A stretch of 64,000 nucleotides of DNA. Source: Thunnus maccoyii (lineage: Eukaryota > Chordata > Actinopteri > Scombriformes > Scombridae). This document shows positions 1 through 64,000 of the stretch, piece after piece (within the stretch, counting starts at the first letter, position 1; each line of letters starts with the position of its first letter). The DNA lies in assembly GCF_910596095.1 (NCBI RefSeq), contig NC_056548.1, positions 7,217,151-7,281,150 on the forward strand. The letters are read 5' to 3'. Position numbers and translations under genes: made by a program. The notes below the pieces were generated by a model. That model did no database searches, was not told where the DNA came from, and was given only the letters and a program-made list of their open reading frames with translations.

Positions 1-1036
1 CTGGCCCTTTATGCAGCCCCTCGGTTCAGCCTCTGTCTGAAACAGGCCGTTTTATCTGCTGTCTCTTTAAGGCCTCCCTCCCGATGAGCCCACTCTGTTC
101 TGATTGGTCAGCTTCAGAAGCTGCATCTTGGCAGACTGGCTCCAGAGGCTACGTAAACAAACAATAGGATTTCCCTTTTTTTTTTTTTTTTTTTTTTAAA
201 TGGAAACTTCTCAAAAACATCTGTATGTGAGTGGACGACACAAACAATCCGTGGAACAACCTCAGCAACTAAGACTACAGAATGGACAGCCGTTTGTGGG
301 CATGTGCAAACAATCTGACGCACATGCCCACAAACGATCTGACATTCGATGGGGAAGAAGCATGGATGTATCATAAGAGCTGGATACTGGACTACAAATG
401 GCGCCCATTCAGTCCTATAGGGATCGCTCACCTGGCACATATGCCAAAAAAAATTTCTAGCTTCCGGGTTTGCTTCCGCGTTGCGGCCCACTGAATATGT
501 GCAGTAGTGTTTCCCTCGTTGGCCCCGCCCACGAGCTCCCGCTGGGCCCATAGACTTTACATTGTGATGACGTCGCAGATTTTTAAATTGCTTTTCTCGG
601 CTTGAGGAAAGTTTTACAAACATAAAACCTCCATGGATCAAAAGTTCATAATAGAAAGAGTCATAATTGTTGTTGTTTGCTGTTCGAGGGGTCCTGTCAA
701 TAATTTTAGAGGCGTCTCTTTTACAATGGTGGTCTATGGGGAAAATGCTTCTTGGGCTGCAGGGGGATTTTTCGCTGCAATACCGCGAGTGGCCACTGGG
801 AAAACTTGGCTGCAAGGCTGAGCGGCGGCGCCTTATCCAGCTCTTATTATACATCCATGGGAAGTAGGCGTAACTTTGCAAACTGAGCTTTCATAGCAGG
901 TTGAGGCTGAGGCTTCTGACTTTCAGGGAGCATTTTTACATAAATTAACCTCAAGTTTTGGAACTTTGACCATGTTTAACACAGACCTAATAACAGTTTA
1001 AAAATGACAGTCAAGCATGATATGTCCCCTTTAAGG
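1..1036. mobile_element. Composite non-autonomous DNA transposon sequence, left end off-window
   Basis: No gene is seen here. The right boundary at about 1036 is the terminus-like ATGTCCCCTTTAAG, a motif typical of abundant short fish elements. The block holds a T-tract (about 177-197), a perfect hairpin (291-336) and a GC-richer middle. A 255-codon open frame on the minus strand (114-881) has no resemblance to a known protein and crosses the repeat junctions. The first 115 bases and the last 150 look like parts of one element split by another. Family not identified with certainty. Confidence 0.6.
291..336. repeat. Perfect 17-bp inverted repeat with 12-nt loop
   Basis: Arms 291-307 (CGTTTGTGGGCATGTGC) and 320-336 are exact reverse complements around a 12-base loop. 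The hairpin lies inside transposon-derived sequence. Confidence 0.9.
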
Positions 1037-1161
1037 ATTTAACAAGTGTAAAGTGAATGTGTTGATATAGTCCCAGGAAGCAGTTAGACCCACTACAGGT
1101 AGAATATATACAATATGAACATTGTCTCTGTGACAAAAGGACTTAATGTGGTGTTTCTTAC

Positions 1162-3221
1162 AGAGTTGAGACTTTGGCCAATGGTGGGCTTCTGTGGAGT
1201 GTTTGGGACACTCTGCGCTCCTCTGCTTCCCAGCCAGCCCGACATCCAGCCAGTAATACCTTGCCGTCCGTCCTCCTCCAACATCTGCACAGACAAAGAC
1301 GGGAGGCAAGGAAGAGAAGACAAAGATTACTCGATACACATGAGGAATAAAGTCTCCAAAAATCATCACCGACATAAATATATTGGGATCAAGTGCTCAA
1401 ATTCATCACTTTTCTTACTTGACCAAGAAAAGTGAACAATGAACAATGTCTCATTCGAAGAGTTTTCGCGGAATTGGTCAGATGATTTGAGTTTTAACTG
1501 CTCTTGGTTTCCTCTCTGCTTGCCACCGCTTTCTGGAAAACTACTTTGTGCACACACCAGTTTGACCAATGTAAAAGCTCTGTGTTACTCTGTTGATAGT
1601 ACACACTCCTAGAAGAAGCTCCCCGCTTTATCATGCAATGTCAGTCATACTCCCTAACCATCAACAACATTTATTTGGCAGGATGCAGCTCGATGAACTG
1701 CACTTATAGAGTGCTCTGATCATTACATTGGACTAAAAAGGCACTAGAAGGCGGATAGCTGCTCCACCGAGGCTGTGTCTGAAAAAAAAACGACTGCTTT
1801 GTGGGCCACTTGGCTGCCGTAAACATGAGTTGAGTGGAAAATTTAAATAGCATTAACGGTAGATGAGGGAGAGATGAAAAAAAAAAAATGGAATGACCTC
1901 CAAGATAATAAAAATGAGTCTTCTGAGGAGTTGTAATCGCATTTGCCCCTCACCCTGTATCTGTTTTCCTTTAAGAGTATTGGGCAATATACTCTGGAAT
2001 CATTGGATGGAGTCCCACAGGGCTCCTGCCAGAAAATCTGGATAAGGAAAGGCTTTCTTTTTCAGGGTTGAGCTCTGACTGAATTTTCAGGGGCTGCTGG
2101 AGTTAAAAGTAACCGTTGGACGGCGAGTTTCAGGGTTGACTTTGTCTCTCAAAGACACATTTACCTTTATATTTCAAAAGCTGAAAAAGGTCTGTTGTCT
2201 TACAGTCAGAGTGATCTGTCAGAGTATGTAAAAAGAGAGAAGGGTACTTACTGTTTTTAGTACATGGTAGAATTGCTCCACACAGCTTAAAGTACTTTTT
2301 AATGGTCACTGGATGAGAAAAAAAACTGTCCTTTTGACAGACGGCCAATGTGACGACAGGGGCATACAATAAAATCCAGCTTTGTGAAGACAATTTAAAT
2401 CTGTAGTACTTCTTAAACTCTACTTTTATATTTTAGCAACAAAGCTGCAAAGACTTGGACTCAAGTCAGACTTGCTGTACGTCACAAAAATGAAGCCGAC
2501 TTGGTATATTTTAGCATATAACCCCTCTGAAAAACCACAACAGATACCATAATGGATTGATTAGTGAGCATTAGAGCTGCTGGTAGGTGTGTTTTTTATC
2601 TTTTGACAGACACAGGCTAGCTGTTTCCTCCTGTTTTCAGTCTTTATGCTAAGCTAAGCTAACCCTTTGCTGGCTGTAGCTTCATACTGAACACAGACAC
2701 GAGTTGTATCAATCTCCTCATGTAACTCTCAGCAAAAAAGTAAATAAGCGTATTTCCCAAAATAAATTACAACTAGTATGCTGATGCAAATGGCTTTTCC
2801 CACTTGGCAGCTCATAATTGTGGTCCAAACGGCATGCTAAAACACAAGTGCACAAACCTCCTCTAGTACATTTAATCCCCAAAACACAAGGGAGCATTTG
2901 AGAGTTACGACATACGTAGCAGAGGCCGTATTTCTGTATTTATTAGTCTGGTGATGACATACGTTTATTCCCAATATGGCACAATACCACAAACATTGCT
3001 CACTGACTGTTTATGGCATTAAAACTGCAATGAAAAACTATTTTATTAACATAACTATGCAATTTGTTAAGTGAATACTTTGAACATGAGTCAAGAAATC
3101 TCTCACCTTATCAACATCTTCTCGGCTCAGTCCCAGGACATTTCCCATGAGCCTCATCACATCAGCGCGCTTAGTTTTAGGTGTGTGGAAATATCCCAAG
3201 AACAGGTTACGCATCAGGACT
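1162..3221 (-). CDS. trip11: TRIP11 GRAB domain exons
   Basis: Exon 3107-3221 reads [20 protein letters not shown] and onward, the GRAB (GRIP-related Arf-binding) domain. In GMAP-210 it binds GTP-loaded ARF1 and anchors the protein to cis-Golgi membrane. Exon 1162-1284 follows in phase 0 and contains GWMSGWLGS then SVPNTPQKP, close to the human segment just after GRAB. The frame is open to the donor at 1161, so at least one further 3' exon must lie beyond position 1. Confidence 0.93.
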
Positions 3222-6200
3222 CTGGAAACAGAACAGCATGAACAAGGTATGATGTCGTTCAAGTTTTTAAAGGAGGTGGCCTCAGTCCAATTTTTGTGCA
3301 GCTGCATGAATTATTACTTATAACTTAATTACTTATATTTCCCCGAAACAAACATTTCTACCAATTCCAGCACTTAACAGCTGTTAGTGAGAGATGGGAG
3401 AGTATGTCTCTTTCACAACCTCCGCAGTCGAATCATCAAAACACAAAAGCACCGTTAAAAGACGAGACGAATCACAGCTCCTCGCTGCACATTTCATTCA
3501 ACAAGGAAACTCTTCCACTGACTTTACTGGAGAGTGTGATGACTTGAAATTCCCAAAACGTAGAGTGTCGATCATAATCGCTTCCTTTTACAAATGGAGG
3601 CCAAAGCGATGTTTAGCCTGGACTTCATACTTCATGGCTGGTTCTTTGAAAGTATAATAACTCCAGATTATGAAGTGTATTGTGTCTGTGTTAAATGTGT
3701 CAATATGTAAGAGGATCCAATGTTCAAAACTCTTTATCAATTGTGTATTTTCTATCTATGCATGCATCCCACAATTCTTTTGTATTGTGGCTGCAAATAA
3801 TGATTATTTTCAACACATTAGTCGATTAACTGATTAGTTGATTGAACGTCAATTAATTACTGACTATTTTGAAAATTAATTAATCATTTCAGTTGTTTTT
3901 CAAGCAAAAATGCCAAATGTTCTTTAGTACGAGCTTCTCAAATGTGACGATTTTTTGTTGTTCGTCGTCATAATTGATAGTAAAGTAAATTGTTCTTCTT
4001 GATGTTTTGGACTTTCATTATCAACTAATCGTCCAATTACTTACTCTATTAATTGTTTGGTCTCTTAAACATCAGAAAACAGTAAAAAAAAAAAAAAGAG
4101 AGCACTAGGTGATGTCATGAAATGTCTCTTTTTGTCCGACAAACAGTCCCAAACCCCCGAATATTCAATTTACTGTGATATAAAGACCAAAAGAACATTT
4201 GAGAACCTGGAACCATCAAATGTTTATTATTTTGCTTAGAAATTACTTGGACTATCAATCATTTAACATATTAGTAACCTTTAAATTTTCTTGCAATTGA
4301 CTAATTGTTGCAGCTCTATTTTATATTTATGGTTTTATGTTATGACACAATTATCATTTTCCCTATTTATAGAGAAACGTCAACAAAAAGCTGTTGATGC
4401 TGCCTGAGGATGAGCGCCGAGCTGGAGACATGCAGAACACCTGAGCAGCTGACAGTCTTTTTTTCTGTGTTCTTCATGCCATTAAGTGCCTGTAATTGTA
4501 TTATTATACACATATTTAACATATAAAAATGTCTCGTTTTTCTGCCTTCAGCAGCAGAGTTCACCTTTTTCACACTACATTAGTTTGCCGGTCATGGGGG
4601 TGATCCTCTAAATGTCATATTAATGCTTTGAAAAGATGAGTCCTTATCACATTTTCATATTACAGTGTGACTTTCTACAATCCCTTGAAACTGTAGAAGA
4701 TTTTTCTTTGTAATGTATGATAGTTCAATGAAAACCATATGACTTGCTAATCCTGATCTCATGTAGCTGAAAGAAGGAATGTAAGATTTTAACCCAAACA
4801 GGACTGAGCTTACTTGTCTATCTTCCCCTCCGTGCTGTTCAGCAGGTTCATCAGTTTCTTCTGCGCCTCCTCCAACATCTCCTGCCTCACATCCACTGCA
4901 AACAGCACGCACACACACAGTAAAATACCAGAGGTAGCCTGTCATTATGAAGATTGAATCAGAACGTTTTTACAGCTATAAATAAACATGATGTAAATTT
5001 TGCATAGGTGATTGATTTATAAAGCAAACATATGGCCTCATATCAGGTCTAGATAAACACAATGATTGAATATCAGCCTGAGAAGGGCGAAAAAAAAAAA
5101 CAGTCTGAGAATTTACTGTGATGTAATGTCCATATGTGAGACTGATAAGAAGCAAATAAGCTGAGTGTGACACAAAAAATAATATAGTAGAATATAACCG
5201 TTTAAATTTCAGGGGGATTAACATATTTACTTATCTTGTCTGTGCTCAGTTATGCAGACTACGATAAGGACATGTGAACACTAAAGTAGAAATATGCGCA
5301 TTGGGAGAAAGAAAAAAGAAAGGCTGCCGAGCCAGACATAGTCGTCAAAGGATGGCAGATGCCTTCTATAAAACCTTTAATAAAAGTAGAAACAGTGCAC
5401 TGGTCTTCAGACTAAGTAGACATAAAACGGCTTAAAGGACATTTATTTTTATTACATCCTAATAAACGCACCTTTATCTTGCTGTAAAAATGAAAGGCGT
5501 TTTGCGTCTAGTCTGATAATCTAATTATTCCCTTGTATAACTTTTGTTGTGGCAGAAACCCGTCAGACGACATGTGGAGAACTTGGCTGACGTGAACGCG
5601 CACAGCTGCGCCTCACCTTGCTTCTTCAGCTCTTCAATTAGCTCCTCTTTCAGATCGAGCTGATCCGTGAGGCGAGACGCTGAATCCAGAGCGGCGTTGG
5701 CCTCGTCGAGGTTCATCTGACAGGGAGCAGAGAACCATTAAAGTACACCTTCAATTATTATGGCTTTGATACGGCTGTCATCGAGAAATATATAGGAATA
5801 TGTTTTCACTTTAAGGCCTCGCTGTTGATGGCATATGTTGGATATAAATAGATTGAATGGATTCTCTGACCGGTGATTGATTGCTGGTTTACCTGAAGGG
5901 CAGATGCTTGGTCTTCCAGCCTCTGAGCTTTCGTTCTCCACTCTTCCTTCTCTCTCTTAAGCTTGTCAAGCTCTGCTGAGTACATGGCTTTCTCCTCTGG
6001 ATGGGAAACAGAGAGGAAAAGTAACATTATAGGTAATATGGACTTTAATTGTCAGACTACAGGCACTAAATGCACTGTCAAAATTGTAAAAATAAGCCAC
6101 AACATAGATACAACCACACTGAGGATGCAAGTGTGGACAGAAAGACGTGAGGAGGAAGCGGCCAACTTGCCTTGTTGAAATTGCTCTAGCACCATCTGCA

Positions 6201-9200
6201 GATTGGAGAGTGAAACTGCATACTGGTTGACCTGCTCCTGGGAGGTCCGGAGCTGGATGAGTGCATCGTCCCTCTGCTTCACCACTCTGCTCAGCTGCTC
6301 CTGCAGAGACTCAACCTGCATACTGGCCTGTTGGCTGGAGGCACCAGACAAGCAGGCAAGCAGAAAAAAAACAGGAAGGATGACATTGACAATTAAACAA
6401 AAGATTATTTTTTAAAAAATATGTGCAAGGCAACTCTGCAACAAATTAAAACAAAACAGTTCCATGGAAATACTTAGAAAATTATTTGAACATGAGTGCA
6501 CAATGCAAGCAGCGGTTACAGAGGGCTTTAAAAAGAATTAAAGTGAGACAAGGACAACAGTAACGTGGTTAAAAGAAAATCATTCAACGGGAGGAGCTTT
6601 CTTGACATCTAGCACTTAATATCGGTGACAGATAACACAATGCAGGACACATCTGTAAAGCTTTTATCTGGACATACAGCTGCATGTCATCAGTGCAACA
6701 GTGGAATTCAATTTTGTGATGCGCCCCAAGGGGAGCATATAAATGGAGACTCATATGTTTACATGCACTGCTTAAGTGCAACCAGGTTACAGTCAGCTTC
6801 CTCCAGAAAGCTGATTTCTTAACTGTCAGAGAAAACCTGGTTGCTGCAATCAGGGTTGGAGATCAGAGAAAACCTGATTTTCCCAGGTGGATTTTCTACT
6901 AGAGAACAAAGAGATTTCTCTGACATCTACAGTATATATGTAACTGGGTTTCTAATTAGCTTTGTATGCAGAACAACAGATGGCACACAGGGAAAGAACA
7001 GCAGAGCGGTCGGATGAAAGGAGAGATTATTACACTGAGATTATTACACTGAGTCCTCGTATTTAAAATAATTCCATCCAAATTCTGACTGACACTGAAA
7101 CTAATACAAAGTAGCTTGTAGAAGTCTAAATAAGTTTGTTTCAACCACTGAACATTTGACTGTTTGATAAATTCACACTGTGAGAAATAGCTCTGCTGTC
7201 TGTCACACACACCAAAAAAAAACAAAGTCAGGAAGCAGCGTCTTCTGTCACTAACACTGTTAAAATCAGTAAGCCATGCTTCCAAAATAAGGTTGGGGGT
7301 AGACGAGAAGTGTGGTTACTGATCTGCTGCATGTATACGCAGATTTACAGTAACCAGGTTACTACAGTGCATTTAAACGCCTACCCATGTAACCTGGTGT
7401 CTCTGAGTGACCTGGTTACTCAAGTGCATAAACACACTAACTGAGGGCCCAAGATGGAGCCTTGAGCGACCCCACAAGAGAGTACGGCAGCAGAGGAGGA
7501 GACAAAGTAAGACCTTTTTCGAGATGGTTAATTAAAACATCAAAGGTCAAGCTAAAGTCAAGGCCGAGGAAACCAAAGCAAAGAGATAAAAACAAGATCC
7601 AACTCTCTGGATCTTGTGATCCTACAAGGTCTCAGATAGAGCTGCTGTAAATCCATGTTTTTATTTAGTATAATAAGACAAATGTGTTTTTACAGACTTG
7701 CACCCATACAACAATTTTTAGCCACCGTAACACCTTTTTTTAATGCAGTTCTATTGTTTTCAAGTGAATGTGAAACCTTATATGTAATCCAAACCGCAGT
7801 GGAGATCTATACACATTAACAGTGTATTTCAGCATCACATCTAATACACATGCTGCAGTTTTACTTTATGCTAACCTGGCATTCTCCACGGCATTCGAGG
7901 ACGTGGCAAGTTTGTCGTCCAGCAAGGTGACCTTCCTGCGTAGCTCAGTTTCCCTGTCCTCTGCAGCGAGGGCTTCTCTTGTGTACGAGTCCTCGATCTC
8001 CAAGAGGTGATTACGCAACCTTTCCAGCTCCAAGTTGAGCCGCTGTTCTTTGTCTCTCATATGCTGCAGCTGTGGAGAAAAGAGAAAATGCTGTCATGTG
8101 TGGATCAACAAAAATAACACAACAACTTATTAATTCCATAATTTCTGCAGACCTAAATGTGTTGACTGGATTTTTTAGGTATTATCACTTGCTAGTTGTG
8201 GAACTAATGGTTGATATACTTATCATCTGTCCTTTTGGCAAATGGAAATGTGGAAAATTAGTAATCCTCCTATTTTTTCCAGGGATATGTGGAAAAACCG
8301 AAGCAATCCCAAACCTTTTAAAATACTTTACATTTAGTGGAAATGTCACACAATGAAACATTGTGATTAAACTGATAACAGCAAATCCATCAACCTGACT
8401 GTTTTAATACCTTTTGATAAATATCAAATTAAAGTCACTCTGTGTAGAAATTTATAATTTCTGACCTTGGCAACTTCATGATTGTCTCACCTTTTTACAA
8501 ACAAAAACTTGTCACCAGAATACTTAAAAATATGCTATAATCACATAATCACATGGATTTAATATAAAAATAAGAGTTTAAAATCAGATTCTTATCAGTA
8601 TGCAGAGTAAATTATATTTTGATCAATTGTACCATGTAAAAACAAAAGTAACATGGGATGAAAACAGTATTTACAAGTGTACCACTGTTGCTTTAATATA
8701 CATACAATCTGAACTGACTTGATGTTTAGTACTTTGAGTTTTGCAAAATAGTTACCTACCAACAGACTGAATCTTCTTTGAACCTGTGCTCAAGTTGTCT
8801 TGCTGATAAAAACCTAGCAGTGAGCAAACACAGATGGAATACCTACGCAGGTAAAATTGAAGGGTAGTAGCGAGCCTTCCTACCTCGGTCTGTAAAGCAG
8901 TGGTCTCCATTTGTTTCTGTTTTAGTGCCATCATCACCTGATCTCTCTCCTGCTGGAACGCCACAGCTTTCTCCTGCATGGACTTTATTTCATTCAGGAG
9001 CTGATTGAGCTCACCGGATTTACCCTGTAACACATCAACAACAGAGTAAATCAGAAATCTTTATGTTAAGAATGCAACATGGCACAACATGATTACTGAG
9101 TGTCTGCATTTCTAGCATAAATCTCTAATCCTGGATGTTGGGTGTTTGGTCTGGTTTGTTTCTCTACTGAATGTATAAAATATATTAAGTTTTAGCTGCC

Positions 9201-12200
9201 AACTGACCTGCTCTTTGTCCTTGAGCATCCTCTCCACAGTCGCAGCTTTATCGCTCATTGCACTCAGCTCAAACTCCTTCTCTCTGAGCAGAAGAGACAC
9301 CTGCATGTTGGTTTCTTGCAGCGCTCTGAACTCGGACTCTTTCTCCCGAGAGCGTGCAGCCACGAGCTCGTTCTCCTCCTTCAGCTTCTTCACGTCCAAT
9401 TCCAGAATAAGAGCACGCTCTTTCAGGTTGGTCACAGCCTGCTTCAGCACCTCGTTGTCATTCTCACGGTTCCGTAGCGTCTCACTGACTTGACTTAGCT
9501 GGTCTCCTTTGGCTTTGATGAGCAAGTCTTTCTCCCTCACAGATCTCTGCAGGGTATCCAGCCTGTCCTTGATCTGCTGGACCTCAGCGGCCTGACTCCT
9601 CTGCTCGCTCTCTGAGGCAGACGCTGAGTTGGAAAGCCGGTGGTTGTTCTCCTGAAGGGTTCTGATCACGGTTTCCTTCTCGGCCAGCTGTGCTCGCAAT
9701 GATCCAAGGTCTTCCTGCTGTTTCTCATTATTTACAGTTGAAGCCGTCTGGTGGCTTGGAGCAGCCGCTGTGAGAGAAGGTGCACTAGACTGAGCAACTA
9801 CGACTTCAGGAGTCTGTGCAACGCTGCCCAGTTTACCCAGCAGCACATCCTTGGTGGTGCTGAGCTGGGTGATGGTCTGCTGGACCTGAGCGAGCTCCTG
9901 ACTCAGGCTTCCCAACCTCCTTTCCTTCTGCTCATAGCTCTGGATCAGTCGAGAGTAGTCGACCGACAGCTTGGAGCTGCAGTCGCTGTCAGCAGAGACC
10001 TGACCCTGCAGTTTGATCAGCTCCTCCTGCAGCTGCGCCGACTCGTGCTGCATGTTCTTGACCGTGGTGATCACCTGCTGCTTCCACTCCTCCATCTTCT
10101 TCACCTGCTGTTTCAGGGTATCCCGCTCCTGCAGCAGCTCCTCAAACTGGTTGCTGCTGACACCTCCAGAACCAGTGCCGGACTCTCCTCCTGAGGACTG
10201 CAGGACAGTTACCAGTGTTTGGCACTTCTGGGTCAGCGCGTCAATCTCAATGTCCTTCTCCCTGATGATGCGGGACAGGTTCTGGATGGTCTCCTTGAAC
10301 ATCTCTTGGCTTCCTGAGGGATCGCTCATGTTTAAGAGGCGCTGGTTCTCCTGCTGAAGCTTCAACAGAGCCGCCTCCTTCCCCGCCATGATATCCATGA
10401 GACGGTGATAGTCGGAGCGAAGCTGGCTGTTCTCTCTGGTCTTCTCGTTAAGCACGGCTAACACTTGCTCTCTCTCCACAGCGTACGCCTGCAGCTGCTG
10501 CTGTAGGAACATGACATCCTGGCTGTGTCCGCCGCCTCCACCCATGGAGACTCTTGCATGAAGCGCCTGGATCTCTAGATCTTTCTGCAGGATCACCTGG
10601 GACAGTTTGCCCACTTCATCACGAGACACCACCAGCTGGTCCAGCTGTTTGGTCAGCGAGAGGTTCTTCTCATTCAGCTGGCTGATCTCAGTCTCTTTCT
10701 CCTTTATGCCCTTCACCAGTTTCTCTATTTCTACCTTGGACAAGTCGTGCTTCTCGTTGCCATTCTCCTGGTTTAGAGACTGAGTCTTGTCCTCCTGCAG
10801 GATGACTTCTCCCTGCACAGGTGGGGAGTCTGCACGGCCCTGCTGGAGTCGGGCTATCTCTTCATCTCTGGCATGGATAAGTTTGTCATAGTTGAGTGTG
10901 GTCTGCTGATGGCGAGCATTGGCCTGCTCAAGCTCACTCTGCTGAGCCTGGAGGGACTGCTGCGACAGAAGGAGAGAAGTCTGCTGTTCCTCCATGGTTC
11001 TTCTCAGAGTTTGGACCTCCTCTTCCAGGCCATTCCTGGAGGACTTGAGCTGGGTGATCTCTGTCTCCAGCTCAGTGATGATGTCCAGAGTCCTGGGCTC
11101 AGCCAGAGGTTGAGGTCTGCTCTGCTGATCTCTAATCCGGTCAATCTCTTCTTTCAAATGGCTGTTCTCCTCCTTCATACCTCCCAGCTGTCTCTCCTTT
11201 TCCTCTAGCGCTTGTCTGAGGGCTTCAGCTTCCCTTGTTGCGACTGAGATACTGTTCTCCATCTCCATCTGCGTTTCTGCAGCGTTTTGTTTTAAAGTAT
11301 CCATGAAGACGTCCTTCTCTTGCAGCAAATCTGTCAGCTGTTTCTGCCCTGAAACTGTGATCGAAAGCATCTCGTTGGTGTCTCTGTGGTCAGACGCCAG
11401 CTGCTCAATATCTCTCTTCAGCTGAGCTATCTCCATGTCCTTCTCCTGGTTGAGTTTAATGGCACGCTCATGCTCTGTCTGTAAAGCAGAGGCGTCCATG
11501 GAGCGGGCTCGGGTCAATTCCTCGATGGTCTGCTGGTATTGTTTTGACTGCTCTGTTAGTGTCCTCTCAGTCTGCCTCAGTTCATCTTCAAGCTGATTTT
11601 TCTCCAGTTTTAGAGCTTCGATTCGAGTTTCCTTTTCCCGCACTGTCCTGTTCACAGCTGTCTGGTTTTCCATCATCTGCCTGTTCAGTTCCTCCACTTT
11701 ACCCAGAGCCTGCTCGCTCTCCTCCTTCAATCTCCTGTTCTCCATCTTCAACTCATAGTCCTCCGACATCACCTTCTCCTGAGAGCTCCTGATCTCATCC
11801 AGTTCTCTCCTGAGGTCCGACAGCTCCTTCTTCTTCCCCGCTAGCTCCTCGTCAGCCGCCTGTGCCCCAGTTCCCCTCTCTCCTGTCTGAACCAGCTCTT
11901 CTCGGGTGACAGACAGCTGCTCCTCTTTCTCCTGCAAAGTCTTCTTCAGCTCTGAGATTTCTTTGCGAGCCTCCCTGCCCTGCTCCTGTGCATGTCCCAG
12001 TTTGTCTTTCAGCTCCTTCACTGTCCGTTCCAACTGCTGTTTGCCCATATGCAGGTCGTTAAGGGTGAAAGCGCTCTGGCTTATTTTCTCTTTTTGGGTC
12101 TCCAGCTCTTGCTCCACTGCCCTTTTCTGGTCTTTGGTTGTGTTCAGCTCTGTAGTCAGTCTTGATAGCTCTGCCTCTGCCTCCTTCAGCTGTCCAGAGA

Positions 12201-15200
12201 GCTGCTCCTTCACAGAGATCATATGCTAGAGACAAAAAAAACAAAAAACAAAAAATAAAACCACAGTGAAAGATTTTTTTTTAAAAATGTTCACATTATC
12301 CAATTTTTGTGCTGTATTGTGGGTTTCTACACATTTCATAGTTTTTCCCAAACCTTGGTGTTTTTGCTTGACTTGAGAATCTTGCTTATTTTTGCTCTGC
12401 ATTAACAATACTGGAAGACTATAAAAACTTGGTAGGCTGAGTTAGATGGGTTACATATAATTTAACAGTTTAACATAACCACAATAGGTTAAAAAACCCT
12501 AAAAATATGAAGTTATATGTACATGGGAAGATATTTCTGGACATATTTTGGCTGACTCTTCAGACATGCACACAAACCCTACAAAATTACATGATAACAA
12601 CAGTGTAGCAACAAAAAAAAACATAAGCCACCGTGGTCATTCAGACCTGTGTTGCTTCCTGGTTTTGCTGGTCTAGCTCCTCCAGCTCAGACATCAGGGT
12701 GTCACGTTCCTCCTGAGTGGCTCTCAGGACCTTTTCTCTCCTTTCCAGCTCTGCCTGTAGATCTTCTAGTGACTCCGATTCAGCTCCATTATTGCTAACT
12801 GTTTGCTCCTCTGCCGCTTTCAGTCTCTCTTGCAGATTAAGCTGTGAGGAGAAAAATCACACAAATCAAGAATTACGCTTTAAATTAGAGCTCTGTTATT
12901 TACATTGTGTAGTTTTCACACACTTTGAAGAATGAAAATGAAAAGGATCTTATGTTTATCTTTGATATGTTAAATCAATATTTTACTTCAGCAAACATTA
13001 TGATCAATCTCTCTCTCTCTACTCTGGAGATCTATTTTCTCCATCTTTTTCTGTTTTACCAATAATTTAACACATGTAAATATACTTTGAAAACATATAC
13101 AGACAAATAAAAATGTATTACCATGTTCTATACTGTTGATGTATATGTCACAAGTGAGATATTTACTTTTAAGTAATCGTATTAATAAAGATATTACAGA
13201 TATTTGGGGCAGCCTGTGGTTAAAGTCATTTTCTGTATCAGATAAACAAACCTTTTCTTGTTCTAGGACGTCCTTTTCTTGTCTCAATGTCCCAATGATG
13301 GTGTTCAGCTCTAAGATGTCTGCATGCTCAACTTCTTCCTTTGGTTCTGACTGATTTATACAAAAAAAAGTTAGAAAAGTCATTAAACAAGGAGGAAAAC
13401 ATAAAGAACAAACATAAAGATTAAGCATAAATATTTAACACAATGTATGGTTAATTGTTTATATTCACACTTACTTCATCCAGGTTTTTCAGTCTCTCTA
13501 TTTCTTTTTCTGCAGCTGGAAATATGAAAGTTTAGTTAATATGCAGAATAATTATGAAAGAAAACAACCTACGACTTATAGGAAGGAATTCATAAGAATA
13601 TTCTGTTACTATGCAAGACTGATATGAAATTACTACAAACAAAAGTATGACGTTAAACAACATTTTTTATTGTATTTTTCATAGCAAAGTTAGAGCTTAA
13701 AACACAAAAGAAGCACAAAATAACACAGAAAAATGTTATAATAAAACAGATGACAAACAGCAATATTCAATAGCTGAATTCAACATGAACCCAAATAAAG
13801 ACAGAATACCTGCAAGATTTTGTCTCAAAACTTGGATCTCATGGTCTAGCTGGGCTTTTTGCAGAGCCTTCCCCTCCTGCTCTTGTACTCGAGTCTGAAG
13901 CTCGGTGACGGAGGCTTGCAGCCGAGTGTAATTCTGCAGCAGCCCGGCGTTCTCTTCCTGGGCCTCATCTCTCTCCAGCTGTAGCGAGGCCTGTTTCGTC
14001 TGTGCCTCCTCCAGGCTAGCAGACAGCTCGGACAGCTGCTTCTCCCGCTGTTCAGTTGCTTCCTGCAGGGACTTCATGGTTTTCTGGAGTTCAAGCAGCT
14101 TGGAGGCGTCTGACGGGGAAGAGGCTTGACCGCCACCTGGAGAGAAGGATTTGGAGGAGGGAGTTAAATTTCTCAGCAAATTCTCTGAGTTCCTTTCCCT
14201 GCCACAAGCTTTCGTTTCCAAATTTAGAATAAAAAATGCCAAACTTAAGCTAACCGCTCTGAATCTGTTCCTCCAGCTCCTCTATCCTCTCCTCGTACTC
14301 TGCTAGCTCCTCTCTGTGCCGCCGGCTAACATCGGCCATCTTCTGCCGCTGGGCGTCCTGCAGAGCAGTCAGTTCATGCTGGTGTTCATCCACCTCACGA
14401 CTCATTTCCTCTCGCAGATCCTGCTCCAAAGCAGAAATGATGTCAAGGTTAGCGTCTCGGTGTCATTGCTGTCTGGGCAAGTCGTGCTCACAGAGTATTT
14501 AAGATTTAGATTCTACTGTAAATTTAATGGATTCTGGCAACTATGACAAATTCACCTTAATAGTCCTTTGAAGTTTGAGAATTTCACCCTGGTCACCATT
14601 ACCGGCTCCTGCTGCTGTGGATGCCTGAAAGGAAATTAATTCAATTTATGTTGATATAAAGACTGTACAGCCCTTGTTCAGTGAATGTTTCTTAGCATTT
14701 TGTTTTTATCTTGCTAGGTGTGCCAGAAAGATGGAGTTTAACAAATCAAAACAATTTAGATTAAGAGTGTCTGTAAAGTATAATATACATTGTCCTTTAT
14801 TGCAACTCACATGCATCTGCCATCAAAAACTGATAAAATAGAACCAAAACATTTATTTGCAGGTCTCAGATAATAAACAACCTGAGTTGATGCTATGCTT
14901 TCAGGGCATCAAGGCAGCCTAGCGATTAAAGAGACTATCCCTTACCTGGATGACTCAGAACCCATCTGTCTTGCTACATCAACAAAATTCTCATTATTAT
15001 TACCTGAGACATTCGCCTCCAGTGCGCCACCTCTGCCTCCAAACGCATGACTTCTGTCGACAGCCGGTTGATCTCCTGCTGCGACCAGATGGCGTCGCTG
15101 AGGTCCATTTCATCACTGTGGAAACCCTGGTTGGACCCCGAGGGGCGCGACGAGAAAGAGGAAACAGAAGAGGAGGTAGTGGTGGAGGAAGTAGTGGTGA

Positions 15201-18200
15201 CGGGCAGCACTGCCAGGCCAACGGAGGCAGACTGGGCTGAGTGCTGCAAGTTCTGGACTTCTTCTTGGAGGACACTCTGCCGAGCTTTTAGGTGACTGAT
15301 CTCCACCTTGGAAGACACAAAATGAATATTAGGAAACTTTTATGCTTGGCACTAATATAAATCTGATATCAATATTCTGTTTTGACAAGACTTAGCTGAT
15401 CATCTTAAAGTATTACTCGTCTCACAAAACACAACCTCTGCAGTACGGCCGGTATGCTTTACAGATGCTTTTGCCATCTGTTTGATTTGTCTTTGACTGA
15501 TTTCTGTGCTTCCTACTTGAATGTTAAAGCTTAAATAAATCTGGAGTCATGTAGGTTTGACATTGCATTATTTTTAATGTTGCAATCTGTGCTTCTAAAC
15601 ATCACTTCAGGTGCTTTAGACGACTGGATATTCAGAGAGCAGCGGGTGTTTTTATATCTGAAATTTATTCGCTTTTTCCTCTACACATATCAACTCTAAT
15701 GCACTAAAATGCAAAGATTAATCGAGCCAACTATGCTATAACTAAATGGTAACATGTTTACTTCCTGCTATCATCTAGGCGAGGTTTATATATATATATA
15801 TATGAGCATGCTTTCTTTCAATAACACAATTTAAAGTTACAGTGGATTATTTGTCTTTAATTTCACATCATGCATAGATGCATTTATTCCAAATAGCATG
15901 TGCCATTTACTTACCTAATCATAGATGACAGCTAAATGATGTCTTAAACACTAGTGGGTAGGTATTTTTAACAGCATCACAATCATTTAAATGCTTTAAC
16001 TGTAAATACAAATGTACGTACATCTTTCTGTTGCAGAAGGGTTCGGTACTCTGCAGACTGTTGCTTAATCTGGATCTCTGATGCCTCCAGCTTCTCCTCG
16101 AGCTCTGCGTGGAGCTTTTTCAATCTGTCGTACTGCAACAAAAAGGGAAGAGTTAGTCAAGAATACTCAACATTTTTCTTACAGGAAGGTCAGGGGTCAT
16201 GGTCGAGTACAGAGCAGCGTCCTGGAGCTGGATGCTGTTCTGTACTTGAGTACAGAGTTGCTCAAGAGTTGTTCAAGGGCTCTTCAGCAGAAAGGATGCT
16301 TATCAACACAGGGATCTGCACAATGTTTAAAGGGTAATGTCATAATGTTTTCTTTATTTATTCATTAACAACAAATCAAATCAAAAGACAAAAACAAAAA
16401 TGTGTCAAAGTTTTCTGGCTTCCTGACGATGTCTGCAGCGCTCAGCCACAAGTCCATTAATTCATACTGAACATGTAAATCTTTAAACGTAGGTTGTAAG
16501 TGCATGTGTATAGTTCCATTTTTCAAAAAGGCTCAGAAATTTCCACACTCAAACAGACGTATATGGTATATTTGTTGGGGACTATTTATAACACTGGATT
16601 AATATACATTTGGTGCTCTACTGAGTATTTACAGCAGCAGAGAGGAGTACAACTGGGGACCCAAAAATTCCCGGAAGCCATCAATAGCACAGGAGTGGGG
16701 TGTAGTTTTCTGATTTACTGCTAAATCGCGTCTACCTACAGCTTGCTGAAACTAAAATTAGGACTGAAGGGGAGAAGATTCACAACCGTGGAAGAAATCC
16801 AGGAAAGAAAGACAGGAAGCTCTGGACACGGTGACAAAAGATGACATGCAAAGATTAATGTTTCCAGGAATGGGAGAGTACTTTGAAAGGGATTAGAAAG
16901 GTTTTCCTGAACGATTTCTAACGAGTTTTTTTTTTTAACAATTCCGGGAATTTTTGGGTCCCCTCTCATACGTGGGATTGATTCAAAAATGCTATTATTT
17001 GGTTTTAAACTGTACTTTTCCAGTCAGCATTTTTAAGATGAATGAGCTCTGATGGGGATGTCACATTCAGGGGCCGTGGTATTTTGCATTTCTGGGACAC
17101 TTTCATGAAAGCGATCCGTCATTAACGATATTATTTTCTTAAGTTAATAAAAAAAATCTAACCTCAGACTTCTGAGTGGTAAATGAAGCGTTGAGATCAG
17201 CCAACTTGGAATTGGACACTTGCAGTTCTGTAGCAGCATCTGCAGTCACATGGAGAAAATAACATTGAACATATCACAAACACAGACATAAAGACAGCGA
17301 GAATATTATTCACATGTGTAAATCTTTTTACGTGAGACTGTCAATGCAAAGACCAAGCAGCATTAATTAGGTTTAATGATATTCAACAAGCAGAACTTAA
17401 TGTTTTTCCCCTGTGAAAACAGTAAAAGAAACACAAATACCTTTATTATTTTTATTCACTATCTACCAAGGCACATGACACATTCAAGAGATACTAACTT
17501 CTTTTACCTTCTTTATCTTAGTCACATTGTCACACACAGATCTGTTTAACCAGGCTCACATGACAAACACACAGACGCACGGCTGAGCAGGCCGACATTT
17601 CTGCAGATCTTGTCAGAGCTGTGAGATCTTAACAGCTGGACACAGCTTGGCCAACACAGAACACTCATTACTACACAAACCAAAGCTACAGACAAATCCA
17701 GTTCCAGTAATTTATTATTATTATTACTATTGTTCCTCACTATAAAGTTTACTTAAAGAGGGATTTCAGGCCTGGTATGCAGTATTACAGCCGGCCAAGT
17801 CCTCCCTACGCGGTGATAAGAAGTCACACTTCTGGTTTTTGACTGGAGCAGTGAGTTGGAGATCTGCGGCCAAAGTTCTTTCTTTCGTCATTACTTCATC
17901 ACTCATTGAGTGCGTTTGCTTTTAGACTGATGGTGCTGTTGGGTTTAATTGGGCAAATGTGATGAAGCACTTTTAATATAAGCTTTATAATCATTTCATT
18001 TGGACTTCATGAAGAAGGCGACGACTCGGTGATAAAAACAATCCTTACAAATCAGTAACTAAGTCGGAATCGGGCATGGATATTTCAAAGGGAATATCAG
18101 TTTAGAGTTTGAACATGAGAAACTTTCTGTCCACAAACTGGAAACCAAACAATGAAGGCTGTAATCTGTGTTGCCATCAGGCTGTTACCTAAAGCCCTGC

Positions 18201-20894
18201 TGACTATGAATGTGGGAGTGACTGCATGGACTGAGAATGTTTGCTTGAGATTTTACAACCAAATGAACTTTTATACAAACATATACTTTTCCATAGATGA
18301 CGACGCTTGACTTTCTTTTAACTTTGTACATGAAAAAACCTCCACCAGACAATTGAGGAAATAACTTTTAACATATGAAGTTCAACTAAAGTACGTTTAA
18401 AACAAAACCACACAGAGCTTCTGTGTAAACTTTTAAGAGCATCTTCAGTTCAATCTCTGGCGCTACAAAGTGATCATGGCAGAAAAAAAAAATCTAACTC
18501 GGCAAAAAGTAATGTTGGATTATAGTGGTAGTCCATCTCCCCTATAATTAACAGATAATTATACATAATCCTGCTGTATGTGTTCAGTTAGCATGAATCA
18601 CAAAAACAGAGCTAAGGCCTTTCCTCTCTGAACATCTGTACTGGCTCCATTTAAAGTTAATAGTGAAGTACAGTGCGGTTGAGGCAGTGGTGGTATAAAA
18701 AGTGAGGAGTATTTAAAGGGATTATCTACTGTAATTTGAACGGTGAAGTGTAAGTGATCTCTGCAGCGGTCTGAGGTATTTTACAGATACTGAGGCAGCT
18801 AAGAGTCACTTAAAGAGACACAGACATTCAAATCTGTGGGCACATTTTCGAGTTCACTGCTGATCAAACTGTCTGGATGCAAAGCTCAGATAAACATTCT
18901 TGTCATGCAAGCGGTCAGACGCTCCTCAACAGCCTGATGTTTACATACAGTCACTAATCCATATAAGAACAGGGATATCGTTAAAACTTCAGACAGACAA
19001 AGCAGCAGTGTACACATTAACTAACTCAGTGCGTCACTAATTGTTTACGTGAAGTTAGTTTTTCTTCTTGACAGAGTCGGTTCCTGACTGTAGTCACATT
19101 TTTTCTGATACAGGGACACACGTGTTAAAAACATTTTAACTACCAATATTTTAGCAATGTATTAATAACTTCATGGTAAATGTTTAGACTGTTTTTATTG
19201 GAAATAACTTAGAACAAATTAGAAATGGATACTGATCACTTTAACTACACACATGTAGCATAAACATACTGTATATACACCAAAATATTACATTACCAAC
19301 TTTAACTATTGGGGTGTATTGTTTTATACTGAGAAATGATATTTACTCTCCCCTCATTGATATAAATGGGGTGGACAAAATACTAGAAACACCTCTCAGT
19401 ATAACCATGAAGCTGGCTGTGTATGTCTTATGATTGTTTCAAGCATTGTCTCTTCCTGTTCTTAACATTTGGGATCAGTCAGCCAGACCTTGTTTGGAAG
19501 TTTCCGAGTTTCTAGATGCCTTTAAATACTATAAGCGACAGAGCTTATTGAAATAGTCACAGTTTCTCTGCAACACAAGTTTACGTCATTCAGTGTAGTG
19601 GCTGCTTTTTCTCTGTTGTGATTGACCTCAGATGATGACAGCTGAGTATCTTTAAGTATTCATTCACACCAAAATCTTGGTATCTCAGGACCGTTAGTAC
19701 GTGTTTTATATCAGGCAGATACACTGGAACAATCAACCAGCCAATATACTTATATGTAAACAAAATATTGACTTTTTTTTAATTCAATCAGGAAGTCTCA
19801 TTGGGACTAAGATCTCTTTTTCGAGAGAGAACACGATCAGCAAACAAAAACAACACAACTACACAATCAACACAGAATTAATAAAAAACTGTTACAAGAG
19901 TCATAAAAAACATCAGATAATAAAGCTTTAACATCTCCGAGAGGAATGAAAGACTCTAGTTTGAGAACAGTTTGCAGTTCAGTCCATTTGAAACCAGATC
20001 TGCCAGCATTGGTGTGTACATGAGGGATATTTGAGGTTCAGTAGTTACTGGAACATATTTCTGTAGTTACTAGAGTTAAATGAAAGGAGAAGTATGACCT
20101 CTCTTTTGCTTTAAACGTGTCAACGTGCCTCTTTATTTCTCACTTATCCTGACTTTGTTGAACAGTGCCATGTAGTGTCAAACCTGCGATGTCTGCGCAA
20201 TTTTTATTTTTGGATATCAAATCCTGTTTATTTTTTTTGTTTTTAAAAAAAAGATTTTTAGAAGGTGTATATAAAATACTCTGCTTTGAATAATAATTTG
20301 TGTCTAATGTAGGGTTTTTCACAAAAAAAGTTAAATTTTCTTGTTAAAATCCTTAATATTGCATATATTCCTTCTCCCTCATTAAAAATTCCAGGATCTA
20401 TAAATATGTAAATATATTTAACATCAAAAGTTTAACTGCTGGACACAAGATGTTTCCTACTTCACTGTAAAGTCCATTTATCAGTGTTTGTACACTGAAG
20501 GCTTCAAGTTTTCACATCACACTTGTGTAAGTTGAATTTTGGACCAGAATTGATTTCCATACTAATTTGATGCCACAACTCACGCTTGTAGGCCCACCTC
20601 CCTTATAATTGGATTTTCAATTAGGTCAGTGAAACTTCCCACTTTCAGCAGATGAATGTGTTCATTGCTACAGGTGTGTACATCAAAAACGTGGTGTGCT
20701 TTATGATGATGTGGCCAACAAACAGAAAACAGGAGAGAAAGAGACACAAACTTACCTCCTACTTCTTCCACCCCTTCCAGTAACATGTCTTTGGTGAAGT
20801 TTGATATCTGCCCGGTGAAGGACGACAGGCTCCCGCCGACCTGACCCAGGGACTGACCGAGGCCGGAGCCGATTCCACCCAGCCACGATGACAT
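1162..20894 (-). CDS. trip11: TRIP11 (GMAP-210), Golgi microtubule-associated coiled-coil tether; C-terminal end off-window
   Basis: Golgin of the cis-Golgi that captures small, highly curved vesicles. Nineteen exons join in frame to 1856 codons (human protein about 1980 residues), so roughly the last 120 residues lie off the left edge. Exons, minus strand: 20756-20894, 17163-17239, 16022-16132, 15004-15306, 14556-14624, 14255-14420, 13810-14136, 13475-13515, 13252-13350, 12647-12841, 9208-12225, 8884-9024, 7876-8069, 6171-6334, 5893-5996, 5617-5716, 4814-4895, 3107-3221, 1162-1284. The N-terminus ([20 protein letters not shown]) is the amphipathic lipid-packing ALPS motif. Residues from about 50 to 1775 are almost unbroken coiled coil. 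The ATG at 20892-20894 was chosen because it starts the ALPS motif; the in-frame GTG upstream is ignored. Splicing is GT-AG except the intron 5997-6170, which is GC-AG. Confidence 0.96.
1285..3106 (-). other. TRIP11 intron with half of a foldback element
   Basis: Intron between the GRAB exon and the last visible exon. At about 2540-2770 it holds one arm of a common fish foldback element, recognised by GCTAGCTGTTTCCTCCTG and TTTATGCTAAGCTAAGCTAA. A fuller copy is at 55390-55968. No other feature is seen. Confidence 0.6.
3789..4317 (+). mobile_element. MITE of the GGCTGCAACTAA family, diverged
   Basis: Starts with GGCTGCAAATAATGATTAT and ends with TTGTTGCAGCTCTA, which are imperfect inverted termini. 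The interior carries the TTAATCGATT-like runs and ATTCAATTTACTGTGATA motif shared with the copies at 26997, 43745 and 44307. It lies in the TRIP11 intron 3222-4813. The length is greater than other copies, so it may be composite. Confidence 0.65.
5997..6170 (-). other. trip11: GC-AG intron in TRIP11
   Basis: The exon 6171-6334 ends CAACAAG followed by GCAAGT, not GT. Joining at this GC donor to the acceptor CCAG at 5997 keeps frame and gives EQFQQEEKAMYS, the same residues as I recall from the human protein. No GT donor within a few bases preserves the frame and the conserved residues. The remaining sequence fits the strict AG/GCAAGT consensus seen in genuine GC-AG introns. The intron is 174 bp. 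Confidence 0.88.
6595..6790 (-). mobile_element. LINE reverse transcriptase fragment (L2-like)
   Basis: The minus-strand frame reads [20 protein letters not shown] then QLY. This resembles the catalytic segment of L2-type fish LINEs (typically LPLG...YADDTQLY), with the first Tyr of the YADD box changed. It is a short, dead fragment in the TRIP11 intron 6335-7875. The segment about 7441-7480 (GGGCCCAAGATGGAGCCTTG) looks like another scrap of similar origin. The rest of the intron has several AACCTGGTTAC-like short repeats and no gene. Confidence 0.55.
9208..12225 (-). CDS. trip11: TRIP11 giant coiled-coil exon
   Basis: A single 3018-bp exon encodes residues about 510-1515, over half the protein, as uninterrupted heptad-repeat coiled coil rich in Glu, Gln, Lys and Leu. 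It begins at acceptor TAG/CATATG and ends at CAG/GTCAG, both in phase 0. Human TRIP11 has a comparable giant exon. The many plus-strand open frames here are antisense shadows produced by codon bias of the coiled coil. A poly-Gly stretch near 10535-10547 and a Gly/Ser stretch near 10160-10190 are the only obvious breaks in the heptads. Confidence 0.95.
16655..16963. repeat. Element bounded by perfect 22-bp inverted repeats
   Basis: Arms 16655-16676 (begins GGGGACCCAAAAATTCCCGG) and 16942-16963 are exact reverse complements, separated by 265 bp. It lies in the TRIP11 intron 16133-17162. No target-site duplication is obvious at the arm edges and no protein is encoded. It may be a small MITE whose ends I cannot place exactly. 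Confidence 0.7.
17240..20755 (-). other. TRIP11 intron 1
   Basis: A 3.5-kb intron without recognisable exons. At 19368-19400 is a motif GTGGACAAAATACTAGAAAC resembling the terminus of a common fish element (compare 41411-41432). The rest is unremarkable AT-rich DNA. Confidence 0.6.
20756..20894 (-). CDS. trip11: TRIP11 exon 1: ALPS curvature sensor
   Basis: This exon encodes residues 1-46 plus one base. The first 38 residues are Gly/Ser/Thr-rich with regularly spaced Leu, Ile, Phe and Trp and almost no charge, the pattern of an amphipathic lipid-packing sensor. In GMAP-210 this segment is known to bind small vesicles with high curvature. The donor at 20755 is a good GTAAG. The next exon is 3.5 kb away, a long first intron. 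Confidence 0.93.
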
Positions 20895-21480
20895 GTTCAA
20901 CACGGGTAAAAAAACAAAAACAAAGCAGGGCCCAGGAGGACGAAGAAGAGAGGAAAGAGGAGGAGGGAGGGGGCTAGCTTAGCTTTGACTCGAGGGTTGA
21001 TAAAGTCAGCTCGGTCATTAAGCTCAACCGGAAACTCTGAAACACAGAGACGGATTTCGCTTTTAAAATCCACTTTGTTCTCACGTCACAAAGTCGGTTT
21101 TCAAGCTGACAGACGCTCATTTAGCTCAGACTCCGGATAATAACAGCTGATCAGTCGCCTGGAGGAATTTGTCAAAGCTAGCAAGCTAAGCGACATTATA
21201 TTACAGCCAGACAGCGGATAGTTTGAATGACGCCTTTACGTTGAAGACTGTGTCACCTGCGGTAGCCGTGAGCGGTGTTTCCTTGCAGTTTTTTTAGCCA
21301 GTCTGACCAACACAGCTCCCAGAAAGTGCCACCTCAACTGCAGCCATTATCAGCTCGGCTGTTGCGGCGGCGATGGCTGTCAGGTTTGACGTGGACACAG
21401 AGCGCAGAAGCGGTGCATTGTGGGATGCTGGAGGACCAACAACTTCAAGGTGCGTTCAAGGGCTTCAACTGAGAGTCGGA
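20895..21480 (-). promoter_or_regulatory. trip11: TRIP11 5' flank and promoter
   Basis: The sequence upstream of the TRIP11 start codon becomes GC-rich around 21340-21430. On the minus strand, 21411-21426 reads TCCCACAATGCACCG, close to the ZNF143/Staf consensus typical of housekeeping promoters. The transcription start is not pinned down. A 62-codon open frame on the plus strand (21373-21561) overlaps but has no recognisable product. Confidence 0.5.
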
Positions 21481-21610
21481 CAAACACAACTTCTATACAA
21501 CTCATCTTTTGGGACTGTACCTTTAGTCAGACATTTTGGTATGACCTTAATCTTTTTTTAACGGAAAAGTAGATACTCAAACTCAAAACTGAATGTATTT
21601 CATTTGTTAA

Positions 21611-21883
21611 TTTTTTGCTGATGTAATGCCCGTCAAGAAAATGCATGTTAATAATCTTATTTCTTTATTAGCAAAATTCCACATACACACCAGCAAATTT
21701 GCAAAACAGAAACCCAACATCACTGTCTTCATGTCCTACTTAAAATCCTTCCTGGACACACTAAAATACTGCACAAATTCTAAAGATGTGAAAACTAGAG
21801 CCTTATGTAATGAATTGATTTGTAATTTATTTTATTTAATTTTGTTTATGTTTGCTTCTTATTTCTTTATTGATGTATTATGA
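21611..21883 (+). mobile_element. 5'-truncated L1-type LINE tail
   Basis: A plus-strand frame of about 90 codons contains LISLLAKFHIHTSKFAKQKP and ends at a stop at 21881-21883. The K-[FY]-H-I-H-x3-[FW]-A-x2-KP pattern is that of the extreme C-terminus of fish L1-like ORF2 proteins. An in-frame stop at 21608-21610 and no upstream RT show that only the 3' end was inserted. It sits between TRIP11 and the 3' end of GOLGA5. Confidence 0.65.
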
Positions 21884-22000
21884 TCTGTGCACTACCTCAA
21901 GCAAACATTGCCTTGTTACTGTTGTTGGATTGGTAAAAGGTTTTAAAACATTCTTTCATTATTTTTTACAATATAAAATATAATACACACTATGTACACG

Positions 22001-22025
22001 TGTGTGTGTGTGTGTGTGTGTGTGT
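22001..22025. repeat. (GT)n microsatellite
   Basis: About 12 uninterrupted GT units in the TRIP11-GOLGA5 intergenic region. Confidence 0.9.
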
Positions 22026-22598
22026 ATCATAAATATTGATGAAAAATGTCTTGAATAAACTAAAGGAAAGAAATGCTCTCAATAAATCACTAATAGTTAA
22101 CAGAGGAATGTTCCAGGCTGAATTTACTGCATGATTCTTACAAATCTGTCCACACATCTACTGTTTTGACACACCACATTAAACCATTTATCGTTTCAAA
22201 AATGTGTTTTTTCTCCAAAATTCTGTTATAGATATTAGAACTTGAACAAGCTAAAACTTTATATTCATGAAAGTGACACTCCAGCAATTAAGTATTGCAC
22301 TTCTATAAAGTTGGGGAGACTTGTGAAAGACAGATTAAAAAGAAAATGGTAAAAATCAAAGCAGCTGAAGACAAGAAATCTTGACTTTTAGTTCCCAGTA
22401 TGTGTCAAGCTCCAAAAACACTGAATCCTGCACACCACCAGTTTCTTGGTCTCCAAGCTGAAGCCGAGTTATTTTCTCAGACTTGAGAGTGCCACAGAGG
22501 ACTAGATAATGTGTAAACGTAGTGTCAGAGTGACCCACATAATGCCTTAAAGAGTGGCAATAAAATTAGTGCCAGGCGGTGTTGTTTCTTCTAATTTC

Positions 22599-22604
22599 TT
22601 TATT
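22599..22604 (-). promoter_or_regulatory. golga5: GOLGA5 polyadenylation signal
   Basis: TTTATT on the plus strand gives AATAAA in the GOLGA5 transcript, about 345 bases after the stop codon. This is the first good signal after the CDS. Confidence 0.55.
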
Positions 22605-22946
22605 AAAAGATTCTTTTTTACAGTGTTAAATACAATCTCTCAGGAGAACAGAGGTCTGAAAGAAGGTGATAAGAACAACAGATGCAAGATCATTTGATTT
22701 AATGTCCTTTCATGAGACCACCAATACAGTATATCACTCCATAATTATTTTAAAACTTAATGTAGTTGTCATTTATATTTCTTCAATGGGAAACGGTAAA
22801 GAATAAATCAGAGGAAATGTCTTTAATTCATAGCATATCTGTGCAAAACAGGGAGAGTCAGGTCCCAGAGCCCATATTCCAGCAGCTTGTACCATCCTTA
22901 CATAGAGCAAACATCTTTAAACAACAGCCTGTAACATTAGAGTCTT

Positions 22947-25900
22947 CTATCTTCCATCAGGATGGCCGTGGTGCATTTCTGGTGTGTAAGTAAGAAGAAC
23001 AATCATGACCCACAGATGCAGTACAGCCTGTGAAAAGAAGTTGACAAGTTGTTTAATTATTTTATTAACTGTTGTTCACCATTTGATCATATTACAAATG
23101 CAAAAAAACTTGCATCTCAAACAAATACTCACCATGTACAATATAATGAAAACTCTGGCCATTGGGTAGCGCCTCAAGAAGATCCCCAGTCTTATGCTGA
23201 AATTACAAGATTTTCTATTTATCATTGAAGATCACATGTTACTTAGAAAAACTGTGTAATTATTCTACAATAACATCGAGGATAAAAATACTTGTAAAAG
23301 CTTACCTGAAACGGTCGATGGTGCTGGCTGCTTTGCGTACTTTGCCGTACATCCCTGGACTCTCCTGATCACTGAAAAGGACTGGTGTGTTTCTTTGTCG
23401 TGCTCCTGAAAATTTAACAAGCAGAAAAGACATTAACAGTGAAGTCAAGATTAAATTTGATCAATTATTGAAACTAAAGAAACAGAAAATGACCAAATGT
23501 TTGTTAAAAAAAAACAAAAAAAAAAAACTCTTGAATTCTCTTGATATCAGGGAGAGACATGCAAAACTTTATTAGAATAAAATTTAAAAAACAAAAAAAA
23601 ACAAGGGAAATGGATCAACTGTAAAGGTAAATCAGCTGCTGCTGTTCTGGCAATGAAAATTTCTACAAAAGTCTAATTTCAGCGCTGGATTCTCATGATA
23701 CAAAGTGTTCTGCGTGCTTTGGCCTCATAGAAGCATTGAAAATTTAAATACTGGTTACTTTTGAAAGCCGAAATTGTGCTGTCATGACTGAACTAAACTT
23801 CAAGATTTCTGCATTGATATCTGAGATTGAGATAAAACTACCATACGACTACATATTGACCCCCTAACATTCACCTGCTTTAACCTAGCCTACCTGGTCC
23901 ATCAATACTGCTCATGTTGATGGCTGGCCCTCCGCTTTGTCCTCCCTGGGCGTTCTTCAGCTGCTGTTCCAGTCGCTCCAGCTGGAAGACCAGGGAACTT
24001 TTTTCCGTGCCCAGAGCCTCCAACATCGTCTGCTTCTGGATCAGCGTCTCTGTAAGCTGGTGGAGCCGATTCTCCAGCTCTGTCTGGCTGCTGCTGAGAG
24101 TCTTGTTGGTCAACTGGAGGAGTAAAGAAATACCAGAATACGCTTTGTTAGTTAGATATGTGTAGCATTTTAAAACATCTACTTGAAGATTTCTGTTAAA
24201 TTCCCAAGCATTGAAGGAGAAATTCACCTGATTCCTGAGTTTTTGGATTTCATCTTCTCGGTCCTTGATTCGGCTCTGCAGAGTTGTTTTGGCCCGATGC
24301 TGTTCTTCCTCCAAGTACTGCAGCTCCTATGATTAAAAAAACAAACAAACAAACATAAAAATATTTCACACAACTTAAGAGTTTGATAAGACATGCAACA
24401 ATTATACATGTAATTTCAAGATCTATCCATGACGCAGTTGTAGTTTACCTGTTTGTAACGCTCGACTTCAGCCTCCACCTCCTGCTTAGCTCTGTTCTGT
24501 AGAGCCTGTTGCTCCTGTAACTGCACCTGCTGCTCCCGCCACGCTTCTGTCTCCGTCAGGGCCTGATTCTCCAAATCCTGAGAGAGAAAACATGTCCGAT
24601 GTGTACAGCTCAATCACCGATATCTCATGATCTTTTCGTACAAGGAACAAAGTCAACAAAGTCAAACTAAAGTTAGAAAGAAAACCTAAAAACACACTTG
24701 ATTACAGAGCCACGTACAAATTTGTGTGCGGTCACTGTGGCTTTGTTTGTTTAAAAGGTGCCTTGTGGAGTTTTCTTCTGAACAAACAAGAAGTTATGTT
24801 TACATTGTTTTATTTACCAGTACTCGTGTATGTCTTTGAGGTCCAACAAACACGAAATGTGAAATCCTTTTCCCCTCATACAAAAATTTGCAAAATCAAT
24901 TTTTTAAAAGTATTTTAAATCCAGCATTGTTTGCTGGCTCGTAGTCTTCTTCTTTCATTGCTGCATTCAATGGCACATTACTGCAACTTGCTCCATAGCA
25001 CCACTAGAGGTCAAAAACTCCACAGTGTACCTTTAAATATACTACATGCTGAAAGTGATTTGTAAACAAACGGCTCACAAAAGAGGAAGTGACACCAGTC
25101 ATGTCACGTATTTTAGACCAATTACAGATGTTTTCACATTGGGGCCTATTGTATGAGAGATTCATCTAATCCGGCCTGCATTTATATTTGGAAACCTCCT
25201 AATGAAGCCATCACCCAGGACTGTCCACACAGGGTTCAATATAGTATCTTATTACTTTTTTATTTCCACTTTGCCATTTTTTTCTTTTCTTGACATGTAC
25301 AGCATCTCACCTGTATTTCTGTTCGGAGCACGCGCACTTGCCCCTGTAGTTTTTGGATCTCTTCCCTCTGCAGATCCTTCTCGTGACGCAGTTCCTCCAT
25401 TTCCAGAGCCATGGCCCCGCTGCCGTCCAGTGTGTCCAGACCAGATCCTTCCTTCAGACTGCTGATGAGCTTCTCTTTGGACTAAAGAAACATTATTAAA
25501 AAGTTTGCAGTTAAAAGTTTAGTGATGCAAAAAATAAAGCTGATGATAAAGAAGAATATCAGGATCCCAATGGGACACAAAAACAGAAAAACACAATTTA
25601 AAAAGTATAAATCTTTATGTAAAAAAAAAAAATATTGTCCTCTGAAACGTGCATAATTCTTGGTCACAAGGTTAGTTTTAGCCTGGCATAATTCAAATAA
25701 ATTCAGATGCTACCTGTGAAAACTGTGGTTTTATTGAGGGCCTGCGGCAGTGAGCCTTACTTGTAGGATTCGTGAGGCTTTATGCTTATAGTCTTGTAAC
25801 TCCTGCTTGGCAGTCTCAGCTGCAGCTTTGGCACTTTTCAGTTGCTGTTGGAAGTCGTCCATCCTGAGCTTCTCCTCTGTTGCTCGCCGCTCTGTTGCTG

Positions 25901-28240
25901 TCACCGTCTCAGCGAGGGTCTGTCTCTCAGCCTCCAGTCTGGACAGGCGACCAGCATACTCACTCTAAACAAGAAGACAGGATTAGAATTTCCATGTGTT
26001 CAGTCTCGACTTGAGTTTTTCAGTGTGCACATAAAATTGATTTCTATTTCTACTCAGGCACAAATAACTAAATGTAAAGGCGGATAGAAGATTTTCTTAA
26101 CCATCATATATGTAGTGGAGCACCTGCATCTGCCGATAGCTGTCCTGTTCCCTCCTAACAGCCTGCTCAGCCTCTCGCAGCCTCTCCTGCATCGTCTCGA
26201 GAGCTTGGGACTGTATGCTGCTCCCTTCTGTGTGGTTTTGCATAATTCTAAAAAAACACAACAGTAAAATAGTGTCCAAAACAATTCCTAAAAATGCTGA
26301 TCTCTACTTCAAAATGATGTGTCATGAAGAGCGTACCTGGATGTTTCCTTCTGTGCCTCCTCTAGTGCAGTACTGCGGGACTTAAGCAGCTGATCAGCTT
26401 CATCTAGTCTGATTTTCAGGACTGCAAGTTGACCATCTTTGGCAGAGAGGGCCTCTGTCAGGTCATCAACCTGTGACCGCAGTTGTCGTAACGTCCGGTC
26501 AGTCTGTGACTGCTCTGAGTTAAATTTGTCTGATCGTAGTCGGGCGTGATTCAAATCTACAGGAGTAGAAAAAAAACATAATCAATACAGAGAAAGGTGC
26601 ATGAATGTAGGCCATCATTGTTCAGGTTTTGTCTTTTCTCTTACCGTCTTGCAAGTCTTTTGCTCTCTGGATGACTGAAGCCATCTCCTGGTTGAGGGAA
26701 GCCACCTCACTGCGCAGCAGTTGGTTCTCCAAACGCAGGCTGGACAGGACTTGGCTCTGCGGCTCCTCTACAGGAAGAGGCTCCAATCTGCTGGACTCCT
26801 GAGGGACAGCCATGCCCGAGTCTGAACTCTCAGGTGTGTCTGTGTTGGACATGATGTTACCACACAGAGACATAAATGCCTGAAATTAATATACAGTAAC
26901 TTTATTATGAAAGAAATCTGGCTGTAGTTGTGGCTTTGTGTGTTGTACAGTTTTCCAACTACAGCTGGACTGTGTAATAAAACATGAATATCAAGATTAG
27001 GGCTGCAACTAACAATTATTTCCATTATAGATTAATCTGATTATTCTTTTCTCGATTAATCTATTAGTCGTTAGGTCTATAAAACGCCAGAAAATGATGA
27101 AAAGAGTTGATCACTGTTTCCTAAAGTCCATGATGCAACCTAAAATGTCTTGTTTTGTGCTGACTAATAGTCCACATTTTATTTTATTATCATAGAGGAA
27201 CCAGAAAATATTCACATTTAAGAAGTTGGAACAAGAGAAGTTTAGCATTTTTTCTTAAAAATGGCTTAAAGTGATTCATCGATAATCAAAATAGCTGCAG
27301 ATTAATTTTCTGTTGATTGACAAATCATTGCAGCTCTACTCAAGATAACTTTAATATATCTTTTGAAATCATAACAGAGTATCTGAGTCACAATATTATT
27401 GGCCAAGTGTCTCATTTGTTGAATAAAGAAAATCCTGCAAAATGACCAGTTTGGATCTAGTTTATGTTACAAATCAGCCACATCTGGAGATAGTGTTGTT
27501 ATACAAAACATGAAATACAACATGTAGTAAAAACACTGAAAACAGTGGTGAAAAAAGACTTGAGTTTGGCCTGAGGAGCTCATACCTTGGCTTGGCTCTT
27601 TAGCAGAGCTCTCCTCTGATGTTTTGATGCTGTGAGCAGACAGCGAGCTGAGGCTTGAGGCCCGGGACACACCGCGGGTTGAGGGGGGCGTGGACGGGGC
27701 TGAGGGGATGGTGTGAGGAGTAGTGGAGGGGGGAGGTGTTGGGTTTTGGGCCTCGGTGACTGGAACTGCCACTTTTGCAAGTTCTCTTCTTGAATCCCTC
27801 CTGTTGCTGACTGGAGGGTCCGAGCTGTTCAGAAAGTCAAAAAGCATGTCATCGTCCACATCCTGCTCGCTCTTTTTGGGCCTCACGAAGCCAGAGGAGG
27901 TCTTGGCAGAGCTGGGAGGACTGCCTGCTGAGCCAGAGTTGGTACTGGACACGTTGGCTGTGCCTGCCACCAGGGTTGCATTGGTTCTCTTGATGTTGCC
28001 CGCTGCTGCAGAGATGTAGCTTGGTGTATCGTGAGAGGATGCATAGGCATGATGTGTCACAGCTGCGTCGGTCTTGTACCCCGCAGGGTTGTATTCAGGT
28101 TGGACAGTTGCATCGCCTTCGTAAATTGACTTGAAGGAGGATGTTTTCTCCTGGTTTTTGCTCAGAGCGGTGGCAGCTCCCTGGTCCACTTTATTCAGGA
28201 AGTCTTCAGCTTTCCCAGCAAACTCAGCAAACCAAGACAT
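22947..28240 (-). CDS. golga5: GOLGA5 (golgin-84), tail-anchored Golgi tether
   Basis: Golgin-84 tethers intra-Golgi COPI vesicles and helps stack assembly and Rab1 binding. Twelve coding exons join to 753 residues (human 731): 27586-28240, 26645-26839, 26337-26556, 26124-26247, 25761-25964, 25311-25481, 24449-24577, 24228-24326, 23894-24113, 23306-23405, 23133-23196, 22947-23027. The N-terminus MSWFAEFAGKAEDFLNKVDQ is diagnostic. A low-complexity Ser/Thr/Pro region follows to about residue 220, then coiled coil to about 690. A C-terminal membrane anchor at about 718-741 (RVFIILYM, VLHLWVMIVLLTY) comes just before the end. The start is the first ATG after a 5'-UTR acceptor at 28249. The junction 26839/27586 uses an unusual acceptor (see findings). 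Confidence 0.96.
24750..25037. mobile_element. Short MITE in a GOLGA5 intron
   Basis: Ends TTTAAAAGGTGCCTTGTGGA and a matching ACTCCACAGTGTACCTTTAA form imperfect terminal inverted repeats. Length is about 288 bp. It is non-coding. Confidence 0.7.
26997..27339 (+). mobile_element. MITE of the GGCTGCAACTAA family
   Basis: Starts TAGGGCTGCAACTAACAATT and ends CAAATCATTGCAGCTCTA. The interior has the family motifs AGAAAATATTCACATTTAAG and TCGATAATCAAAATAG. About 343 bp, near full length, in the GOLGA5 intron 26840-27585. Confidence 0.75.
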
Positions 28241-28262
28241 TTTGCATTCTGATGGCAGAAAC

Positions 28263-28934
28263 CAGTGGTGGAAGAAGTATTTAGATTCTTTACTTAAGTA
28301 CCAATATGGCAATGTAAAAATACTCCATTACAAGTAAAAGTCCTGCATGAAAAATCCTACCTAAGTAAAAGTACATAAGTATTAGCAGCTTGATGTAGTT
28401 AAAGTATTTAAGTAAAATTACTGGTTTGGTCCCTCTGACTGATGCATTATTATATATGACATCATTAGATTATCAATACTGAAGCATCAGTGTTAGAGCA
28501 GCATGTTGCTGTTGTAGCTGCTGGAGGTGGTGCTAGTTTGTACTACTTTATATAGGCTACAGTTAGCTAGATTAGTCCAGTGGTTCCCAACCTAGGGGTC
28601 AGGGCCCTCCAAAGGGTCACAAGATAAATCTGAGGGGTCATGAGATGATAAATGGGAGTGTAAGATGTCAAAAGCTAAACTGGAAATCACTGGTTTAATC
28701 TTAATAATGTGTTGTTTTTAAAAGCTTGTTATACTATCTATTGTGTCAAATCGTCATCTGAAAAGTAACTAAAGCTGTCAAATAAATGTAGTAAAAAGTA
28801 CAATATTTCCCTCTGAAATGTGGTGGAGTGGAAGTATAAAGTAGGAAAAAATGTTAATACTCAAAGTAAAAATACCTCAAAATTGTATTTACGTACAATA
28901 CTTGAGTAAATGTGTTTAGTTACTTTCCACCATT
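28263..28934 (+). mobile_element. MITE with CAGTGGTGGAA termini, copy 1
   Basis: Left terminus CAGTGGTGGAAGAAGTATTT and right terminus TTACTTTCCACCATTG are inverted. It is packed with AAGTAAAAGTAC-like motifs typical of a very common fish element. About 670 bp. It begins only about 22 bases before the GOLGA5 start codon, so it fills intron 1 up to the acceptor. Confidence 0.8.
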
Positions 28935-29280
28935 GGCAAAAACATTACAGCACACATTTCAGGATGAACTGAACATCACAGACAAGCTGCATCACATTTA
29001 GTTTTAGGTGACATACAGTTAAGGTTAAGATTGATAAATAAATGCATATCTTAGCGGAGGGAGACGATAGCATGCTAAGTCAATAACTCAACAGAGTCGG
29101 GGCTGACTTTACTGCAACGACGTTTCTGGCACAAATACATGGACACATAACAGTATAACATGACTCATCAGTAGCCACCGCTATCATATAATTGGTGTAA
29201 ACACAGTTGGTTTATCATAATCCTCATCTCTGCTAAAGCTAACAGGCTAGCTCAGGAAAGCTACGTCAATTCCAACTCAC

Positions 29281-29340
29281 CGTTTGAAATGACGTCCAAA
29301 TGCAAAAACGCCTCAGGTCAGCTGGCTACCGCCGAGGTGT
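29281..29340 (-). promoter_or_regulatory. golga5: Probable GOLGA5 5'-UTR exon and core promoter
   Basis: On the minus strand, a good donor (GTGAGTTGG) at 29280 follows a non-coding segment with a TGACGTC-like sequence near 29289-29296 and a small GC-rich patch near 29325. The matching acceptor is at 28249, giving an 8-base leader before the ATG in the next exon. The transcript start is inferred only roughly, at about 29340. Confidence 0.5.
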
Positions 29341-29542
29341 AACTGCTGAACATGAAAGAGGAATACCGTTTGGATATTCACTGTCCAATGTCATTATCTG
29401 TCAAATAAGGATATTGGTGATTCTTTTCAATACGTGGACCAGGAAGTTCTGCGAGCAAGGACCCCACAACAGACTGGCTTCAGCGGAGCCTGATGGAAAA
29501 TAAACCGATGGCTCAGCACCCCGCTTGTTTGTATACTCTTAT

Positions 29543-30432
29543 CAGTGGTGGAAAGTAAAGTACTGTACTTAAGAAAAGATTTGAGGTACTTGTACTTTAC
29601 TTGAGTATTTCCATTTGATGTTACTTTATACTTCCACTCCACTAAATTTCAGAGGGAAATATTGTACTTTCTACTCCACCAGATTTATTTGACAACTTCA
29701 GTTACTTTTCAGATGAAGATTTGACACAATTGATAATATAACAAGCTTTTAAAATACAACATATTGTTAAAGATGAAACCAGTGGTTTCCAACCTTTTTG
29801 GCTTTTGATGTCTTACAAAAAGCAGCGTGTAGTCGGGTCACATTTCAGATGTCTATGACTTGTTAACAGCTCCACCAAATAGTGATTTTTCCCTCTAAAC
29901 GTCTCACATGGTTTCATTTCAATAAATGTTCAAATGATCAAATATTTCACCAAAAATCAAAGATTAGAGAAAAAGTCCAAAAACTGAAAACACATTTGTG
30001 TATCAGAACTTTGTTTTTTCGTCTTTTCTTTCCCATTAATCATCTCACGACCCCTCAGATTTATCTGGTGGCCCTTTGGAGGGGCGCGACCCCTAGGTTG
30101 GGAACCACTGGACTAAACAAGCTAACTGTATATAAAGTAGTTGAAACTAGCTCCACCTCCAGCAGCTACAACAGTAACATGCTGTTCTAACACTGATGCT
30201 TCAGTATTAATAATCTAATGATGTCATATATAATAATATATCAGTCAGAGGGACCAAACCAGTACTTTTACTGCAATACTTTAACTACATTTTGCTGCCA
30301 ATACTTATGTACTTTTACTTAGGTAGGATTCTATTTTTCATGCAGGACTTTTACTAGTAATGGAGTATTTTTACATTGCTGTATTGGTACTTTTAATGAA
30401 GTAAAGGATCCGAGTACTTCTTCCACCGCTGG
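29543..30432 (-). mobile_element. MITE with CAGTGGTGGAA termini, copy 2 (inverted)
   Basis: Same element as 28263-28934 in opposite orientation. Its right end, read on the minus strand, aligns base for base over long stretches with the left end of copy 1, for example TCCTGCATGAAAAAT. It is about 890 bp, with extra internal sequence around 29880-30050. The rest of the GOLGA5-RTF1 gap (30433-31230) shows nothing recognisable. Confidence 0.8.
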
Positions 30433-31245
30433 CTCCTATCAATATAAACATAAACACTGGTAAACAGAGCAGACACTAAATCTGCAGTTTGTGCATTTCT
30501 TTCTCAAAACTGTGCAGATGTTTCCAAGACACTTGAAAATCAGTGAACCCAACTCTTTCTGCAGAAATGGAAGAAACCACTAGAATCTTTGGGAGTCAAA
30601 TATAATTTGGACTTAAAAGGACAGCTGTAGATAAATGAATTGGGAACATTGGCCACAATTTGAACCATATATCAATAATTATCATTTTATTTCATTTTAA
30701 GTGCTGTGCATGTTTTTTCCTTTTCTGGACCAGTCCTGTAATGCTGCATTTAAATATGTTTAAAAACACAACACAACAAAATTTGACAAGAAATGTTACT
30801 GACCATTTAAAAAAAACCCATCAGTAGAATATTTACTGCATGTCGTTCTCAAGTAAGAGTATTGTTTACCTAATTTAACTTTGAATAAAAGTAGCTTCTT
30901 TAAAAGAGAATTGCAATTGGCAGTTGCAAAATAAAGCACACAAAGCCAGATAACTTTCTCTTCACTGATGAACCGCTCGCTGTAAATACCCCATCCATTT
31001 TCTGATGCTAAAAAAAATGAATATTTGTGATGTGTATGCATTAGATATGACTAGTAATTAAGTTAAATTTAACTAGCATACCCCAAAAAGTATACAAAAT
31101 GTACTTTACCACAGTACTGTTGTTTAAATTCCCTGCTTCCAGCTTTAACAGATAAAATAACAACCTCAGGAGGTGTTGCTGCAGTACAAACTCACTGTTA
31201 CATAAGACAAGACAAAAACAGACAAACTTTATCAAACAGTGCCTC

Positions 31246-31251
31246 TTTATT
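31246..31251 (-). promoter_or_regulatory. rtf1: RTF1 polyadenylation signal
   Basis: TTTATT on the plus strand gives AATAAA in the RTF1 transcript, implying a 3' UTR of about 985 bases. Confidence 0.6.
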
Positions 31252-32052
31252 TTTTCCTGCACTCACTCCAAAATGCATATTTACATGGCATGCCACATCA
31301 ATACTGGAACTGACTATGGACAATTGATAACACGTAGAATCTGCTCTGGGAGTTAAGGGCGAGGGAGTTACATCCCCTAAACAACCAAACAAGAGATATA
31401 ACAGAAATGAAGCAACACTTATAACCATCCATAGAAAATGTTTCCTCTTAAATCAGGTTGTTTCAAAGACTTAAAAAGTGATAAATGTCCAGTTGACATG
31501 TACCAAACATCTTATTCCCAAGTTTCTCTATTTATTTTTACATATGACATGGAGAGCTGGCGTCACAAGTCAGAGATGGCGATCATCTACACTCTGCAAA
31601 AGACCATGAGGCTAGAGTAGGTGGGTAGATGATCACACACTTGGGGGAGAAAAAGATTTACAACAGTAATTCATCGTTGGTGCCGACAAGCTGGTCAACT
31701 CCGTTAGGTGTCCAGTCCGGCAATTTCAAAATACCTCATCAATGTTTTCTAAGATAGTGTCCTTGTTCAAGGTAATAATCCACAAGCGCTGAGTCCTTTC
31801 CAGAAAAAAAAAATGTCCAGAGGATCCAAAAGAGGGGAGAGAAGTTAAATACATAAAAAACACAACTCAATATACAAGTTTGTGTGTGATAATGCAAAAA
31901 TAACAAAACAACATTATCTGGAAAAGTTTCTTCTGAGAGAGATCCTTTGAGAAAAAAAAAAAAAAAAAAAATGTAGCTCAATCAGTATTTCCTCTGTTTT
32001 CGGATAAAAAGTCTGTTGTATTAACATTCAAACTCACATCCTCCAGGAGTCA

Positions 32053-32054
32053 TT

Positions 32055-32091
<37 letters not shown>

Positions 32092-32113
32092 ACAATCTCT
32101 TTCTCTCTCTCAA

Positions 32114-32145
<32 letters not shown>
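32053..32145. repeat. Two (CA)n tracts, (UG)n in the RTF1 3' UTR
   Basis: CA repeats at about 32057-32086 and 32113-32140, linked by a TC-rich spacer. In the RTF1 mRNA they read as UG repeats starting about 75 bases after the stop codon. Confidence 0.9.
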
Positions 32146-32218
32146 ACTCACTCTCTCGCTCCCTCTTTCACAGCCAATTACTCATGCAATGTGGTTTCTA
32201 AATGAGGAAGTGGCTGCA

Positions 32219-42508
<10,290 letters not shown>

Positions 42509-42660
42509 GATTAGCTGCACGGCTAACCTGTGTCGTCTAAATGTTTGAGGTTAGCCGCTGCTGCTACCTAGCTAGTCAGGCACACAAAGGCGCTACTGAG
42601 CATGCGCGCTCACATAGATACCACTCTGCCTTAAATATATTTATTTTTATTATGTACAGG
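42509..42660. promoter_or_regulatory. rtf1: RTF1 promoter region
   Basis: The sequence just upstream of the RTF1 start codon includes GCATGCGC at 42600-42607, an NRF1-like half of a CpG-promoter motif. Beyond about 42620 the sequence turns AT-rich to 43060 with nothing recognisable. Confidence 0.4.
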
Positions 42661-43077
42661 TACTTATTTTTTATTTTATTTATTTATGTATCTATTTTGT
42701 TTATTGTCAATGTAGCCTTGCTGTTTTGACTCTGTCTCTACTTTTGAGGAATGCATAACCAATATTCCTACAAGAAAAACTGTATTTAATGTCTCTGTCA
42801 GTTAAATAAAATCCATATTAATGCTTTTGTTTCTCGCATGACTTAAATAATTGACTTGAAATAAAGAAAAAGACGGTTCAGAATATTTTATTTTACTTTC
42901 TATTATTATTTACGTTATTATATGATTATGTTATATAATTTAAGTTATCCTTCTTATCTAATGTGTCTTGTATGTTAAGATATGTTTATTGTCGTTATTT
43001 ATGGTCTCTATACCTTGATGTTTGTAAATGAGTCATTTTAAATTTAAAAAAAGAGTAGCTGAGATGGGAACTACATA

Positions 43078-43433
43078 TTGACAATGAGTGTGTCAGTCAG
43101 GACAGGAATGTTTGGTGCACAAGAGCTACATTCAAGGCAACAATCTTCCGATGCAAACAACGCTGCTGTCACGTGTGTTTCACTCGCTGCTCAACGTTAT
43201 ATTCACAGCATATTTGAATGTGTGTTGCTGAATGCAGCCCAAGTACTTCCTGTGTGGATCTGGACAACCTTGGATCCGTGCACGAACGTAAACGAGCAAT
43301 TTATCGGTTGTTTGTAATGTAATCACAACCCTGTTAAAAAGAGACAATTTAAAGGTCCTAAATTTAACCTAAAACACGATCTGAAGCCGCCGGTGATGTT
43401 TCCATCAGGCTCGTTTTATGACAAGATGTTCAG
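43078..43433 (+). promoter_or_regulatory. ndufaf1: Possible NDUFAF1 promoter and untranslated first exon
   Basis: A somewhat GC-richer segment with TACTTCCTG (ETS-like) near 43240 and a strong donor AGA/GTAAGT at 43433. It could splice to the acceptor-like ATGTATCCCAG just before the NDUFAF1 start codon. This is inference from motifs only. Confidence 0.3.
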
Positions 43434-43744
43434 AGTAAGTAGAAACAGATTATGAACCTACAGTATGTTCTCTGTATCCCATTAAGTCTGAAAGAACAGG
43501 GATAATTTATTCTTACGTATGTATTTGACTAAATGTTTTCAGAAATGTAGCAGTAAACAGTGCAGCAACAATAACTGTTTTAATAGTTTAGTTCCGATTT
43601 TTGTTAATAATTCCCTGATAATAAATTTCCTTCAAGAGCTACCTGAGTTGAAACTGGTGTCAAATGAATACTTAAATATCCCCTCCAGACATGTTTTAAG
43701 ATGTATATAAAATATTCTACTTTGAATCATAATTTGTTTCTGAT

Positions 43745-43975
43745 ATAGGGCTGCAACTAACGATTATTTTCATTATCAATTAATCTATCGATTATTTTCT
43801 CCAGTAATCGAGTAATCGTTTGGTCTGTAAAATGTCAGTAAATGGTGGAATATGTCAATCACTATTTCCCACAGCCTAAGATGAAACCCAAAATGCAAAG
43901 ATATTCAGTTTACTATCATAGAGGATTACAGAAAACAGAAAATATTCACATTTGAGAAGTTTGAACTTCTTTGAT
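43745..43975 (+). mobile_element. MITE of the GGCTGCAACTAA family, 3'-truncated
   Basis: Begins TAGGGCTGCAACTAACGATT and follows the family interior to about ATTCACATTTGAGAAGTTTG, then stops. It lies in the RTF1-NDUFAF1 divergent interval. Confidence 0.75.
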
Positions 43976-44306
43976 CCTCTTTTAGAGGAGGAGGACTTTA
44001 AGTTATTCTACTTAGTACTGAATGAATTAGTTACTATAGTGAAAAAGAAAAAAGCAAGCAAACCTTCACTGAAACTCTCTCTATGTGAAGCTCAGACCAA
44101 CTTCATACCAAAACACTGGTTGGCATTTTCTTAATATGTGAATTAAACCATTAAGTAAGTGACACAATGGGAAAAGATTTACATTATTTTCTATTTTTTC
44201 AACTGATAAACAAGACCAACAGCAAAACATAGATCAGCTTATAGTCGCTGAACTATTATAAAATGCATCTTATACCAGATAATAATGTAAAGATTTTATA
44301 TGTTGT

Positions 44307-44644
44307 AGAGCTTCAATAATTAGTTGATCGACAGAAATGTAATCAACTATTTTGATAATCGATTAATCGCTTTTGATCATTTTTTTGAGAAAAAAAAAAA
44401 TTAAAATTCTCCAGTTCCAGCTTATTAAATGTGAATATTTTCTGGTCCTTATTCCACTATGACAGTAAACTGAATATCTGAGTTGTGGACTGTTAGTTAG
44501 GACAAAATAGATATTTTAGGTTGCATATTGAGCTTTGGGAAAAAGTGATTGACCTTTTTCACCATTTTCATTTTATTGACCAAACAACTAATTGATTAAT
44601 CAAGATAATAATCGATAATGAAAAGAATCATCAGTTGCAGCCCT
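44307..44644 (-). mobile_element. MITE of the GGCTGCAACTAA family, full length
   Basis: Read on the minus strand it starts ATCAGGGCTGCAACTGATGA and ends AATTATTGAAGCTCTA. 338 bp, close to the copy at 26997-27339. It ends about 175 bp before the NDUFAF1 start codon. Confidence 0.75.
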
Positions 44645-44820
44645 GATATGATGATCACAACCTGTCAAGTCAGTTGAATAAGATTTTTTTAAAATGTCCA
44701 TATCCTTGTAAATTCAAGAAACTTCATATTAAATCCATTATTAGTCTATAACTCAAGTGTAGTAACACCACTCTCCTATGTGATGTATCCCAGCTCTGAA
44801 CCATCCAGATCAACACTGAA

Positions 44821-46777
44821 ATGTCGCTGCCAAAAATCACACTCCCTCCGGTGAGGCTGCTGAGCTCCGTCCACCAGCAGCTGCTTCTCCCCGCTATCAG
44901 TCCTCTCACTGTGCCCAGAAGAGCCGTGACTCAGGGGGAATACAGACGGCCCGGCCAGCCTAAAGAATACAAGTTTCCATGGCAGAAGATTAACTTTGAC
45001 TTCTCAAAGGGCTTGGAGGGGATAAAGAAGCATTTCACGCTGCTGAAAAATGAGTTTTCTGACCGCTGGGTCGGTCCAGAGGGGAAACCAATTCTTGAGC
45101 ACATGCTGGAGCAGAACCGAGTCATATGGGAGTTCAGAGGTGCAGAGAGCCTGGAGCAGTGGACGGTGTCCTCGGATCGTGAGATAGGAGGCCAAAGTGA
45201 AGTTTACTTGAAGCTTGGCAAAAACAATAATACCTGTTTTCTGTATGGCACTCTGAGCTCTACCCCTCCAAGGGACGGAGAAACACGCTACAGTGGCTAC
45301 TGCACCATGCGCTCAAAGCAACCACTGGTTAGTGTCCTGTTGGGTTTAATTTTCCTAGTTGTTTACTTCTTATCAGGTTGGGAAGTTGATAGTATCTACC
45401 AGCTATATGATGCTGCCATTACCTGTAGATGTAAAGTTTTTCTACTCTATTTATCACAAAATAATCATTTTAATGATGTAGGATTTTTTGAAAATATTGT
45501 GAATGTTTCTGTCTGTTTAGACCGTTGTCTCTTTTTTTTCTGGTCTCTCTTCTGTATATGGTATTGAATTTGTGGTTAACTATAAAGCAAGTACTACATT
45601 AAATTCATCTTACATTGATTTATGAAATAGTAAAGACAATTAAACAGGTAATTGAGACATGTTGATACCCGAGGAAGGTCAGTTTTCTTCTGTAGGATGT
45701 TGCTCAACTCTATCTCCAGCCCCTTTGGCAAGAAACCAAAAATCAGGAACAGACAATAGTGTCTGTGTGCCAGTTGGTTCTGGTATTCACCATCTAAAAT
45801 GTACACTTATTTCCTCTTCCTCTATTTTCCTGATGTTTTGTACCGTAATGAAAACCTGCTAACTCATAGCTCTTCATAACAAGTCTGTTTCCATCCAAAG
45901 TGTGGAGGGTCTTTACTGCTCTCGAGTTGATATTTGTGGCAGGAAAATGAACTAACAAGGTTATTATGATGGCTGCAGCAAAAGTTAACCTCCAAACTTT
46001 TTTCCCCTCTCTGCAGGCTTCGTTTGATAGAAAGAAGCATCATGATTGGTCCAGTTTCAACACCCTGCATATGCGTGTGCGTGGTGATGGCCGCCCGTGG
46101 ATGATCAACGTTGCAGCAGAAACATATTTTTCTCACCAGAAAGACGACATATACAGTTATTTCCTGTATACCAGAGGAGGACCCTACTGGCAAGATGTCA
46201 AGGTATAATGTCTTTAAAAATAAATTTAAGTATTGTTTGGTTGTTATTCTGCTGAACTAATATTCTAGTTTTTCTTTCGCCAGACACGAGTCTAACACTG
46301 CATCGTCACTTTATTTACAGATCCCTTTTTCAAAGTTCTTCATCACACATCGCGGAAGGATACAAGATGATCAGCATTGTCTCTGGCTAGATAAGGTACA
46401 GCAAAGAAAAAGTCACAATGAATTGGCAAAACAATTGAAATTAAAGTTCATGGTTTTCCTGCATGACAAACGTGAATAATCTCGACTGTAAAAAGAAAAA
46501 AAATTGCATTTTGTGGAACATTTGCTGCATATTAGATGTACTTGATTATGAACAGATTGTCTGCCCTCTCAACCATACCAGCAGCATTCTGATGAAAATA
46601 TATATATACACATACTGCATCTGTTTATATCTACAGATTAATACCATTGGATTTACCTTGGGAGACAAAACAGATGGTCCATTCCAGCTGGAGATTGACT
46701 TCATTGGCGTCTGCAAAGACAATGCACACACTGAGGAGTTTGCCTATGAGATGTACAAGAGGAATCCTGAAGTTTGA
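44821..46777 (+). CDS. ndufaf1: NDUFAF1 (CIA30), mitochondrial complex I assembly factor
   Basis: Member of the mitochondrial complex I assembly (MCIA) complex. Four exons, 44821-45327, 46017-46202, 46321-46395 and 46637-46777, encode 302 residues (human 327). The first 37 or so residues carry Lys, Arg, Leu and Pro without Asp or Glu, as expected of a mitochondrial presequence. The CIA30 domain starts near residue 95 with [20 protein letters not shown] and continues to [20 protein letters not shown]. The C-terminus is EMYKRNPEV. An open frame that runs on past 45327 to 45567 is intron read-through. It is divergent from RTF1 and convergent with NUSAP1. Confidence 0.96.
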
Positions 46778-46843
46778 GAGCTGCTGCAATGCTACAGATG
46801 GAACTGCTAATTGAATAAGATTATTATACTGTTGCTGGTAACA

Positions 46844-46849
46844 AATAAA
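46844..46849 (+). promoter_or_regulatory. ndufaf1: NDUFAF1 polyadenylation signal
   Basis: AATAAA 67 bases after the stop codon. The 46870-47400 gap to the NUSAP1 3' end holds no feature I can identify. Confidence 0.7.
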
Positions 46850-47818
46850 TGCACCACCTTCTTGTGGCGGACAACCAATTACACCCTATTTGTCTTGGTA
46901 ATGCTTCCTGTAAGACATTGTCTATCTGGATTCTAGTACATGTTCCAATACCTCACTGACAGGAGGGTGTTACTCATACTTGCAGAACTTAAAGCCCTCA
47001 AGAAGTGTTTTGGTTATGAAAATAAGCAATGTATTAAACTGTAACTGATTAAAGTTTTACACTGTACAGTATTTGGGAAAGGAAGGTACTTACTTCAATC
47101 AAAATGACTAAAATAAACATCAGTAGAGGCTCAGGTCTTGTTGAAGGAGTGTAGCTACGCGTGTAGCAGTGATGAAATGTGACATTTCAATTACAGAACA
47201 ATAACTGACGAGGCCGTCTTGCTGCCCCCCCACTGCAAAATCAAATTTTTAAGTCCTGTGTCTGTGTTCCTTCAATTGATAATCTAAAGCTTCATTAACT
47301 GTAAAACTATTTTCAGTGTAAATTCTGACATTTTTGTGGAACAAATTTCATTATTATAAGTCATGATTAACAAATACAAACAGATTAACATCACTACACA
47401 TTAGAAAACAGCAACAGCTATTTTAATTTATAAAAAAAGCAGAGAATACAGACATGGAAGTCTTTTGCATCAATGTTTTTTTATATGTCTTCCCCCGAAA
47501 AAGTAAAAACAGCACATCAACTTTTTAAGAACAAAATTACAAATTCCCAATGCAGCAAAACAGGACATCGATTCTCTACACATCAAAGTACACGAATGCA
47601 TCATTCAGAGCTAAAAAAATGTTTTAACGAATGCACAAGTAAAATCTAAAAACAACATGCACAGTAGGCTGGATAGAGGCAATAAAAGTGAGCTTGTACA
47701 CTTTCCTAACCGGAGAGAAAAAAAGAAATTGCAGAAATGAATGTGTCAACTGCAGACAATAAAATATTTACAGTGGAACAACAAGCTGTACAGACGTCTA
47801 CAAACAAGCGCAATATTT

Positions 47819-50800
47819 CTACATCATGACGAGGCCTCTTCTTGCACCAAGCATATTCGCTTTCTTCTGCTTCCGGTCCTCAGTGTGATTTGCTCTTCTT
47901 TCCTCCCTTAAAATACAGAAATATCCATAAGAGACTAATGTTGTAACAGTTAATTTTTTATGACAGATGAATCAGTATCAATGCATCTTTTTAATTTCGG
48001 ACATACCTTGTCTGGACTTTGTGCTGTTTGTAATTTTTCTGATGCGAGTCTGAGATCAGCGACTTGTTTCCTGCTGCGTTTTCTTTGACCTCTCCAAACG
48101 GCTTCAGTTTACCTAACAAAGAGGGGAGGAAAAACATCAGGTTATTTAATGTACTGATGCTGCAGTATACCTCAGTGAATCATGGAAACTGAAATATGTT
48201 TTGTACCTGTATGAGGCTTGTAGGTCAGGGGACGAGACAGACTCGCCTTCAGATCAAAGTTAGACTTCTTTTGGGTTCCAGGGGTTGTTATAGTGCTTGT
48301 GTTGCCAGTGAAAACGAAAGGCCCTTTGGAATAAAAATAAATCAATCAATCACCTCAGTCTATCCATACCTGTAGGCAAGTTCAAATGTCACAAGTGAAG
48401 TTAAAAAAAGTACTTGGAGTCTTTGTAGCAGAGAAAGTCTTGACATCGTTGGGCTTTCCTCCATCTCCGGTCTGTTTTTGTGGGGTACTCGAGGTCACAC
48501 TGAGTGACATGCGTGCCGGCGTTTTCACCAAGGACTTCTTATGCTCATTGTCTTGAGTGGCTTCAGAGAACCTGCACCCAAACACAATGAGTTGCTGTAG
48601 CATCATACAGTATTAAAGACTACTCATATAATGTATTTAATTTTTAACATCTAAGAGATTACACCAAGAAAGCCATGGATGAGCGAAGGTCAAGCAGGAA
48701 GCAATTTGTCCATGAACAACAAGGGGCTGAAAGATCCAACACTTTACAGCAGTGTCTCATTACTTGCTAACTTTCCAAGTTCCATGTAAAACGAACAGCT
48801 GAAATATGACAGTATTTGGCTGCTGAAATTCATGTCTATCCCAGCAGGAAGAAAGAGTGACTCACCGAACATTGATCCTGCGAGTGGAAAGGACAGACGG
48901 TCTGAATGGAGCATCTTTCTTCCCAGCCGGTTTATTTGGGGGAGCTTTACTTGCTGAGTGCAAAGTGACTCTGTGTTTGTCCTCAGCTGGTCTCTTATTC
49001 ACCGTGACAGGGCTGAACATGGAAGCACGACTCGCATTTGCCTTCTGTAGAATATATACATACAAGTTATCACCTTCACTGCACTAAGTAATCAATATAC
49101 TGTATAATTATGGAGGTTCAACATGTGAGACTCACTGCTTGAGTTTTGCCATCAACTTGCTGCAGTTTCATTTTGTCTGACGGCATCTACAAAATAAAAT
49201 GAAATATAAATAAATACAATCATTTGAAATTTTATGAATTCATTCAGCCAACCAGGACTGTCTACAAGCTGTTGAGTACCTTTAGTTCTTTAGCTGAATT
49301 TCTGTAAGTCTCCATCTGCTTGGTCTTCCGATGGACATATGAGTCAATGGACTCCATCTTGTTAAAATGTGCCTCGTGGAGTTTTTTGAAGTCTGCAAGT
49401 GACATAATTTACAAAACTTATTTTAAGAGTTTGTGGAAAGTTCTCCAATATATTTTTTGGTCCAAAAGTGATGGAAAAAGAGGAACAGGAAAAAGGAAAA
49501 TAAAAACTTACTAGGAGTGACTGGCTTCAACAAAGCCTTCTTCTTCTTCTGGAGCCGTTCATAGCGGGGGATTTTACCAGCTTTGGCAACTTTTGGTGCA
49601 TTTCCTGGACAGACATTTAATATATATGTAAAATAAAAAGGAATAATATTTGATGATCAGTGATCTTTTAAGAAAGACATCAGAAATCGACAATTACAAG
49701 CTGTCAAACTGACCTGTATCACAATGCACAGGTGCTTCATCTTTGTTACCAGGCTGCTCCTCACTGCTGGAGGCTGGTGGCTCTGTAGGAAGCTCGGAGT
49801 CCATTTTTTCAGAGTCCCTGGCAGGGGACACTCGTCTCTTTTTAGCACCCCTGGCACCGCAGGTTGGACTAGATGCAGTGACTTCAGCCTCACCCTAAAA
49901 GAAACAACAGTGGTTTAAGGGATGAATCCTGCTGAATACAAGGAATTGTACCCACAACAGAATATGCCAGTGCATACCAACTTTGTTTATTTTTAATCAG
50001 TGAAGACTAGAGGATACTTGTATAGAAACATGTGCATACAAACTTGGATTTTGTTTAATATAGAGGTGCTTATTCGATTCAGTGTAGTTGCAGCTGTTAG
50101 TGTCATGTATTGGTTTTAAGTATGTTATAATGTGCTATACCTCTTCTGCACTAGGTGGTAACTCATCACATTCAGTCACTGTTGCAGTATCAGAGATCTT
50201 TCTCTTGGTCCTATTTCCTTTCCCTCGACGTGTGTTCACAAACACAGAGGTGCTGGAATCATCCGTCTTGCAAGTTGCATCTTCACCTCCCTGAGCACTG
50301 TCTTGTGCCACATTTTCATCTTCTTGCACAACATCAGCATCCTTCTCATTTCCCTGGAAAACACCACAGCAATACATGCACACATCATATATAGACAAAA
50401 CAGCCATGGTTTAAAACTGATTGTGTGGTGAAACAGCATCATTGACCAAGAGTTAATTAGCTTACCTGCTCTCCCCCCTCCATCTTTTCTTGTTCATAAT
50501 GCTGCTTGATTGCTTTCAGGAGTTTATCAGCCTGTTTAGGACAAATAATGTTAGCTAGTTTGTTAAAAAAAAGGTTCACAATCTTTCAAGTCTATCTTAA
50601 AACAACAGTCAGATGCCCATATAAAAACTGAAAGAGGTTTTCCTCGTTGTTATCATTCCACCTGTTGCTATTAAAGGATTCTCTTCAAATGTGCTTTCAA
50701 TGTAAGTGATGGGGGACAAGTGTGTCCACACAGTCATTTTGTGCAAAAATGCATTTAAAAGTTTACCTAAAGGTTGTATGAGGCTTCTTTTTAGCAATAA

Positions 50801-51400
50801 ATTCAATCTTTGTGTTTTCCTCGGACAGTGTTTCCCTGTTAAGCTGTGGTGGAAGTATAATAACAAAAAGAGGGAATTGGCACTAAAAAAAGAGACTAAT
50901 ATTGAAAGATATCTACTTGATTTTACTAATTTGGACGGCTGAAGCTTCATATTAGTTTCAGATAAACCTTTAAATATATTTTGTACAGAAGGAGGACTAT
51001 GGATTTTGGTCACTTAACGTTACATTTAACGTTAGTTAAAGTGCATTATGAAGGGATCCTCTAATGACCAGTATGAACAGGAGGAATGATTGACGTTACA
51101 GCAGGAAAAACATATTTCAGTGTTAATTCCCGCTGTTGTTTTAACACAGATTTGAAAAATTGTGAACCCGTCTTTTAAGTGTATTGTATGATATTGGTTA
51201 CACGCATTAACGTTAGCCAACTACCACTTACCGTTAGCGTTACCATACACAGTTGAACAAGCCTTGCCGTGCTACCATAAATAACAACAATTGCTGGGTA
51301 AATTCAAACAATGTAGTTTAATTACCTTCATATTGGCTTTAAGTCCGAGATCCTTGGCGAGGCTTCGTAATTCTGCATATTTCATGGAATCCAAATCCAT
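47819..51400 (-). CDS. nusap1: NUSAP1, nucleolar and spindle-associated protein
   Basis: Microtubule-bundling protein that acts around chromosomes in mitosis. Twelve exons give 479 residues (human about 441): 51326-51400, 50466-50531, 50141-50353, 49714-49894, 49512-49604, 49280-49392, 49136-49186, 48866-49044, 48414-48571, 48207-48323, 48007-48112, 47819-47906. An N-terminal SAP-like segment ([20 protein letters not shown]) is followed by acidic linkers. [20 protein letters not shown] matches the conserved family core. [16 protein letters not shown] and [20 protein letters not shown] follow. A KEN box at about residues 425-427 fits the known APC/C-Cdh1 control of this family. The basic C-terminus ends GARRGLVMM. 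It shares a promoter with OIP5. Confidence 0.96.
50562..51178 (-). mobile_element. MITE with long inverted termini in NUSAP1 intron 1
   Basis: Left end AAGGTTCACAATCTTTCAAG with AAACAACAGTCAG; right end GAAAAATTGTGAACCC preceded by GCTGTTGTTTTAA, an inverted pair. 617 bp. Relatives lie at 60181-60644 and 32941-33041. Confidence 0.75.
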
Positions 51401-51915
51401 GTTGATGCGATAGTTTATTCCGTTTGTTGACAAGAAGCATACACGTTTTACTCCTCAGACACGGTGGGCTGTGGCGGCTCCTGACGGTTATAACTGCTCC
51501 GATTCAAACAGCAGCGGGAGCCGTATGATTGGCTCCTGAGTGTGAGCGTAAGTGCGCCGCAGCCAATCAGAGAGAGGATGCATTTTTAACAGTCAACATA
51601 AAACAGTATGAGTCATACGTTGGTTAAACGTATCGCTGTCAACGTCTCGCGTGAATTTAACTTAGCCATAAATATTCAAAATGCGATAATTTTAGGGCAT
51701 AATTTTACTTATAATTCACATATTGTCATCATGTTAATTCCTCACAGATAATGTTGCAGTATATCTGCATTTCTAATGTTTTTCCAGACGGTGGCAGTGT
51801 TAAATCAAGCAAACCTTACAGCGCGCCGAGGTACAACAGAAAGAAGACAGATCCTGTTTTGTGAGCCTGAGTTCAAATTCACAAGCGGGACTGCTAGCCA
51901 GGCTCTGTAACTAAT
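51401..51915. promoter_or_regulatory. Bidirectional NUSAP1-OIP5 promoter with CCAAT boxes and CHR-like element
   Basis: The two start codons are 515 bp apart in divergent orientation. Within 51490-51570 lie TAACTG (MYB-like, about 51490), TTCAAA at 51503-51508 (TTTGAA on the NUSAP1 strand, a CHR core), ATTGG at 51528-51532 and CCAAT at 51563-51567. The two CCAAT boxes are 35 bp apart. CHR plus spaced NF-Y CCAAT boxes is the known layout of G2/M genes controlled by DREAM/MuvB. Confidence 0.7.
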
Positions 51916-54900
51916 ATGGAGTTTAATGATAGTCTGTTATCACAACGTAGCACCGATATAAAGCTGGCTACAGAGGTTGAACACAGACAGTGGCTGACTC
52001 TCCACTGCGAGCAATGCAAAACAGTTCTGGGAGACTCCCTCGGTGTTTGTGGGGAAGTCAGATGTATGGACTCGATCATGTGTATCAGTAAGTTCACGTC
52101 ATCTCTCATTCATAATTGTTGACACAGTATAAGTAAAGAAAATAGTGCGTTAGTTGTTCAAATGTTGAAGATATGAGCATAAATCAGCTCATGTTGGTAA
52201 ATGTACCTGTTGTGTACTTCTGTAGTGTACAGTAGTGTAGTAGTGGGGGAGTTGTGTTTATGGTGGCCCTGAGGTGCAAAACACAACATTAGGGCTGCAG
52301 CTAACGATTATTGGTCGATTGGTTGACTAATCGTTGCAGCTCTGCACAATATTTCATTAAACTAATTAAAAAATACTATTAATAGAGAAAAGTGACATTT
52401 CAGAGAACATTTGAAATGTTGTAACATAATTTGGCAAGAAACTCTTAACTCATGGTCCACCGATTAGATGATTACCAGAGCTTTCAACAAGAGCTTTCAG
52501 TCTTCCTCAGTGGATAGAGTTTGTTCAGTTATCATGAAGATAAATTAGTAGACCCAGTTGTCTACATGCTATATGTCTCCATGACAACTGAGCAAATTTC
52601 TCCACTTGACTTAATATATGTTTTTTGGTCGAGCTACTGTCTCCTGGGTCAAAAATGAACTGTGTTTCACATTTAACATACATTTTGTTTTTGATAACAG
52701 TGGTATTTTTTGTTAATATTTTTATAATTGCTTCTTTTTTATGTGAACTATATCTAGGGCTGGGCAAAATATCAATATTATATTGAGATAGATTTTGGAT
52801 ATCGTAATATCGTGATATGGCATAACTGTTGTCTTTTACTGGTTTTAAAGGCTGCATTACAGTAAAGTGATGCAGCCTAAAATGATGTAATTTTCTGAAC
52901 TCACCAGACTGTTCTAGCTGTTCTATTATTTGCCTTTACCCACTTAGTCATTATATCAACATTACTGATGATTATTTATTAAAAATCTCATTGTTTAAAT
53001 ATTTAGTAAAAGCACCAATAGTCATCCCTACAATATTGTCGCAATATTGATATTGGTATTTGGTCAAAAATATTGTGATATTTGATTTTATCCATGTCAT
53101 CTAGCCTGAACCCTGTTACATTTTGCTAATTTGTTTTGTGGCATGTTCATTAAACTATATTTAGCAGGGCTACTAAACCCTCCCTCCACTGGTGATAATC
53201 ACAAGCTCAGTCAAAATATGATATTAATCAACACCTTGTTCATGATTTTCCAAGCCACTCTTTTACAATAATACACCCCATTAACTGCCTCTGAGGGAAG
53301 CACGCTGCTTAAATTACAAAATACTAAATATTTTTAAATAGAAATTTGTCATAGATTTCATAAAAGACAGAAATATTTGGTGCCATTGGTGGTGTTGTAT
53401 CCGTGACATAGTACAAGCGAACATACCATACTATACTGCTCATATTGCAGGTAAGATTTATCCCAGCTATACAGTACCTGAAATGCAGACATTTGAAATT
53501 GCTGCTTATCTTTTTTCAGGAGTAACTGATGATGTGGTCCTCAGTGATGAAATGGAATCAGGACATAAAGGGGAAATGGCTAACTGGTGAGTGAACGCAG
53601 TGATTCTGGATAAAATATGTTCTAGTAGAGGAAAATACTTGTGCATTTGCCTTCAACCCTCAGGTGACACCCACATGTATAAGATGCATACAATAAACTG
53701 CATATCACATATAAATGGCCCTAATATAACATTATGCAATATCAAAGTTAGGTTTAAAATATCAAAATGATGATCTAAAGGGCAACAGGGCAATAATGGG
53801 TTGAGGACAAACTGGATTTTTTTGAATGGGCCCTTGAACAAGGCGGCACACAGATTACAGCTTTAGGGAACAGGTACCAGACGTGCTTTCATATGTTACA
53901 TGTAAAATCTTCCTCCACCACCTGCTAGCAAGCACTCCCACAGGTGATATACTGAGATTAATAAAAAATACTCTTCTTAGTCAACCTTTTGTTTTGCAGT
54001 CATGATCAGGATATGTGCCAGCGTTGTATTTTCTGTCACTGCTCTTGTTTACTTTCAGCATCTACAGCTCTCTAAAATGTCGCGGCTGCCGCTGTGCTGT
54101 GGGGAAAGTCATTCACTCTGCGCCTTCACGTTTGGCCATGATTCGCTCCATCTATCTCCTCCACAAAGCAAACATCAGTTGGTAAGCCCTGCCACTTCTG
54201 CTGAGCACACAAGCATGTTGACTTCATGTGTGCAGGTGTACTGCTGTCTGGAGAGGCTAAAATAAACAAGCGCTGAATGAGTTCAGTGCTTGAATAGCCT
54301 TTTTTTTTAAAAACACAGCAAAGTTCACATAATATTTAGAGGTTGTGCATCTGAGAAATATGCTGTTGTAGAGTTATTTCATTATAAATAAATAAAAATA
54401 ACAACATGCATTTCCTTTCCCTGTTATCCTGTGCAGTTACATCCTCGACAGCTACACAATGGTGAAAGCATCCACACTCACATTTGACCTGAAGCCTCTC
54501 AGGGAAAACATTTATGAGGTGAGAGAGCAAAATGTGATTAACTTGATTTGTGTGTATAATGATTATATTGTGTTTATTATGATTAAGACCTGTATGTACA
54601 ACTGCAGTGCTTCATTTCATTCTTATAGTCATTATATGAGTACTGTTGTGAAATATGACTTATGATTACTGAATGATGATGTGGCCATTTTTATACAAGT
54701 AATTAAGTAATTGTAGATGTTAAGTCTGGTCATTGGTCTGAAGATGGCACCAGCTGCTTTTTAATTTATACTTCTAGATGTTTCCTGACGTGTTCAACAT
54801 TTCAACAGTGACAAACCAGCACTGTGTGAAGAAAATCCAGGCAGGAGTGACAGATACTATTAGCAAAAAAAAAAAAAGCCTTTTACTGAAAACACAAATC

Positions 54901-55015
54901 TCTTCTTTCCCTCCTGCTGCAGATGAGACGACAGTTTGAAGCACAGTTCGATCAGATGACACTCATTAAAAGCAGACTGGCTGACAGGAGTGTTGCAAGT
55001 GAATCAGACAAGTAG
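51916..55015 (+). CDS. oip5: OIP5 (Mis18-beta), centromere licensing factor
   Basis: Subunit of the Mis18 complex, which licenses CENP-A loading at centromeres. Five exons, 51916-52087, 53520-53586, 54059-54181, 54437-54518 and 54923-55015, encode 178 residues. The Yippee-like Mis18 domain shows two zinc-binding CxxC pairs: Cys31/Cys34 (LHCEQCKTVLGDS) and Cys87/Cys90 (SLKCRGCRCAVGKVI). SYTMVKASTLTFDLKPLREN follows, then a short C-terminal helix. In exon 3 the acceptor at 54058 was preferred over one at 54000 because it restores CIYSSLKCRGC in frame. It is shorter than the human protein (229 residues), mainly at the N-terminus. Confidence 0.95.
52291..52345 (+). mobile_element. Minimal GGCTGCAACTAA-family remnant: two termini only
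   Basis: TAGGGCTGCAGCTAACGATT is joined almost directly to ACTAATCGTTGCAGCTCTG. The element's interior is missing, leaving about 55 bp. Confidence 0.75.
52753..53106 (+). mobile_element. MITE with GGGCTGGGCAA terminus
   Basis: Begins AGGGCTGGGCAAAATATCAA and ends with AATATTGTGATATTTGATTT and a degraded terminus near CATCTAGCC. The interior matches, from memory, a very common fish element (GGCTGCATTACAGTAAAGTG). It fills part of OIP5 intron 1. Confidence 0.7.
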
Positions 55016-55126
55016 TGTGCACACGCAGTGTATACCGTCCAGGGATTAGGGACAGTTTTCTTCTATCGGCTCCCTCTTATAGGCTTATTTGTGTTTTCTA
55101 TTGTTTTTTCTGTGTTTTGTGTTTTC

Positions 55127-55132
55127 ATTAAA
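55127..55132 (+). promoter_or_regulatory. oip5: OIP5 polyadenylation signal
   Basis: ATTAAA 112 bases after the OIP5 stop, preceded by T-rich sequence. Confidence 0.55.
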
Positions 55133-55389
55133 CGGTTTTTGGTGATGCAAGCATTGCTGTCTCAGTCTCACTTATTTTGTTTTGATCAGTAAAAATCTCA
55201 TTCCTCTTGAGTTTGTGGACTGGTTTTGAAATATTGTGGCAGGTGTTTAAATTAAAGAACAGCAGACTAATAATACTCTAGAATTTGGTCTTAGAGTAGA
55301 ACATTGACTTCATCTAGTGGTCAAAACCTCCATTTGTTTGACATTTTAGTTAACAAGAAGATATTTCTCAAACTAATGAGCTGAAGATT

Positions 55390-55968
55390 GAAATGAGAAG
55401 ACGGATCCACTTTCATGTCTGTGTCTTAAGTATGGAACTAAAGTAGGGGGCAGTTAGTTAGCCTAGCTTAGCATAAAGACTGGGAATAGGGGAAACAGCT
55501 AGCCTGACTCTGTCTTAAGTTCAAAAATATACCTATCAGCTCCTCTAAAGCTCACAAATTAACACGTATCTTGCTTTTTTAGCCCATACACAAATAGAAA
55601 TGTAAAAACAACAGTTTGTGGTTTTAGAGGAAGTTACATGTTGTAACTATTTATTGATTTGAGAGCATGTCAAAGCCTCTGTGCAAAGCATCTCCAGCTA
55701 CAGCACTAGTGCCTCGCAACCCTGGGTTACAAACCACAATTTTTAGTTTTTACATTCCTGTTTATGTAGAGATTAAAACAACCCAGATATGATGTATTAA
55801 TTGGAGCTGCTGCTGGGAATTTTTTTTTTTTTACTTAGGTAAGAACCAGGCCAGCTGTTTCTCCAGTCTTTTTGCTACGCTAGGCTAATTGCCTCCTGGC
55901 TTCAGCTCTACTTAGCTTGCACACACATGAAAGTGATATTGATATTCTCATGTTTGCTAACTCTGAAT
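55390..55968. mobile_element. Foldback element between OIP5 and Cyrano
   Basis: The left arm contains CCTAGCTTAGCATAAAGACT and AAACAGCTAGCCTGACTCTG; the right arm is the inverse (GCCAGCTGTTTCTCCAGTCT, TGCTACGCTAGGCTAATTG). Arms are about 150-200 bp. A half copy is at 2540-2770. Confidence 0.75.
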
Positions 55969-56274
55969 AAATAAATATTAATTGCAGATGTTCCTCTGGT
56001 GCAACCTTCTGAGCACACTTTACATTTTGTGCATCATTAGTGGTGACGATCTAAGAATGCCAATGTCGTCTCTCCATTTTCCATTTAATAATTTTGTTTT
56101 CTGACATGCAACGAGCATTACGGCCTCACACAGCTGCTAGTGAGATCTTAGATTTATGCATTTCTTACCACAAATATGATGATTTACAACATGTAGTTCT
56201 CTAACAGCATTTAAACTGGAAGCAAACATCAACACCCAGCCATCCAATTGGCACCATGCTGCATTTTATTGCTG

Positions 56275-56280
56275 AATTTC
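56275..56280 (-). promoter_or_regulatory. oip5-as1: Cyrano polyadenylation signal
   Basis: TTTATT on the plus strand gives AATAAA in the transcript. It sits between the foldback element and the start of unique sequence, about 1.2 kb from the OIP5 stop codon. Confidence 0.6.
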
Positions 56281-58185
56281 TGATACAGATTCTTTTTTTT
56301 CTTTTTTTTTTTAAAGTTAATACAAAACCAGACAAGAGGCTTACACGTAATAAGCATGCCCATTTCCTCCCTCTGGAGTGCATAGTTTCTACACAGTCCA
56401 CCTCCTCAGTGGAAAAAGTTGATCAACAAAGTAATGTCATTAATCATCTTACATAAGCTTGTGTTGTTTCTTTTTTTTTAATGGGAACAAAGGTTGATCA
56501 CTGTGGCTGTACTGCCATGGTCATGTTTGACACAAGAGAGTGAGAGCAGAAACTACTCTTCATTTTTTGGTGGGGTATTTTTTTTTTTTTGGGGGGGGTG
56601 GTTTGTATCATGACTAGCAGTTAGTCCGTATAATCCAAACTCAAATCAAAGCTACTTCAACATGCTTGCTGTTGTGTCAAACAAACAACCGTTCCCAACC
56701 TTGTCACAGAACATCTGATATGAACATTTCAACATCCTAATTACACTCATTCACATTACAAAGTTAGATTATTGCATGCAATACAAATCATTCATTTTTC
56801 TGCTAATTCATGCATATTTTTTAAACCCATTTAATCATGTTGCTAAACGCCTACTTGCTCATTAATTGTGATTGTAAATCCCCACAAAGAGCATTACAGG
56901 GTTTTTTTTTTTTTTTAGAACACAGTATTCAAGACAGGATGGTGATGATGACGGTGCAAGTCAGTACATAGAGAGAAAGTGCTTTTCAAACAAGTTCGTT
57001 CAGTAAGTCCTTTGCAGCCACAGAGTTACTGAAAGTCTATATTTCTAAAGGAGGGGGAGGGTTTTATAGATTTAAAAATGCTACAAGAATCGTAATTTTA
57101 TTATTTTATGTACTATAAAGCATCTCTCCTGTACCGATTGGTTTAGATTATTGTTTTGGTGCTGAAAGAATACAAGGCAGGGAAGTTAGTCTGTGAAAAA
57201 TATATAAGTATTTACTTTTAATTTGTAAATGTAATAACACCATGATGCTACAGCTGTCCTCACGCATACCTTGTTCTGCAGGAAGTAACCCAAATCTTCA
57301 TAATAATAAGTGATACTGTATTCTAAAGCCAAATATTATACAACTCCCAAAAAAAGTGACTAATAGATAGCTACCGTAGGCATAAAAGAGAGGAAGGGGG
57401 ATCCTTTCCACAAGAGATTACAGAATCTGTTTAACACTTACACCCTGGCACTAAAACTCATGCATTATTGTCGGTTATTGCTTCTAAAACTCTAATCAAA
57501 TACAATTTTATGGATTAAAATATAACGCTCTGAATCCCAAAACTATGAGGTATTATGTACAATACATGGTCATGGTGAGATCTTAATTCTAGGACTAAAA
57601 CGCTACGTTGGATCGCCATCAATCAGATCCAAATCTAGAATTTAAGTACTACTCTTAATGTGACATTTTTCAAATATTTCCACCATTGTCCATTTTGGGG
57701 AGCTTTTTTGGTTGTCACATAATAACTATCTAATTCTTTTGATGCTTTAGAGTGCATGAATACAATTTTGAACATCGCTAGCATTTTTTCCCTAAGAGCA
57801 GCAGTTCTGTGAGAAAGCACTTACTTATATGAAGCATATAGGCCTATGTGAAACGGCTTAAATCAATACTTTATAATTTTATACCCTGATTGTGTTAATT
57901 GGATTTTAATCATGCAACTTATTCTACATCTGAGACATGGAACAAAGGGGAGATTGTCTAAAATTTCTATCTTGATGTGGTGTATTTTAATTGTACATCG
58001 ATCTATCGCCCTTTTTCCATTCGCCTGAAATGTTTTCCACAGTTTTGAGCTCCAGCTTAGTCTAGAAATCAATTTCACTATTCTTCATGAAGCAAGCATC
58101 ACTACTGGTCATGCATGGCAACTATAATGTTGGCACCACAGTCCCGCTAAATAAGCTAATGCACATGAGTCTATATATATCTTAA

Positions 58186-58209
58186 TGGAAGACATTGGTG
58201 ATTTTGTTG
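58186..58209 (-). promoter_or_regulatory. oip5-as1: Cyrano miR-7 target-directed degradation site
   Basis: The minus strand reads CAACAAAATCAC, then CAAT, then GTCTTCCA. The last eight bases pair with miR-7 positions 1-8 (UGGAAGAC). The first twelve pair continuously with its 3' part (GUGAUUUUGUUG). Only a small central internal loop remains unpaired. This near-complete pairing with a central mismatch is the hallmark of the Cyrano site, unlike ordinary seed-only targets. Confidence 0.93.
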
Positions 58210-59994
58210 CTTTCAAACAACTTGTCACTTGTTTATACAATATACAGTTTGGTCAACAACATGACAGTTAAGATCAAATATTGCACAAATCCCGGAAAAA
58301 TGTGATTTTTCTTTTATATAAATCATGTAAAAATGGACTAAAAGAAAGCTGAATAAATGAGACCAGGGTTTCCCTTCAAGTAAGGTCAAATTCAAGGTGA
58401 TAATAGTTTTCAATCATTGGAAATAAAGCTGCAATTTCAGCACTTGTATCTCTCAACTAACTGGACAGCTAGAAACAGCAGGTAGAGACAAAACATGATG
58501 TTTGACAAACCAAATTCTCTTTTTTTTTGTTGTTTTTGGATCGTTTGTTTCATGGTTCGTGGCACTAAAGGAACCAAATGGTCAGTTCTGTCACTACTTG
58601 CAGTTTGTGAAGAATGTTCTTGTGTCACTCATATGGTTAGAAAACAATGAGACTAAAGAGAGCTCACATTGAGTTGGAAAAAAAAAGAACAAAATGAGAG
58701 CATGTCAAAGTCTAAAAAAGGACAAAATCAGAACACATCCAGAGAGGGAAGGCAAAAAAAAAAAAGAAGTGTGTTAAGGAGAAAGAGAAGACAAAGACAC
58801 AATGAAGAGTAAGCCAAGGCGGTAAAAATCACTTCATTGTGGGAATAAAAGACAAAACAAGAGCATCTCGAGGGGGGAAAAGACTAAATTAGATCACTGC
58901 AAATTGCCGAATTGAAGCAATCTCAAAGATTAAGTCGTGTGAATAAACCTGTGGACTTGACAAAAGAGAGCACAATGGAGGGAGAAAAACAAAAAGGAGA
59001 GCACTGATTAAAAAATACAATCTTCCCCAGAACAGATGCGTAGGAGACCACAGTTTCAGCGAGACGGTGTTTTTTTTTTCCTGAACTGAAAGTAAATAAC
59101 TGTGCTTGTTTTGTGGGCTGCTCTGTCTTTCCCTCTACGATATAATGATATAACTGCTGTGGCGCTTGACAACCATTAGGCTACTTGTACTGATCACACT
59201 CCCTTTCACTCCTGTTGGACTTGTTATGGCAATGAGGTAGTGCAAAAAAACGAACAAAAACACCCTATGAGTCTAATTTAATCACAGGCCTTGATCTTTG
59301 CTACAGTATCTTGTGTCTTTACTTTACTCCAAGAAAACGGGAGCAGTTAAGAATTTGTTAAGAAACTGCTTTGATCTAATTACAGTGTGTGTGGGGATTT
59401 TTTTTTGTACTGATTCAGGAAGCATCAGTAACTATGTTTGCATGAAGCCTGACAAGAATCTCACCCAAATCTGACTGAAAATGTCCACATCATGGAGACT
59501 TTTAGGCAAATAAGGCCAGTGCAGATGCTCCATGGCTTTTTCAGCCAACTTAAAGGCTGCAAAGCCACTGTGTAGCTACATGTAGACGTAGTCAGAGCGT
59601 GCGTCATGAAAGTCAGACTAGCCCAAAACCTTGGCAGATGTCCTCACTGATGATCTGAGGCTGCAGAGACGGGCCAGGACAGGAGGGGATGCTGTGGCGG
59701 AGAGACGGCCAACGTCCCAGCAAACAGCAGCAAGGAGGGCACCCCTTGTCCCAAAAGAGGTCATCTTCACACCTCATTCTGTACCACCACGGGTCTGGGT
59801 GGAGGTGGAAGTGATCCGTCATTGGTGCTGAGTCTGATATCTATAGTAGACATCCCTCCAGCCTGGAAAATCCATCCTACAAAAAACACACACACATTAT
59901 TATTATATTATTGTAGAGTTGAGTTTTAATTTGTGAATTTGAATGTAGACAAGACTATATTGATGAATCTGGTCTTCTACATCACAGCTGCAAT

Positions 59995-60644
59995 GTAAGA
60001 TTATTTTCACTGTCGGTTATCTTATTAATTAAGTAAATGCCAATTACATCATGCCTACAGCTCAAAGTGATGTCTTCTGTCTGTCCGACTGACAGTCCAA
60101 AACCCAAAGATATTCAGTTAACAAAAATTTAAAAAACTGAGAAAAACTGCAAATCTTCACATTATATGTCTGCTTGAAAAATCCACAGTCCTTCTTCTGT
60201 GCAAAAATGTATTTAAAAGTTTATCTGAAGCTAATATGAAGCTTCAGACGTCCAAGTGAGTCAAATCAAGTAAATATCTTTCAACGTTACAGTCCTTTTA
60301 GTGCCAAAGTCCCTCTTTTTGTTACTATACTTCCACCGCAGCTCAACAGAGAAACACAAAGAGGGAATTTGCTGCTAAACAGACTAACATTGAAAGATAC
60401 CCACTTGCTTTAACAAATTTGGATGCCCGAAACTTTATATTAGCTTCAGATAAACTTTTAAAAACATTTTTGCACAGAAAGAGGCCGTCATTTACATTGA
60501 CAGCTTAATAGGAAGGGGAACTTGTAATGACCGGTATTGGCAAGAAAGATGATTACAGCAAGCAAAACCATTTTCAAAATTCATTTGGGTACCTGACTGT
60601 TGTTTTAGGGCAGACTCGAAAAAATGTGAACCTATCCTTTAAAC
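59995..60644. mobile_element. Two MITE fragments in the Cyrano intron
   Basis: 59995-60180 has GGCTGCAACTAA-family interior motifs (AAAGATATTCAGTTAAC) without clear ends. 60181-60644 matches the 50562-51178 family and ends ATGTGAACCTATCCTTTAA, lacking its other end. Confidence 0.6.
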
Positions 60645-61389
60645 AATTGATGAATTCTCAAAAAGGTTATACTTTTTATACTTTTTTTGTGGAAAAACCA
60701 TCTCAGACACACATTATTGTTCTAAGCAGATTATTTTTATGTGTCTGAATAGATAGGTGGAGGGGATCTTTAATGTAATTAACACCCAGGACAATATGAA
60801 AGAGGTCATTATTTCATCCAGGGATATTCATTGTTAATGGGTTAAAGTCCACAATGTGGTCATTAATGACACAATAATTTCAGGCCTTGGTGCTCTGACT
60901 GATTTCCATCTAAAGCAGAGTTGTCTGATTTTGAAGATACTGACTTTACAGTCGAAAATCACAATGCATATTCAGTTTTTGAGATTATTTCACCTTTAAA
61001 GTGCATTGCCAATATCCCAAAACGATGAAAAGGTGCAGGTAAATGTGCAAGTTAAAGCTGGTGCATTGGTCTGACATGACAGGAAAAGCACTGACCTTGG
61101 TGGACGGTGGTCCGAAATGATGCAGAGATATTTCCTCAGTGGTTTGAGCTGCAGCTGCACACAATGGTAAACAAAAGCCAGGAGGGTTTCTTCTTTTCTC
61201 TCTACGGTGACACATTTACGTCTCCCAAACTGCTCGGTTGCCGGGTTTATTTCGTGAGAGGGGGACCCCATAGGTTTGAGGACACATTTAAAGAATCTCC
61301 AGCGCCCCCTTTTCCTCCCTCCCTGCACCCCGGAGAGGGGAGGACAGGGAAGAAGCTCCCCTCGTCCCTTTCTCCGTACACCCTCCGCT

Positions 61390-61500
61390 CTACGCCATTT
61401 TCGCTCTGCTACTACGAGCCAACGGAAGGAGTCCGACGATTGAGCGGGAGACCTGTCGATCAAAATTAAATCCCGCCCCGGAAGTACCTTTTTATTCCTC
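61390..61500 (-). promoter_or_regulatory. oip5-as1: Cyrano core promoter
   Basis: GC-rich segment with CCGCCCCGGAAGT at about 61472-61484 (GC box overlapping an ETS site) and, on the transcript strand, AAAATGGCG complementary to 61393-61401 (YY1-like). The combination suits a broadly active TATA-less promoter. The exact start is not determined. Confidence 0.5.
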
Positions 61501-61615
61501 TACTTTATGTAAAACAATGAAATAAGAATTACATTAATAATCTTGAGGGAAAGTTAAGTGCCACAGCAGCACCGTTCAGCACACACCACACACAAAAATA
61601 GAATGAAATAAAATA

Positions 61616-62789
61616 TTTAAAGGTGCAGTATGTAGAATTTAGTGGCAACAGACCAGACTTGGCAGAAATGGAATATAATAGTCATGAGTATGTTTTAAGT
61701 AGTGTATAATCACCTGAAAATAAGAATCGTGTTTTCATTACCTTAGAATGAGCCCTTTATATCTTCACAGGGAGCGGGTCCTCTTTCACAGAGACTGCCA
61801 TGTTGCACTGCCATGTTTCTACAGTAGCCCAGAACGGACAAACCAAACACTGGCTCTAGAGAGGGCCTTTAGCATTTTTTGTATAGACTGTATAAAAACA
61901 ATTTATGTAGCCACTGTGACGTCAGCCATTGGTTTGTGGACTCACGTTTTGAAGCCTTGAGTTTGGCATTTTGACTGTCGCCATCTTGGATTTTTGGAGA
62001 TAGAAGTGATAAGAAGTGCCCATATTTGGACGAGAGGGTGGAGCTGATCCTAACGCTAGCTGCTAGTTTGGTTAGCACATTGCATTAACAGTCTATGGTT
62101 AACTGTGATAATGCGTATTTTCACTAGCAAAATACAGGCTTAAAACCATTAAAACAAAGTGTAGTAACGGAAAAACTGAACATCCGACTCCTTAGAGGCT
62201 CTTTTAGTACAATCAAATGTTGAACGAGACTCTTTTAGATGACCAAAATGTTACAATTAACTTTCATAAACTGAAAACACACTGAAATAGTGGCAGCTAC
62301 GGCTATGCCTATACTCTGTGAATCTAGGGTTACGTCATGTTTATGTTACCTAACCAAAACTGTCGCCATGAGAGCAACTTTATGCTCTAAAGTATACCAA
62401 TTTATAGTCAAATTTAAATTAAATGGGACCATAATTTACAAAATAAACATCATGCTATATTGAAAAAGACTTGAAACTAGCAATTGAGACCGTAAACTCA
62501 TTAGGAAAGTGTTTACTAAGGTAATAAATCAAGTGACAAGTAGGGTAATTTCTCCATAGATTTCTATACAAATGGACTTCTTTTTGGAGCCAGTAGAGTC
62601 GCCCCCTGCTGGCCATTAGAGATTATGCAGGTTTAAGGCACTTCCACATTGGCTTCACTTTTCAGACCTGGAACTATCTGCTTGATTTTTCATTAGTTTT
62701 GCAGAAGGGGAGGGGAGGGTTATTCAATTGTTTGCAATCTGCAACCTCACTGCTAGATGCCACTAAATCTTACACACAGGACCTTTAAA
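61616..62789. mobile_element. MITE interrupted by another element
   Basis: Outer ends TTTAAAGGTGCAGTATGTAG and the inverted CTTACACACAGGACCTTTAA match the 374-bp element at 37611-37984. Similarity breaks off at about 61870 and resumes at about 62698. The inserted 830 bp begins near TGTATAGACTGTATAAAAAC and carries the motif CATTGGTTTGTGGACTCACG, common in fish repeats. Confidence 0.75.
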
Positions 62790-63612
62790 TAATAAAATAG
62801 AAAAGGTTGTTATTATCCATTGTGCAGTACTTATATATATAGTATATAATAAGAGTAGTGGGATAGATTTAAAAAAGTTATCCATTGTGCAATGATTATA
62901 TTCATAGTATATACGATAAGAGTAGAATTATTATTATTATTTTACATTGTGCAGAATAATAATTATATAGTGCAATAACCAGTTATGAGTTATTTCTGAT
63001 GTGAGTCATATACATAGTTTCTTGTGGTAATATTGATTATGCATTCCTGCAAGCCCAAACCAGGTGTTACTTCAGCAAGTGGAATTAGGTATCATTTGGG
63101 TCAGTTGACATGAAATGCCCAAATGCAGTAAGCTAGGTTGACTGCAGGTACCTTTGAGTTGACCATGGCACACACAAGTTGAGGGAAAGCCCCTGCACTT
63201 GCTTATTATTGGCAAGTGCAGGGGCAGCTGCTGATCACGGGTATGGAATGATGTGATTTTGTTGTTTGTGCCCTTGGTGACATGTTTGTGCAGCACATTT
63301 ACAGAGACACAACAGTGTTTAACATCCTAAAACAGAGGTGTGATTTGTTTTCCTTTTATATATTTTTCTTACCATTTGAAATATTTACCAAAAAAATACA
63401 TATAATACATTTGAAGGTCATGAAGACAGTGAGTCACAACAATAAATATCAAACCTACTTATGACTGGGTAATACATCAATATAAAATGTTGATGGAGAC
63501 ATGACACTAAACTAGCATTTTGTTTATCACAATATGCAAAATGCAATAGCTGTTTTTTGTCCACTTGGGGGCAGCAGAAAGTGTTGAACACAACCTAGCC
63601 TAGGCACACAGC
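62790..63612. other. Intergenic, AT-rich
   Basis: No gene is recognised. It contains a short duplicated stretch (TATCCATTGTGCA, near 62814 and 62878) and one perfect hairpin at 63189-63225. Confidence 0.6.
63189..63225. repeat. Perfect 14-bp hairpin, 9-nt loop
   Basis: Arms GCCCCTGCACTTGC (63189-63202) and its exact reverse complement (63212-63225) around TTATTATTG. Confidence 0.9.
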
Positions 63613-64000
63613 CTAGGCTTTAATTAAGGGCACATTTTGGTAGTTAACCAGGAGGCATGCAACTGTGTAGAGTTGATTGATGCTGCCTGTGAGTGAAAGA
63701 GGAATTCCTGTTTTGAATATCTTGTGTTCTTTCACCCTTTGACTGAGTTGCTCAACATGGTCTCTCAGTCTTGTGACAGAATGTGTCTCTGACACAGACA
63801 GTTGTGCCCTCTTAGACAGGACAGTGGGTGTGTAGACCTTAAAGGCACACAGTCCTCCACTAGGAAATCCTTGTCTACCATGATGGCCATTGTTGGTTTG
63901 AGGAGAGACACAACACTAGACTTCTTCAGGATCTCTTTGTCACTGATGGATCCTGCATAAAGAGCTGACACAAAGGTTATTGCCCCATGAGGAGCCATAC
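63613..64000 (-). pseudogene. Decayed DDE transposase (DDE_Tnp_4, Harbinger/ISL2EU-like), continues off-window
   Basis: The minus strand encodes APHGAITFVSALYAGSISDK, then a KPTMAIMVDKDF segment, typical of fish DDE_Tnp_4 transposases (usually GSISDRE...VMADKGF). A downstream frame continues with RLRDHVEQLSQRVKEHKIF, matching the usual RIHVERAI.R.KNF motif. The two parts are in different frames, so there is one frameshift near 63770-63790. The frame ends at 63613. The N-terminal part lies beyond the right edge. Confidence 0.7.

Follow-up and report, generated by a model that had tools for sequence, protein, structure and literature searches.

Cyrano and Comparable miRNA-Binding RNAs

The closest described relative of the locus presented here is Cyrano, also named OIP5-AS1 or linc-oip5, a long non-coding RNA (lncRNA) of zebrafish, mouse and human. 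Mouse Cyrano degrades miR-7, and its site is described in a 2024 review as an 8-mer seed match plus 3' pairing over 14 contiguous nucleotides (PMC10899785). According to the LncLOOM study, nine conserved Cyrano elements are shared by all 18 species with the exception of shark; its text names eight of them (PMC7798263). Two other RNAs deserve comparison. Libra/NREP is likewise a conserved vertebrate trigger of target-directed miRNA degradation (TDMD) with one highly complementary site (PMC7798263), although it is another gene and acts on another miRNA, miR-29b. Cdr1as also binds miR-7; however, it is circular, eutherian-specific and carries more than 70 seed sites (PMC10899785), in contrast to the single extended site found here.

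The analysed window is a 64-kb stretch of fish DNA, and the minus strand of its positions 56255-61475 had been assigned to Cyrano in an earlier, sequence-only reading. The miR-7 site, seven of the eight named elements, the neighbouring genes and the genome-wide uniqueness of the site all agree with that assignment, and judging from these features the span is almost certainly the Cyrano orthologue of this 782-Mb genome. It shares with the zebrafish, mouse and human genes the strand, the convergence with OIP5 and the extended miR-7 site. The whole explanation, i.e., a minus-strand Cyrano gene with an RNA acting as a trigger of TDMD, is very probably correct.

Cyrano sequences from seven fish species have already been published (PMC7798263); the gene is known in fish, and the present case adds a further fish to the list. 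Cyrano biology is established elsewhere, and the novelty is small. The fish and mammal forms of this lncRNA align over no more than a 67-nt core, and the case shows that sequence alone is enough to find such a gene through a single site together with its strand and neighbouring genes; short elements known from the literature then confirm the identification.

The Extended miR-7 Site

The extended miR-7 site proposed for this strand is present. The minus-strand sequence at 58211-58186, AGCAACAAAATCACCAATGTCTTCCA, combines an 8-mer seed match, a 4-nt loop and 14 nt of 3' pairing with one G-U pair, as found by duplex folding. With miR-7 of L002 or L006 the duplex has 8 seed pairs and 14 contiguous 3' pairs on either side of a 4-by-2 loop, at -29.5 kcal/mol. 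The miR-7 of L004, whose last base differs, forms 13 pairs (-29.1 kcal/mol), and the diverged miR-7 of L005 forms 13 pairs with a larger loop (-25.7 kcal/mol). The architecture at 58211-58186 thus equals the one published for Cyrano, as worded in the review (PMC10899785). Elsewhere in the predicted transcript, the next best separate pairing place for miR-7 does not go beyond -16.6 kcal/mol, and no other 7-mer seed match was found. In accessibility predictions the site is unremarkable, at the 38th percentile of the transcript.

A strict pattern of the site occurs at one place in the 782-Mb genome, with about 0.002 places expected from the base composition of the window and none found with the reversed control, while the 301-base core around the site matches only itself across the whole genome. 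Viral and prokaryotic contigs, scanned with the site pattern for stray vertebrate copies, gave 0 and 0 places, and no literature match was found for the literal site sequence in four spellings.

A looser pattern found six places in the genome: four mir-7 hairpins, the Cyrano site and one 3' untranslated region (UTR) on C4. The last belongs to an MDFI-family gene and offers a 7-mer seed match with 11 contiguous 3' pairs. As 0.25 places are expected for this pattern from the base composition of the window, the C4 place may be due to chance. A literature search linking TDMD, miR-7 and MDFI found nothing.

The miR-7 Pathway and the Proposed Mechanism

The Rfam mir-7 model finds six places in the genome, five of them above the cut-off, and the first 23 nt of miR-7 are intact in four of the six (one on the opposite strand of its locus). 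ZSWIM8 is the ligase of target-directed miRNA degradation. A model of the C-terminal family of ZSWIM4-8 gave six genome hits, and for two exon frames on C14 the one PDB sequence matched is that of zinc finger SWIM domain-containing protein 8 (7.9e-39 and 3.5e-31). With miR-7 genes and ZSWIM8 frames found in the genome, both known partners of the pathway are encoded.

In the proposed course of events, miR-7-loaded Argonaute would engage the site at 58211-58186 by both seed and extended 3' pairing; ZSWIM8 would then mark Argonaute for destruction, and miR-7 would be lost. By analogy with the mouse RNA, Cyrano probably degrades miR-7 in this fish too.

The strongest alternative accepts the orthology and assigns the RNA another fate: in fish, Cyrano would be mainly a sponge for miR-7 or HuR, or would have no needed role, and would not degrade miR-7. 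PMC5935738 speaks of a role as a miR-7 sponge, and a HuR decoy role is cited in PMC6347452. The latter source also reports that zebrafish mutants lacking cyrano or its miR-7 site are viable and fertile, without overt phenotype and with normal embryos, and that the morphant defects are non-specific. Yet mouse mutants also develop normally (PMC6347452), and mouse Cyrano degrades miR-7 all the same (PMC10899785). The single site with degradation-type architecture and the lack of a further 7-mer seed match in the predicted transcript fit a trigger better than a sponge, and the presence of a ZSWIM8 gene also speaks against a mere sponge or a dispensable RNA. We therefore regard this alternative as unlikely and prefer the trigger, of which, in view of the viable and fertile zebrafish mutants (PMC6347452), a strong organismal phenotype is not to be expected.

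Published Conserved Elements

Seven of the eight elements named by LncLOOM were found in the span, in order and near the published spacings (PMC7798263). The two miR-7 elements were judged by pairing, since that text does not print their exact letters (PMC7798263).

Close to the predicted 5' end, ATGGCGTAG at 61398-61390 of the minus strand carries the AUGGCG element (ATGGCG at 61398-61393) and a two-codon open reading frame (ORF), ATG GCG TAG. In the LncLOOM text the element is conserved at the extreme 5' end and opens an ORF of 2-3 amino acids (PMC7798263); its nearness to the 5' end here depends on the start that we predicted. Nine of the 12 positions around it fit a TISU consensus, as against the perfect match of the published description (PMC7798263).

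In the middle of the predicted transcript, motif scanning placed the miR-25/92 element, TGTGCAATA (published as UGUGCAAUA), at 58287-58279, which is 67 nt upstream of the miR-7 site, the published distance being about 60 nt (PMC7798263). The Rbfox element (published motif WGCAUGA), TGCATGA, follows the miR-7 site at 58115-58109. Towards the 3' end, the miR-153 element CTATGCA (CUAUGCA) was found in the same way at 56385-56379, 106 nt before the polyadenylation signal; the published position is about 100 nt before GCAAUAAA (PMC7798263). The signal itself, earlier noted as an AATAAA, is contained in GCAATAAA at 56272-56265, which at the same time represents the published miR-137 site element. 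The order AUGGCG, miR-25/92, Rbfox, miR-153 and polyadenylation signal is the published one (PMC7798263).

For five positional elements, the real sequence scored five out of five, whereas dinucleotide shuffling of the two exons, repeated 2,000 times, yielded none in 1,950 cases, one in 49 and two in a single case. This figure is indicative, as both the windows searched and the ends of the transcript were chosen after the sequence had been seen. Motif numbers are lower than the published means: four WGCAUGA motifs (shuffle mean 0.78, with 0.85% of shuffles reaching four) compare with a published mean of 9.8, and one consensus Pumilio response element (PRE; shuffle mean 0.34, with 28% of shuffles reaching it) compares with a published mean of 3.2 (PMC7798263).

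The missing element is the Pumilio-type UGUAUAG of the 67-nt core. At its place, 58177-58171 of the minus strand, the sequence is TATATAG, different by one base and thus reading UAUAUAG in the RNA, and located 55 nt before the Rbfox element, in agreement with the published spacing of about 55 nt (PMC7798263). TGTATAG was not found in the minus strand of 56200-61500. The source lists UGUAUAG as conserved and not as gene-defining (PMC7798263), so the assignment to Cyrano is kept on the other features. What is new is one more fish orthologue, in which a deeply conserved element of the Pumilio type has probably been lost, and, less surely, a trigger-like miR-7 site on C4. It is an improbable speculation that in this fish lineage the change from UGUAUAG to UAUAUAG releases Cyrano from decay driven by Pumilio, with the miR-7 trigger retained, and that the MDFI-family gene on C4 carries another miR-7 trigger in its 3' UTR.

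The changed element would also suit a Cyrano relic, i.e., a conserved site without a transcript. Such a relic is very improbable, since elements of the 5' end, the middle and the 3' end are all kept near their published spacings (PMC7798263) and neither the strict site pattern nor the 301-base core found another Cyrano copy in the genome.

Predicted Gene Anatomy

The gene is predicted to extend over about 61430-56245 of the minus strand, and both ends are approximate, the transcription start being our own choice. Transcription would proceed from about 61430, splicing would join 61096 to 59876, and the transcript would end after the GCAATAAA signal. The first exon (61430-61096) is predicted from a rise in GC and CpG, the top-scoring donor at 61095 and the AUGGCG element near the 5' end. 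It is followed by a predicted intron (61095-59877), which may contain additional exons, and a predicted last exon of about 3.63 kb (59876-56245), in line with the 3.6 kb given in the sequence-only reading.

The same reading had described a GC-rich first exon with a donor and a matching acceptor. Both splice sites were recovered with consensus matrices applied to the minus strand of a 5.3-kb span (56200-61500): the donor at 61095 (AAG/GTCAGT) has the best score of all donors in it, and the acceptor at 59876 (TTTTTTGTAG/G) has the second-best score among acceptors. Together they make credible predicted splice sites. The richness in GC holds in a relative sense, as GC content is 54% in the first exon and 38% in the last exon, and the observed/expected CpG ratio is 0.67 and 0.34, respectively. 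The donor has a C at position +3, a point against the prediction.

At 3,967 nt, the predicted transcript falls within the published range for Cyrano of 2,340-10,155 nt (PMC7798263). Its longest ATG-initiated ORF encodes 77 amino acids, close to the shuffle mean of 75 and reached by 37% of 300 shuffles. Pfam matched none of the 11 ORFs listed on the minus strand within the span (stop to stop, at least 60 amino acids). Rfam at gathering thresholds matched nothing within the 64-kb window; the identification thus stands without the backing of an RNA-family model.

Neighbouring Genes

The neighbours of zebrafish cyrano are tabulated as tmem39b and oip5 (PMC6347452). The convergent arrangement with OIP5 claimed for this locus was confirmed: OIP5 lies on the plus strand at 51916-55015 in five exons, as established by exon reading and a match to the Pfam family Yippee-Mis18 (E 1.3e-23). 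A PDB search with its protein matched three Mis18 sequences; from its position and sequence we take it to be OIP5 and not Mis18-alpha.

The OIP5 protein finds this locus alone in the genome, in five pieces. The family PF03226 occurs at four genome places, one of which is this OIP5, and of the others two are presumably YPEL5-type genes and one presumably MIS18A. Genome-wide searches, which score the best candidates only and skip repeats, found neither a second OIP5 nor a second Cyrano. A better Cyrano beside a second OIP5, the finding that the earlier assignment would not have survived, thus did not turn up: the OIP5 search leads only here, and the strict pattern of the site, like the 301-base core, occurs once.

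On the other side of OIP5, a minus-strand gene starts near 51400, for which the library searches returned a sub-threshold SAP match only; on the basis of its sequence we assume it to be NUSAP1. Upstream of Cyrano, on the same strand and beyond the window, two exon frames match best calcium-binding protein p22/calcineurin B homologous protein 1 (CHP1), at 1.1e-18 and 1.4e-17. This position of CHP1 might suggest that the span belongs to a neighbouring gene, as its long 3' UTR or extension, and is not an independent lncRNA. Such a reading is highly improbable, as the nearer CHP1 exon frame is about 8.5 kb from Cyrano with transposon remains in the gap, and the CpG-richer first exon, the AUGGCG near the 5' end and the span's own polyadenylation signal point to an independent unit.

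The gene order CHP1, Cyrano, OIP5, NUSAP1 is that of human chromosome 15. A repeat inside the predicted Cyrano intron recurs in an intron of the presumed NUSAP1.

miR-7-related sequences elsewhere in the genome

A site on contig C4 (L012:1501-1521) is predicted to pair with miR-7 at -25.8 kcal/mol, through a 7-mer seed together with 11 contiguous 3' pairs. An MDFI-family reading frame, which matches the Pfam MDFI model at 2.8e-11, has its stop codon about 55 nt 5' of this site. By chance, about 0.25 such places would be expected genome-wide. Mir-7-like hairpins with altered mature arms are found at two further places, L005 and L007; the latter, located 58 kb from L006, one of the places whose miR-7 was used for pairing, scores below the Rfam cut-off.

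Repeats and transposase remains around Cyrano

The predicted Cyrano intron contains a partly self-inverted repeat (window 60178-60643), which is also present at 50563-51007, in an intron of the presumed NUSAP1 gene (77-86% identity), and again at 32948-33041. Upstream of the Cyrano promoter, two repeated stretches (window 61612-61867 and 62708-62798) share about 85% identity with adjacent parts of 37602-37988, and are perhaps the two ends of a single mobile element. The interval between Cyrano and CHP1 also holds fragments of a DDE_Tnp_4 family transposase in two reading frames, at window 63613-63915 (24.7 bits, narrowly below the Pfam cut-off of 24.8) and L009:2316-2750.
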